A program made the position numbers and the translations under genes. Positions 1 to 48,828 of a stretch of DNA of 48,828 nt are shown here, piece by piece. Source of the stretch: Planctomycetota bacterium (GTDB lineage Bacteria > Planctomycetota > Planctomycetia > Gemmatales > Gemmataceae); the NCBI GenBank assembly GCA_016191165.1, contig JACPPF010000112.1, positions 1 to 48,828 of the forward strand, read 5' to 3'. The first letter of the stretch is position 1. The number at the start of each line of letters is the position of its first letter. Below the pieces are notes generated by a model. It worked only from the letters and a program-made list of their open reading frames with translations, was not told where the DNA came from and searched no databases.

Positions 1-368
1 AGAGGACATCGACACTGCTGGGGCTGGCTCCGGCAGCGAATGATCGCCAACTCGGTTTACAACTCGACCTCCTGCGTGGTACAATCCTCCTCGTCGGGAA
101 ATTCTTTTTGTGGCCGCTTTGCGAGCTTCCCGACATCTGCCTTGTGAGGGACTACGGCCAGACCCCCTCCAGGCAACTGCGTTTTCCGCACGAGTGTTGC
201 GGAGCGGGGTTGTCTGGACCGAGTGGGTCGGCTCTTGCCGTCGATTCTGCCCTCGACCTTCCCGTGTATCGCACCATTCGTCGCCCGAAGGAAACTTCGC
301 AAGATGCAAACTCAAGCGTCTGCGCCCCCGACTCGCTGCTATACACACGCCAACAAGGAGAACTAACG
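1..368. other. Non-coding 5' flank of the recombinase gene
   Basis: I see no convincing gene here. Open frames exist on both strands, but none has recognisable protein character or a good start. The stretch ends in an AAGGAG ribosome-binding site (355-360) for the recombinase. It lies inside the integrated element whose right end is near 2.21 kb, so the rest of the element continues to the left of the window. Confidence 0.5.
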
Positions 369-2246
369 ATGAAAAAACAAACCGTGCTGAAAAGTCGGGC
401 AGCCCTGAAGGTTGAAGACCCTATCCCGGCAGTCGGGTACGGGCGCATGTCTACCGAGGATCAAGAACTTTCGCCGGAGCAGCAGCGCCGGGAAGTTGAG
501 GAGTATGCCAAGCGGAATAACTACAAGATTCTGCGCTGGTACTTCGACGAAGGGATTTCGGCGAGCAAGGGCGACGAGCTACGGATGGAGTATCAGCAAA
601 TGCTGGTTGACAGCAACGCAAAAGACTTCCGGGCCGTCCTTTGCTGGGCAACTTCCCGGTTTACTCGCAATCATCCCCACGAAGCCGCAACCGGCAAGTG
701 CATTCTCAAGAACAACGGCATCTGGCTGGATACCGTCAAGGAAGGCAAAATCGACTGGAACAGCTTCGAGGGGATGATTAAGGACAGTATCTACACGATC
801 ATCGACCATACCTATTCGGTCGGCTTGGGCAAAGACAGTCTCCGGGGCCGAAGAAACACCTTCCTAGCCGGGGGCTACCCATACGGCAATATCCCGTTCG
901 GCTACAACCATCTTTACGTTTCCGGGACGGAACGCAGGGAAGTCCGTCGAGGGACGAAGACGAAAAACCTTCGGGGCTGGATGCAGTTTCTAGCCATCGT
1001 CCCGGAGGAGGCCGAGATCGTTCGGCGAATCTTCCGGCTGTACGTCGATGAAGACAAGTCCTTGTGCGCAATCGCTCGGTTGCTAAATCGTGAACTCGTC
1101 CCCGGCCCCGGCAAGGGGGTTAATGCCGTCTGGACAGTCCAGAACGTCCGTACCCGTTTGCGCTGCCCCGCCTATGCTCGAATCAGCCGGATCGGTGGGA
1201 AGCCCGAACACTACCGCAAGGCGCACAACCGGCTTGATCTGGAAGAACGACAAGGCGAATGGGAGGCGATCATCGAACGGGAGATATGGGACGAAGCTCA
1301 GTACAAGCTGGACGGCAACAAAGGCCATCCCCAGGAAGGAAAATCCGGGCCGTTGCAGGGCATTTTGCGTTGCGGTTGCTGCGGTCACGTTCTGCACAAA
1401 GAGAACCCCCGCAAGGCCGACGATCCGAGAGGCAATAAGTATCGTTGCAACAGCACGGGGAAGGGTCTGTTGACGAAGTGCAAGCGTTGGACGTGCTACG
1501 AATCCGAAATCATGCCAACGATTCTTACCGAGCTTGTCAAGGCCGTTGACGAGGAAATCATACTACTGTTGAGTGCGATGCCGGAGCTACCGGGCCGGAC
1601 AACCAATCGGGAAGTTCTGCAAGCCCATCTTCTCAGCCTGGAAGACAGCATTTCGGAAGCTGCCGGGGCTTTCATCGACCCGAAGGTTTCTCAGGCCATG
1701 AAGACGGCCCTGCAAAAAAAGGTTGAAGACCTTGAAGGCGAAGTCGTCGAAACCCGAAGACGGTTGAACGCCATGTCCGTGGCCGAGAGGGAAGGGGGCA
1801 TGGAATCGTTCCGGGCTTGGTTTGAAAAGATTCGCCCGCAACTGGTATGGATCGGCACGGACGGCTCCAGCGCAACCGATGGGATGGACGGCTATGTTTT
1901 GACGCACACGGCAGACGGCAACCTGTTTTCGTCTGTTCACAAGTTTGCCATGCCTTCCGCTGGAACAGGAGAATTCGGCAAGGGCAAATTGCTCTCGACC
2001 GTCCCTGGTGTTCAGAGCGATCCGGGAAAACTCCGGGCCTTGCTCAAGAGGCTGAACGTCGAAATTCGGGTCTACTGGCGTCCCGTAACCGAACAGGAAC
2101 GGGCAGCCCAGCGGAAGGGCCGGGGGAATGGTCGTCGTGGTCGGAGGGCCGAAACGGTCATTGACAAGGCTCGGTTGAAAGTCGAAATAAATTGCGGTTC
2201 AGAGGATGGCCGAAATGCTTCGGCAGATCGCCGTGATACTTCTTGA
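369..2246 (+). CDS. Large serine recombinase (site-specific integrase of a mobile element)
   Basis: A 625-residue large serine recombinase that probably integrates and excises the element it sits on. The N-terminal resolvase domain carries the YGRMS motif with catalytic Ser28, followed by an SRFTRN segment. A 'Recombinase' domain follows (GGYPYGNIPFGYN through the VPEEAEIVRRIFRLY helix). Next comes a zinc beta-ribbon with a CGCC pair and a later pair of Cys around residues 335-380, then a coiled-coil stretch. The ATG at 369 was chosen because AAGGAG lies 8 nt upstream and family similarity begins just after it; the frame is open further upstream but that part looks non-coding. The gene is at the extreme right end of its element: its last roughly 10 codons and its TGA stop fall in the neighbouring host gene read antisense, so the C-terminus after integration is chimeric. 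Confidence 0.93.
   Translation: MKKQTVLKSRAALKVEDPIPAVGYGRMSTEDQELSPEQQRREVEEYAKRNNYKILRWYFDEGISASKGDELRMEYQQMLVDSNAKDFRAVLCWATSRFTRNHPHEAATGKCILKNNGIWLDTVKEGKIDWNSFEGMIKDSIYTIIDHTYSVGLGKDSLRGRRNTFLAGGYPYGNIPFGYNHLYVSGTERREVRRGTKTKNLRGWMQFLAIVPEEAEIVRRIFRLYVDEDKSLCAIARLLNRELVPGPGKGVNAVWTVQNVRTRLRCPAYARISRIGGKPEHYRKAHNRLDLEERQGEWEAIIEREIWDEAQYKLDGNKGHPQEGKSGPLQGILRCGCCGHVLHKENPRKADDPRGNKYRCNSTGKGLLTKCKRWTCYESEIMPTILTELVKAVDEEIILLLSAMPELPGRTTNREVLQAHLLSLEDSISEAAGAFIDPKVSQAMKTALQKKVEDLEGEVVETRRRLNAMSVAEREGGMESFRAWFEKIRPQLVWIGTDGSSATDGMDGYVLTHTADGNLFSSVHKFAMPSAGTGEFGKGKLLSTVPGVQSDPGKLRALLKRLNVEIRVYWRPVTEQERAAQRKGRGNGRRGRRAETVIDKARLKVEINCGSEDGRNASADRRDTS
2205..2217. other. Probable right attachment junction (element/host boundary)
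   Basis: Minus-strand coding similarity of the truncated secreted protein runs through the residues LPKH, encoded down to about 2215. It then changes to low-quality sequence that overlaps the recombinase gene end. This is where a host gene meets the element. The core sequence cannot be defined because the left end of the element is outside the window. The placement is inference, based partly on my recollection of how homologues continue after LPKH. Confidence 0.5.
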
Positions 2247-2505
2247 TCCGGGTGTATTCGTCGTCTTTCCAGCCTGGGCCGAGCAAGAAGTCCATGATGT
2301 GCAGTCCAAAGCCCAGGTCACGAGCGCCGGTCTTCTTGTCCAGCAAGCTCCCGGCAGCGATGCCGGAGACGTACCCCTTCTTGTTGATCTTCGCCTGGAG
2401 AGCGTCGGTTTCGATCAGGACATAGTTCTCCGTCTCCTGCACCTTGATCGGGGCTTCGGCCTGCCCGACCGCAAGGCAAGCGACGGCAATTAGTGCTGCA
2501 TTCAT
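2215..2505 (-). pseudogene. Truncated secreted protein, 5' part of a gene disrupted by the element
   Basis: The open frame runs from ATG at 2505 and encodes a short signal peptide (MNAALIAVACLAVGQAEA). About 80 residues of a mature domain rich in Gly and charged residues follow (for example AKINKKGYVSGIAAGS and GFGLHIMDFLLGPGW). I associate this start with uncharacterised secreted proteins of planctomycetes that are several hundred residues long. Here the frame drifts after LPKH and ends at 2158, inside the antisense of the recombinase gene. The 3' part of the gene should lie at the left end of the element, outside the window. A protein of 115 residues could still be made, but it would lack most of the domain. 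Confidence 0.6.
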
Positions 2506-2675
2506 TATGAATCTCTTTTCACGGTTGACTGTTCCGAGCTTGAGCTAGTTTAGCTGGACGGGCCGGGGAAAGCGAGCGGGCCGCCGCCCGCACCGGGAAA
2601 GCCCCGGAAAAATGGTCACGCCCCCGGGAATGTGTATAATCCGAGAAGCCCGCAACCTTCCGGGTTGGACAAGTA

Positions 2676-4259
2676 ATGCGCACCGTATACGCCTGCGTCC
2701 TGGATGTCGTCGTGCGGTCGCCGGAGACGAGCGCCCAGGGGTTTGAACGGCTCTGGACGACCGCGGCTCAATGGATCGAAGCTTATTATCGCGATCGCTA
2801 CCAGGTCGAATGCCGGGTTGTCCCGGATCAACCCAAGTTGTCGCCGCGGCCACAACATGGGGTGCAGGGGCAGCGAGCCGGTGTCGCCGGCGTATGTGAG
2901 CTGGCGGCGCTGGAGTGGAGCTATCCCGACGAACTCGACGCGGGGTTGCAGTGGATTCACGCCTGCCAGTTTGCCCGGAATGGCCCTAAACTCGAAGCCT
3001 CGGTGAGCATCCGCATCGTTTCGACGCATCCGATTGCCAAGCCCCTTCATTACAATCTCGAACGCCCGGCGATCGTCGATCAGATCTTGCACGGTTTTCC
3101 ATGTGCCATCGGCAAGTCGCCGATCCCGCTCAAGCCGCGTGAGCTGGAGAAATTCGACGCCGACTTGTTCGTGGAGGAAACGCTGTGTTCGGCTGACCGC
3201 TGGTTGCCCGTCGTGGTGATCTCGCCCCAGCAGGGGGTGCGGGATTACCTGCTCGATCCGGCCGAACTCCAGCAGAAGCTGTTGGGGCATGCTCAGGTGG
3301 TGGCGCTACGCGATGTCGGCGCCGGCCGGGCGTGGACCGATGCCCTGGGCGTCAAGGAGCTGTCGTGTTATCTCGGTGCGGTTCGGCTCTATTGGCCTGG
3401 ATTCACGCGGCGGTCCAAGCCGTCGGAGCATCCGCTCTACATGGCCGATTCGATCCGCTGGCATATCGAGCAGCACCAGCCGCTGGGGCAGCACCTATTT
3501 CGCTCGCTGGTGGCGGTATCCGGGTTTCGCTTTTCCAATCCGCCGACCGCTCGCCTGGTGCGCGAGGCGATCGACAGCGACCGGCACGCCCGATTCCACA
3601 CGTTGTTGAAAAACGCCAAGGCTCACGAGGAGAGCGGCCAGATTCTTCAAGAGCTGGAGCGAGCCTGGGATCAGATCAAGATACTTGAACAAGAACGAAA
3701 CGAAGCCCGCAATCAGGCGGCGGAGTTGACGCGCGAGCTGGAGGCGCAGAAGGAAGCCTGGCAGGGCTACCGCGGGCAACGTCCGGCAGCCAGTGAGGCG
3801 GACACGCCGGCGCCGCGCGGACCCATCAAGACGGTTGCGGAAGCCGTCGAACGCGCCGCCGCCGACTTTCCCGATACACTCACGTTTCTGCCCGATGCCA
3901 TCGAGTCCGCGCGGCAGTCGCCCTACCGCTGGCCTGAAAAAGTCTACGCCCTGTTCGAGGCCCTCGCCGAGTTAACCCACCTTTGGCAACAAAAAGGCAG
4001 CCTCGGCACCGGCTGGCACGACGCCCTCAAGCCCAAGGGTTTCGATTATGCCGAGTTCATCTCGCCAACGGCCAAGGGCAAGTACGGCGACGAATACACG
4101 TTCCGCTACGAGGGCGTCCCGGTGCTGTTCGAGCATCACGTCACCCTCGGCGCCCGCAGTGCCGACACCTGCATCTCCACGCACTGGTTTCGCGACGAAG
4201 CAAGGAAACGCCTGGTGATCGGCTGGTGCGGGAAGCACCTGAGCAATACGCAGAGTTGA
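2676..4259 (+). CDS. Unrecognised two-module protein with central coiled coil
   Basis: A 527-residue cytoplasmic protein with no signal peptide or membrane segment. Three parts are visible. The N-terminal module (about 1-300) includes hydrophobic strands such as RWLPVVVISP and a GAVRLYWPGF motif. A Glu/Gln/Arg-rich coiled coil covers about 305-375. The C-terminal module (about 390-527) has a KGKYGDEYTF motif, FEHHVTLG, and a terminal LVIGWCGKHLSNT. From memory, both end motifs (YNGAVRxYWPG-like and the IGxxGxHL end) recur in uncharacterised proteins of many bacteria, some of them near defence genes, but I cannot name a family. The gene stands alone between an integrated element and a RAYT transposon unit, which fits a defence or other accessory role. 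That role is inferred from context only. The start is the first ATG of the conserved reading frame; there is no clear Shine-Dalgarno site. Confidence 0.75.
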   Translation: MRTVYACVLDVVVRSPETSAQGFERLWTTAAQWIEAYYRDRYQVECRVVPDQPKLSPRPQHGVQGQRAGVAGVCELAALEWSYPDELDAGLQWIHACQFARNGPKLEASVSIRIVSTHPIAKPLHYNLERPAIVDQILHGFPCAIGKSPIPLKPRELEKFDADLFVEETLCSADRWLPVVVISPQQGVRDYLLDPAELQQKLLGHAQVVALRDVGAGRAWTDALGVKELSCYLGAVRLYWPGFTRRSKPSEHPLYMADSIRWHIEQHQPLGQHLFRSLVAVSGFRFSNPPTARLVREAIDSDRHARFHTLLKNAKAHEESGQILQELERAWDQIKILEQERNEARNQAAELTRELEAQKEAWQGYRGQRPAASEADTPAPRGPIKTVAEAVERAAADFPDTLTFLPDAIESARQSPYRWPEKVYALFEALAELTHLWQQKGSLGTGWHDALKPKGFDYAEFISPTAKGKYGDEYTFRYEGVPVLFEHHVTLGARSADTCISTHWFRDEARKRLVIGWCGKHLSNTQS

Positions 4260-4266
4260 CTCGCCA

Positions 4267-4362
4267 ACCAGCCCAGAGCGCAAGCGACGGGGCCTCTCGA
4301 AGAACCCCGTCGCTTGCGCTCCGGGCTGGTAGCGCTCCGGGCTGGTAGCGCTCCGGGCTGGT
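4267..4362. repeat. Left REP-like palindrome cluster of the RAYT unit
   Basis: A hairpin with arms GAGCGCAAGCGACGGGG and CCCCGTCGCTTGCGCTC is separated by a short CTCTCGAAGAA loop. It is followed by three tandem copies of a 16-bp unit, GCGCTCCGGGCTGGTA. The same structure, almost base for base, occurs at 4842-4921 on the other side of the transposase gene, with two copies of the 16-bp unit. Confidence 0.9.
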
Positions 4363-4373
4363 TGCGCTGACTA

Positions 4374-4826
4374 TTATTGTCGTTCCAGAACGTAGCGAAT
4401 TGCGTTTGCCAGGTACGCCTCGTCATTGATCCATTTTGTTGATCCGCCCTTGGTCCACCAGCGTTCACGTTCCGAATCGGTTACCTTCAGTTTTCGGGAA
4501 CACCATGCCTTGAACTGCGTCATCACGTCATCCGGGTCACGGTCGGCGGTCACAACGACGTGTACATGATTGGTGCGCACGTTGATCGCGTGAAGGGTCC
4601 AGCCACGAAATTTACAATGATCGCGAATCGTTGTATCAACGACATGACGCTGCTTTTCGTCAAGCAAAAGTGTAGTTTCTTTTTGGTCGGCGCCGGCTCG
4701 CGCATTCAGTGGAACATCTTCCGCCTTGATGCCCGATTCCCCTTTCTTTACCCATCCACGCGAATCGCCTCGTGTCCAGGAACCATACGTGGTCCAGGTC
4801 AGCAGAAAGGCCAGGGGGTCGGACAT
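4374..4826 (-). CDS. REP-associated tyrosine transposase (RAYT, Y1 IS200-like family)
   Basis: A 150-residue Y1-type transposase of the kind that mobilises and maintains REP palindromes. The family hallmark NHVHVVV (HUH motif: two His separated by a hydrophobic residue) is at about residues 86-92. It is followed by the helix QFKAWCSRKL and the WWTKGGSTKWI segment typical of this subfamily. The N-terminus LLTWTTYGSW also fits. The ATG at 4826 has AAGGAG 6 nt upstream. The gene is exactly enclosed by near-identical palindromes (4267-4362 and 4842-4921), the usual layout of a REPtron-like unit. I could not assign the catalytic Tyr with certainty; the Tyr in AIRYVLERQ near the C-terminus is a candidate. 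Confidence 0.88.
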   Translation of the reverse strand: MSDPLAFLLTWTTYGSWTRGDSRGWVKKGESGIKAEDVPLNARAGADQKETTLLLDEKQRHVVDTTIRDHCKFRGWTLHAINVRTNHVHVVVTADRDPDDVMTQFKAWCSRKLKVTDSERERWWTKGGSTKWINDEAYLANAIRYVLERQ

Positions 4827-4841
4827 GGGTTTCTCCTTGTT

Positions 4842-4921
4842 ACCAGCCCGGAGCGCAAGCGACGGGGCCTCTCGAAGAACCCCGTCGCTTGCGCTCCGGG
4901 CTGGTAGCGCTCCGGGCTGGT
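4842..4921. repeat. Right REP-like palindrome cluster of the RAYT unit
   Basis: Second copy of the hairpin at 4267-4362. The stem and CTCTCGAAGAA loop match except for one base in the left flank (CCCGGAGCG here, CCCAGAGCG there). Two tandem copies of the GCTCCGGGCTGGTA unit follow. It ends 4 bp before the stop codon of the oxidoreductase gene. Confidence 0.9.
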
Positions 4922-4925
4922 GGAA

Positions 4926-7154
4926 TTAAAGAACACTCAACGACATGCGGCCCGGCACAACTCGCACCAGCACCGCCTTGAACGCGGGCGTCTTTGACGC
5001 GGGATCGATCGTGCGCGGCACCAGCACGTTCGCCTCCGGGAAGTACATCGCCGCGTTGCCCGATTTGATGTCGATGGCCCGCACCAGCACGTTCTCCATC
5101 GCGCCGGCGTCGCTGACCACGCTGACCGGTTGATCGACCTTAAGGCCAAGCCGATCGATGTCGAACTGGCTCATCAAGATCACGTCGCGTCGATCCTGGC
5201 CGCGATAGACGTCCTCCTCTTCGTAGACCACCGTATTGAACTGCCCCTCCGAGCGGATCGTCATCAGACGCAGTTGATCGGCCGCGCCGCGCAGGGGCGG
5301 AATCGCGACAGTGAGGAAACGGGCTTTTCCCGTCGGCGTTCTGAACGTCGGCACGTGAAAGGTGCGGCCCGCGATCTGGAACTCCTGCTTGCTGGAATCG
5401 ATCTGGCCAATCGCTTCGTAGCCAGGGATGATCTGGGCGATCATCTGACGGACGTGGCAATGATTTTCGAGCGCCTTCCAGTTGACGGGGCCTGACGAGC
5501 CGAGCAACCGATCGGCGATGTCGCACAGGATGTTGACTTCGCCGCGGGGGCCGGCCAGTCTCCCTTCGCCCTTTGGGAGAGGGGTCGGGGGTGAGGGCTT
5601 CCGGCCGCCATCCGAGAGGCGAACGAAGTTAAACATCGATTCCTGCGTGGTCGGCTGGGTTTCTTCGTCGCGCGCCAGCACGGGGAGAATCAGGGTCTCC
5701 TTGCCCCGGCCCCAGGCGTGGCCGGTGTTGAGCGTGGTGTTGAGGTAAGTCACCAGGTCCAACTTGCCCAGTGCCCGATGGGCGAATTTCGCATCCGGGT
5801 TGCTGCCGAACAGGTTCCCGCCCAGGCAGATTGCCGAGCGAATGCGGCCCTCGTCGGCGGCGCGCATGCAACCCATCGTGTCGAGTCCTGGCGATGTAGG
5901 TAACTTTACGTTCAGATGTTTTTCGAGGTTGTTGAAAACCTGCTCCTTGAGATTGGGCACGACCCCCATCGAACCGATGCCCTGTACGTTGGAATGCCCG
6001 CGGATCGGCAGCAACCCCGCGCCCGCGCGACCTACCATGCCGCGCAGGAGCGCCAGATTGACAATCGCGTGGACGTTTTGCACGCCATGTTCGTGATGGG
6101 TGATGCCCATGGTCCAGCCGAAGACGACGTTCTTGGCGCGGCAATAGTATTCCGCCATTTGTTCAATCGCCGACCGAGCCACGCCAGCGCCACGTTCGAT
6201 TTCATCCCACGGAAGAAGCCGGACATGTTCCGCGAAATCCGCAATTCCCTCAGTATGTTCGAGGAAATCGCGATCCATCTGGAGGCGCTCCAGCACGATT
6301 TTTGCAATACCGGTCAACAGCGCAATATCGCCGCCAATGTGCGGCTGGACATAAAGACTGGCAATCCTGGAGCCGAACAAGAGGCTGCGAACATCCGATG
6401 GTACGCTGAAGTTGACGAGACCGATTTCCTTGAGCGGATTGATGACAATGACGTGCCCGCCGCGGCGGCGCAGTTGCATTAGCGAGCGCATGAGCCGCGG
6501 ATGGTTCGACGCCGGGTTGCCGCCGATGAGGAAGAAGAGGTCGGCATGATCGATGTCGTCGAGCGTGACGGTTGCCGTGCCGGTGCCCAGCATGTCATTA
6601 AGCCCGACGCCACTGGCCTGATGGCAGTAATACGAGCAGTTGTTGACATAGTTGGTGCCGTGAAGCCGGGAAAAAAGCTGGAGCAGGAACCCCGCTTCAT
6701 TGGACGATCGCCCGCTGCAATAAAAAAAACTTTCATCGGGCGCGGTGTTCTTCAGTTGTTCAACGATTCGCTGCAGAGCGAAATCCCAGGCGACGGGGCG
6801 AAAATGCTTGTCGTCGATTCCCGCATAGACGGGCGAGGTGAGTCGGCCGCACCATTCCAGTTCGCGCGGCGACAGCGTCTGCAGCTGTGTGTGTGAATGG
6901 TTCGCGAAGAACGCCGGCGTGATGCCGGCTTGCATGTCGGCGACCATGGCCTGAAAGGATTTTTTGCAAACCTCGGGCCAATGGCCGAGTTCGTTGCGCA
7001 TGCCGCCTGCCTGCCCGCCCATGCCCAGAGCGCAGGTCTTGCAAGCATTCTTGGCGCGCATCGCCTGCCACAGGCGTCGCCAGCCCACGCGCCGCGCCAT
7101 GCGGAGCGTATACCAGATGGCGGCCCAACCGCCGCCGGTGGTTTTGGGGTTCAT
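4926..7154 (-). CDS. Molybdopterin oxidoreductase of the FdhF/YdeP (formate dehydrogenase alpha-like) family
   Basis: A 742-residue molybdopterin-guanine-dinucleotide enzyme related to E. coli YdeP and formate dehydrogenase alpha subunits. The N-terminal region has CKTCALGMGG in place of a full four-Cys iron-sulfur motif. The metal-ligand position lies in NNCSYYCHQASG, where a Cys is seen rather than selenocysteine. Further family marks are the FLIGGNPASNHPR segment, TMGITHHEHGVQN, the ICLGGNLFGSNPD loop and the C-terminal molydopterin-binding domain (about residues 610-742). No electron-transfer partner subunit is adjacent, so the physiological acceptor and substrate are unknown. It probably shares a transcript with truD, 26 bp upstream. 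Residues around 518-535 (PSPPTPLPKGEG) are a translated intergenic repeat inserted in frame and absent from the core fold. Confidence 0.88.
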   Translation of the reverse strand: MNPKTTGGGWAAIWYTLRMARRVGWRRLWQAMRAKNACKTCALGMGGQAGGMRNELGHWPEVCKKSFQAMVADMQAGITPAFFANHSHTQLQTLSPRELEWCGRLTSPVYAGIDDKHFRPVAWDFALQRIVEQLKNTAPDESFFYCSGRSSNEAGFLLQLFSRLHGTNYVNNCSYYCHQASGVGLNDMLGTGTATVTLDDIDHADLFFLIGGNPASNHPRLMRSLMQLRRRGGHVIVINPLKEIGLVNFSVPSDVRSLLFGSRIASLYVQPHIGGDIALLTGIAKIVLERLQMDRDFLEHTEGIADFAEHVRLLPWDEIERGAGVARSAIEQMAEYYCRAKNVVFGWTMGITHHEHGVQNVHAIVNLALLRGMVGRAGAGLLPIRGHSNVQGIGSMGVVPNLKEQVFNNLEKHLNVKLPTSPGLDTMGCMRAADEGRIRSAICLGGNLFGSNPDAKFAHRALGKLDLVTYLNTTLNTGHAWGRGKETLILPVLARDEETQPTTQESMFNFVRLSDGGRKPSPPTPLPKGEGRLAGPRGEVNILCDIADRLLGSSGPVNWKALENHCHVRQMIAQIIPGYEAIGQIDSSKQEFQIAGRTFHVPTFRTPTGKARFLTVAIPPLRGAADQLRLMTIRSEGQFNTVVYEEEDVYRGQDRRDVILMSQFDIDRLGLKVDQPVSVVSDAGAMENVLVRAIDIKSGNAAMYFPEANVLVPRTIDPASKTPAFKAVLVRVVPGRMSLSVL
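5559..5600. repeat. Intergenic-type repeat inserted in frame in the oxidoreductase gene
   Basis: The stretch CTTTGGGAGAGGGGTCGGGG with its flanks is a common high-copy intergenic sequence in many bacterial genomes. When translated it gives the tell-tale SPPTPLPKGEG peptide. Here it adds about 14 residues to a surface-loop position without breaking the frame. Confidence 0.7.
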
Positions 7155-7180
7155 GGCATGAGATTCCGGCCCGGGTCGGG

Positions 7181-8356
7181 CTATTCGGTTTCAATACGCG
7201 TGATGCGCTTTACCACGAGGGTAGCGTAACTGCCTCGCGGCAGGCGGAAGCGGAGCGTCAGTTTGCGTTTGCCCGCGTGTTCTTCGTCCGCGAAACTTCG
7301 GGCGTCGAGTTGTTCCGGGAAGCACCACGCCGGGCGCTCTCCCTTGGAAAAGAACAGATTGCGAAAACCCTTGAGTTTGAACTGATCCAGCGACACCTCC
7401 TCGTCGGCGAGGATACGGTTGAAATACACCTTGCGCGGATCGGCATCGTCCAGGACGATGCGCGCCGAGTGCAGGGGCAGTTGCAGCGACCGGAGTTCCT
7501 CCAGCAGATTCGCCGCCAGCCGGCGCGGCATCGGCACCTCGCCCAGACGCAAGGCGATCGGCACGAGGTCGCGGCGCGGCAGGCGCTCGCTCAGCCAGTC
7601 GGTGAGCATGTGATTCCACAGATGGCTTTGATAGGCGGATAGGTAGAGCGTGCGCAAGTCGGCCGGCAAACGTTCCAGGGCGCCGCGAAAATCCCGCGGA
7701 TGCCCGGCCAGGTAATCGACGATGGTGCGCGTCGATCCGCGTGGCAGCCTTTTGCCGCACTCGGTCCAGTCGCCCCAGTGCTGACGCAACGCCGTTTTTT
7801 CTTTTTTCTGAGCGGCGCGTTCAAAGGCATAGGGTGCGGTCAAGGCCTGGCGCAGCGCCTCTTCGTATTGGCCCAGAACGATCAGCTTGGCGACGAAATC
7901 TCCGCCCGAAGCGACCGAGCCGAATCGCTGATCGTCGTAAAAGTTCGGCACGCCAACGTCGCGCACCTCATCGAGCGCGAGCAGGGCGGCGCCGATCTGG
8001 TCCTCCGTCATCGCCCGGACGGTGATCGCGAAGCGATTGGCCTCGATGTGCCGCGATTCATAGGCCTCGGCGACCTGTCCCAGGTAGGTGACCTGAAGGT
8101 TGGCGTGCGTCAACTTGCGTTGCGGGCCGCGGTAAATGGTCAGGTATTGCGTCGTTTGGCCGTGCCGGTCTTTCAAACCGCCAACCGAAATCCGGCGTGT
8201 CTCGAGCTTCCAGCGCTTGCGCACGATCGCCAGCGCGTCGGGCGTTGTCCAGCCCCGTTTGTCGAGGCGATAAAACGCGAACTCCCCGTCCGCGCCAGGC
8301 TGGCAGGCGGTGATTTCTTCGACTTCAAAATCGTCCGACTTCTCTTTGATGTGCAT
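7181..8356 (-). CDS. truD: tRNA pseudouridine(13) synthase TruD
   Basis: A 391-residue TruD family enzyme that isomerises U13 in certain tRNAs. The catalytic segment GLKDRHGQTTQY carries the presumed nucleophilic Asp63, preceded by the N-terminal FEVEE strand. The second hallmark, NFYDDQRFGS, is at about residues 137-146. A TruD insertion domain follows, and the usual LRFRLPRGSYAT end closes the protein. Length is close to the family's normal 340-400 residues. The start at 8356 is the ATG before HIKEKSDDFEV, where family similarity begins. The gene lies just upstream of the oxidoreductase on the same strand. Position-specific tRNA targets in this organism cannot be read from the sequence. Confidence 0.95.
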   Translation of the reverse strand: MHIKEKSDDFEVEEITACQPGADGEFAFYRLDKRGWTTPDALAIVRKRWKLETRRISVGGLKDRHGQTTQYLTIYRGPQRKLTHANLQVTYLGQVAEAYESRHIEANRFAITVRAMTEDQIGAALLALDEVRDVGVPNFYDDQRFGSVASGGDFVAKLIVLGQYEEALRQALTAPYAFERAAQKKEKTALRQHWGDWTECGKRLPRGSTRTIVDYLAGHPRDFRGALERLPADLRTLYLSAYQSHLWNHMLTDWLSERLPRRDLVPIALRLGEVPMPRRLAANLLEELRSLQLPLHSARIVLDDADPRKVYFNRILADEEVSLDQFKLKGFRNLFFSKGERPAWCFPEQLDARSFADEEHAGKRKLTLRFRLPRGSYATLVVKRITRIETE

Positions 8357-8511
8357 GTTGAGACTTCATCCTCTTGACAAACGCTGGAAGTCAGGTGAAA
8401 AAAAATGCCTATTTAAGCCTTGTTCGCAGCGCGTTTCCAATTTATTGTAGAGGTTGAATTGCTTGCCGATTTTTCGACGAAGCCAGAACGACCCGTTTAT
8501 TGCCCAAAAAC

Positions 8512-10080
8512 ATGAATACCCAAGACGATAAGAAAATCATGGCGAGCCTTGCCCGGCTAACCGCAGTCCTGCGCGCTCCGACCCTGGAAACGGTGGGCCG
8601 AGACCTGGCGGACTTTTTTGATGTTGACGCGATCGGGATGTGTACGGAATCCGACCCGGGGCCGCAAGTGGTATTCCAACGTGAAGCGATTAGTCTGCCC
8701 GAGTTAGCCTGGCGAAACAACGCGGAGTTGACGGTACGTTTGGGCGAATCCCTTTCAGCGGAAGCGTTCCGGGACGACGCCGGCGTCTGGCTCATAACCA
8801 AGGTGTGGGAGGTGGACCCCGGCACGGAATACCTCGTGTGGGCGTTTCGGAAAACCGATCGGGGCCGGACCGAACTTTCCCACACGCTGTGGAGTTTTGC
8901 CAGCCGCGGTATTTGTCGCCGACACCTCCAGGAGGTTTCTGCGCAGGCGGTCGCCAAGGAAGCCAACGCCCGGCTCGAGTTGGCCGCGGCCATGGCGTCT
9001 CGGCTGAGTCATGATTTCGGCAATCATCTTACCGGGATCATGGGGTTCACCGAGTTGAGCATGTTTCAGCTTGCCACCGAAAGCGTTCCTTATCGGTATA
9101 TGCAGGAAGTGTTGCAGGCCGCCAGGGTCGGGGCCGAGTGGATTCATCGCATTCACCAGTTTACCAGGCGACAAGCTCAGCCTGGGTGGCCAGCCGTCGT
9201 TTCCCACGCCATCGAGGCGGAGGAGGCGCGACTTCGGCTGACCGATTCCCCGCATGTGCACTGGCAGAAAGAGATGCCGGCGGATCTGCCGTTGGTGGCA
9301 ATCGAGGCTGCCTCGCTGCAGGCGATCCTGGCGGAGTTGGTCGCCAATGCGTGGGAGGCCGCGAAGGGAGAAGTCACCGTCCGTCTCACGGCGCGGGTCG
9401 TCGAACTAGGCGAGGCCGAGGCCGGCGCCTTGCTTGGCGCCGCCCGATCCGGTCCCCATGTCGAATTGACCGTGTCCAACGATGGGCCCGGGATTCCCCG
9501 CGAACATCAGGGCAGGCTCCTGCGCGACATTTTTTTTAGCACCAAGCCCAAGCATCGCGGTCTGGGCTTGTTGATCGCGTACGGACACCTGCGCCGGGCG
9601 GGGGGCGGGATGCGCCTGGCCTTCGGGTCCGAAGACACCGGCCCTTCCGTGCAACTTTACCTGCCCGTGATTCAACTCGATTTCCCCGCGCGAAGTGAAG
9701 CGCCTTCGGTCCTCCTGGTTCATTCCGACGTTCAGGCGCTCGCAAGCTTGCGAACGGTTCTCGAAGCCGACGGCTGTCGCGTCACTTCGATCGGAGCGCA
9801 CCAGACGGCATTGGGAATCAACCTGGCGGCCAAACCGTCGTTCGCGCTGATCATCATGGAAATGCAATCGCCCCAGATGAATGGCGTGGACCTGTCGCGG
9901 CGCATTCTGGAGCGGAATCCAAGTGCCCATTTCCTGTTCCTGGCCGACCCGGCGGCGACCCGCGATCCGAGCGCGGGAATTCTGCTGAAGCGATTCCCCG
10001 GGTGTCCCTGGCCTGTGCCGATCCAGGCGTTTTTGAAATCCGTTCACACGGCCTTGGGCGACCCTGATGGCGCGGTTTAA
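8512..10080 (+). CDS. Sensor histidine kinase with C-terminal degenerate receiver domain
   Basis: A 522-residue soluble hybrid kinase. Residues 1-150 form an unassigned sensory region with no membrane segments. The dimerisation helix contains LSHDFGNHLTGIMGF with phospho-acceptor His167. The ATPase domain follows: N-box ELVANAWEAA, G1 NDGPGIP, F-box FFSTK and G2 GLGLLIAYGHL. The last 120 residues resemble a receiver (SVLLVHSDVQ and onward), but the phospho-acceptor Asp is Glu450 (IIMEMQSP), the N-terminal acidic pair is missing and the conserved KP is WP. The receiver is therefore probably not phosphorylated. The ATG at 8512 is preferred over the in-frame TTG at 8500; neither has a good Shine-Dalgarno site. 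The response regulator 107 bp downstream is the likely partner. Confidence 0.88.
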   Translation: MNTQDDKKIMASLARLTAVLRAPTLETVGRDLADFFDVDAIGMCTESDPGPQVVFQREAISLPELAWRNNAELTVRLGESLSAEAFRDDAGVWLITKVWEVDPGTEYLVWAFRKTDRGRTELSHTLWSFASRGICRRHLQEVSAQAVAKEANARLELAAAMASRLSHDFGNHLTGIMGFTELSMFQLATESVPYRYMQEVLQAARVGAEWIHRIHQFTRRQAQPGWPAVVSHAIEAEEARLRLTDSPHVHWQKEMPADLPLVAIEAASLQAILAELVANAWEAAKGEVTVRLTARVVELGEAEAGALLGAARSGPHVELTVSNDGPGIPREHQGRLLRDIFFSTKPKHRGLGLLIAYGHLRRAGGGMRLAFGSEDTGPSVQLYLPVIQLDFPARSEAPSVLLVHSDVQALASLRTVLEADGCRVTSIGAHQTALGINLAAKPSFALIIMEMQSPQMNGVDLSRRILERNPSAHFLFLADPAATRDPSAGILLKRFPGCPWPVPIQAFLKSVHTALGDPDGAV

Positions 10081-10187
10081 TCTGACGAGGGGCGCCTGCC
10101 GTTCGCCGGAATAAGAGGAAAAACCGACGCCCAGCGATGCAGTTTGACCCGAGGCCTTTCCACCGGTCGTTTCAGAGGAATGGGAGC

Positions 10188-10883
10188 ATGGCAAAGGCCA
10201 AAACGAAAGGCGCACCCGATGCTTCGATCAAGGGTGAAACGCAGACACTCGAGCCGATCGAAGGCGGCGGGCTGTACAGTTCCGGCGACGTTCGCATCCT
10301 CGTGATCGATGACGACCCCGCCATTGGCAGGCTGGTGCGCGCCACCCTGGCCGGGCACGAATTCTTGATCGACGTCGTCAGCGATCCGGCGAAGGTCAAC
10401 GCGGCTTTGCGCCGGGAACGCCATCATGTCGTGATTCTCGATTATGTCTTGCCCGGCCTGGTTTCCAGTGAGGTCCTCACTCTGGTTCAGGAGACCCAGC
10501 CGGACGCCAGCATCATCATCGTGACCGCCTATCCGTCGTTTGACAGCGCTCAGGAGTGCCTGCGAGCGCAAACGTATGACTACATCACCAAGCCTTTTGC
10601 CGTGGACGTGTTGAAGAAGGCCGTGATGCGAAGCCTGGAAACTCGTGGGCTACTTCGCCTTACCGAGCGGGCGATGCGCGAACAGATCGGCGCCGCCATC
10701 CGCGATCGCCGCAAGGCGCTGGACCTGACGCTGGCGGAATTGTCGCAACGCACGCAGGTCTCGCTTGGGTATCTGTCCCAGCTCGAACTGGGCAAGAATT
10801 CCGCATCGATTGACACGCTGTATCGCATTGCCCTGGGCCTGCGAATCCGCCTGGCGGAGCTTTTTCAGTCGGTCCAGGCGTGA
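10188..10883 (+). CDS. Response regulator with receiver plus XRE-type helix-turn-helix
   Basis: A 231-residue regulator. A poly-charged N-terminal tail of about 40 residues is followed by a full receiver: the acidic DDD after VRILVI, phospho-acceptor Asp85 in ILDYVLPG, the VTAYPS switch, and Lys135 in YITKPF. A linker leads to a Cro/C1-type DNA-binding domain (about residues 170-231: LTLAELSQRTQVSLGYLSQL, then ASIDTLYRIALGL). XRE domains are uncommon as response-regulator outputs; NarL, OmpR or Fis types are usual. The start at 10188 has AGAGGA about 9 nt upstream and removes 17 unlikely residues of a longer frame. Gene order suggests it is the target of the kinase encoded just upstream. Confidence 0.92.
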   Translation: MAKAKTKGAPDASIKGETQTLEPIEGGGLYSSGDVRILVIDDDPAIGRLVRATLAGHEFLIDVVSDPAKVNAALRRERHHVVILDYVLPGLVSSEVLTLVQETQPDASIIIVTAYPSFDSAQECLRAQTYDYITKPFAVDVLKKAVMRSLETRGLLRLTERAMREQIGAAIRDRRKALDLTLAELSQRTQVSLGYLSQLELGKNSASIDTLYRIALGLRIRLAELFQSVQA

Positions 10884-10909
10884 GCTAACTTTGGCCGGGC
10901 GGCCATCGG

Positions 10910-11956
10910 TCATTTCAAATTCACGCACTGGCGCGATGCATTGGAGGCATAAATTCCGAGGATCACCTCAACGGCCTTGCGTCCCTCTCGGCCATCGACG
11001 AGCGGGGCTCGGTTGTTGAGGATAGCCTGGGCGAAATCATCGAGCTGGCGGGCATGGCCGGCATGGGAAATGGCGGCGGGATTGCTCGAGCCGCCCGACG
11101 TGCCGGCCTTTTGCGCGAAGCGCTGGCGAACGGCATCATCTTCTGGTTTTCCCGTCTTGAACTCCCAGCGCAATAGGTCGTCCTGTTCGATGACGACCGA
11201 GCCCTGATCGCCATGCACGCCAATGGTTTTGGGCAATCCGGGCCAAACACTGGTGGTGGCCTGGATCACGCCGAGGGCGCCGCTCTTGAAATGCAGGCAG
11301 GCGACGGCGGTGTCTTCAACCTCGATCCGTTCATGGGCCAGCATCGTGGTGACGCCCATGACCGACGCGACATCCCCCATCATCCAGAGCAGGAGATCGA
11401 CCTGGTGAATGGCCTGGTTCATCAGCGCGCCGCCGCCGTCCAGGGCTTGCGTTCCCTTCCAGCCGCCCAGATCGTAGTACGATTGCTCGCGCCACCACTT
11501 GCACGTCGTCTCGCCCAGGGTCAGCCGGCCGAACCGGCCTTCCGTTACCGCCTTTTTCAACTCGATGTTGGCGTCGCCGAATCGCGATGGGAAGATCGTG
11601 CAGAGCTTCACCTTGTTCCTGTCGCAAGCCTCGATGATGCGATCGCACCGCTCCAGCGTGATTTCCAGCGGTTTCTCGACCACGACATGCTTCCCGGCAC
11701 CGGCCGCAGCAACGGCGGGCTCCATGTGCGCGCCCGATGGGGTCGTGATGATTACCACGTCCACGTCCTTGCGTTTCAGCACTGCGTCAAGCTCGGTCGC
11801 GATGTCGCAGGACAGGCTCAACTCGTCCGCCATCTTCCGCGCGTTGTCCGCGCTGCGGCTCACCAGCGCGACGACCCGGGTGTTCGGCACGTCGGCAAGC
11901 GCCCGCACGTGAAAACGAGCGATCATCCCGCATCCGACGATGGCGAAACCGAGCAT
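10910..11956 (-). CDS. Gfo/Idh/MocA family NAD(P)-dependent oxidoreductase
   Basis: A 348-residue sugar or inositol dehydrogenase-like protein. The Rossmann motif FAIVGCGMIARFH is at the N-terminus, with the family's VVEKPLEIT (conserved Lys of the EKP motif) at about residues 93-101. A C-terminal alpha/beta dimerisation domain follows, including GGWKGTQALDGGGALMNQAI with the downstream HQVDLL. Planctomycete genomes carry many such paralogues, so the substrate cannot be named. The ATG at 11956 has GGGGAG 6 nt upstream; a longer frame to 12022 would overlap the upstream gene and lacks similarity. It lies 29 bp downstream of pgsA on the same strand and is probably co-transcribed with it. Confidence 0.9.
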   Translation of the reverse strand: MLGFAIVGCGMIARFHVRALADVPNTRVVALVSRSADNARKMADELSLSCDIATELDAVLKRKDVDVVIITTPSGAHMEPAVAAAGAGKHVVVEKPLEITLERCDRIIEACDRNKVKLCTIFPSRFGDANIELKKAVTEGRFGRLTLGETTCKWWREQSYYDLGGWKGTQALDGGGALMNQAIHQVDLLLWMMGDVASVMGVTTMLAHERIEVEDTAVACLHFKSGALGVIQATTSVWPGLPKTIGVHGDQGSVVIEQDDLLRWEFKTGKPEDDAVRQRFAQKAGTSGGSSNPAAISHAGHARQLDDFAQAILNNRAPLVDGREGRKAVEVILGIYASNASRQCVNLK

Positions 11957-11985
11957 GATGACTCTCCCCAAGCCCCAAGCGGCAT

Positions 11986-12570
11986 TCAGCGGTCCTTGCG
12001 CAGCAGGACAAACGCCTTCCAAAAATACTGCAAACCACTCAGCGCCGTCGCGACCAGCATCGCCCAGACGAGGATATCGCGAACCCAGGCGGTGACGCTG
12101 TTGTTTTCATAAAGGGCCAGGAAGATCGCGAACAGGGCGCCGCATTGCAGCACCATCTTGATCTTGCCGAGCCATTCCGCTCCGAAGTTCGCCCCCAGGT
12201 TTTCAAGGAAGGAACGCAAGCCCGTGATAATGAGTTCGCGCGACACGACGATAACCACCATCCACGGCGTCAAACCGGAACTCGGGTCTCGTTGCTGCAA
12301 CAAGAAGACGTAGGCCCCGCAGATGACGACCTTGTCAACCAGCGGATCGAGATTGCGACCCAGCGTGCTGGTAATGCCTTGCAGGCGCGCGACGTAGCCG
12401 TCGAGCCAGTCGGTGAAGGCGGCCAGGGCGAAAATGCCGATACACCAGAGCCATTGCTCGTGTTCGATCAGAACGAACAGGATGATGCCGAGCCCCAGTC
12501 GCGCTGCCGTGAGCTGGTTGGGCAGGTTGAAAACCGGCGGCTGTTTCGGCGGCGTGGCGGTCGTGGACAT
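11986..12570 (-). CDS. pgsA: CDP-diacylglycerol-glycerol-3-phosphate 3-phosphatidyltransferase
   Basis: A membrane enzyme that makes phosphatidylglycerol phosphate from CDP-diacylglycerol and glycerol-3-phosphate. The CDP-alcohol phosphatidyltransferase signature D-x2-DG-x2-AR-x8-G-x3-D-x3-D is complete: Asp54, Asp57, Arg62, Gly71, Asp75 and Asp79. Several hydrophobic helices surround it. Length (194 residues) is normal for PgsA. The N-terminal Pro/Thr tail is not conserved. I chose the ATG at 12570, with GGAG 12 nt upstream; an in-frame GTG at 12588 is an alternative. A palindrome-rich spacer follows upstream. Confidence 0.92.
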   Translation of the reverse strand: MSTTATPPKQPPVFNLPNQLTAARLGLGIILFVLIEHEQWLWCIGIFALAAFTDWLDGYVARLQGITSTLGRNLDPLVDKVVICGAYVFLLQQRDPSSGLTPWMVVIVVSRELIITGLRSFLENLGANFGAEWLGKIKMVLQCGALFAIFLALYENNSVTAWVRDILVWAMLVATALSGLQYFWKAFVLLRKDR

Positions 12571-12634
12571 GGAGTTGTTATACTCCACGCGCCATGAAAT
12601 GACACATCTTCATTAGAGTGCCCAAACCATGAAA

Positions 12635-12683
12635 GTAGGTCAGGCTTTCCAGCCTGACGGTCAGGCTGGAAAGCCTGACCTAC
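12635..12683. repeat. Perfect 24-bp inverted repeat (intergenic palindrome)
   Basis: Two 24-bp arms (12635-12658 and 12660-12683) beginning GTAGGTCAGGCTTTCCAGCC are perfectly complementary, with one base between them. This is the kind of high-copy palindrome seen in planctomycete intergenic DNA. It lies between the divergent ends of the S55-like gene and pgsA. Confidence 0.92.
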
Positions 12684-12712
12684 TTCATTTCTTTAGACGC
12701 TCTTAACGAGCT

Positions 12713-12759
12713 GCGGCCGTCAGGGAGCGGTGGGCTTGTTCCCGCTCCCTGACGGCCGC
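12713..12759. repeat. Second intergenic palindrome (18-bp arms)
   Basis: Arms GCGGCCGTCAGGGAGCGG (12713-12730) and its exact complement (12742-12759) enclose an 11-nt loop. Related in sequence to the palindrome at 23976-24033, both carrying a CCCTGACGG(C/T)CGCGG core. It may also act as the terminator region of neighbouring genes, but no T-run follows. Confidence 0.9.
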
Positions 12760-12827
12760 GGCCCGTGGCAAATCTCGAGCGCTCGCGGGATTCATCAACA
12801 CGGCTTGCGGTATGCGCCGGTGGCACG

Positions 12828-14690
12828 TTAGCGTTTATTCTTCGCCACCTGAAACCGCAGCGTGTCGGCCCCCTGGATGACCCAATTTGTATTCTCATGG
12901 GTGACCAGCGCACGCAGGATGGTCTGCGTATTGGTCCGTTTGCTGGAAGAAAGGATCTGCACCATGCTGGGCGGCAGGTCCTGTAGGGTCTTGCCGCTGA
13001 TGGCGACGCCGTTGCCGGTATAGATCGGCACGCGCAGGACGAGGCTGGTGCGTTTGGCGGCCAGTTGCAGCCGCAACATCTCCAGGAGGTGTTTGGTGTT
13101 CTGCGGGAAAGACAGATGAGGCTGATCGCGCAGGTCGGCGCGGGCGTTGTTCAGGCCGTCGCCGATCAGGGCGGTGTAGTTCCCGTCGGGGAGATCGGCG
13201 GGCAGCTTGAGTTCCAGGGCGATGCGTTCCTTGGCTCCCTTGAAGGTCCGGAGAGTGACCACGGCCTTGAGCGTTTCCCCGGGCGCCAGGGTCTCGCTTT
13301 CCAGTTCGCACGATTCAATATCCGCGACGCGCCGCCCGGGATGAATCTCGGTCGAGCATTGAATCGACTTGAAGCGCATGTCCTCAAACTGATTGTTCTG
13401 AAGCTGCTGAACCAACATGCCAATCGGTGCAAACAGCATTTGCGGAGCGCGATCGCCGACCAGCAAGTTCCCCGCGAACCAGTCGTCCAGAGTCAGCGGT
13501 TCGTGCCCGGTGAGTTCGATGCGCACCTTCAAGCGGGCCGACATTTCCTCGGGGAAGTTTCCTTCCATGTCGACCGAATTGGTGAGGGCGGCGTGAACGA
13601 GCGGGCCCATCATGCCGCGCAGGCGGGCGATTTTGACGTTGAAGGTCTGCGGCCGGCCTGCCGGTTCGCGCGTTATCGTGGACGCGAGGGGCAACATGTC
13701 CGGCTGCCGATCCAGCCAGCCTGCCACGCATGTGCTCGTATCGGCGTTGATGACGCCGACCGCTTTTAACGGCGAGCCCATTTTGAAACTCAGGGTCAGT
13801 CGAGGGAAGATCAGGTGGGTATACCCCGTCATCATCGGCAAATCGCAGCCGCCGACACCCATGAACGGATGGCCGAAGCCGTAGACGCGTTTGCCTTCGA
13901 TGTGCGTGACCGTGCCGATGGCGGACATGTCGAAGTCGCCGGTGATCATGGCGATGGACAGGGCGCTGCCGGGGGCGAGGGAGATGTTGCGTTCTTCGGG
14001 AGGGATGTTGCCCGCCGCGCCGCCGCCCTGCATGGGCACGAGGCCGCCGTTCTTAAAATGGTCGCGAAGGACCGCCAGGCTGCGCGCCGACATGCCGGTC
14101 GTCATCACGGGCGTCTTGAGCGGGACGAGCCAGACGCCATCGGCGGACGCGGGTTGCGCTTCGTGATAGTTTTCCGAGATCGTGACGGACCTGTACTCGC
14201 GCCCATCCAGGAAGATCGGCCGCGCCAGGCCGATTCGCGCAGGCTTTCGCTTCTTGGCCGCGATTTCCCGGCGTTCGTGAGCCGCGGCGAATTCGAGCAT
14301 TTGACTGAACGGCGTCACGCCCGCGATCGGCTCCTTGCCAAACGACCAGGCGTAGGCCACCGCGCCGAGCAACTTGCCCTGCACGTAGATCGGGCTACCC
14401 GACATGCCCTGGATGACTCCGGTCTTTTCGAGATTCATGCCGGACAGGCGGCACAGAATCAGATCGCGCCCGGGACTGGTGTTTTTCAAAACGCCGAGAA
14501 TCTCGGCGTTGAAGGTTTCGATCTTGACCCCCTTGACGACGCTCTTGCCCTGGCCCTTCATGCCGGCCTTCACGTCATCGACGTTCCAGAATGTCTGCGC
14601 CTTGGGCAACGCAGGCCGCGGCGCGAGCGGTTGGGCGTGGAGGATCGTGGCGAAGAAAAGAATCGCGGTGAAGGCCAGCAGTCGTTTCAT
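12828..14690 (-). CDS. Secreted SpoIVB-like (peptidase S55) domain protein
   Basis: A 620-residue exported protein. A signal peptide (MKRLLAFTAILFFATILHAQ) is followed by an S55-like region: AGMKGQGKSVVKG, then FNAEILGVLKN, and the nucleophile motif GMSGSPIY with Ser98. A GFGHPFMGVGG segment further on may supply the His. In the sporulation protease SpoIVB the His precedes the Ser in the chain, whereas here the only obvious GHP motif comes later, so I do not claim it is an active protease of identical mechanism. The C-terminal half has beta-rich, immunoglobulin-like character. The start at 14690 has GGAG 8 nt upstream and gives the signal peptide. Function in planctomycetes, which do not sporulate, is unknown. 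Confidence 0.82.
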   Translation of the reverse strand: MKRLLAFTAILFFATILHAQPLAPRPALPKAQTFWNVDDVKAGMKGQGKSVVKGVKIETFNAEILGVLKNTSPGRDLILCRLSGMNLEKTGVIQGMSGSPIYVQGKLLGAVAYAWSFGKEPIAGVTPFSQMLEFAAAHERREIAAKKRKPARIGLARPIFLDGREYRSVTISENYHEAQPASADGVWLVPLKTPVMTTGMSARSLAVLRDHFKNGGLVPMQGGGAAGNIPPEERNISLAPGSALSIAMITGDFDMSAIGTVTHIEGKRVYGFGHPFMGVGGCDLPMMTGYTHLIFPRLTLSFKMGSPLKAVGVINADTSTCVAGWLDRQPDMLPLASTITREPAGRPQTFNVKIARLRGMMGPLVHAALTNSVDMEGNFPEEMSARLKVRIELTGHEPLTLDDWFAGNLLVGDRAPQMLFAPIGMLVQQLQNNQFEDMRFKSIQCSTEIHPGRRVADIESCELESETLAPGETLKAVVTLRTFKGAKERIALELKLPADLPDGNYTALIGDGLNNARADLRDQPHLSFPQNTKHLLEMLRLQLAAKRTSLVLRVPIYTGNGVAISGKTLQDLPPSMVQILSSSKRTNTQTILRALVTHENTNWVIQGADTLRFQVAKNKR

Positions 14691-14797
14691 CAGCGCACTC
14701 CAGAAGTCGGAGAGGATTACGCGAGGGCACATAAAAAATTGTATCACAGGGATGAAAGCGAAAACACGGCAATCTGGTCAAGGTGACGCGCGGTCGC

Positions 14798-15208
14798 TTA
14801 CGTCAACGGCAGTTCCTTCTCCCATTGCTGTGTAGAAAGAACTTGTACGTCCTCGATCTTACCGACTTTGAGGATTTCCTTGTCAGCCGTGACAAGGTAA
14901 TCCACTTTCCCTTTCAGGGCCGTTTGCACGATTGGGTCATCATCGGGGTCGCCAGGGACAAAGGAGCGCGGCGTGGAGGAGAGCTCAACCGATTTTGCGA
15001 ACCGAAGGACCGCCCGCCTTGCCAATGCGGCGAATCGCGTGGTAAGCCCAAGGTCTTCCGTGAGTGCGAGTTCCAGTTCATTCAAGATGTATTCTGATAC
15101 AAAAAAACGCACTCGCTTGGAACGAGCGCGCTCAATCAAGCGATACCGATACCCATCCTTTAACGTGCAATAGGACACCCACAGCATCGTATCAAGAACG
15201 ACTTTCAC
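14798..15208 (-). CDS. PIN-domain toxin (putative ribonuclease of a toxin-antitoxin pair)
   Basis: A 136-residue PIN-fold protein. The first acidic residue is in VVLDTMLW (Asp6), a conserved Glu lies in EYILNELE, and later Asp residues are in PGDPDDDPIV and LVTADKEIL. The pattern matches the PIN toxins annotated as 'putative toxin-antitoxin system toxin component, PIN family', expected to cleave RNA. The start codon overlaps the end of the upstream small gene by 17 bp, the usual layout of a co-translated antitoxin-toxin pair. Confidence 0.88.
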   Translation of the reverse strand: MKVVLDTMLWVSYCTLKDGYRYRLIERARSKRVRFFVSEYILNELELALTEDLGLTTRFAALARRAVLRFAKSVELSSTPRSFVPGDPDDDPIVQTALKGKVDYLVTADKEILKVGKIEDVQVLSTQQWEKELPLT

Positions 15209-15410
15209 GGCGACGCCTCGTTATTCCGCGATCGATATCTTCGTCGGTGACGTTGCGGCGCTTCATTTCGACGGAGACCGCGTCCAATTCCTTTTCCCAG
15301 GCCTTCTTCTCCAGACGATCCAGTCTGTGGCGCAGTTTCACCAGCTGTGCCGCGTCTAATTTCGAGGCAGCAACCACGATCTGGTCCACGGTGCTCATGC
15401 GTTTGCTCAT
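15192..15410 (-). CDS. Probable antitoxin partner of the PIN toxin
   Basis: A 72-residue charged, helical protein (MSKRMSTVDQIVVAASKLDA and onward). It has alternating Leu and basic residues in its middle and an Arg-rich C-terminus that would overlap the toxin start. No known DNA-binding motif is evident. The ATG at 15410 follows AAGGAAAAAGG; a longer frame up to 15536 runs over the start of the divergent transporter gene and is unlikely. Identification as antitoxin rests on gene overlap and size. Confidence 0.7.
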   Translation of the reverse strand: MSKRMSTVDQIVVAASKLDAAQLVKLRHRLDRLEKKAWEKELDAVSVEMKRRNVTDEDIDRGITRRRRESRS

Positions 15411-15526
15411 GCCTTTTTCCTTGTCAGCGAAAGGGGCCAGGGTATTGTACCTGCGAAATCGAACTCTGACGTGGCTAGACATTTTTTTGCACTGGTCATC
15501 GCGCGAATTATTCAAACAATTGCCCC

Positions 15527-16453
15527 ATGACGACACCCTCTCCGACCCCCACGCACGGCCGCCTGTGCATCCTCGCGGCCGCTCTGCTCTGGAGCCTGTC
15601 GGGGGCGTTCACCAAGGCGTTGACGACGGCAACGTTCCTCGACGTTCACGTCCCGACCATCGAATCGTTGGAACTGGTGGGCAAGAACGTACCCATCCAG
15701 ATCGCCTTTTATCGTGCCTTGTTCGCAGGCCTCGTACTGGTTCCCACCTTGCGGCGCGGCGACATCCGCTTCAGGCCGATGATGCTCGCGATGCTGCTGT
15801 GCTTCGCACTGATGAACGCCGCTTTCATCACCGCCCAGGCGCTTGGCACCGCGGCGAATGCCATCCTCCTACAAAACTCCGCTCCCCTGTGGATGTACCT
15901 CGTCTCGATCTATTGGCTCGGCGAAAAACCGGACCGGCGCGGATCCATCAGCCTGTTTATCGGCATGCTCGGCATCGGCATCATCATAGCTGGCGGCTGG
16001 ACGGGCGGCGAATTGCTCGTCGTCGGCATCGGCCTGTTCAGCGGACTGACCTACGCCGGCGTCATCCTCGGCCTGCGCGCTCTGCGCGATGTGCCATCCA
16101 ACTGGCTCACCGTCTGGAACCATGTGCTCGGCAGCCTTGTCTTGCTGCCCTTCGTCGTCTTGCTTCACGCGCCGACCTGGCAACAGTTCTTGGTGCTTTT
16201 TCTGTTCGGGTCGATTCAACTCGGCTTCCCCTACTGGCTGATGGCGCGCGGCCTGCGCTCGGTCAGCGCCCCGGAAGCCGGTGCTCTCACGCTGCTGGAG
16301 CCGATCCTTACCCCCGTGTGGACCTATTTGATTGCTGGCGAAATGCCCGAAATCGGGACCTTTCTCGGCGGCGCCGTCATCCTCGCAGCCCTGGCGTACC
16401 GCTATTTCCCGGGCGTCATGCCCAAAGGCGAGCGCAGCGAACCGGTGGAGTAG
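15527..16453 (+). CDS. EamA/DMT-family transporter
   Basis: A 308-residue inner-membrane protein of the drug/metabolite transporter superfamily with two EamA repeats and about ten hydrophobic helices. The first repeat begins ILAAALLWSLSGAFTKAL and the second LFSGLTYAGVILGLRALR. The typical repeat end LEPILTPVWTYLIAGE is present near residues 265-280. An unusual loop of about 35 residues (THGRLC through VPIQIAFYRALFAG) lies between helices 1 and 2. The substrate cannot be told from sequence. It is divergently oriented from the PIN pair and convergent with the following surface-protein gene. Confidence 0.9.
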   Translation: MTTPSPTPTHGRLCILAAALLWSLSGAFTKALTTATFLDVHVPTIESLELVGKNVPIQIAFYRALFAGLVLVPTLRRGDIRFRPMMLAMLLCFALMNAAFITAQALGTAANAILLQNSAPLWMYLVSIYWLGEKPDRRGSISLFIGMLGIGIIIAGGWTGGELLVVGIGLFSGLTYAGVILGLRALRDVPSNWLTVWNHVLGSLVLLPFVVLLHAPTWQQFLVLFLFGSIQLGFPYWLMARGLRSVSAPEAGALTLLEPILTPVWTYLIAGEMPEIGTFLGGAVILAALAYRYFPGVMPKGERSEPVE

Positions 16454-16512
16454 GGTTGGCACGGCAGAATTGAAATGTCCGAGCGCGGGAGGTTTTTTTT
16501 CAACGTATCCAT

Positions 16513-17865
16513 TCACCGCAATTGCCCGGCGACGGAATTTCTCGGTCGGTTCAGTTTCTGCACGTTGACCTTGCCGCGGCCGTCCACGATGGTCGTGCCC
16601 TCCTGAACCACTACGGGTCCGGCGGTGAGTTGATCGCAGTTGACGTCGATGTGAAACCGCGTGTACCCCGCCTGGCCCGCGGCGACGGTAATCTCGTACC
16701 GGGCCTGCTCGCCGACATCGATCTTCGGCAACACCGCGAATTCGATCAGCTCGCCGTCCTTCACGTTTTCACGCTTGACGAACATCGGTGGCGTCGCCCG
16801 GTCCAGCTTCAAGCCCTTGGGAACGATGGCCCGCAGGCGGATGTTGGTCAGAGCGGCCGAGCCCTGGCTGCGAATGAGGACCGCGAAGGTCGTCTGGTTG
16901 CCGACGAATACCGGATCCTCGCTTTCGGCCATGTCGATCCCAAGGGCCGACACGCCGCCGAACTCGGTGCAGTGTTCGACTTCTTTTTTTACGCCATGAT
17001 CGGCCTCGGCGGCGACCTTGAAGCAATGCTTCCCCGCTTCGGTCGGGCGAAGCGTGATTTGCAACCGCTGGCTCGCGCCGGGTTCCAGGATCCCGAGCTT
17101 CCATTCGACGAGGTTCTTCGCATCGACTCCTGGCGCGCTGACTTTCTTGACGATGAGCTTTTCCGACACCAGGGCGCGCGCCTCGGTGTTGGTCGCCCTG
17201 GTCTTGCCCTTGTTCGTGATGATGATGTCATACACCGTATCGAGGTTGACGAATTGCTTCCTGAGGCCAAAGACCTGAATGTCGAGGATGGGGCGATCCC
17301 CTGGCGCGGGCACTTCGGGGACGGTCGAAATGATGGGCGGCTTGGCGCCGGGCAACGCCGTTTGCCGGGTGACGACGCACTGGCCATGCTCGAACTGCAC
17401 GCGGGCGCAGTTCTTGACATCGTCCTTGTTGGTTGGCTGCAACACGAGAATGATCTCGCGCACGCCGCCGCCGCCGATGGTGCCGAGGTTCCATTGCAGT
17501 TCCGGCCCTTGCTTGGTTGGCGCGGGGTCGGCCTTCACAAATTTCGCGTTGGCAGGCAGCGCGTTCTTCACGACCACATGATGCGCCTCGGCCGTCGAGC
17601 AATTCTCCACGCAAATGCGATATTTGATGGCGGTCCCCGGGTCGCTGCACGCCGGCACGCGCACGCTGATTTTGACAACCGGCGGCGGCGGGTATTTAGG
17701 CAGGCAGTCGTCGGGATCGATTGGCGCCACCCGGTGCGCCCCGTCCCCCTCGGACGCACTCATCCGATCTTCCGCAAACCGCGGCAGGATCGAGATGGGC
17801 GTCATCATCCCGAGGAATAGCGCAACACCGAGCATCGCTCGCATCAGAGGGACTGGCATTTTCAT
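16513..17865 (-). CDS. Secreted protein with DUF11-type (conserved repeat) domains
   Basis: A 450-residue exported protein: signal peptide (MKMPVPLMRAMLGVALFLG), a Pro-rich linker near residue 60, then three immunoglobulin-like modules of about 110-120 residues. Recurring patterns include IKYRICVENCSTAEAHHVVV, TVYDIIITNKGKTRATNTEA and TTFAVLIRSQGSAALTNIRL, typical of the 'conserved repeat domain' found in bacterial surface proteins. Paired Cys within the modules suggest disulfides. It probably acts at the cell surface or periplasm; binding partner unknown. The gene is convergent with the transporter, 59 bp away. Confidence 0.85.
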   Translation of the reverse strand: MKMPVPLMRAMLGVALFLGMMTPISILPRFAEDRMSASEGDGAHRVAPIDPDDCLPKYPPPPVVKISVRVPACSDPGTAIKYRICVENCSTAEAHHVVVKNALPANAKFVKADPAPTKQGPELQWNLGTIGGGGVREIILVLQPTNKDDVKNCARVQFEHGQCVVTRQTALPGAKPPIISTVPEVPAPGDRPILDIQVFGLRKQFVNLDTVYDIIITNKGKTRATNTEARALVSEKLIVKKVSAPGVDAKNLVEWKLGILEPGASQRLQITLRPTEAGKHCFKVAAEADHGVKKEVEHCTEFGGVSALGIDMAESEDPVFVGNQTTFAVLIRSQGSAALTNIRLRAIVPKGLKLDRATPPMFVKRENVKDGELIEFAVLPKIDVGEQARYEITVAAGQAGYTRFHIDVNCDQLTAGPVVVQEGTTIVDGRGKVNVQKLNRPRNSVAGQLR

Positions 17866-18130
17866 GGCGCAAACTTTTTTGGGGCTTCACAGACGACGTG
17901 TTTCAACCTTGAACCAAACGCGCCTGCAAATCTCGGATTTTCTGACGTGCGCTGGGAACCCGCATGGCGGGGGGTGTTGCCATTATCAACGGGAATAAAC
18001 GTTTTGTCTTGCCCAATCCGAAAAAAACTCCCAAACCCTGGAGGGTTCCAACCGTCAAAATCATCACAATCGCCAAACCTGTCTTGGCACATATATAACG
18101 ACCCTACCGGACAAACCAAGGGTGACCAAC
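17866..18130. other. Divergent intergenic region without recognisable gene
   Basis: A 265-bp spacer between a divergent pair (the surface protein to the left, the lipoprotein to the right). It should contain promoters for both. I see no clear sigma-70 boxes, no palindrome with a T-run and no RNA gene. Confidence 0.4.
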
Positions 18131-18937
18131 ATGTTTCAACGAATGGCGATGGGCCTCGTCTTGTCGATGGCGTGTCTCACGGGCTGTGCCCGGCCAGAAC
18201 GGGCCGGACCGACGGAAAGCCCCGAGCAAGCCCTGGATCGACTTCTCATCGCTTGCGTGGCGGGCGATCAGCAGGCCATGCTTGAATTGACGCCGCAGCC
18301 GTATCGCGAACTTTGCCAAACATTTCTATTGGCCGAGGAGAGTCACGACATCGTGGCCAAGGCCCTCGACGAAAAGTTTGGCGTGGCCAAGACGAATCGC
18401 ACGCATGGCAGCGCGAAGCGGGATCTGCTGGGACTACGCAAGGCCCAGGTCATGAACCGCACGGTGCTGGAAAACGGCAACGTCAAGTTGATGGTTCGCG
18501 AAACCTTTGCCGACGACAAGGTTTCTGGAAAACGCCGGGGCTCGCCGGCGCGCGACTCGAATTACCTCGTGGTCAACGTGGACGGCGCCTGGCAAATCGC
18601 GAGGCCCTTCGAGCCGTGGATTCAGCTGGCGGGTGGGAAGGCGGAGAAGTATTTTCAGCGCATGCCCGGCGGATTGGATGTCGAGGCTGCCAAGGTGGTG
18701 TTGCCGAAGGAACTGGACAAACTGGCGGCGCCCAGCGCCTGGCCTAAGCCAATCGATCGCTCCGTGGCTGAATTGCTTGAGGAAGCGACGAAGGCCAAAG
18801 ACCTTGCTAGCGCCTTCGCCCGAGACATCGGCGGCGGAAAATATCGGACGCGGGCCGAGGCGCAAAATGCCCATCGAAAGGCGAGCGGCGTGATCGCGGA
18901 GTTGATGGCCACGCCGAACGAGAACGGCCAACCGTGA
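18131..18937 (+). CDS. Putative lipoprotein
   Basis: A 268-residue protein beginning with a lipoprotein signal: MFQRMAMGLVLSMACLTGC, lipobox LTGC with Cys19 as lipidation site. The mature part is mostly helical and charged. Its first half includes EQALDRLLIACVAGDQQAML, which resembles the NTF2-like or DUF4878 folds of small lipoproteins, but I cannot assign a family. The ATG at 18131 was preferred to the GTG at 18122 because it gives a normal signal sequence. It is convergent with the glutamate dehydrogenase gene, 11 bp away. Confidence 0.8.
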   Translation: MFQRMAMGLVLSMACLTGCARPERAGPTESPEQALDRLLIACVAGDQQAMLELTPQPYRELCQTFLLAEESHDIVAKALDEKFGVAKTNRTHGSAKRDLLGLRKAQVMNRTVLENGNVKLMVRETFADDKVSGKRRGSPARDSNYLVVNVDGAWQIARPFEPWIQLAGGKAEKYFQRMPGGLDVEAAKVVLPKELDKLAAPSAWPKPIDRSVAELLEEATKAKDLASAFARDIGGGKYRTRAEAQNAHRKASGVIAELMATPNENGQP

Positions 18938-18948
18938 GTTTGCATCGC

Positions 18949-20232
18949 TCAGGGGTACAGCCCGCGCCGCTTTTTCTCCTTGGCAACCTTGCGAACGCCC
19001 AGACTCAGCGCGGCCATTCGCATCGGGATATTCATTTCCTTGGCGCAGGCGCGGACCTGCTGAAAAGCCTTCAGCATCAGTTGTTCGAGCTTCTGGTTGA
19101 CCTGGCTTTCGTCCCAGAAAAACTGCTGCATGTCCTGGACCCACTCGAAGTACGACACGGTCACGCCTCCCGCGTTGCATAAAACGTCGGGGATGATGAA
19201 GATGTCGCTCTGGTTCAAAATCTTGTCAGCGTCCGGCGTGGTCGGACCATTGGCGGCCTCGGCGAGAATGCGACACCGCAACTTGCTGGCATTCTTCTCG
19301 GTGATCTGGCGTTCGAGCGCCGCCGGCACGAGGACCGTGCATTCCAGCGTGAGCAGTTCATTCGCGTCAATCGCGCGCGCGCCGGGAAAATCTTTGAGCA
19401 GCTTGCCCGCGGCGATGTGCTTGTTGAGCGCCGACACGTCGATGCCCAGCGGGTTGGCAATGGCGCCCCAGCGGTCGGAGACGCCGATGATCTTGACGCC
19501 GCGCGTCGCCAACTCCTGGCAGGTGACGGCGCCGACGTTGCCGAAGCCCTGCACGACCGCCGTGGCGTTGCCCGGTTGCACATCGATCTCCGCCAGGGCC
19601 TGCATGATGCAGTAGACGACGCCGCGCCCGGTCGCCTCGCGTCGGCCAATGCAGCCGCCGAGTTCGATCGGCTTGCCCGTCACGATCTCCGGGCAGGCGT
19701 AGCCGACCGACATGCTGTAGGTGTCCATGATCCAGGCCATCGTCTGTTCGTCGGTTCCCAGGTCGGGAGCGGGGACGTCCATGCGCGGGCCGATGATCGG
19801 CAGAATCTCTTCCGTGAACCGGCGGGTCATGCGTTCCTTTTCTTCCATGGATAGCTTTTCGGGATCGCATGCGATGCCTCCCTTGGCGCCGCCGAACGGC
19901 AGGTTCATCAGCGCGCATTTCCAGGTCATCCACATCGCCAGGGCGGCCACTTCGCCGAGATCGACGTTGGGGTGATAGCGCATTCCGCCCTTCGATGGGC
20001 CGCTCGTCAGGCTATGCTGCACGCGATATCCGATGAACGTGTGCGTCTTGCCGTTGTCCATGCGAATCGGCACGGACGCGATCATCGCCCGCTTGGGCTT
20101 GCTCAGGCGTTCGAGAATATTTTGATCGAGATCAATTAGCTCGGCAACCGAGAGCAGTTGCAGTACCGCCATTTGAAAGATGGGTGAATCGCCGTAGACC
20201 GGGCGTGGCAGATGCTTGTGATTGGCTTCCAT
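18949..20232 (-). CDS. Glu/Leu/Phe/Val dehydrogenase (glutamate dehydrogenase)
   Basis: A 427-residue NAD(P)-dependent enzyme that interconverts glutamate with 2-oxoglutarate and ammonium. Substrate-binding lysines are in GPSKGGMRYHP (Lys81), TWKCALMNLPFGGAKGG (Lys105) and the catalytic Lys117. The catalytic Asp is in PAPDLGTDEQTMAW. The Rossmann domain has VVQGFGNVGAV. Length and motif order match hexameric GDH of the 420-residue class. The C-terminus ends KEKKRRGLYP. The start at 20232 begins a typical N-terminal helix. Whether NAD or NADP is used cannot be settled by eye. Confidence 0.94.
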   Translation of the reverse strand: MEANHKHLPRPVYGDSPIFQMAVLQLLSVAELIDLDQNILERLSKPKRAMIASVPIRMDNGKTHTFIGYRVQHSLTSGPSKGGMRYHPNVDLGEVAALAMWMTWKCALMNLPFGGAKGGIACDPEKLSMEEKERMTRRFTEEILPIIGPRMDVPAPDLGTDEQTMAWIMDTYSMSVGYACPEIVTGKPIELGGCIGRREATGRGVVYCIMQALAEIDVQPGNATAVVQGFGNVGAVTCQELATRGVKIIGVSDRWGAIANPLGIDVSALNKHIAAGKLLKDFPGARAIDANELLTLECTVLVPAALERQITEKNASKLRCRILAEAANGPTTPDADKILNQSDIFIIPDVLCNAGGVTVSYFEWVQDMQQFFWDESQVNQKLEQLMLKAFQQVRACAKEMNIPMRMAALSLGVRKVAKEKKRRGLYP

Positions 20233-20432
20233 GACAAATCACTCCGGAGAGCAGAGGAAATCGTCGGTTCGCAAGTTGCCGAGTTGGGCGGCTCATGCGG
20301 TCCTTTTTTTATCTTACCATGCAGGTCGTTTCGACGCTACCCGGCTTGGGCCCGCGCGCCAAGGCGAGCGGCTAAACGAGCCGCGCATACAATGGCCCAA
20401 GCGAAAAAAAATCGTGGCAAGAGGTTCCAACG

Positions 20433-21620
20433 ATGACGCCGCTGGCCGATGTTCGCGTCCTGGATGCTTCGCGCGTGCTGGCCGGGCCATTTTGCGGGCA
20501 GCTTCTGGGCGATCTTGGCGCCGAGGTCATCAAGGTGGAACGGCCCGGTTCGGGCGACGAAACACGCGGCTGGGGTCCGCCCTTCGACGGCGCGTATAGC
20601 GCTTACTACCTATCGTGCAATCGCAACAAGCAGGCGATCACGCTTGACCTGAGCCAGCCCGGGGGGGTACAGCTTTTTCAGGCCCTGGTCAGAAAATCAG
20701 ACGTGCTCCTGGAGAACTTCCGCGCCCAAAGTGCGGACAAGCTCGGTCTGAGCCCGGAAAAACTTCTGGCCCAGAATCCGCGTTTGATAGTCTGTTCGAT
20801 CTCGGGCTTCGGCCGCACCGGGCCGTGGAGCGATCTACCGGGCTACGATTTCGCCATCCAGGCGTTGAGCGGGCTGATGGCGATCACCGGGCCAAGCGAG
20901 GGACCGCCGAGCAAGGTCGGCGTCGCCGTCACGGATGTGCTGACCGGCCTTTATGCCGCCACCGCGGTCCTGGCGTGTCTCCACGCGCGGGCGCAATCGG
21001 GGCATGGTTACACGATCGATCTGGCCCTGCTCGATTGCGCGATCGCCGCCCAGGTCAACGTTGTCCAGGCTTTTCTGACCAGCGGCGCCATGCCCGCGCG
21101 CCAGGGCAATGCTCATTTGCAGATTGTCCCCTATCAGGCGTTCGCGACGGCAGACGAGTGGCTGATTCTGGCCGTGGGCAATGACGGGCAATGGCAGCAC
21201 TTTTGCCAGGCGGCCGATCGGCTTGACCTCGCCCACGACGCGCGTTTCACCACCAATGCACAACGCGTGAATGAGCGGACGACGCTTATCCCCATGCTCG
21301 AAGCGTTGCTGCACACGCGAACTTACGCTGACTGGCATGCGCGCCTGGAGAAGGCGGGGGTGCCCCATGCGCCGGTGCTGGATTATTCGAAGCTATTCGC
21401 GCTGGCGCAGGTGTCCGAGCGCGGCATGAAGGTGACCGTGCGCGATCCAGCGGGAAAGGAAGTCGACCTGGCGGGCTCGCCTTTTCACATTCACGGCGCC
21501 ACCTTGCCGACCGCCACGATGCCGCCGGCGTTGGGCGAACATACCGCGATGGTCTTGCGCGACGTGCTCGGGCTGGATGACCTGGCGATTCAGCGATTGC
21601 GGGACGAGAAGGCAATTTGA
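20433..21620 (+). CDS. CaiB/BaiF family CoA-transferase
   Basis: A 395-residue class III CoA-transferase, which moves CoA between acyl groups through an aspartyl-CoA thioester. It opens with the family's PLADVRVLDASRVLAGPFCG, followed by LGDLGAEVIKVERP, NRNKQAITLDL, and the GRTGPWSDLPGYDFAIQA segment containing the expected catalytic Asp. The C-terminal half has the ALLDCAIAAQVN helix and GVPHAPVLDY. The substrate pair is unknown, and no acyl-CoA dehydrogenase or ligase is adjacent. The ATG at 20433 is the natural start of the fold. The gene is divergent from glutamate dehydrogenase. Confidence 0.92.
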   Translation: MTPLADVRVLDASRVLAGPFCGQLLGDLGAEVIKVERPGSGDETRGWGPPFDGAYSAYYLSCNRNKQAITLDLSQPGGVQLFQALVRKSDVLLENFRAQSADKLGLSPEKLLAQNPRLIVCSISGFGRTGPWSDLPGYDFAIQALSGLMAITGPSEGPPSKVGVAVTDVLTGLYAATAVLACLHARAQSGHGYTIDLALLDCAIAAQVNVVQAFLTSGAMPARQGNAHLQIVPYQAFATADEWLILAVGNDGQWQHFCQAADRLDLAHDARFTTNAQRVNERTTLIPMLEALLHTRTYADWHARLEKAGVPHAPVLDYSKLFALAQVSERGMKVTVRDPAGKEVDLAGSPFHIHGATLPTATMPPALGEHTAMVLRDVLGLDDLAIQRLRDEKAI

Positions 21621-22135
21621 CAGTATCCGGTTTTTGGGCCTTTGGCTTTCGGCTTCCGGTCTCACGCGAAAAACAACTCTTCTTCCGCCAGCGCCGAAAC
21701 TTGTGCCGCCCGGCTTTCGATGACCATTTCGCAAATTCGCAAAAGCCCAGATGAAAATCGGTTGACATCCGTCGGCGGCGACGGAGAATCGAGCGACATA
21801 GAAATACTATTGCGTCAAAAGAATCCTGCGACCTTGTCATGAAACATCCTGACCTGAGTGGCTTTGACTTGGGAAGGAAGATCAAAAGCATCCATTCGCT
21901 TCGTTGCGTAACAACGACGGAGCGCTGACACGGCGAGATGCGAAATTCCTGGCCTTTTTGACGTTCTCCCGGAGGGCATATACGCCAACCCGCTCCCTGA
22001 CCAGTGTCGCAAGTGCCTTGACATTAAATAGTTGCGATCAAGCTGGTGCCACTCATTCGAGACACTTTTTTCCCGCGGTTCCATGGCTATGGCCCATTGC
22101 AATCGTTGGGCTCGCGATAGCAGGAGGATGCCCTT
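21621..22135. other. Long spacer with a decayed gene-end copy but no intact gene
   Basis: 515 bp with no credible coding region. Its first part (21633-21713) is a degraded copy of the 3' end and downstream flank of the secernin-like gene located at 24.2-25.4 kb. The remainder has lower GC content than its neighbours and shows no recognisable feature until the AGGAGG ribosome-binding site at 22121-22126 for the dynamin-like gene. Confidence 0.6.
21666..21713 (-). pseudogene. Remnant of the 3' end of a secernin-like gene
   Basis: 48 bp here match 24182-24229, inside the secernin-like gene, with a single mismatch. The similarity continues more weakly over the stop codon into the flank. Read on the minus strand in the same frame it encodes RAAQVSALAEEELFFA and then the same stop codon position. 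Upstream of this the coding similarity is lost. It is either a truncated duplicate or a recombination scar flanking the dynamin-like gene. Confidence 0.8.
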
Positions 22136-23869
22136 TTGGATACAAGCGATCAAGTGGAGAAAACGCCCCCAATGATGGGTGATTTGTCATTTCGCGATGG
22201 GCCTGGTCCGTCAAAGTCTCAAACGCCTGCCGCCCTGGTCAACGTGTTCGGTACCGTGAAAGAAGCAATTCGCAAATTCCGGCTTACCAGCCTGGAACCG
22301 GCTGCTCGTGCTTGTGCCGAACTGATGCGTGACGAAAGTCTGTTCGACGTTGCCGTTCTGGGCCAATTCAAATCGGGCAAGTCGTCGCTGCTCAACGCGC
22401 TGATCGGCGTCGATCTGTTGCCGGTCGGCGTCGTTCCGGTCACGGCAGTTGTGACACGACTGTACGCCGGCTCTTCGTTGTCAGCACAGGTGACCCGCCT
22501 GGATGGACGAACGGAAGCTATTCCGCCCGAGCGGATCGTCGAATTTGTGACGGAGGCGCTCAACCCTGCGAACCGGCGGCGCGTGGCTGTCGTCGATGTC
22601 ATGACGCCGGCTTTGAGCGCTTGGCCCAGTCTGCGGCTTGTAGACACGCCCGGCCTGGGCAGCACCTTTGAGCACAACACAAAGGCGACCAAGGATTGGT
22701 TGCCCAATGTTGCGGGCGCGCTCGTCGTGATTAGCGCGGATCGACCGTTGTCGGACGACGATCGCCGACTGATCGCCGAGGTTCGGCAACTGGCGCCGCG
22801 TGTGTGGGTGATCCTGAGCAAGTTTGATTTGCTCAATGCGGACCAGCAAGCTGAACTGATCGTATTTCTTCAGGGCCGGCTTCGGGAGTATTTCGGATCG
22901 GACGTGCCGCTCGTTCCGTTCTCTGCCCGCCGCGATTTGGCTCATTAGGTGGGCCGACTTCGCGACGAAGTTTTCTGCCCATTGGTCGAAGATCCAATCC
23001 GTGAACGCAAGGCTGTTTTCACGCATAAGCTGCGGGGGTTGGCGACCGCGTGCGTTGACTATCTAAGAATCGCGCGGCAATCCGCCGTACGTGTTACCGC
23101 AGAGCGCAGCAAATTACGTTCGGCAATCCTTGACGAAAGGGTGCGGGGAGAGGTTATCGACGACGAACTCACGCTCGCCGCCAAACGCGTATCTGCCGAT
23201 TTTTCCAAAAACCTCTGGCCGCAATTCGACGATGTGATCGGCCCCCTTCAATATCGACTTGCCGAGGAGTTGCGTGTTGACATGCGAGAATGGCGGGGCC
23301 ATCTCGGGCGACAGACCCGGCACTTTGAGGATTGGCTTCGAGGCAAGCTGACCACTGAGTTAGCGAAGGTCACGCCGAGCGGCGCACAACTTGCACGTCA
23401 GCTGCTTGAGGAGGCCGAAGTCCGCTTCCGCCGCATTGTTGACGCTTTTCGTGATCGGCTCGCACGCAATGTGACGCAAGCGTTGAACTTGTCGCTGTCA
23501 CCGTTGGCGTGGACGGTTCACGTACCGGAAGTGATCGCACCCGATCCCGCGCTTTCCAAGACCGTCGATACGAGCTGGGCGATGTTGTGGTGGGCGATCC
23601 CGATGCCGCTGTTCGGTTGGTTTTTCCATTGGCATTTCCTCGGCCTGGTGCCTTGGGAGGTTGATAAGAACGTGCGCCGCCTTTTCGGGGGTTGGTGCGA
23701 AGCCTTTGAGAATGCAGTGGAAAACCTGAGAGAACAGGCACTGACCGGGGTGCGTGTGGAAATCGCAACGCTCAATGAAGTTCTCGACCGGCAGTCCGAC
23801 GAAGTCCCGCTGATCGAAGACGCCATTCGATGTCTGGAAGCCGGGCTCGCCGGGGCGTGCGCACCGTGA
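22136..23869 (+). pseudogene. Dynamin-like GTPase interrupted by an in-frame TAG
   Basis: One continuous frame encodes a bacterial dynamin-family GTPase of 577 residues, interrupted only by TAG at 22946-22948 (codon 271). The first part has the G1 P-loop GQFKSGKSSLLNALIG, the G2 segment PVTAVVTRL, the G3 DTPGLGS and the G4 LSKFD. The part after the TAG is the helical stalk, with a hydrophobic membrane-associated stretch (WAMLWWAIPMPLFGWFF) at about residues 480-500. The TTG start at 22136 has AGGAGG 9 nt upstream. Both halves keep good coding character, so the stop is recent, a sequencing error, or read through. Bacterial dynamins remodel membranes, and some act in envelope-stress or phage protection. 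No second dynamin partner is adjacent. Confidence 0.85.
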
Positions 23870-24177
23870 GACCAAACAACCATCAACCGCTTTTATGAAC
23901 GGATCGACGCCACGGGAGCCTCTCCCAAGCCATTTCGCCACCGATGATACCTGGCGCGGTAGAACCGCAACCAACGCGCCGCGACTGTCTGGGAACGGGC
24001 CCTGCCCAAACCGTTCCCTGACGGTCGCGGCGCGTCGCAATTTGCCGTTATGCTAGTGATCCAGAACGCCCGCGCCATGTTTTTGTGGTTCAATTGGGGC
24101 TCAGAATTCCGAGCCGGAAAAGATGGTTAAGACACCCAAAATTTTAAATCGTGGCCTTTGCCCATTGGCTTCGGTTC
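23870..24177. other. Spacer holding one palindrome, no gene
   Basis: 308 bp between the dynamin-like gene and the convergent secernin-like gene. It contains the inverted repeat at 23976-24033 and the downstream flank that is partly duplicated at 21.63-21.67 kb. No coding region or RNA gene is seen. Confidence 0.5.
23976..24033. repeat. Imperfect 23-bp inverted repeat
   Basis: Arms 23976-23998 and 24011-24033 are complementary at 21 of 23 positions around a 12-nt loop. The core CCCTGACGGTCGCGG is shared with the palindrome at 12713-12759, so the two belong to one dispersed family. Confidence 0.85.
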
Positions 24178-25440
24178 TCATGCGAAAAACAACTCTTCTT
24201 CCGCCAGCGCCGAAACCTGTGCCGCCCGGTTCGTGATGCCGAGCAGGCTGCGGTATTCGCGGTCGAACAACACGACGTGGTGGTGCATCATTTCCGATGC
24301 CAGCTGATTGATTTGCTGGCTTCGGCCGTGCAAGTGACATTCGCGCGACCGGGCCAGGAATTCCTCGGCGTCGAGGTCGAACTTGGTTTGCAAGCGTTCG
24401 AGGGCGGCGGTGAGGCGTTTTTGATCCTTGTCGCTACCCTGGGCCAGCGGTTCGAGTTCCAGGACGCGATCTTGCAGCGACGAGGACGACGGTCGGCTTT
24501 CGCTGAAATCGGGCGGAATCGAGCCGGCCGGGCTCAACGGAAAATGCACGGCAACCCTGGGAGAGCCAAAGGCAAGCCAGGCCAGGGTCGGCAACTCCGG
24601 TGCGTGGAGATCCACCAGGAAATTGCACGCCAGGGCGGTGTTGCCTGGTTCGGGAAATTGCGTGGCGTTTTGCGTGTCCTGTTCGGCCAACATGCGGCGC
24701 AGGAATTCCAGATCGATCGCGCCTTGTTGTTGCATGAGCGCCATGGTGATTCGACCCCAGCGCTTTTGGGCACACAAAGTGGTTGGATTCCTTTCGGCGA
24801 GGGTGCGCACGAAATCCAGCTTGTTGCCGTCGTCTTGCCACCAGCCTTTTTCGATGGCGAAATCGGCCAGGCCATGCGCCAGCCGGCGCCAGTCTTGCCT
24901 GATCATGGCAGCCTCGGTCACGGCCCGCGCCGACGTGCATTCGAGCATTGCCCAGTAGCGGCCCGAGGCCTCCAGAGCGAACGCCTCGGTTGCGTCGGCG
25001 ATCAGGAAGATGTGATCGTTGCAGCCATGCTCGGCATTCTCGCCGAAATGTTCCAGCAGGTCGGTCAGCACTTCAACGGCGTGGTGGGCGTTGCGGCTGC
25101 GTTCCAGGCCAAGCCGGGCCAAATCGACCCCGGACAATGCCAGGGGACTGCTCGCCCGGCGGCTTTGCCAGCGGGTCACGCCCAGCGCGACTCGATTTTC
25201 GTTGACGCCATGCAAGTAGCCCGACGTGCCCACGGGCCGCACGCCAAGCACGCCAAACGTTTGCCTGGCCTGCGGCACCGCGCCGGTCGCGGTTTGCGTC
25301 ACATCGCCTGCATCGTGCGTGGCGCCGGGGACGAACTGCACGGCCAGGCGTTGTCCCGGCACGGCATAGTGGTTAACGCCAAATAACGTTGTGCGATTTG
25401 CAGAGGCCTCTTTCAAGGCCACGACCATGTCGCTTCCCAT
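24178..25440 (-). CDS. Secernin-like Ntn hydrolase (peptidase C69 family) with Ser at the nucleophile position
   Basis: A 420-residue protein related to secernins and C69 dipeptidases. These are Ntn hydrolases whose new N-terminal residue (normally Cys in a CDTFVAL-like start) attacks an amide. Here the aligned start is SDMVVALKEA, placing Ser3 where Cys is usual. Other family marks are FGVNHYAVPG, GYLHGVNENRVALGVT, the LARLGLERSRNAHHAVEVLT helix, and IFLIADATEAFALEASGRYWA (read as two adjoining blocks). The ATG at 25440 has AAGGAG 8 nt upstream. A short C-terminal helical extension ends ALAEEELFFA; that end is duplicated at 21.7 kb. It probably acts in the cytoplasm, since no signal peptide is seen; the substrate is unknown. 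Confidence 0.8.
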   Translation of the reverse strand: MGSDMVVALKEASANRTTLFGVNHYAVPGQRLAVQFVPGATHDAGDVTQTATGAVPQARQTFGVLGVRPVGTSGYLHGVNENRVALGVTRWQSRRASSPLALSGVDLARLGLERSRNAHHAVEVLTDLLEHFGENAEHGCNDHIFLIADATEAFALEASGRYWAMLECTSARAVTEAAMIRQDWRRLAHGLADFAIEKGWWQDDGNKLDFVRTLAERNPTTLCAQKRWGRITMALMQQQGAIDLEFLRRMLAEQDTQNATQFPEPGNTALACNFLVDLHAPELPTLAWLAFGSPRVAVHFPLSPAGSIPPDFSESRPSSSSLQDRVLELEPLAQGSDKDQKRLTAALERLQTKFDLDAEEFLARSRECHLHGRSQQINQLASEMMHHHVVLFDREYRSLLGITNRAAQVSALAEEELFFA

Positions 25441-25684
25441 GGTACGGTCTCCTTCTTGTCCGTTTTGAGAGAGACGGGATCCCTCGTCCGTGAATAGCGA
25501 AATGATGAAAAGAACGGTTTTTCATTTGGGGGCGCTCAAGACGCGCCAACAAACCAACCCTCACGCACTGGTATTATTGGAACGGAGTCAAGGCCCGTTG
25601 GCAACAGAATAAATCGCAATGTTGGAAAATAATTCACAAACTGGGCAGACTATGCCGGCTCGACAAACGGCGCAACACGCACGG

Positions 25685-26164
25685 CTAGACGTCAATCGAG
25701 CGGGCGCTTCCGTCAGGCAAATCGAGGATCAGAAAGGTCCGTCGGGCGACTCGCTGCAACGCCCCGGGATTGATGACCCGCGTTTTACCGGTCTGATGCT
25801 CGCGGGCGATGTGGGTGTGGCCGTGAAAGAGGAAATCGAACGTGTCGGCATTTTCGAGGTCGTAGAGCAAGGCGACGTCGTCGCCGTGCGTGAAGGCGAG
25901 CGAGCGGCCCGCAATTTCGAGATGCCCCCAGGCGCCGTGCAGCGTTGCGCCGATATCGCTGACCGCCGTTGCGATTTCCTGCCGATCGTAGTCGCTATTG
26001 CCGAAAACGAAGTGTGTGTGCGCTGGGAAAAGCCGCACCGTGTCGCCGTCCTGGATGTCGCCGCAATGGACGATCATCTCGACGTTTTGTTCGGCCATCA
26101 GCGTGAGCGCGGTTTGCACCGCGGCGGTGCGGCTATGGGTGTCGCTGATGATGGCGATGCGCAT
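25685..26164 (-). CDS. YfcE/MJ0936-type metallophosphoesterase
   Basis: A 159-residue calcineurin-like phosphoesterase. The metal-binding motifs are in order: Asp8 and His10 in IISDTHS, Asp36 in HCGDIQ, Asn56 in FGNSDYD, the FTHGDD His, and GHTH in LFHGHTHIA. Length is normal for the small YfcE family of phosphodiesterases. The natural substrate is unknown. The ATG at 26164 begins at the conserved first strand. It stands alone upstream of the divergent giant pseudokinase gene. Confidence 0.93.
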   Translation of the reverse strand: MRIAIISDTHSRTAAVQTALTLMAEQNVEMIVHCGDIQDGDTVRLFPAHTHFVFGNSDYDRQEIATAVSDIGATLHGAWGHLEIAGRSLAFTHGDDVALLYDLENADTFDFLFHGHTHIAREHQTGKTRVINPGALQRVARRTFLILDLPDGSARSIDV

Positions 26165-26359
26165 GAGGTTGCTCGCGGTCCGTAGCCAGGGAGTTGGCGA
26201 TGGGCATTATAGCGGCGCCGTGGCGTAAGCCAATGGGCCGGGTATTGGCAACGATCATGGCGGGGTTTTGGGGGCCGGTGTGAAAGGCCGCGGTTGGAAA
26301 TGCGGACATTTCCCAAATTCCCGCTTCATCCATCTCTCATAATTTCGCATAATAACCGC

Positions 26360-29300
26360 ATGAAGCTCCAGGTCGGCGAACGTTTGGAAGGGGCGGGGCC
26401 CGCGCACCAGCCCGGCGGGTATGTCGTTACTTCCATCGTGCGCGAGACCCCCTGGCACGGGCTCTACACCGGTAAGAAGATCTTCTATAACTTCGATTTC
26501 ACCGCCAAGCGCGTCCGCGAGACCGACGAGGTCGAATGGCTCGACGTCTTCATCCGCACCAATCGCTACCCCATTCTCGACGATCCCACCTATGTCTTTC
26601 AGCGCCGCGCCCTGGCCCGCGCGGAACTTCGTGCCGTGCTCGGCAATCGCCACAGCAACCTCTGGCCGGAGCCGCTCGATCTCCTGGAGATCGAGAACAC
26701 GCGCGACCCGTTCGCATTCACCGAGGAGCGCGGCCAGGGGGCCGAGCCGATCGTCGTCTACACTCGGCCTCATGGGCGCTTCACGCCGGAATGGCAGCAG
26801 AAGATACTGCCGGTGTCGTCGATCCTGTCGGTGCTGGCCGAATTATTGGAATTTGTGAGGCAGGCCCATGCCGAGGGACTGCTGTTGCTGGGTCTTGGGC
26901 CGGCGTCCCTTTTGATCGACGATAGCGACCGTGTGCATTTCGTCGGTACGGAGATGGTCCTGACACAGCATAGCACCCTCCTCAAGGAATCCACGGCTCC
27001 TTTGCTGTGGCAGCGGCTCTTCCCGGCCGACCGCTTCGTCCGCGGGTATTCCGCGCCGGAATGCTTTGACCCGAACAAACGCCCCGATGTGCGTTCCGAT
27101 TTATACTCGTGGGGCACGCTCGCCTACGGCCTGCTCACCGGTGCGGACATTAGCAAGCTGGCGCGCGAGCAAGGCCGGCCGTGGGCGACCTTTGTCGACG
27201 CACACTGGACCCAGCTTGAAAACGTCCTGGCCAAGCTGCCCCGCAACAATCTACTCGTCTGGGCGGAGCAGATTGGCGTGCAGCCGGAGCGTCTGCTGGC
27301 GGATTGGCCCCACAGTTTCACCAAGGCGTTTCGGCTCTTGCTCAGTCCCGATCCGTTTCGTCGGCCTGGTTCCGCGGACGAATTGCTGGCGTGGCTGGTC
27401 AACCCGCCGCCGCCGCCGGTCGCCGAGGTGATCGCCCTGCACACCGACTCGGACAGCGCGAAGCTGCTCTTGGATTGCACGGGCCTGGACCCAGGCATGG
27501 AGATGCAGGTGCAATGCGCGCGCGGCACGGCGCCGCGCCAGGCCTCGGACGGCATCACCGTGGCGGAGGGGCCGATTCGCCCGGTCGTCGGCGTGCATCA
27601 GCTTCCCGTCACGATGGACCCGATTTATTACACCGTATTCACCCGCCGGCGCGTCAAGGACCAGACCGCCTTTTCACCGGGCGTCGCTGCCAAGCTCTGG
27701 CAGCCCAGCGAGGCGAATCTGCGCCGCTGGGTGGAGGAGCAGGCGGCAGGCGCGTTCGATTCCGCCGGCATTCCGACGCGCGTCGGCATGGTGCTCGGCG
27801 CGCTCGATCCGCGCGTGGCGATCGAGGGCCTGCTGGCCTCGTCGGTGCCGCGCGTCCGAGCGTGGGGGTTGCGACGTCTGGAGCAATCGGTCCGCACCCT
27901 GGGCCGACTGGATGCCTTTGAAAGCCTCGTCTGGCGATTTTTGGGTGAGGCCAACAGTGAGTTGCGCCAGTCGGCGGCTCTGACGCTGTGGAGCTTTCAT
28001 CCCCAAAAAAACGACGAGTTGTTGCTGCGAATCATTGAGGCTCTCGAAGCGCCGCCCCTGGATGTGCCGATCCCGCTCATGCACTTCCTCAGACAATTGC
28101 AGCTTCCCGAGGACCGCATCCGATCGGTGTTGCACCAGCTCGAAACGAAGCGGCCGACGGAGTGCCCGCTGTGCAAGAAACCGTTGACCCTGGGCGAACG
28201 CAGCGCTCACTTGCAGGCGGAGCACGGCTACCTGATTTACCAGGGCGACGTGATGCCGGCGAGCGCCGTGTTCGCCCGGCTATGGGAACGCACGCTCGAA
28301 AAGCAAGATCGGCACGCCCACGAGGAAATGCCGGCGCTCTATCTCCACCTACCCGAGGTGCGCAAGAACAAGGACGCCGCGGTCGCCCGCTATGTCGCCG
28401 ACTTACAACGCTACCTGCTGCGCGAGGACCCCACCGCGGCCGCGCAAACCATCCCGCTCGCCTTGTCCTATGAAGCGGTGGTCGCCTATCAAGAATGCCT
28501 GCGTGGCAGCGCCTGGTTTCTGCCGATCACGAAGCGTTTGCTGGCGTCCCCCAATCGCCGGGTGCGCGACCTGGGCACGCAGGCGGCGTTGCCATTCTTG
28601 CAAGAGCAAATCCGCGGCAAGCCCAGCGTGGAGGAGCTGCGCCGCGCGCTCAAGTTAGTGTCGGAAGAATTCGACTCGACCGACCAACAGATCGACCTGT
28701 GCCGGCAACTGGCGCAACACGGTGTCGAGCAGGCGCTCGTGCAGGACTGCATCGCTCAACTGCAAGAAGATCGCCTGATCGTGTGTACCGAATGCAAGGC
28801 CAACGTGCGGGCGAAGGACATCGAGCTTCATCTGCGGCGAGCGCATCAGGTGTTTCAGTTCCGCGGCGCTCGCAAGACCTATGTCGAGACGCGCGAGACG
28901 ATCCTCAAGACCATCTGTTCCCCGCCGGCAGACGTGGCCGCCTGGAGAAGCCTGGAATCGCTGGTGGCGGATCGGCATCCCCAGGACACCGATCGCTACC
29001 TGATCGGCTGGCTGTACCAGCACCTCAAGGACGGCGAGGACCGGGCCGAGGCGGTCGCGGGGTTTGCGGAGACCGTGGTCGGCGCGCGGGCGGTCGATCG
29101 ACTCTTGCCCGTGTTGCTGGCGCCCAGCAAAAGCCCGCCGCTGACGCTGCTTGGCCAGCGCATCGCCCTGGAGATATGTGGCCGGCTGACCGCGCCGCTG
29201 CCGGCCAAGGCGGTCCCGTCGGCATTACCGATTCTGGATCAAAAAGAACTCCCGCGCCGCACCCGCGAGAATGCCGCCCTCGCGCTGATGCGTGCCCTGG

Positions 29301-31138
29301 GCAAGGACAGCCCCCGCGCGAACGACGTTCTGCGGGCCTACGTCGCGCAGAGCACCAAGCGACGCGGGCTCGAGAAATTGCAGCAGCTCGAACAACGCTT
29401 CGGGCATTCGCCGCTGATTGACGCCTTGACGAATGAACTGGAAGACGACCTGCGCATGAGCTGCCCGCGCTGTCCGACCGAGCTGCCGAAAAAGGAAATG
29501 GTCGTGCATTTATGGGACAAGCATCGCCTCGTGCTCGATGGCCAGCGTGTCCGTGAGCCGTGGCGTGTTATCGACGATTGGGTTGTCGATTATGGGTTGG
29601 AAAAGGATCCGCAGGTCCTCCAGCGCTGCCGGGAGTTGGCCCTCAAGGACGACCCGCAGATCGGCCTGGCCCGTCTGCAGCGTTTGCTTTATCGCAAGGG
29701 TTTGCGCGACCGCGAGCTGCTTTTTGAACTCAAGTCGCTGGTCAAGACGCGCAAGGCGACGTTGTGCCCGCATTGCTGCACCTCGGTCGCAATCGAGGAC
29801 CCGCCCACCGTGCAGGCGCTGACGTTGACCGAATCGAGCTTGCAGGGCCACGGCTTTCAACTCGAAGTCTCGGAACGCGGCCTGATTCCGCAACTGGTTG
29901 TCGAATCGCCCGACACGGTCCACTTTCGCGATCGGGAGCCAGGTCGCTTCGTCACCCGGCTTGGGGGCATCGTGCTGGTGATGCTGCCATTCATGCTGAT
30001 CGCGGCCGTCGTGCTGTTTCGGTTGTTGAGCGGGTTTGAACAGCGAGCGATTCTCAGTATTCTTTTGTCGGCGGGAGTCGGTTTGCTGGCGGCGGGGGTG
30101 GCGTTTCTGCTTTGGCCCACGCCGCGGCCGGTGCAGCAACGCCTGGTCGATGCCGCGTGGAAGCTGCTGGTTCCCGATATCGTGCAAGAGGACATGGACC
30201 GCCGGGCGTGGGGATTCCTGCACGGCCTGATGGCGATCAGCGATGCCCAGACGCACAAGATAAACCTGGACCTGCTGCTGGAATGCTGTGAGGAGGCCAG
30301 CGTCGCGGCGCGCACCGATCCGGTCGCGCTTTCGTGTTTGAACGTCCTGAGCCGGCGCTGCATCGAAGAAATGCGCGAGGCGGGGGACGATCCGTTCGAC
30401 TTCATCCTCACCCTGGCAGCTGAATGCTTCAAGGGCCGCCTGCCGCTGGCGTTCCTGGGGGATCTTCTCCGCTGCTTCCACGCCAAGGAGCGTGCGGCCT
30501 GGAGCAAGGCGGACTTGAATCGCCTGCCAATCTTGCTCGCCGACCGCGCCTTCGCCGCCGAAATGGACCTCGACGACTGGTTCAGTCTGGGGCGAGCGTT
30601 TCCCGCGGCCCATGCCGTGCTCAATCTCGAAAATCGCTGGCACTGGCTCCAATTCCACGCCCTCTGGACCGAATACCAGCGCCGACCCTGGGAAGCCATC
30701 GGTCCGGCCGTGGGCATGATCGACCTGGCCAAAAACCCGCGCCCGCATCAGGAGTTGCTGAGCTTTTACCCCGATGTGTTGCTTTATGTCGCCAAGGCGA
30801 ATCTCGTCATCGGCACCAAGGGCGTGTGGATCGAGGGCGTTTGCGTCACCGCCTACCAGCCCGGCGTCGAGGTCGCGATGCGCAAATTCGGCGGCGAGTA
30901 TGAGATCGTCATCGGCGATCAACGCATCCGGGCTCCCGAAAATCCCAGTGCCTACCTCAACGACATTCGTCGCTGGCTGTCCTGGTATTTCCACCAGTTC
31001 GTGAAATCCGTGCCCGCCGCCCCCAGGCCGATGATCGAAAGCCGTAACCGCATGTGGCAACTCGGCAAGATCGACTGCCCCGAGTGCGCGAAGCCCTTGT
31101 ACCCCTGTCCCGCGGACCTGGGCGTGGCGCTGAGGTAA
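26360..31138 (+). CDS. Giant pseudokinase-like protein with HEAT-like helices, three C2H2-type fingers and a membrane hairpin
   Basis: A 1592-residue protein. Residues about 1-350 resemble a Ser/Thr kinase domain. A candidate ATP Lys (FTAKRV), the APE motif (GYSAPECFDP) and DLYSWGTLAYGLLTG remain, but the catalytic HRD Asp and the DFG Asp are lost (LLLLGLGPASLLI and VHFVGTEM). This marks it as a pseudokinase. Helical HEAT-like repeats follow. Three finger modules with identical spacing, C-x2-C-x11-H-x4-H, begin at Cys602, Cys809 and Cys1035, each followed by helical sequence. A CPHC knuckle is at 1136 and a CPEC at about 1573. Two hydrophobic segments at about 1200-1252 look like a membrane hairpin. 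The start at 26360 precedes MKLQVGERLEGAG; no Shine-Dalgarno site. No function is known to me. Confidence 0.85.
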   Translation: MKLQVGERLEGAGPAHQPGGYVVTSIVRETPWHGLYTGKKIFYNFDFTAKRVRETDEVEWLDVFIRTNRYPILDDPTYVFQRRALARAELRAVLGNRHSNLWPEPLDLLEIENTRDPFAFTEERGQGAEPIVVYTRPHGRFTPEWQQKILPVSSILSVLAELLEFVRQAHAEGLLLLGLGPASLLIDDSDRVHFVGTEMVLTQHSTLLKESTAPLLWQRLFPADRFVRGYSAPECFDPNKRPDVRSDLYSWGTLAYGLLTGADISKLAREQGRPWATFVDAHWTQLENVLAKLPRNNLLVWAEQIGVQPERLLADWPHSFTKAFRLLLSPDPFRRPGSADELLAWLVNPPPPPVAEVIALHTDSDSAKLLLDCTGLDPGMEMQVQCARGTAPRQASDGITVAEGPIRPVVGVHQLPVTMDPIYYTVFTRRRVKDQTAFSPGVAAKLWQPSEANLRRWVEEQAAGAFDSAGIPTRVGMVLGALDPRVAIEGLLASSVPRVRAWGLRRLEQSVRTLGRLDAFESLVWRFLGEANSELRQSAALTLWSFHPQKNDELLLRIIEALEAPPLDVPIPLMHFLRQLQLPEDRIRSVLHQLETKRPTECPLCKKPLTLGERSAHLQAEHGYLIYQGDVMPASAVFARLWERTLEKQDRHAHEEMPALYLHLPEVRKNKDAAVARYVADLQRYLLREDPTAAAQTIPLALSYEAVVAYQECLRGSAWFLPITKRLLASPNRRVRDLGTQAALPFLQEQIRGKPSVEELRRALKLVSEEFDSTDQQIDLCRQLAQHGVEQALVQDCIAQLQEDRLIVCTECKANVRAKDIELHLRRAHQVFQFRGARKTYVETRETILKTICSPPADVAAWRSLESLVADRHPQDTDRYLIGWLYQHLKDGEDRAEAVAGFAETVVGARAVDRLLPVLLAPSKSPPLTLLGQRIALEICGRLTAPLPAKAVPSALPILDQKELPRRTRENAALALMRALGKDSPRANDVLRAYVAQSTKRRGLEKLQQLEQRFGHSPLIDALTNELEDDLRMSCPRCPTELPKKEMVVHLWDKHRLVLDGQRVREPWRVIDDWVVDYGLEKDPQVLQRCRELALKDDPQIGLARLQRLLYRKGLRDRELLFELKSLVKTRKATLCPHCCTSVAIEDPPTVQALTLTESSLQGHGFQLEVSERGLIPQLVVESPDTVHFRDREPGRFVTRLGGIVLVMLPFMLIAAVVLFRLLSGFEQRAILSILLSAGVGLLAAGVAFLLWPTPRPVQQRLVDAAWKLLVPDIVQEDMDRRAWGFLHGLMAISDAQTHKINLDLLLECCEEASVAARTDPVALSCLNVLSRRCIEEMREAGDDPFDFILTLAAECFKGRLPLAFLGDLLRCFHAKERAAWSKADLNRLPILLADRAFAAEMDLDDWFSLGRAFPAAHAVLNLENRWHWLQFHALWTEYQRRPWEAIGPAVGMIDLAKNPRPHQELLSFYPDVLLYVAKANLVIGTKGVWIEGVCVTAYQPGVEVAMRKFGGEYEIVIGDQRIRAPENPSAYLNDIRRWLSWYFHQFVKSVPAAPRPMIESRNRMWQLGKIDCPECAKPLYPCPADLGVALR

Positions 31139-31207
31139 ACCCCAAGCCCGATGGTGAGCGCAGCGAACCGTCGGGTTCGCACGCCGCACCGAGGTGAACG
31201 ATGGGCA

Positions 31208-32380
31208 TCACCCCAAAATCCGCTGCCAGCGGGCCCGATGATACGCGACCTTTTCCGCGGGCGTCATTTTGCTGAAGTCCGGCTCTGCTGCGCTCACCCG
31301 GGCGCTTACGCGGCTCGGCTCGCCAGGTTTGGCTTTCGGGGCCCTGATCGTCTTGCCGTCGCCGCCGTAACTCATCACGTTGGTTTGCAGCACCATGTCC
31401 TCGTCCAGCGAACGCAGCGGCTTGATGCCTAGCCCTTGCAATACGCCATGGTATGCCTTGACGGCTTCCTCGGGCGTAATCTCACCGTCCGCGATCCAGC
31501 GCAGGAAGCGCACGAAGGCGAGCTGGTTCTCCGCGTTGTTGATCTTTCGGCCAAACAGGGCGACGCGGGCGCCGTACTTTTTCGCCTCGGCGAGGAGCTT
31601 GAAGGCGTCGTAGGTCGTGCCCGCGGAGCCGCCCAGGATGCCGACGATGAGGTGCGGATCGTAGTGAACCAGTTCCTCCATCGCCCTGGGGCCGTGATAG
31701 ACCATTTTCAAAAAGAGCGGCCTGCCGCGAGTGGCGACGCCGGCCAGAGTGCGGACGATGGCGTCGTTGATGAAGTCGGGCAACTTCGTCGGCTCCACCG
31801 ATTCGGGGCGATTGGGGTCGAAGATTTCCAGGAAATGGCGAAAGCCCTTCTGTTCCGCTTCGATACGAAATTCCTTGTAGCGTTCCAGGGCTTCGCGGTC
31901 GATGACGTTGTCGTTTTGAAAGGTGATGCTGTAAAGCCCGAGGTTGGCGCCGAGATGGCGTTCGCCGTCGGCACAATCGCCGTGCCCGCACTGGATGTGA
32001 TCGAGCGTCGCCGTGCGAAAGGGCAGGGCGGGCTGCATCGGACCGCGGCCGCCGCGCATCACATGGATGTCGGTCGTGTCATTGGCGCGGGCGGCTGGCG
32101 TCACGCGGCTGTTGTCGAAGATGCGTCGCTGGATCGTCAGGATTTCGTTGGTGTGGGCCGACATCAGCATGATATCGACGAGACCCTGCTCGACAATTTG
32201 CTCAATCTGCTCGCGAAACTCCCGCAAGCTCCGATAGGTAAATGTCCCTTGCTGGGCGCGCCCGGTCGCGCCCAGGCCAAGCGCCATGTCCGGATCCTTG
32301 GCGTCGGCAAGAATGAAATCCTTCGCGCCGTGCGGGTCGGCGTGAATGCGGGCCAGTTTTTCGTCGAGGGATTTTTTCAT
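31208..32380 (-). CDS. Beta/alpha-barrel protein at the distal end of the microcompartment operon
   Basis: A 390-residue protein with alternating strands and helices like a TIM barrel, for example GLVDIMLMSAHTNEIL, KGFRHFLEIFDPNRPES, HLIVGILGGSAGTTYDAFKL and GARVALFGRKINNAENQLA. The GILGGSAGTT phosphate-binding-like loop resembles class I aldolases such as LacD or DeoC, but I cannot assign catalytic residues. I recall it only as an uncharacterised 'beta/alpha barrel domain-containing protein' of planctomycetes. The start at 32380 (MKKSLDEKLARIHAD) was preferred; the longer frame runs through a simple GAATGAAGAA repeat. Co-orientation with the BMC genes suggests a role in deoxy-sugar breakdown, which is inference. 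Confidence 0.78.
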   Translation of the reverse strand: MKKSLDEKLARIHADPHGAKDFILADAKDPDMALGLGATGRAQQGTFTYRSLREFREQIEQIVEQGLVDIMLMSAHTNEILTIQRRIFDNSRVTPAARANDTTDIHVMRGGRGPMQPALPFRTATLDHIQCGHGDCADGERHLGANLGLYSITFQNDNVIDREALERYKEFRIEAEQKGFRHFLEIFDPNRPESVEPTKLPDFINDAIVRTLAGVATRGRPLFLKMVYHGPRAMEELVHYDPHLIVGILGGSAGTTYDAFKLLAEAKKYGARVALFGRKINNAENQLAFVRFLRWIADGEITPEEAVKAYHGVLQGLGIKPLRSLDEDMVLQTNVMSYGGDGKTIRAPKAKPGEPSRVSARVSAAEPDFSKMTPAEKVAYHRARWQRILG

Positions 32381-32421
32381 CGGTCGATTGCAAAGGAGAA
32401 TGAAGAATGAAGAATGAAGAA

Positions 32422-32811
32422 CTAGGAAGTTGTCGATGGGTCGCCAGGTTGCTGGCCGGCTTTTTTTCTCTTGGCAGTTGCCAGCGACTTTCCCAGGATT
32501 GCGGCGATTTCGTTGGATTCTTGCAGGATCTTGTCGATGAGGTCTGGCTTGATGAGCTGGGTCTTTTGAAGTAGGCGAAGCCAGTACCAAGACTCGCGAG
32601 CCTCCTTCCAGGCGATGCCGAGCTTGTGATTGAAATCCGCACGGCTTTCGCCGCCGCGTGCTTCTTCATAGTTGGCGCCGATCGCCGTGCCGCTTCGCAG
32701 CAACTGCCCGCCGATATGCCGTGCAACCGGATTTTTTGGCAATGCCATGACCAGCCGGATGACCCTTGCAGCAAACTCCAAGAAGCGATCGGAAAGCTCA
32801 TTCCCTTTCAT
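32422..32811 (-). CDS. Four-helix bundle protein (S23-like family)
   Basis: A 129-residue member of the 'four helix bundle protein' family (related to the 23S rRNA intervening-sequence protein). The hallmarks are SDRFLEFAARVIRLVMALPK, HIGGQLLRSGTAIGANYEEA and a KEARESWYWLRLL helix. The function is unsettled; such proteins are scattered through planctomycete genomes, usually as single genes. The start at MKGNELSD (32811) is chosen because residues before it come from a GAAGAATGAATG-type simple repeat. It separates the barrel gene from the dehydrogenase and may be an accessory insertion in the operon. Confidence 0.85.
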   Translation of the reverse strand: MKGNELSDRFLEFAARVIRLVMALPKNPVARHIGGQLLRSGTAIGANYEEARGGESRADFNHKLGIAWKEARESWYWLRLLQKTQLIKPDLIDKILQESNEIAAILGKSLATAKRKKAGQQPGDPSTTS

Positions 32812-32858
32812 GTCAGGTCCTCCCAGTTCCTCATTCATCATTCTTCGTTCTTCATTCT

Positions 32859-33896
32859 TCATTTTTTCCCTGTACCCCAGGCCGTCCGGGGAATTGCGCG
32901 TTCAGAGGTCTTGGTCGCCAAGTGAATTGCCCCTTTCGCCGCCCCGGCGGATCCCTGGGAGGCGGAAAGGCGCGCCTCCACCAGCTCAATCGTCTCGCGC
33001 AGCACGCGTGCCGAGTTTTGCAGCCCGAGCCGTTCTTTCGGCGTCAACGCAAGTTCGATCTGCTTGCGCACGCCGCCGCAGCCGACTTCGGTGGGCACGG
33101 ACAGACACACGTCGCGAATGCCATAGGGACCGTTGACGAGCGAGCTGACCGGCAACACGCGGCGCGAATCGGCAGCGATGGCGTGAACGACTTCGCGGAT
33201 CGACAGCCCGACGGCGAAACCCGCGCCGCCTTTTTGTTTGATGACCTGGGCGCCGGCGCCCTTGGTTGCGTCAAAAATCTCCTTGCCGACGTTGACGTCA
33301 AATCCGGGCCATTGTTCCAGAGGCAGACCGTTGATGGTGGCGCTGGACCAGATCGGCGTCATGCTGTCGCCATGTTCGCCGAGGATGAGGGCGTTGACTT
33401 GCGTCGGCGGCGCTTGCAGTTTCTTGGCGAGATTGCTGCGAAAGCGCGTGGTGTCGAGCACGGTTCCCAGGCCGATGACGCGCTGCCACGGAAGGCCGAG
33501 CCGTTTGACTGCGAGATAGGTCAGCACGTCCACCGGATTGCTGACGACGACGACATAGGTGTTTTCTTTGATGCCGGCCGATTTCATTTGATCGAGGATG
33601 CCGGTGAACAGATCGACGTTGCGATTGATGAGGTCAAGGCGGCTTTCGTCGGGTTTGCGGCGTAACCCCGCGGTGATGACGACGACGTTGCTCGTGGCGA
33701 CGTCGGCCATGTCGCCCACATCGATGCGCTGATCGGCGACCAGACTGGCGCCGTGCAGGAGATCGAGCGCCTCGCCCTGGGCCTTATCCGCGTTGGCGTC
33801 AACCAGGCAAATGCTGCTGCCAACGCCGCCGCACTGAAGCGCGAACGCGGTGGAGCTGCCGACCAGACCGCCGCCGCCGATGATGGTGATTTTCAT
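32859..33896 (-). CDS. Lactate/malate dehydrogenase family protein of the BMC operon
   Basis: A 345-residue NAD-dependent 2-hydroxyacid dehydrogenase. The Rossmann loop is IIGGGGLVGSS. The active-site loop AGLRRKPDESRLDL carries the substrate Arg. The catalytic His is in LGEHGDSMTP. The residue that separates lactate (Gln) from malate (Arg) enzymes lies in RRKP and looks Arg-like, favouring malate or another dicarboxylate, but this is a weak call. The last 30 residues after EARLSASQG are low-complexity and run to a stop at the edge of a GAAGAATG repeat. The start at 33896 has GAGG 6 nt upstream. A related gene is known in planctomycete BMC loci, where a role in NADH recycling has been proposed. 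Confidence 0.88.
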   Translation of the reverse strand: MKITIIGGGGLVGSSTAFALQCGGVGSSICLVDANADKAQGEALDLLHGASLVADQRIDVGDMADVATSNVVVITAGLRRKPDESRLDLINRNVDLFTGILDQMKSAGIKENTYVVVVSNPVDVLTYLAVKRLGLPWQRVIGLGTVLDTTRFRSNLAKKLQAPPTQVNALILGEHGDSMTPIWSSATINGLPLEQWPGFDVNVGKEIFDATKGAGAQVIKQKGGAGFAVGLSIREVVHAIAADSRRVLPVSSLVNGPYGIRDVCLSVPTEVGCGGVRKQIELALTPKERLGLQNSARVLRETIELVEARLSASQGSAGAAKGAIHLATKTSERAIPRTAWGTGKK

Positions 33897-33904
33897 GGGT
33901 GCCT

Positions 33905-34330
33905 CTATTCTTTGGTCCAATCTTCCAACTTTAAACCGGGTATTTTCACGAAGTCGCTCCGATTGCGCGTGGTCAACGTGGCATCGCGGGCGAGGGTGAT
34001 CGATGCGATCTTCAAATCCATCGTCGCAATCCGGATCTTGCTTCGCTTCAACTCCTGAAACTTTGTCGCCGCCAATTCATCGAATGTGAGCAGGTTGATC
34101 GAACAATAGTTGCGGAGTTGGGCCCGCAGTTTTTCATAGGCGCGGATTTCATCGACGATCGTTTTGGCTTTGGCCAGAACGCCGAGCCAGCCTCGCGTTT
34201 GCTCCTCGTAGCTGATGATGGTTGCGAAACACTGGTCGGGCACATTCTTCATTCGCGCGAGAATTCGATCGCCAATAGGGTGGCTGCCGCGTTCCAGAAA
34301 CGAAAGGTGATCGGTATCCAGAATGAACAT
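33905..34330 (-). CDS. vapC: VapC-type PIN toxin inserted in the BMC operon
   Basis: A 141-residue PIN-domain ribonuclease of the VapC type. Acidic residues are Asp5 and Asp7 in FILDTDHLS, a Glu in ISYEEQTRG, and Asp in IATMDLKIA, followed by TTRNRSDFVKIPGL, the typical C-terminal segment. It starts 3 bp after the stop of its presumed antitoxin and ends 8 bp before the start of the dehydrogenase gene. It is therefore embedded in the operon and probably read with it. Confidence 0.9.
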   Translation of the reverse strand: MFILDTDHLSFLERGSHPIGDRILARMKNVPDQCFATIISYEEQTRGWLGVLAKAKTIVDEIRAYEKLRAQLRNYCSINLLTFDELAATKFQELKRSKIRIATMDLKIASITLARDATLTTRNRSDFVKIPGLKLEDWTKE

Positions 34331-34333
34331 AGA

Positions 34334-34555
34334 TCACCGGGCTTTCTTTTTCTTTTTTTTCGGCTTCGGCCTCGTGGATTCGCGGTATTCACGGCCGAGG
34401 CGCATCGCTTCGTCATAACAAGAATCATTGGCAAACGTGCCGTAAATCTTCTCCCACCAGGGCCGATCGTCTGATGATTTCGCGCCGTTCTTCAGCTTCG
34501 CCACCTCCGCCTCCAGGGCGGCGAGCCGTTGTTCGAGTATTTCAATGGCGGACAT
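34334..34555 (-). CDS. Probable antitoxin of the VapC pair
   Basis: A 73-residue protein with an N-terminal coiled-coil helix (MSAIEILEQRLAALEAEVAK), a WWEKIYGTFANDSCYDEAMR segment and a Lys-rich tail. The WWEKI..F.ND..YDEAMRLGREYRE pattern recurs in small genes upstream of PIN toxins in planctomycetes and cyanobacteria, as far as I recall. Its position and orientation directly before vapC support the antitoxin call. Confidence 0.8.
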   Translation of the reverse strand: MSAIEILEQRLAALEAEVAKLKNGAKSSDDRPWWEKIYGTFANDSCYDEAMRLGREYRESTRPKPKKKKKKAR

Positions 34556-34590
34556 GAGGTTCCCCCGTGTCAGTTTTTCCGCTCATTATA

Positions 34591-35484
34591 TCACGCCTTC
34601 GATTCCGCCAGCGCCGCCATCACCTTCTCCGTGACGATGCGCACCAGTTCGTCCATGTCCTTCACCTGGACCTGCGGTTTGGCCGGCGCCTTGCAGGAAC
34701 AATCGGATTCATCGACATACGCCGTCGGCGCCTGGCCGTCGCGCTGGAAGGCATAAGGCTCCGGCACGAAGTCGGTGTAGCCTTCGTTGAAGATGCTTGG
34801 CCCGCACACTTCGCAGTCCTTGATGTGGATGCGCGGGTCGTCGATCTTGATGCGTTTCTTGAACTCCATCAATTCCTGCGTGTGTTCTTCGCTGAAGTAA
34901 TTGATTCGGCCCAGCTGCTTGGCGAGCAGCAGAATCTTGCAATAGGCGTCGATGATCTCGGTGTTGAAATAGGCCAGCTCGACGGTGGTGCCCCACGAGA
35001 CCGTGCCGTGGTTTGCCAGGAGGATCGTGTTGCAATCCTTGACATAGGGCACGATCGTGTTGGGCAGGCGCTGATCGCCTGGCGTCGCGTATTTGGCGAT
35101 GGGCACTTCGCCGAGAAACACCTCGACCTCGGGCAGCACGCACTTGGGGATTGGCTCATGCGCGACCGCAAACGCGGTCGCATGGGGTGGATGGCAATGC
35201 ACGACCGCGTTGATGTCGGGTCGGTTTTTATACACGGCCAGGTGCAAAAGGACCTCGCTGGTGCGCTTCCGGGTGCCGGCGAGCTGCTTGCCGTCGTAAT
35301 CGACCCGGCAAATGTCATCGGGCTTCAGGAAGCCCTTCGACACCATCGTCGGGGTGCACAGAATTTCCTTGTCATTGAGGCGATAGGTAATATTACCATC
35401 GTTGGCAGCCGCGAAACCCTTGGCGTAGAGACGCCGGCCGATCTCGCAGATTTCTTGTTTGATCTTGTGTTCGTTGACGATCAT
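34591..35484 (-). CDS. Class II aldolase of the BMC (deoxy-sugar phosphate aldolase)
   Basis: A 297-residue zinc aldolase of the FucA/adducin type. In planctomycete BMCs this enzyme splits fuculose- or rhamnulose-1-phosphate to lactaldehyde and DHAP. The phosphate-binding loop is AANDGNITYR, the catalytic Glu77 is in RTSEVLLH, zinc His96 and His98 are in VVHCHPPH, and His159 is in LLANHGTV. The core ends near residue 215. A linker with a Cys-rich patch (DCEVCG, ESDCSC) follows, and the last 23 residues (KDMDELVRIVTEKVMAALAE) form an amphipathic helix typical of encapsulation peptides. The ATG at 35484 follows AAAGGG. The enzyme is thus predicted to be inside the shell. Confidence 0.92.
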   Translation of the reverse strand: MIVNEHKIKQEICEIGRRLYAKGFAAANDGNITYRLNDKEILCTPTMVSKGFLKPDDICRVDYDGKQLAGTRKRTSEVLLHLAVYKNRPDINAVVHCHPPHATAFAVAHEPIPKCVLPEVEVFLGEVPIAKYATPGDQRLPNTIVPYVKDCNTILLANHGTVSWGTTVELAYFNTEIIDAYCKILLLAKQLGRINYFSEEHTQELMEFKKRIKIDDPRIHIKDCEVCGPSIFNEGYTDFVPEPYAFQRDGQAPTAYVDESDCSCKAPAKPQVQVKDMDELVRIVTEKVMAALAESKA

Positions 35485-35500
35485 GTTGGTTCCCTTTCAG

Positions 35501-35568
35501 ACCCTGGAGTGGGCGCAGCGATCCCTGGGGACGATACCCCCACGAATCGCTGCGCTCATCGCGGGGCT
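35501..35568. repeat. Palindromic repeat in a BMC operon gap (copy 1)
   Basis: Two stacked imperfect hairpins: CCTGGAGTGGGCGCAGCGATCCCTGGGG (read in two arms) and CCCACGAATCGCTGCGCTCATCGCGGG. The GCGCAGCGA core recurs at 31.15, 36.73-36.80 and 38.25 kb, always between genes of this region. Confidence 0.8.
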
Positions 35569-35574
35569 TCTTGA

Positions 35575-35856
35575 TTATTTCACCTCAAGCGCATCCAAAA
35601 TACACGCACCATACGCGTCCACCGGTTTTCGTAGTGGATGAAACGGCATCATCGCCTCGACGCCTTCACTGACGCCAATCCTTTGACCCTCACCCGCGCC
35701 GAGTTCGTCGAGGATCACGACATCCTCGCCGTCAGGCGCCGCGCTGTTTCGCAGCGCCTTCAGGCTGAATGGCACGCCGACGATCCAGCGGTAACCTGCC
35801 AGCGAGGGATGGCAACGCGACAGCGTCACGGTGCCGATGACTTCAGCGATGCGCAT
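35575..35856 (-). CDS. BMC-P pentameric shell protein (EutN/CcmL family), first of three
   Basis: A 93-residue vertex protein that caps the corners of the icosahedral shell. The family start MRIAEVIGTVTLSRCHPSLA is followed by a WIVGVPF strand, DVVILDELGAGEGQRIGVSEG with the conserved GAG turn, and PVDAYGACILDALE. The start codon lies inside the 3' end of the RpiB-like gene (14-bp overlap), with AAAGGAG 10 nt upstream, indicating translational coupling. Three BMC-P genes in one locus are usual for the planctomycete type. Confidence 0.93.
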   Translation of the reverse strand: MRIAEVIGTVTLSRCHPSLAGYRWIVGVPFSLKALRNSAAPDGEDVVILDELGAGEGQRIGVSEGVEAMMPFHPLRKPVDAYGACILDALEVK

Positions 35857-36469
35857 GGCCGTCGAGCTCCTTTAGCGTGGTCGCAACGGCGCCGTGACAT
35901 TTCGGCTCCAGCGCGACGATGGTTCGCAGCATCTGTCGGAGTTCAAAGAACGTCCGCCCGGGCATCTCGATGGCGAAGAGGTTAGCGCCAAGGCTTTTCT
36001 GGGCGCGAACCACCTGCGCCTGCGTTATCACCGCGCCGGCACGAATCCCGGCAACCTTGTTGGCGATACAGCAAACCGCCTCGGGCTCGCCCGTGAAAAC
36101 AATGCCGCCGCGATGCCCATGCCGGATGATGGCATCGGCCAGGGCACGCGCTGCCGGATTGCTGAGCGGCGTCAACGCGATGCCCTCACGTTCAATCGCT
36201 CGCACGGCCGAGGTGACGATCGCGTCGGCCATTTCCTGAGCAAAAATCCACGTTGTTTTCGGGTCGCATGTGTTTCCTGGCCTGGGAGCCTCAAAAATCA
36301 TGCGCACGCCTTTCGCTTTCAACTCATCCAGAGCGAGTGGCGTGACGATGGTTTTCGGGAGCAGCAACAGCTCGCGCTGATTCGTCAGGTGCCGGCGCAG
36401 GTCGTCCGCGCTGAGCAGGCGTTTCGGCCAGCACAGGACTCCGCCCGTGTTTTGCTCCTTGCCAATCAT
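35843..36469 (-). CDS. RpiB/LacAB-like protein of the BMC operon, probably not an isomerase
   Basis: A 208-residue protein. The first 60 residues include KTIVTPLALDELKAKGVRMIF, a motif shared by several BMC-associated accessory proteins. The rest resembles RpiB/LacA/LacB sugar-phosphate isomerases, with IANKVAGIRAGAVITQAQVV and SLGANLFAIEMPGRTFFELR. The isomerase catalytic Cys of the CGTGIG loop is absent; the loop reads FTGEPEAVCC. It is therefore probably a structural or binding relative. The start at 36469 overlaps the preceding BMC-P gene in an ATGA arrangement (stop at 36466) and excludes 28 unlikely residues. It is cotranslated between two vertex proteins. Confidence 0.83.
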   Translation of the reverse strand: MIGKEQNTGGVLCWPKRLLSADDLRRHLTNQRELLLLPKTIVTPLALDELKAKGVRMIFEAPRPGNTCDPKTTWIFAQEMADAIVTSAVRAIEREGIALTPLSNPAARALADAIIRHGHRGGIVFTGEPEAVCCIANKVAGIRAGAVITQAQVVRAQKSLGANLFAIEMPGRTFFELRQMLRTIVALEPKCHGAVATTLKELDGHAHR

Positions 36470-36723
36470 TGATCGCAAATCCCCATCACGAACCAGCGGA
36501 CCGGCGAGTTCTTGCTGTTCATCAGCTTGCGTGTTCCGGCGCCGTCGTTGCAAATCAGAACGCGATCGTGCAAACCGGCGCCGAGATTGTCGATCACCAG
36601 TTGCGGCTCGCCATCGGGTCGGTCGTCCACGGTTAACGGCTGCGCGATCAGCAGTTTCCAGCCGGTCATGCTGGCGTGCTTCACGGTCGCGGTCGCATGG
36701 CCTACGATGGTGGCGAGTTGCAT
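36466..36723 (-). CDS. BMC-P pentameric shell protein, second of three
   Basis: An 85-residue EutN/CcmL-family vertex protein: MQLATIVGHATATVKHASMT, then KLLIAQPLTV, QLVIDNLGAGLHDRVLICND with the conserved GAG turn, and SPVRWFVMGICDQ at the end. It overlaps the RpiB-like gene by 4 bp. Upstream lies a palindrome-filled gap before the aldehyde dehydrogenase. Confidence 0.93.
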   Translation of the reverse strand: MQLATIVGHATATVKHASMTGWKLLIAQPLTVDDRPDGEPQLVIDNLGAGLHDRVLICNDGAGTRKLMNSKNSPVRWFVMGICDQ

Positions 36724-36727
36724 GGAG

Positions 36728-36799
36728 AACCCCAGGCCCCAGGATTAGCGCAGCGAATCCTGGGGTTCGATCCCACCATTCGCTGCGCTCATGGTGGGG
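36728..36799. repeat. Palindromic repeats in a BMC operon gap (copy 2)
   Basis: Two adjacent hairpins: arms AACCCCAGG/CCTGGGGTT around GCGCAGCGAA, and CCCACCAT/ATGGTGGG around TCGCTGCGCTC. Same core as the copies at 35.5 and 38.25 kb. Confidence 0.85.
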
Positions 36800-36806
36800 C
36801 TTGCAT

Positions 36807-38231
36807 TCAAATCACCCGCATCGACCCGATCGTCGCGCTGCGGCGCACGCGCGTGAAGGTCAGGGGCGTTGTCACGCCCTCGCCCGTCGGCGTCGCGATC
36901 GAAAAGCTCAGGTACGCCTCGCCCAGGCCCGCGGTGCAGGGGCCGTTCTGAACGAAAATCGTCACATCCATCTCGCGGCCCATGCGCGTGATCGTGTCCA
37001 CGTTGCGCGAATGAATCATGGCCGTGTGCTTGAAACCGTGTTCGTACTTCTTCGCCAGCGCGATCGCGACATCGACATCGGGACAGCGAACGAAGGGCAC
37101 GAAGGGCATCATCTGCTCGTGATCGACGAATGGATGGCTCTCGTCGGTCTCACCGAAGAGGAGTTCCGTGTCGGCGGGCACGCTGACGCCGGCGTGTTTC
37201 GCGAGCACCGCGGCGTCCTGACCGATGAAATCCTTGTTCACATGCAGCTTGCCGCCGTCGCCCTTGACGAAGGCGGTCGAGGTCAGCCTGGCAATCTGAT
37301 CCGCGTTCAGACGAATGGCCTTGTATTTCGTCATGGTTTCCATCATCTCGTCGAAAATGGCGCCGACGACGAACACTTCCTTCTCCGCGATGCACAAAAG
37401 GTTGTTGTCGTAGGCGGCGCCATAGATGATGGACTTGGCCGCGTTGTCGAGGCAGGCGGTCTCATCGACGACGACGGGCGGATTGCCTGGCCCGGCGACG
37501 ATGGCTCGCTTCGGGCTTCGCAGCGCCGCGCGACCGACAGCCGGGCCGCCGGTGACGCACAGGAGGCGCACGTCGCGGTGATCGAAGATTGCCTGCGCGC
37601 TTTCCAGCGTGGGCGTGCCGATGATGGTGATGAGGTTGTCGATGCCGATCGCCTTGTGAATCGCCTGATTGAAAAGCTGCGTGCCGTGACAGGCGACGCG
37701 AGCACCGGAAGGGTGCGGGTTGCAGACGACGCTATTGCCCGCGGCAATCATGCTGATGGCGTTGTTCGCCATCGTCGGCAGCGAGTGGGTGACGGGCGTG
37801 ATGATGCCGAGGACGCCGAACGGGGCGTACTCTTCGAGCGTGAGGTTGCCGCCGCTGCCGAACGCAGCCGTGCGAAGAAACTCGACGCCCGGAGATTTTT
37901 CGCCCGCGGTGATGAGCTTCTCGACCTTGTGCTTGAGCCGACCGATCTTGGTTTCTTCCATCTCCTCAAGGCCAAGCATCTCGGCCTTGTCGATGCAGAT
38001 TTTCCGAATGCAATCGGTGGCTTTTTTGCGGCCATCCAGTCCGAGGGAATCCAGTTGCTTTTGGGCGACGGCAGCGGCCTGGACGGCGTCGTCAACGCTT
38101 TCGAAGACGCCTCCATTCCCGTCTCTCCCTCCGGGAGCGGGGGTCGTTATGGCGACGACCGGCCTCCCCTTCATGCTGGCGAGCACTTCGCCCACAACAC
38201 TGCGGATCAGATCGTCGGTGACTTGGAGCAT
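36807..38231 (-). CDS. CoA-acylating aldehyde dehydrogenase (PduP-like) of the BMC
   Basis: A 474-residue enzyme that oxidises the compartment's aldehyde (lactaldehyde in this BMC type) to its CoA thioester with NAD. The N-terminal amphipathic helix TDDLIRSVVGEVLASMKG (residues 5-22) and the Gly/Pro linker after it look like an encapsulation peptide. The catalytic domain contains FGVLGIITPVTHSLPT, AGNSVVCNPHPSG and VTGGPAVGRAAL, and the nucleophile Cys280 is in YDNNLLCIAEKEVFV. It also has a PVVVDETACLDNAAK segment. Length and motif order are those of PduP/EutE enzymes. It lies between vertex-protein genes in the operon. Confidence 0.94.
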   Translation of the reverse strand: MLQVTDDLIRSVVGEVLASMKGRPVVAITTPAPGGRDGNGGVFESVDDAVQAAAVAQKQLDSLGLDGRKKATDCIRKICIDKAEMLGLEEMEETKIGRLKHKVEKLITAGEKSPGVEFLRTAAFGSGGNLTLEEYAPFGVLGIITPVTHSLPTMANNAISMIAAGNSVVCNPHPSGARVACHGTQLFNQAIHKAIGIDNLITIIGTPTLESAQAIFDHRDVRLLCVTGGPAVGRAALRSPKRAIVAGPGNPPVVVDETACLDNAAKSIIYGAAYDNNLLCIAEKEVFVVGAIFDEMMETMTKYKAIRLNADQIARLTSTAFVKGDGGKLHVNKDFIGQDAAVLAKHAGVSVPADTELLFGETDESHPFVDHEQMMPFVPFVRCPDVDVAIALAKKYEHGFKHTAMIHSRNVDTITRMGREMDVTIFVQNGPCTAGLGEAYLSFSIATPTGEGVTTPLTFTRVRRSATIGSMRVI

Positions 38232-38249
38232 GATTTTGCACCTGCGTAC

Positions 38250-38278
38250 CCCCGCGAATCGCTTCGCTCATCGCGGGG
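38250..38278. repeat. Palindromic repeat in a BMC operon gap (copy 3)
   Basis: A hairpin with arms CCCCGCGA and TCGCGGGG around ATCGCTTCGCTCA, upstream of the aldehyde dehydrogenase start. It is a shorter version of the copies at 35.5 and 36.77 kb. Confidence 0.8.
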
Positions 38279-38287
38279 CTTGGGTGG

Positions 38288-38599
38288 TTAGTTTTTTGCG
38301 TCAAAAATCGTTTTGTTTTCCACGTTGACCGTATCGACGATGCCGATGATGGTCGCATCGACAGGCAGCTTTTCGACCTCGGGCGTCATGCGGGCGCTGG
38401 AGCCTTGCACGATCAGTACCGTTTCACCCTGGCCGGCGCCGACGGTATCGACGCAGACAAACGTACGCCCCGTGCCGATCAGTTGATCGCGCCTGGCTGG
38501 ATCGACGCGCAGCGGCTCGACGGTCAGCAATTTCGAGCCGACCATGCTGGCGACCTTTTGCGTCGCGACCACGCTGCCAATGACACGTGCGAGGAACAT
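38288..38599 (-). CDS. BMC-P pentameric shell protein, third of three
   Basis: A 103-residue EutN/CcmL vertex protein: MFLARVIGSVVATQKVASMV, SKLLTVEPLRVDPARRDQLI, FVCVDTVGAGQGETVLIVQG with the GAG turn, SSARMTPEVEKLPVDATIIG, then IVDTVNVENKTIFDAKN. The SSAR.T motif after the turn is typical of active BMC-P proteins. Slightly longer than the other two. A 45-bp palindromic gap separates it from acetate kinase. Confidence 0.94.
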   Translation of the reverse strand: MFLARVIGSVVATQKVASMVGSKLLTVEPLRVDPARRDQLIGTGRTFVCVDTVGAGQGETVLIVQGSSARMTPEVEKLPVDATIIGIVDTVNVENKTIFDAKN

Positions 38600-38613
38600 G
38601 GGTAAACCCTTTT

Positions 38614-38651
38614 CGTTTAGCGCCCGCGTGGCGCCATGCGGGCGCTAAACG
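38614..38651. repeat. 14-bp palindrome overlapping the acetate kinase stop codon
   Basis: Arms CGTTTAGCGCCCGC (38614-38627) and its exact complement (38638-38651). The TAG stop of the acetate kinase gene (38645-38647, minus strand) lies within the second arm. The hairpin could act as an mRNA-end stabiliser between ackA and the BMC-P gene. Confidence 0.88.
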
Positions 38652-39856
38652 AGGACACAATCCCGAGTTTGCCGCGCCACGATGATCTCTTCATTTGTTG
38701 GCATGATCCACAACTGCACCCGACTATTGGTTGCGTCGACGCGAACTTCACCGCGAGCCGACCTGTTTCGTTCCGTGTCGAGGCGAATACCGAACCAATC
38801 CAGATTCCCGCAAATCGCCTCGCGCATATTGGCCGAGTTTTCGCCGATACCGCCAGTGAACACGATGGCATCGGCGCCGCCCAGGAGCACGATATAAGCG
38901 CCGAGATAATGGCGTACCGAGGCGACGTAAACATCGAGCGCGAGCTTGGCGTTCGGATCGCCCTTGGCGGCGGCGTCTTCGACATCGCGCAGGTCATTGC
39001 TCTTGCCGCTCAGCCCCTCCAGGCCCGACTGATTGGCGAGAACCGAAAGCACCTCGTCCAACGTTTTGCCTGTGGCACGCACGATCGCCGGCAACGCGAA
39101 CGGATCGAGGTCGCCGACGCGGTTATTCTGCGGCAATCCGCTTTGCGGCGTCATGCCCATGCTCGTCGCTTGCGACTTGCCCGCCCGGATGGCACAGAGG
39201 GAACTGCTACCGCCCAGGTGACAGGAAATAACCCGCAGTTCCTCCCATTGCCCCTTCGCGTGAGAGGGGTTAAGGGTGGCGGCAATGAGCTGCGCGGAGC
39301 GCTCGGCGATGTAGCGGTGGCTCGCGCCGTGGAAGCCCCAGCGCTTGATGCCGAACTTTTCCGCCCACTCGATCGGGATTGCGTAATGCCTCTCGGCCGG
39401 CGGGATCGTTTCGTGAAAGCCGGTCTCGAACGCCGCGACCAACGGAATTTCGGGCAGTTCCTTCGCCAGCAGCCGCATCGCCGTCACATAGGGCGGATTG
39501 TGAGCCGGCACGATGTCGTTGTACGCTTCCATCGCCGCGAGCACGGCATCATCGACAAGGTGAACCCCGGTGATGCCCCTGGCATGAACCGCCTTGAATC
39601 CGATGGCCGACAGTTCCGTGGGACTGCTCAAGCATTTCTTGTCGGTTAACTGCTGCAAGCACAGACGCACGGCGACCGCGTGATCCTTCGCTTCGATCGT
39701 CAACTCCTCGCGTTGGCCGGCGACCTCGACAAAGCATTTCGACTGTGCGGAGCCGATGCGTTCGACGCCGCCGCGCGCGAGCACGGCTTCGTTCGCCATA
39801 TTGAACAGGCGATATTTGAAGCTTGTGCTTCCCAAATTGGCGACGAGGATTTTCAT
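38645..39856 (-). CDS. ackA: Acetate kinase (acyl-phosphate to ATP step of the BMC)
   Basis: A 403-residue acetate kinase that would turn acyl-phosphate (lactyl- or acetyl-phosphate from PduL) into the acid plus ATP. The N-terminal nucleotide fold starts ILVANLGSTSFKYRLF with the conserved Asn and Ser, then AIGFKAVHARGITG, the PAHNPP motif, AAFETGFHETIPPAE and RWGFHGASHRY. The ATP-binding segment is IVFTGGIGENSANMRE. Length and all signatures are normal. It lies between the BMC-H and BMC-P genes and has no clear encapsulation peptide, so it may work outside the shell. Confidence 0.95.
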   Translation of the reverse strand: MKILVANLGSTSFKYRLFNMANEAVLARGGVERIGSAQSKCFVEVAGQREELTIEAKDHAVAVRLCLQQLTDKKCLSSPTELSAIGFKAVHARGITGVHLVDDAVLAAMEAYNDIVPAHNPPYVTAMRLLAKELPEIPLVAAFETGFHETIPPAERHYAIPIEWAEKFGIKRWGFHGASHRYIAERSAQLIAATLNPSHAKGQWEELRVISCHLGGSSSLCAIRAGKSQATSMGMTPQSGLPQNNRVGDLDPFALPAIVRATGKTLDEVLSVLANQSGLEGLSGKSNDLRDVEDAAAKGDPNAKLALDVYVASVRHYLGAYIVLLGGADAIVFTGGIGENSANMREAICGNLDWFGIRLDTERNRSARGEVRVDATNSRVQLWIMPTNEEIIVARQTRDCVLV

Positions 39857-39903
39857 GGCATCCGGCCCTGATCCCGCAGTCTTTCGGCTGCGGGCGTAGT
39901 TTG

Positions 39904-40188
39904 TTACTTGCCCAGGAAGACACTCATAACCGTTTCTTCCGGGCGCGGGATGACGTGGGCGCTGACGAGTTCGCCGTGCTGCTGGGCGGCTGCGCCGCCC
40001 GCGTCGACGGCGGCGCGGACGGAGCCAACGTCGCCGCGCACGAACGTGGTGACGTAGGCGCCGCCGATTTGAAGCTGGCCGGCCAGCGTGATGTTGGCGG
40101 CCTTCGCCATGGCATCAGTCGCCGCGACGGTTGCAATCAGGCCCTTGGTTTCTACCAGGCCGAGGGCTTCACTCATGGTTTTGGACAT
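39904..40188 (-). CDS. BMC-H hexameric shell protein, second in transcription order
   Basis: A 94-residue shell-facet protein. The BMC fold opens EALGLVETKGLIATVAATDAM with the Lys of the hexamer edge, then AANITLAGQLQIGGAYVTTF, VRGDVGSVRAAVDAGGAAA and a HVIPRPEETV end. It is 94 residues, the common PduA/EutM size. The start at 40188 has AAGAGG about 9 nt upstream. The pore-lining loop residues (IGGAY region) include small residues, compatible with a small polar metabolite. Confidence 0.95.
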   Translation of the reverse strand: MSKTMSEALGLVETKGLIATVAATDAMAKAANITLAGQLQIGGAYVTTFVRGDVGSVRAAVDAGGAAAQQHGELVSAHVIPRPEETVMSVFLGK

Positions 40189-40386
40189 TTCAATAATCCT
40201 CTTGGGTTTTCTTGTACTTGCCTTGGTTCAATCACTTGCCTCGTTCCCAAACTCCGTTTGGGAACGCAATAAGGGAAACTCTGTTTCGAGTTTGGCCGGT
40301 GTATCCTTCGCGTCACGCAACGCCGGAATCGCGAAATGGAGTTTCGCGGCGTGGGTTCCCAAACGGAGTTTGGGAACCAGGACCAA
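40189..40386. repeat. Inverted pair of GTTCCCAAAC palindromes between the two BMC-H genes
   Basis: The gap holds two palindromes facing each other: GTTCCCAAACTCCGTTTGGG with its end (40246-40268) and GGTTCCCAAACGGAGTTTGG with its end (40354-40378). The second is the reverse complement of the first. Between them is a smaller CGCGAAATGGAGTTTCGCGG hairpin (40331-40350). The whole gap can fold into a branched structure; no gene is seen. Confidence 0.85.
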
Positions 40387-40689
40387 TCACCCGACATTGC
40401 CAGCGGGCTTGCCTTTGGGAAGGACGCTGGTGACATCATCGTGCGGGCGCGGGATGACCTGGACGCCAACGACATCGCCGACGCGTCCGGCCGCCGCGGC
40501 GCCTGCGTCCACCGCTGCCTTGACGGCGGCCACGTCGCCGACGACGAAGGCGGTGACCAGGCCGCTACCGATTTTTTGCCAGCCGATCAACGTGACGTTG
40601 GCGGCCTTGAGCATGGCGTCTGAGGCTTCGATCAGCGCCACCAGCCCCTTGGTTTCGATCATGCCAAGGGCTTCGAGATTGCTTGCCAT
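40387..40689 (-). CDS. BMC-H hexameric shell protein, first in transcription order
   Basis: A 100-residue facet protein similar to the next gene: [40 protein letters not shown] with the typical GSG pore loop, [20 protein letters not shown] and [11 protein letters not shown], plus a short KGKPAGNVG tail. The ATG at 40689 has GAGG 8 nt upstream; a longer frame to 40725 lacks similarity. Two BMC-H paralogues side by side are normal for this locus type. Confidence 0.95.
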
Positions 40690-40733
40690 TGAGGTACCTC
40701 TTTTGAAAAAGACTGATTGTGCCATTCATCTCC

Positions 40734-40805
40734 CACGCCCGCAGCCGACAGGCTGCGGGATCGCCCGACCCCGCCCAATCCCGCAGCCTGTCGGCCGCGG
40801 GCGTG
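40734..40805. repeat. 28-bp inverted repeat between pduL and BMC-H
   Basis: Arms 40734-40761 and 40778-40805 are complementary at 27 of 28 positions around a 16-nt loop. The core is CCCGCAGCC...GGCTGCGGG. It ends 4 bp before the pduL stop codon. Related sequences occur at 39868-39896 and inside the pduL coding region at 41388-41413. Confidence 0.9.
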
Positions 40806-40809
40806 CAGA

Positions 40810-41484
40810 TTACTTGAACAATTCAAACTTCGTCGCGCGCGGGTAGTTCACCGCGTTGCCTTCGTCCGTGTCGATGTGGACCTCCAGTTTGCTCGCCGGC
40901 GCGAAGCGCACGAGCAAGTCCTCCAGCACCGCGGAGCAATCGCTTTTCACTCGCAGGTGCAGACGATCGCCGTCCTTGACGCCAAATTGCTGGCAGCCGT
41001 CCGGCCCCATGTGGACGTGCCGTTCATGGCGAATGACGCCGCGCTCCAGGCGGATCATGCCGGCGGGGCCCATCAGCCAGCAGCCAGGCGAATCCCGATG
41101 GTCGCCGCTCTTGCGCACCGGGATGTCCAGCCCCAGCGCCACCGCGTCCGTGAACGCCAGTTCGATCTGGCTATGATCCCGGCACGGCCCGAGGATGCGC
41201 ACGTTCGGAATGATGCGTTGGCGCGGACCGATCACCGTGACGGTTTCCTCCGCCGCGAAGAAGCCGTCTTGATAAAGCCACTTGAATGGCGTCAACTGAT
41301 GGCCCTTGCCGAAAAGTCGCTCCAGGTCGGCTTGCGTCACGTGGCCGTGGCGGGCGGAGATGTTGACGACGAGTTCGGATCCCGATCCCGGAGCCTTTCG
41401 GCTGCGGGCGTGTGGCAAGCCCATATGTTTGGTCAGCGCGTCCCGCACGATGCGTTCGACGGCGCCGCGATCCAGCGTGATCAT
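40810..41484 (-). CDS. pduL: PduL-type phosphate acyltransferase (phosphotransacylase) of the BMC
   Basis: A 224-residue zinc phosphotransacylase that regenerates CoA inside the compartment by converting acyl-CoA to acyl-phosphate. Residues 3-20 (TLDRGAVERIVRDALTKH) form an encapsulation-peptide helix. The first zinc motif is NISARHGHV with His46 and His48, followed by VRILGPCRDHSQIELAF, SGDHRDSPGCWLMGPAG and the second motif RHERHVHM. Residues about 23-37 (PHARSRKAPGSGSE) are encoded by a copy of the operon's CCCGCAGCC-type palindrome, inserted in the linker. The gene overlaps the regulator stop by 4 bp (ATGA), so the two are translationally coupled. Confidence 0.93.
   Translation of the reverse strand: MITLDRGAVERIVRDALTKHMGLPHARSRKAPGSGSELVVNISARHGHVTQADLERLFGKGHQLTPFKWLYQDGFFAAEETVTVIGPRQRIIPNVRILGPCRDHSQIELAFTDAVALGLDIPVRKSGDHRDSPGCWLMGPAGMIRLERGVIRHERHVHMGPDGCQQFGVKDGDRLHLRVKSDCSAVLEDLLVRFAPASKLEVHIDTDEGNAVNYPRATKFELFK
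41388..41413. repeat. Intergenic palindrome copy inside the pduL coding region
   Basis: CCCGATCCCGGAGCC followed by TTTCGGCTGCGGGCGTG matches the intergenic copy at 39868-39896 (GATCCCGCAG then TCTTTCGGCTGCGGGCGT) with few changes. In pduL it is translated in frame as part of the linker between targeting helix and enzyme. Confidence 0.85.
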
Positions 41485-42260
41485 GTCGCAAACTCCTCGC
41501 CTTCGCCCGAAACGATTAGCCGCACGTCTGCCTTGTGAATCAACTCGCGTTGCCCCGTCGAGATTCCGCGATCGACGATCAGCGTATCGGCATCGGCCAG
41601 CTGGCCCAGGTACGTCAAAGCGATTCGGCCAATCTTGGTGTGGTCCGCCAGGATCACCAGTTCGTCGGCGGAGCGCATCATCGCACGCTCCGTCTCGACG
41701 AGCAGCAGATTACTGTTGAACAGCCCCTTTTCGGTGATTCCGCCAACGCCCATGATGGCCTGATTCACATGAATGTCTTCCAACATGCGAATGGTCAAAG
41801 GCCCCAGGGCAACGCCGGTGCGCGGGTACACGTAGCCGCCGAGCATTACCAGATCCGTCTCGCGACTGCTGGCGAACAGGTTTGCGATTGGCAGACTGTT
41901 GGTCACGATCTGCAACGGCCGACCGATCAACAGCTTCGCCAGTTCGAGCGTGGTCGTGCCGCCGTCGATCAGGATCGAATCGCCGTCGCGAATTCGCCCG
42001 GCCGCGGTCTGGGCGATCTGGCGTTTCTCCTCAATCTCACGGGAGGTCCGTTCTTCCAGGGCGGGCATGTCCTGAGCATCAGCTCGGAACACGGCGCCGC
42101 CGTGAGTGCGTTTGATCAACCCGTGCGAATCCCAGTAATCGAGATCGCGGCGGATCGTGGATTCTGACGCATTGAGCGATTTCGCCAATTCCGCCAGGCC
42201 CACGAAACCTCGCTCGTTTACCAGCTCCAGCACTTTTTGCCGACGTTCTTCCACAATCAC
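41481..42260 (-). CDS. DeoR-family transcriptional regulator of the BMC operon
   Basis: A 259-residue regulator. The N-terminal winged helix-turn-helix is EERRQKVLELVNERGFVGLA then ELAKSLNASESTIRRDL, followed by LIKRTHGGA. The C-terminal sugar-phosphate sensor domain has DGDSILIDGGTTTLELA, TNSLPIANLF, MLGGYVYPRTGVALGP and VILADHTKIGR. DeoR proteins usually repress sugar operons and are released by a phosphorylated sugar intermediate; here that would fit fuculose- or rhamnulose-phosphate. No ATG is near the domain start, so GTG at 42260 is chosen (AGG 7 nt upstream), with GTG at 42254 as alternative. As first gene of the operon it is likely autoregulated. Confidence 0.92.
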   Translation of the reverse strand: MIVEERRQKVLELVNERGFVGLAELAKSLNASESTIRRDLDYWDSHGLIKRTHGGAVFRADAQDMPALEERTSREIEEKRQIAQTAAGRIRDGDSILIDGGTTTLELAKLLIGRPLQIVTNSLPIANLFASSRETDLVMLGGYVYPRTGVALGPLTIRMLEDIHVNQAIMGVGGITEKGLFNSNLLLVETERAMMRSADELVILADHTKIGRIALTYLGQLADADTLIVDRGISTGQRELIHKADVRLIVSGEGEEFAT

Positions 42261-42318
42261 GGTACATCCTGCACTTTCGTGGAAACTATCTGTCGTAATT
42301 TGTGACACATAGTTACCT

Positions 42319-42347
42319 ATTTTGTGCATATTGTGCCGACTTGTCAA
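42319..42347 (-). promoter_or_regulatory. Candidate promoter of the deoR-pduL-BMC operon
   Basis: On the minus strand a perfect TTGACA -35 box (42342-42347) is followed after 17 nt by CAAAAT (42319-42324), a 4/6 match to the -10 consensus. Transcription would start about 50 nt upstream of the regulator's GTG. The stretch 42261-42380 is markedly AT-rich compared with the rest of the window. Repeated TTGTG words (plus strand 42300, 42322 and 42331) overlap the promoter and could be regulator half-sites. Confidence 0.5.
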
Positions 42348-42503
42348 GTGATAAATTGAGAAAATATTTCCTGATTTACTCAAGTTGTTGCAGAACATGT
42401 CAAATCCTGGGTTCACGTGGTTCGTCTTGGCTTCGCAAATTGCGTTTGGTATGGTTTCGCCGGATCGTCTTTCGTTTCCCACGGCAGCACGGAGTGCGCG
42501 AAG

Positions 42504-43115
42504 ATGCAATGGCCACTTGATCCGATGACGTTGATGTGGATTCAGGTCGCCACCGGGGCGACGGGAATGCTGCTGCTGGTTTTCCTGTTCCGCTGGGCCG
42601 CGCGCAAGGTCGGCGCGATCCTGAGCATCGAGGCCTACTTTTCGCCCAAGGGGGGGTGCCAGGCCGCGATCGTGCGTGAGATGATGAAGGCCCGTAGCGA
42701 GATCCTGGTGCAAGCCTATTCCTTCACGGCCGACCCGCTGACGTTCGCGCTGATTGAGTTGAAGAAACAGGGTGTGATGGTGGAAATCGTGCTCGACAAG
42801 AGCAACGAGGTGGATCGCTATTCGGATCTGCATTTTTTCATCGAGAATGACATGGAAGTGAAGATCGATCACGAACATGCAATCGCGCACAACAAGATCA
42901 TCATCATCGATAAGAAAGTCGTCATCACCGGCAGCTACAACTTCACGAATCAGGCCGAAAGCGACAACGCGGAGAATGTGATCATCATCAAGGGCTACCC
43001 CGAGATGGTGAACGGGTACCGCGAGAATTTCTTCAAGCATCGCGATCACGCCAAGCTGGCCGTCATCAAGGAAGGCCTCAAGGACCGCCGCCAGGCGCAG
43101 CCCAAGGCGGCGTGA
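42504..43115 (+). CDS. Membrane-anchored phospholipase D-like nuclease (single HKD motif)
   Basis: A 203-residue protein. An N-terminal hydrophobic helix (MWIQVATGATGMLLLVFLF, about residues 9-28) is followed by a PLD domain of the Nuc type. The domain covers EAYFSPKGGCQAAIVREMMK, ILVQAYSFTADPLTFALIEL, then the HKD motif HNKIIIIDKKVVITGSYNFT with its Ser and downstream NAEN. Single-HKD proteins of this size usually act as dimers, as non-specific endonucleases or phosphodiesterases. The ATG at 42504 has GGAG 9 nt upstream; the longer open frame to 42417 lacks signal. It is divergent from the BMC operon and functionally unrelated to it as far as one can tell. Confidence 0.9.
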   Translation: MQWPLDPMTLMWIQVATGATGMLLLVFLFRWAARKVGAILSIEAYFSPKGGCQAAIVREMMKARSEILVQAYSFTADPLTFALIELKKQGVMVEIVLDKSNEVDRYSDLHFFIENDMEVKIDHEHAIAHNKIIIIDKKVVITGSYNFTNQAESDNAENVIIIKGYPEMVNGYRENFFKHRDHAKLAVIKEGLKDRRQAQPKAA

Positions 43116-43292
43116 ACCTTGGAACATAAAAGAATTGGCGTCGTCTCCATTTTCGTGTAAGATAGGGTCGCCTTGAAATGGCCCGCCTGCCGCCCTTTCA
43201 CAAAAACGGCGCATAGCCCAGGCTGCCTTCGCTTACGCTTCAGACTCGGACCGGTCGTCCAGTTTTTGCCCTGCCAAAAGAAAGCAAATCTG

Positions 43293-44300
43293 ATGAGTTC
43301 ATCGAACTTCAAGCGCTACACCAGCGCGGATTGCCCGGCCGACGCCCTGGCGGGGGAACGCATCGCCGTGCTTGGGCATGGCAATCTTGGTCGGTCATTC
43401 GCGTTGAATTTGCGCGATCACGGCGTGCCGTCCCTGGCAGTCGGTAACATCGATGACCCCTATGCTGCAACCGCACAAGCGGCGGGGTTTGCCGTTGGCG
43501 ACATCGCGGGTGCGACGCGTGGGGCGGACCTCGTTCTGGTGCTGCTGCCTGACGAGGTGATCCCCGAAGTATTTGCCACGCAAATCGCGCCGAATTTGCA
43601 GACAAATGCCGCCGTGGTTTTCGCGTCGGGCTATTGCCTGGCCTACGGTCTCGTCACGGTGCCCAGGGGCATTGACGCCTTGCTGCTGGCGCCGCGCATG
43701 GGCGGCGAGGCGATTCGGCAGCGCTTCATGGATGCCGAGGGCTTCCACGCTTTTCTGTCCGTCGAACACGATCGCAGCGGCAAGGCCTGGAAGCGGCTGC
43801 TGGGCCTGGCGGATGCGGTCGGCGCCTTGCGGGCCGGGTCGTTCGCGTTGAGCGCGCGTCAGGAAGCGAATCTCGATCTCTTCATCGAACAAACGCTCGG
43901 GGCCGCCATCGGCGCCGCGGTGCTGTCGGCCTTTTCGGTCGGCATTGAGAACGGACTGCCAGCGGAGGCGCTGGCGCTGGAAATGTACATGTCCGGCGAA
44001 ATGGAAACCGTCTGGCAGGGCTTTCGCACCGAGGGGTTTCATCGCTCCGCGACCACCCATGGGCCGACGGCCATGTTTGGCGGCATGATGCGCACGATGC
44101 AGCTTTTCCAGACAGGCCTGCTGGAGCAATTCCAAAGGACGTGCGAAGAGATTCAGACCGGGCAGTTTGCCCAGCGGTTCCAGGAGGAACGCGACGCGGG
44201 CTATCCGATGCTCTCCAAGGTTCGCGCGATGCACAACCAGCTCGATCCACTCGGCGAGGCGGAGGAGCAGCTGCGCAGACAGTTGCCGTCGGCGGGATGA
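43293..44300 (+). CDS. Ketol-acid reductoisomerase-like protein lacking the catalytic His
   Basis: A 335-residue protein with the IlvC architecture. The Rossmann domain is ERIAVLGHGNLGRSFALNLR and LVLVLLPDEVIPEVF. The all-helical domain keeps the metal ligands Asp195 and Glu199 in EANLDLFIEQTLG and has a second acidic region ENGLPAEALALEMYMSGEME. In true reductoisomerases the segment FAHGFNIHYG holds a catalytic His; here it reads FASGYCLAYG, with Ser112 in that position, and VAPKGPGH has become LAPRMGGEA. It is therefore probably a paralogue with another substrate or no enzyme activity. No other branched-chain amino-acid genes are nearby. Start at 43293, no strong Shine-Dalgarno site. Confidence 0.82.
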   Translation: MSSSNFKRYTSADCPADALAGERIAVLGHGNLGRSFALNLRDHGVPSLAVGNIDDPYAATAQAAGFAVGDIAGATRGADLVLVLLPDEVIPEVFATQIAPNLQTNAAVVFASGYCLAYGLVTVPRGIDALLLAPRMGGEAIRQRFMDAEGFHAFLSVEHDRSGKAWKRLLGLADAVGALRAGSFALSARQEANLDLFIEQTLGAAIGAAVLSAFSVGIENGLPAEALALEMYMSGEMETVWQGFRTEGFHRSATTHGPTAMFGGMMRTMQLFQTGLLEQFQRTCEEIQTGQFAQRFQEERDAGYPMLSKVRAMHNQLDPLGEAEEQLRRQLPSAG

Positions 44301-44331
44301 GTGGCCTGGAGGTGGGATCGTGTCTGGCGGA

Positions 44332-44658
44332 TCACGACTTCTTTTTCTTGATTTTCGTGTCCGGCTTGAGTTCCTGGATCGCCTCGCTGCCGGCCTCTTG
44401 GGCCTTGGCCTTCCGGGCCGCGATGCGTTTTTTCTTTCGCCGCTTCTTGGCTTTTTGGGCTTCCTTGAGTAACTTGCTCGCCTTCTTGGAATCGCTGGCG
44501 TGGGTGAGGATGTCGATGGCGAATACACCCGCCAGCCCGGCCTGCGTTTCGCCGCCGATCTGGCACGCGATCCCGGCTGACTGCAACATGCCGCGGATGA
44601 TCTCGGCCTCGGGCAGAGTGTTCACGCTGAAGACGGAAACCAGGTCTTGATCGTCCAT
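44332..44658 (-). CDS. DUF2007-domain small protein with Lys-rich tail
   Basis: A 108-residue protein. The first 65 residues match the DUF2007 pattern (DLVSVFSVNTLPEAEIIRGM, LQSAGIACQIGGE), a small signal-transduction-like fold related to PII ends. The rest is a highly basic helical tail (KKASKLLKEAQKAKKRRKKK) that could bind nucleic acid. Function unknown. The start at 44658 matches the family start. Confidence 0.85.
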   Translation of the reverse strand: MDDQDLVSVFSVNTLPEAEIIRGMLQSAGIACQIGGETQAGLAGVFAIDILTHASDSKKASKLLKEAQKAKKRRKKKRIAARKAKAQEAGSEAIQELKPDTKIKKKKS

Positions 44659-44669
44659 GGCAAGCTCTC

Positions 44670-44701
44670 GAAAAAAAAGCCCCCGCGGGCATCAGCGGGG
44701 G
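44670..44701 (-). terminator. Rho-independent terminator of the HMA-domain gene
   Basis: On the minus strand the hairpin CCCCCGC-TGATGCCC-GCGGGGG is followed immediately by a run of T residues (C then nine T). This is the clearest intrinsic terminator in the window. It ends the transcript of the secreted HMA protein, before the DUF2007 gene. Confidence 0.9.
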
Positions 44702-44722
44702 TGCGAATGTTTGGCAAATGAT

Positions 44723-45256
44723 TTACTTCTTGATGGTGCCGTTGAAACCGGCCTTGCGGAGCGCGCTCAGGACGGCGCTGGCCTCGAGGTCGGCGCCCTC
44801 GATGATAACCGTGGGCTGCGGGCCTTTGCCTTCGTAGCTGATGGTGCTGCCCTTGAAGATCGCCTTGATCGCGTTCTTGCAAGCGCCGCAGCAGACGTGC
44901 ACCTTGCTTACGGCGACCTTGGTGACCTTGTCGCCTTTCTTGGCGCCGGCAACGTCAACCTTGATCGCCTTCCCGTCTTCCGTGGCCTTGCCGTAGAAGC
45001 CGCCGTCGAAAAGGGCCTTGACCCCCGCCTTGGCAGCGGCGCTGTCCTTGGCGGTAAACGCGACGATCTTGGTCTTGGCATCGGCCGTGACTTCGGAAAC
45101 GCCTTCCACCTTGGCCAGAATTTTCTTGGCGATGTTCACACACTGTCCGCAACAGATGTGCGGCCCCTTGACCTCAACGCTGCCAGCGTTGGCCGAGCCT
45201 GCGCCAGCCACGACCACTGCCAAGCCAGCCAGCAACGCACCGAAAATAGAACGCAT
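44723..45256 (-). CDS. Exported tandem heavy-metal-associated (HMA) domain protein
   Basis: A 177-residue periplasmic protein. A signal peptide (MRSIFGALLAGLAVVVAGAG with SANAG) is followed by two HMA-like ferredoxin folds. Each metal loop has an extra Cys compared with the usual MxCxxC: HICCGQC (Cys35, Cys36, Cys39) and HVCCGACKNAI (Cys122, Cys123, Cys126). The second half of each fold is visible (VSEVTADAKTKIVAF, TVIIEGADLEASAVLSALRK). It probably binds copper or another soft metal outside the cytoplasm. The start at 45256 follows AAGGAG about 8 nt upstream. It has its own terminator and stands as a single gene. Confidence 0.87.
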   Translation of the reverse strand: MRSIFGALLAGLAVVVAGAGSANAGSVEVKGPHICCGQCVNIAKKILAKVEGVSEVTADAKTKIVAFTAKDSAAAKAGVKALFDGGFYGKATEDGKAIKVDVAGAKKGDKVTKVAVSKVHVCCGACKNAIKAIFKGSTISYEGKGPQPTVIIEGADLEASAVLSALRKAGFNGTIKK

Positions 45257-45938
45257 GGGAATAGCTCCTTGTGAAATTAGTTTGCCCTGGTGGGTATTAA
45301 GGGGAATGTACCAAAATCACGAGCGGATGCAATAGGTCAGTTGGTGCAAAATCGAAGAAGCTGACTTATACTCCGCGCGATCGGGATTAACCCATGTACC
45401 AGCCCGCAGCGTAAGCAAGGGTCTGCTCAAATTACCCTTGCTCAATTGGACAGCGCCACTTTTCAATTTGGGGGAGCAAAGAACCGTGGGGTCAACAAGC
45501 GTTTGACATGGAGCACCGAAGGTGCGCAAATAATATAGCCCAGGGCAAGCGAAGCGCCGCCCTGGGTCGTGGCGCCGGGAAGACGAAAAGCCCTGAAAGG
45601 GGCGCCACAACACGGGACGTCGACCTTGTTGGGCCCTTTCAGGGCATGGTCCGTGGTGCGACGAATCACCCAGGGCGGCGCTGCGCTTGCCCTGGGCCTC
45701 AATATTTGCGCACCGTCGGTGCTCAACGAAACGCACTCTACATTCCCAGGATTCTTGACGTTCCCACTTTGAAAAGTGGTGCTGTCCAATTAAGCTACGG
45801 GCTGGTAAATCCCAAGGTGTCAAACCTGCCCGTGCAAGGTATATCCAAGCCTGAACGCCAGCGAAGCGTCAAGCGCCGCCCCTCGGGTTTGGAAAAACGA
45901 AATGGCACGTAGGGCACACGCCCACGGAAGGACCGGCG
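45257..45938. other. Long gene-free region dominated by a nested palindrome
   Basis: 682 bp without a real gene. Most of it (45444-45791) is a large multi-armed inverted repeat. Open frames here are symmetric by-products of the palindrome. The flanks carry a weaker CCAGCCCGCAGCGTAAGC motif (45402) and GCTACGGGCTGG (45794) that also face each other. Confidence 0.8.
45444..45791. repeat. 350-bp nested inverted repeat (MITE-like or structured RNA)
   Basis: Three concentric inverted pairs share one axis: outer arms 45444-45466 and 45769-45791 (22 of 23 complementary), middle arms 45511-45567 and 45668-45724 (about 50 of 57), inner arms 45590-45601 and 45633-45644 (GCCCTGAAAGGG and its complement). 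Middle arms begin GAGCACCG and contain AGCCCAGGGC. Many differences are single compensable positions in the arms. Confidence 0.88.
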
Positions 45939-46967
45939 TCATCGCCGCGCCACCGGCAAGGCTGACAGACGCTCGTTCAAGATTCGCTCCCAGACGACGG
46001 GATAAATCACGTCGAGCTGCGCCAGCGGTTGCTTGGCGAGGAGCCAGTGCGTTTGGGCTTCCTTGCTCGCGCGTAGCGGCATGGAGACGGGAATCCGGTT
46101 GCGGTCGCCCAGAACGGTGTTTATCCGGTCGTGAAACCGTTCCGCATGGGCGTGGCGGATGTGGCTGGCGAATCGCTTCCAGTTGACGTCGCCGGAGATT
46201 CGGCTGGTGCTGACGGTCTTGGCGGACTTGCGGATGTCGAGGGCCCAGCGGGCCTCGTTTTTCAGCGTGCCGGCGTTGGTCGGGCCGGCCAGGGCGTGAA
46301 CGACTGCGCCGTCCTCAAGGCAGAAATAGCTGGCGACGTTACCGCCGACTTTTTGGCCGCCGATGATCTGAAACTTACCCACCTTGAGGTAAGTGCTGAC
46401 AAAGTTGTCGTTGATATAGGCGGCCACAAGCGGATCGCTCAGAGCGTTCACACGGAACGCATCGGCGTTGTTTCAGGTGAATTCCTGATCTTCAAGGTTT
46501 CCGGAGAGGTGGACCATGAACACCATCTTCTTCTCGGCCCGCGCACGTTTGAACGCGTCGGTTGGGTCCTTCAGGAATTTGACCTCGGTGCCGATACGAG
46601 CGCATTCAACGAACTCGTCGTTGGCCTCTGCCTTCGGCGCGGCTTTCTTGGGAGCGATCTGGGCGAGCGGGGCCGCTGGTTTCTTTGGTTCGCCAAGCGG
46701 CTCCTGATTGACGATCTTTCCCGGCAGCGGCGGCAGCGGTTCGTCGTCCAGGTCGATCGGTTCCGTGCCCGCGGTCATCACGGCATACAGGCCGATGAAC
46801 AGCGTCGCCGCCAGCCAGGTGACGCAACCGCCGATGAGGATCTTGGTCCAGGGCAGGGTCTCTCGCCACTTGCCCCCTTTTCTCTTGACGCGCCGGGCAT
46901 AAACGGCGGGTTGAACCAGAATGGCATTGGGAAGAGCGCTGGGATCGGGAGAGTTCGGCTGAGACAT
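45939..46967 (-). CDS. Membrane-anchored thioredoxin-like protein, candidate selenoprotein (in-frame TGA as Sec165)
   Basis: One frame of 342 residues is interrupted only by TGA at 46473-46475 (codon 165). The N-terminus has a basic patch and one membrane helix (ILIGGCVTWLAATLFIGLYA, about 43-62), with the C-terminal part outside the cytoplasm. The part around the TGA looks like a thioredoxin-fold strand and redox site: KKMVFMVHLSGNLEDQEFT, TGA, NNADAFRVNALSDPLVAAYI and then NDNFVSTYLKVGKF. The remainder (GNVASYFCLEDGAVVHALAG) keeps thioredoxin-like character. A SECIS-like hairpin follows the TGA directly. The ATG at 46967 has GGAGG 5 nt upstream. From memory, relatives carry Cys at this site. 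If not selenocysteine, it is a pseudogene. Confidence 0.7.
46444..46475 (-). promoter_or_regulatory. Candidate bacterial SECIS hairpin with its UGA
   Basis: In the mRNA, UGA is followed by 12 nt and then a perfect 6-bp stem GCGUUC-CGUGU-GAACGC. The 5-nt loop starts 18 nt after the UGA and has G as its second base. This meets the general description of bacterial SECIS elements (stem-loop just downstream of the UGA, G in the first two loop positions). It could arise by chance, so the call is tied to the selenoprotein hypothesis. Confidence 0.5.
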
Positions 46968-47178
46968 TGGAGCCTCCAAAATGCACCAGCTTGAATGGCG
47001 ACTGTCGGAAAGGCCACGCCAACAGCTATTCTACCGTCGGCCCGTTGGCGAGACAAGTCATTTCTACGCTGAATTTCCCGCTCGAAACGTTTGCCTTTTT
47101 TTTTGACGCGTACAATGAAACGTGTTCTTTGCCGGGGAACCAACCCGTGGGCCATGGACTTGTTCCAGGAAAGGCAGG

Positions 47179-47958
47179 ATGTATTCGATGCGGACACAAT
47201 TCTTGACCTTGGTGTTTTCGAGCGCAATTGTAGTAGGCCTTCTTGGTGGCACGCCCGCCGCAGCGCAAACGTTCTATTTCATGAAGCTGATCAGCCCGGA
47301 AGAAATGCAGGTATATGCCCCAAGCGCGACCTGTACGGTTGTTGGAGTCGTGGCGCTGCCCGACGCAAAAAAAAGAGCCAAGGTTTTGTTTCTGCGTTTT
47401 CGGGTCTACGAGCCGAGGCGAGGTGGTTTCTTAATTGCAAACGAGGCTTTGGCACGCGTTGATGCGCCACCAGCTGGCACGAACCTTATGCGCTTCAAGC
47501 AACCGTTTAGACTTCCCTTGGTCAGCGGAGCATATTTGCTGCGCGTAGATTGCATGGATTTTGCGTTCAAAGACCCAGCGAAATCCATTATCACGTCGCA
47601 ATCGATTTTCATCGAACTCAAGGGCTCCAACGACGCAAGACCCGGACACAAAACGGTTCTGATCAATACGCCCACGGCCGGCTCAAAATTCGGTAAAAGT
47701 TCCTCGATTACTGTCGGCGGGACTTCGACGGGCGAGAGCGTCACGCAAATGCGCATCCGGTTTATGGACGGCACTAAGATTGTCCAGGAGGTTACGGTCA
47801 ATGTGTCGTCAGGCAACTTTTCCGCCATGCTTATGCCCCCACCCGTTGATGGTTGGCCCGTGGGCACCGACAAAAAAATCGTTGCGCAGGGGTTGGATAA
47901 GGGCAGTTCGCCGGTGTCTGGAGAAGAACGTGATGTCACAATTACCATAGAGAAATAG
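47179..47958 (+). CDS. Secreted protein of unknown function
   Basis: A 259-residue exported protein. After MYS comes a clear signal peptide (MRTQFLTLVFSSAIVVGLLG with GTPAAAQ). The mature part is beta-rich with two modules. The first includes MQVYAPSATCTVVGVVALPD and SGAYLLRVDCMDFAF. The second is Ig-like, with VLINTPTAGSKFGKSSSITV and MRIRFMDGTKIVQEVTVNVS. No catalytic motif is visible, so it may be a structural or binding protein of the envelope. Start at ATG 47179, with ATG 47188 an alternative, both after AAGGCAGG. It is divergent from the candidate selenoprotein gene. Confidence 0.78.
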   Translation: MYSMRTQFLTLVFSSAIVVGLLGGTPAAAQTFYFMKLISPEEMQVYAPSATCTVVGVVALPDAKKRAKVLFLRFRVYEPRRGGFLIANEALARVDAPPAGTNLMRFKQPFRLPLVSGAYLLRVDCMDFAFKDPAKSIITSQSIFIELKGSNDARPGHKTVLINTPTAGSKFGKSSSITVGGTSTGESVTQMRIRFMDGTKIVQEVTVNVSSGNFSAMLMPPPVDGWPVGTDKKIVAQGLDKGSSPVSGEERDVTITIEK

Positions 47959-48251
47959 ACCAATTCAGGACACGTTGAAAAACGTGGCCAAGAGGAGGGA
48001 GCTGGCGGGAATGCCATTTTCCTGCGAGAGTTTTTGGCCAGGCAGCATTGCCCGTTATCGCGTTGGCATGGTCCAAGATCGATTCACGTTACCTTCTCGC
48101 CAAATTCCGGTTGCGTCGACGTCCCAGGGCGTTGGTGGTGCGCGCGTCCCCCCCCGCGTCCACAGCTCACCGCCAACCCCAGGGTCAGTCACCCAACAAC
48201 CTCACGCTGAATCAAAAAGCCTTCGGATCGACCTTTATTCCCCGCTCGCAC
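47959..48251. other. Convergent spacer, nothing recognised
   Basis: 293 bp between the ends of two convergent genes. A short CACGTTGAAAAACGTG hairpin (47971-47986) follows the first gene's stop by a few bases but has no T-run. No gene, RNA or repeat is recognised. Confidence 0.4.
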
Positions 48252-48824
48252 TTATTTGGCGTGGCCTCGTTTCGCTCCCTTCGGCGGCGGCGTTCCATCA
48301 AGGCGTTCAATTGCCTTTGGATTGCCGTGCATGATCTCGTAGCGCAGCGTTTTCTTGTTCCGGCCCAAAAGGTGCAGGACGCGAACCTCGTAGCCGATGT
48401 CGTTCTTGGCTGGTACGACCCGGCCGTGGTAAATGTTCGCGTCGGGATATTTTTTCAGCAGTGCTTTTCCGGCGGCATCGAACGGCGCGGCGATGCCGCC
48501 CAGGTAGCCGTAGACGGTGTAGTGTGGCGAATCATTAGCATAGTGCTTGAGCATTTTCCTGTCGGTCTCGGGGCTCCATTTGTGGAACCAGTTGTTTACA
48601 TAGAAATCCTGCCAACGTTTATTCTTATCCAGCACTCGAATGATGAACGCGGTGATTGTCTTGTCTGGGTCAAGTTTGAGATCGTAATATTCCGGCTCTT
48701 CCGTTTTTAGGTGCACGCCGCGGAGAAAATAGGCCGGAACGCGGCCGCGGTCTCGCGAATCGCTTCGATCGTCTGGCCCACTGCCTCGGCAGCCAAGTTC
48801 AGATCCAGAACCAATCGCGTCCAC
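48252..48824 (-). CDS. Partial gene at the right edge, possibly frameshifted
   Basis: The frame encodes a C-terminal region with good coding character from about 48725 down: KTEEPEYYDLKLDPDKTITA, then FIIRVLDKNKRWQDFYVNNW and AKNDIGYEVRVLHLLGRNKK, ending with a basic PPKGAKRGHAK tail. I do not recognise the family. Upstream of about 48735 this frame looks poor (Ser/Arg/Gly-rich), while the neighbouring minus-strand frame reads well (LVLDLNLAAEAVGQTIEAIR, then ETAAAFRPIF) before a stop at about 48710. Either one gene has lost a base near 48730, or two genes overlap. The 5' end lies outside the window. Confidence 0.6.
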   Translation of the reverse strand: MDAIGSGSELGCRGSGPDDRSDSRDRGRVPAYFLRGVHLKTEEPEYYDLKLDPDKTITAFIIRVLDKNKRWQDFYVNNWFHKWSPETDRKMLKHYANDSPHYTVYGYLGGIAAPFDAAGKALLKKYPDANIYHGRVVPAKNDIGYEVRVLHLLGRNKKTLRYEIMHGNPKAIERLDGTPPPKGAKRGHAK

Positions 48825-48828
48825 AGGC

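Follow-up and report, generated by a model that had tools for sequence, protein, structure and literature searches.

A likely new thioredoxin-fold selenoprotein family with a T-U-N-N-A motif in Planctomycetota

Thioredoxin-fold domains whose reactive residue opens the active-site helix at its N-terminal end are known from DsbD-gamma (PDB 1vrs), DsbH (2ju5), 3f9u and the Pfam family Thioredox_DsbH (PF03190, 7tkv). The planctomycete protein studied here shares with them the fold (Z 9.6-11 over about 100-125 residues) and the position of the reactive residue, but it carries T-U-N-N-A where they have CxxC, shows 9-21% identity and stays below the Pfam cut-offs. Among the catalogued thioredoxin-like (seleno)proteins, NF041383 (VPGUxxT thioredoxin-like) and NF041199 (Trx7/PDZ) give a weak local match with a few distant members, at most 18 bits, which is far from their cut-offs of 275 and 300 bits; their motifs VPGU and CxxU also differ from TUNNA. 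A single Sec without neighbouring Cys is likewise found in GPX-like (UxxT) and UXX-star selenoproteins, i.e., in other families with other motifs, which we set apart by the listed motif only (PMC13188914). According to the deep-Sep study, Cys homologues now seem to exist for every known selenoprotein, and its method filters out selenoproteins that lack them (PMC12013277).

We compared the protein and its relatives with these resources. At the cut-off of 27 bits, Thioredoxin_7 (PF13899) and Thioredox_DsbH (PF03190) do not match the protein, and its relatives reach at most 23.2 bits. NCBIfam release 20, selenoprotein families included, yields no score over cut-off for it either, and the cut-offs of both collections are reached neither by the 24 aligned relatives nor by ten distant ones. 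A PDB sequence search returned nothing relevant, and no TUNNA-type motif is among the 119 prokaryotic selenoprotein families tabulated in a 2026 review (PMC13188914). Our literature search found no paper on the family, while the candidates of the Porphyra planctomycete paper (PMC4807772, table S9) may overlap with it. We thus consider it likely that this is a previously unlisted selenoprotein family of thioredoxin fold, distributed phylum-wide in planctomycetes.

The window, i.e., the whole analysed stretch of 48,828 nt, carries the putative selenoprotein gene at 45939-46967 on the minus strand. Its frame comprises 342 codons plus a terminal TGA stop, with a Shine-Dalgarno-like GGAGG (46973-46977, minus strand, direct reading) 5 nt ahead of the ATG at 46967, and contains a single internal stop, namely the TGA of codon 165 (46473-46475, minus strand; motif FT-U-NNADAFR), which adjoins the active-site helix and would encode Sec165. 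The initial annotation had described this lone TGA in an otherwise unbroken frame, good coding character on either side of it, and a gene that annotation software would split. All of this could be reproduced: the TGA is seen directly, dN/dS relative to the closest homologue is about 0.08 for the domain part before the TGA and 0.21 after it (with dS near saturation), and mechanical ORF calling does cut the gene at the TGA. Genome G006 holds a full-length homologue with 59% identity and a TGA at the equivalent codon.

An AlphaFold model built on 58 sequences (mean pLDDT 82) divides the protein into three parts. A membrane anchor helix is predicted near the N-terminus (residues 40-65; 46773-46850, minus strand), preceded by basic residues and followed by a proline/alanine-rich linker. 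The central thioredoxin-fold domain (residues ~117-250; 46218-46619, minus strand) is modelled with pLDDT mostly of 90-98, and Foldseek and VIA-align group it with 3f9u, DsbD-gamma, DsbH, AGR2/3 and thioredoxins (VIA-align Z of 11.1 for 3f9u, 9.7 for DsbD-gamma and 9.6 for DsbH). A family-conserved helical region follows (residues 263-330; 45978-46181, minus strand; model helices 263-282, 302-312 and 318-329), in which H274, H307, Y322 and L330 are conserved. Since basic residues precede the anchor (positive-inside rule) and a paralogue group has signal-peptide-like N-termini, the domain is probably extracytoplasmic.

Within the domain, strand 160-164 is followed by Sec165 and helix 166-176, i.e., the TGA takes the classic catalytic position, and T164, U165, N166, N167 and A168 do not vary. 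The earlier assignment of the TGA to a thioredoxin redox residue is therefore borne out as far as fold and position are concerned. The active site shows no CxxC, UxxC or CxxU motif, however, such that the redox role itself is deduced from fold and position. A candidate resolving Cys, and thus a possible partner of Sec165, is Cys216 (GGNVASYFC; 46320-46322, minus strand), which is Cys in 100% of the 58 aligned Sec homologues; its conservation is confined to the gene's own subfamily and is lost outside.

With regard to the surroundings of the gene, we find no conserved neighbours. The largest neighbour clusters comprise 9 loci at scattered distances, none including this locus, and we rejected neighbourhood conservation as a functional clue. 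The downstream ORF at 44726-45256 (minus strand) looks, judged by its sequence alone, like a secreted protein whose repeats are of the heavy-metal-associated (CCxxC-like) type, and its adjacency to the selenoprotein gene is not conserved. Just 3' of the gene (45437-45803), two copies of a tRNA-like stretch, AATTGGACAGCNCCACTTTTCAA, in opposite orientation flank an inverted repeat, which scores just short of the threshold for Acido-Lenti-1 RNA (36.6 vs 37 bits). The stretch has 8 matches genome-wide with at most 2 mismatches (also on contigs C4, C59, C73, C106 and C147 of the host genome G000), compared to 0 for the reversed control, and looks like a dispersed element. Its TCA-like loop made it a candidate for a local suppressor tRNA, which we rejected given that ARAGORN calls no tRNA anywhere in the window and that the repeat is dispersed.

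To which extent the TGA is shared was assessed on homologues. Here, the query presented U as Cys, such that Cys homologues were not disfavoured. The read-through protein has matches in 17 of the 41 related genomes (counting the host), nearly all with exactly one TGA inside the match. The TGA falls at a single column with the motif [FYLC]-T-U-N-N-A-x-A-[LF]-R. When 84,980 species genomes were scanned, 67 loci came up, all of which (67/67) carry TGA at the aligned column and belong to Planctomycetota by record title, mostly to Gemmataceae but also to Isosphaeraceae and Pirellulales. The TGA-bearing loci come from dozens of species, i.e., from MAGs plus one isolate, Gemmata sp. IIL30 (L110). Over all loci fetched before stop-free relatives were targeted, the column reads U in 124 rows (92 non-redundant cores), C in 2 and S in 1, and neither TAA nor TAG ever occurs there among the aligned members. 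The selenoprotein reading of the initial annotation stands, while its lone candidate turns out to be one member of a large family.

The host genome itself holds a second copy, found with the read-through query (L002, G000:C162), in which a signal-peptide-like N-terminus replaces the anchor while TGA and hairpin are kept; it represents a second, widespread subfamily. Another in-frame TGA gene of the same genome (L194:1160-2410, on G000:C155; 417 codons, GHPLGC-V-U-NNGVVGRELTF) is only weakly similar to the family, has no NCBIfam match and is a further selenoprotein candidate.

A profile search of 392 Planctomycetota genomes revealed distant subfamilies that also use TGA, with the motifs [TC]-U-TNARLAR, GL-U-SAGHSLR, LT-U-SAAHAMR and C-U-LAAHALR. 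At one locus (L143:1297-2007 and 1985-2896, minus strand), two superfamily genes with one in-frame TGA each (CULAAHALR, SULGGHLMR) are adjacent and slightly overlap. A targeted fetch of stop-free relatives brought out a Cys subfamily with the motif S-C-ANSR[FY]FR, whose Sec column is TGC in 9/9 loci examined. Aligning homologues gave full-length relatives with TGA at the equivalent codon and more distant ones with Cys. The Cys homologues (L131, L134, L177-L185) share the domain and the aligned Cys, but they lie outside the gene's subfamily, and selB is without a match in some of their genomes. Within the TUNNA subfamily, no Cys form is among the homologues found. Its sole Ser member (L026, G020:C201; FTSENVEKF), which sits on a long branch, is possibly a redox-dead form. 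The looser stop-free relatives have Ser or Ala at the Sec column; four of those with Ser (L187-L189, L192) keep a YFC/YIC-like strand, and their genomes also hold Sec members.

In a tree of 46 rows, all 10 Cys rows fall into a single monophyletic group (support 100/99) nested among Sec rows, and the TUNNA clade (100/98), which contains this gene, consists of Sec rows and the long-branched Ser row. With a midpoint root, some long branches and sampling confined to the phylum, the tree does no more than suggest Sec ancestry. We put forward tentatively, and at slightly less than even chances, that Sec is ancestral in a phylum-wide planctomycete superfamily, with a single Sec-to-Cys origin and a large TUNNA branch without any Cys form.

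Downstream of the TGA, the initial annotation had noted a hairpin starting 12 nt after it, with a 6-bp stem and a 5-nt loop whose second base is G, which is found exactly as described (GCGUUC-CGUGU-GAACGC; 46444-46460, minus strand). The bacterial SECIS (bSECIS) model places an apical loop of 3-9 nt, with G in one of its first two positions, 16-37 nt after the UGA (PMC13188914). In our fold, the loop CGUGU lies at 18 nt and the MFE is -12.7 kcal/mol. Taken by itself, the folding z-score of -1.8 is weak. Hits of a generic bSECIS-like search follow 17% of random TGAs as well, and roughly one in two terminal TGA stops, where the hairpins are presumably terminators. We therefore rejected the hairpin as stand-alone proof of Sec; its support has to come from conservation.

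To this end, we scored the stem (nt 13-18 paired with nt 24-29 after the UGA) in 70 distinct TUNNA genes. Of the stem cells, 89.0% are paired, compared to 71.7% (sd 1.6, max 76.9, n=1000) in synonymous recodings that follow each gene's own codon usage, and none of 5000 codon shuffles within amino-acid columns reaches the observed pairing. Pair 15:27, for which both partners are third codon positions, is GC in 57, AT in 5, CG in 2 and TA in 1 of the genes, i.e., it covaries at silent sites. The Arg codon of the loop is CGT in 60/70 genes, while CGT makes up 208 of the 1485 Arg codons in those ORFs overall, and CGC, their commonest Arg codon, is never used there (0/70). Less favourably, pair 16:26 is a C.A mismatch in 33/70 hairpins, and a strict six-pair bSECIS filter passes no more than 36/70, albeit over twice the null (16, max 26). 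In the distant subfamilies, 24/24 genes show the hairpin (synonymous null mean 2.4, max 7). Their loop lies 22-24 nt after the UGA, i.e., shifted by about 5 nt, and is mostly CGUG. The loop sequence is thus kept while it shifts against the protein alignment, which argues for selection on the hairpin at the RNA level.

The Sec machinery was expected in the host if the reading was right, and selA (560 bits), selB (362 bits) and tRNA-Sec (selC, 73 bits; called by ARAGORN as tRNA-SeC with UCA anticodon) are all present. The fourth gene, selD, does not exceed the cut-off in the host assembly (95% complete, 183 contigs) but does so in 6/6 congener genomes, in several of which selD itself carries a TGA; the simplest reading is a gap in the 183-contig assembly. 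Among the family-positive related genomes, 15/17 have selB, the two without it being 75% and 84% complete. Over the 392 Planctomycetota genomes, selB is found in 51/53 genomes with a confident TGA-containing member vs 208/339 others (Fisher p of about 2e-8, with genomes not corrected for relatedness and counts read off two lists).

Taken together, the conserved TGA column, selA/selB/selC, the RNA-level conservation of the hairpin and the distant Cys forms support Sec at codon 165, and its incorporation is very likely as judged from sequence comparison. Mechanical ORF calling would instead end translation at the TGA and start a separate downstream ORF from the GTG at 46451. Such a split would cut the thioredoxin domain between strand and active-site helix, the 124 rows share TGA with no TAA or TAG in its place, and the Cys homologues of distant subfamilies read straight through, which renders two genes extremely unlikely. 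While an isolated stop in just one MAG might also stem from error, e.g., from a misread TGC or TGG, or mark a pseudogene, the identical TGA recurs across dozens of independent assemblies as well as in own-genome paralogues, and selection is purifying downstream of it; we consider the chance of this practically nil. Decoding of the UGA by another route, i.e., a reassigned code, Trp/Cys misreading or programmed read-through by another suppressor, could appeal to the selD absent from the assembly. It is very unlikely given selA, selB and tRNA-Sec in the host, selD in the six congeners, the co-occurrence with selB across the phylum, the SECIS-like RNA conservation and the Cys at the aligned column of distant homologues. 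Furthermore, UGA is not reassigned in the host code, because the same gene also ends with TGA.

The function of the selenol is a separate question. It might bind a metal or metalloid or transfer selenium instead of catalysing thiol/peroxide redox reactions, in accordance with a single selenol without CxxC, the probable envelope location and the putatively HMA-like protein encoded at 44726-45256. Both the fold and the place of Sec agree with the redox site of DsbD-gamma and DsbH, though, and the HMA-like neighbour is not conserved, such that we regard this role as rather unlikely. As the most likely role, we favour that of a cell-envelope oxidoreductase working with a single selenol. The UGA of codon 165 would be decoded as Sec by tRNA-Sec(UCA) and SelB, directed, on comparative grounds, by the SECIS hairpin 12 nt downstream. 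The product would be a membrane-anchored, extracytoplasmic thioredoxin-fold domain with a single selenol at the N-terminal end of the active-site helix, in the T-U-N-N-A motif. Its selenolate may act on a substrate by reducing a peroxide, disulfide or sulfenic acid; the selenol would then be regenerated by another thiol, i.e., an external reductant or the internal Cys216, rather than by a CxxC partner. The protein would be a member of a Planctomycetota superfamily with Sec as the usual residue and Cys in one nested clade. We hold this reading as a whole, i.e., Sec165 inserted via tRNA-Sec(UCA), SelB and SECIS into a membrane-anchored single-selenol protein of a Sec-dominated superfamily, to be highly probable.

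If so, an uncatalogued selenoprotein superfamily with several subfamilies is added, with a confident TGA member in about 53/392 Planctomycetota genomes. Its genes get split or truncated by ordinary annotation. Predictors that need a Cys or known Sec relative, such as deep-Sep (PMC12013277), would discard the TUNNA branch because it has no Cys forms, which would explain why it has been missed so far. The CGUG loop at two offsets from the UGA provides a natural series for studying SelB recognition in Planctomycetota, and the superfamily could account for part of the phylum's Sec machinery.
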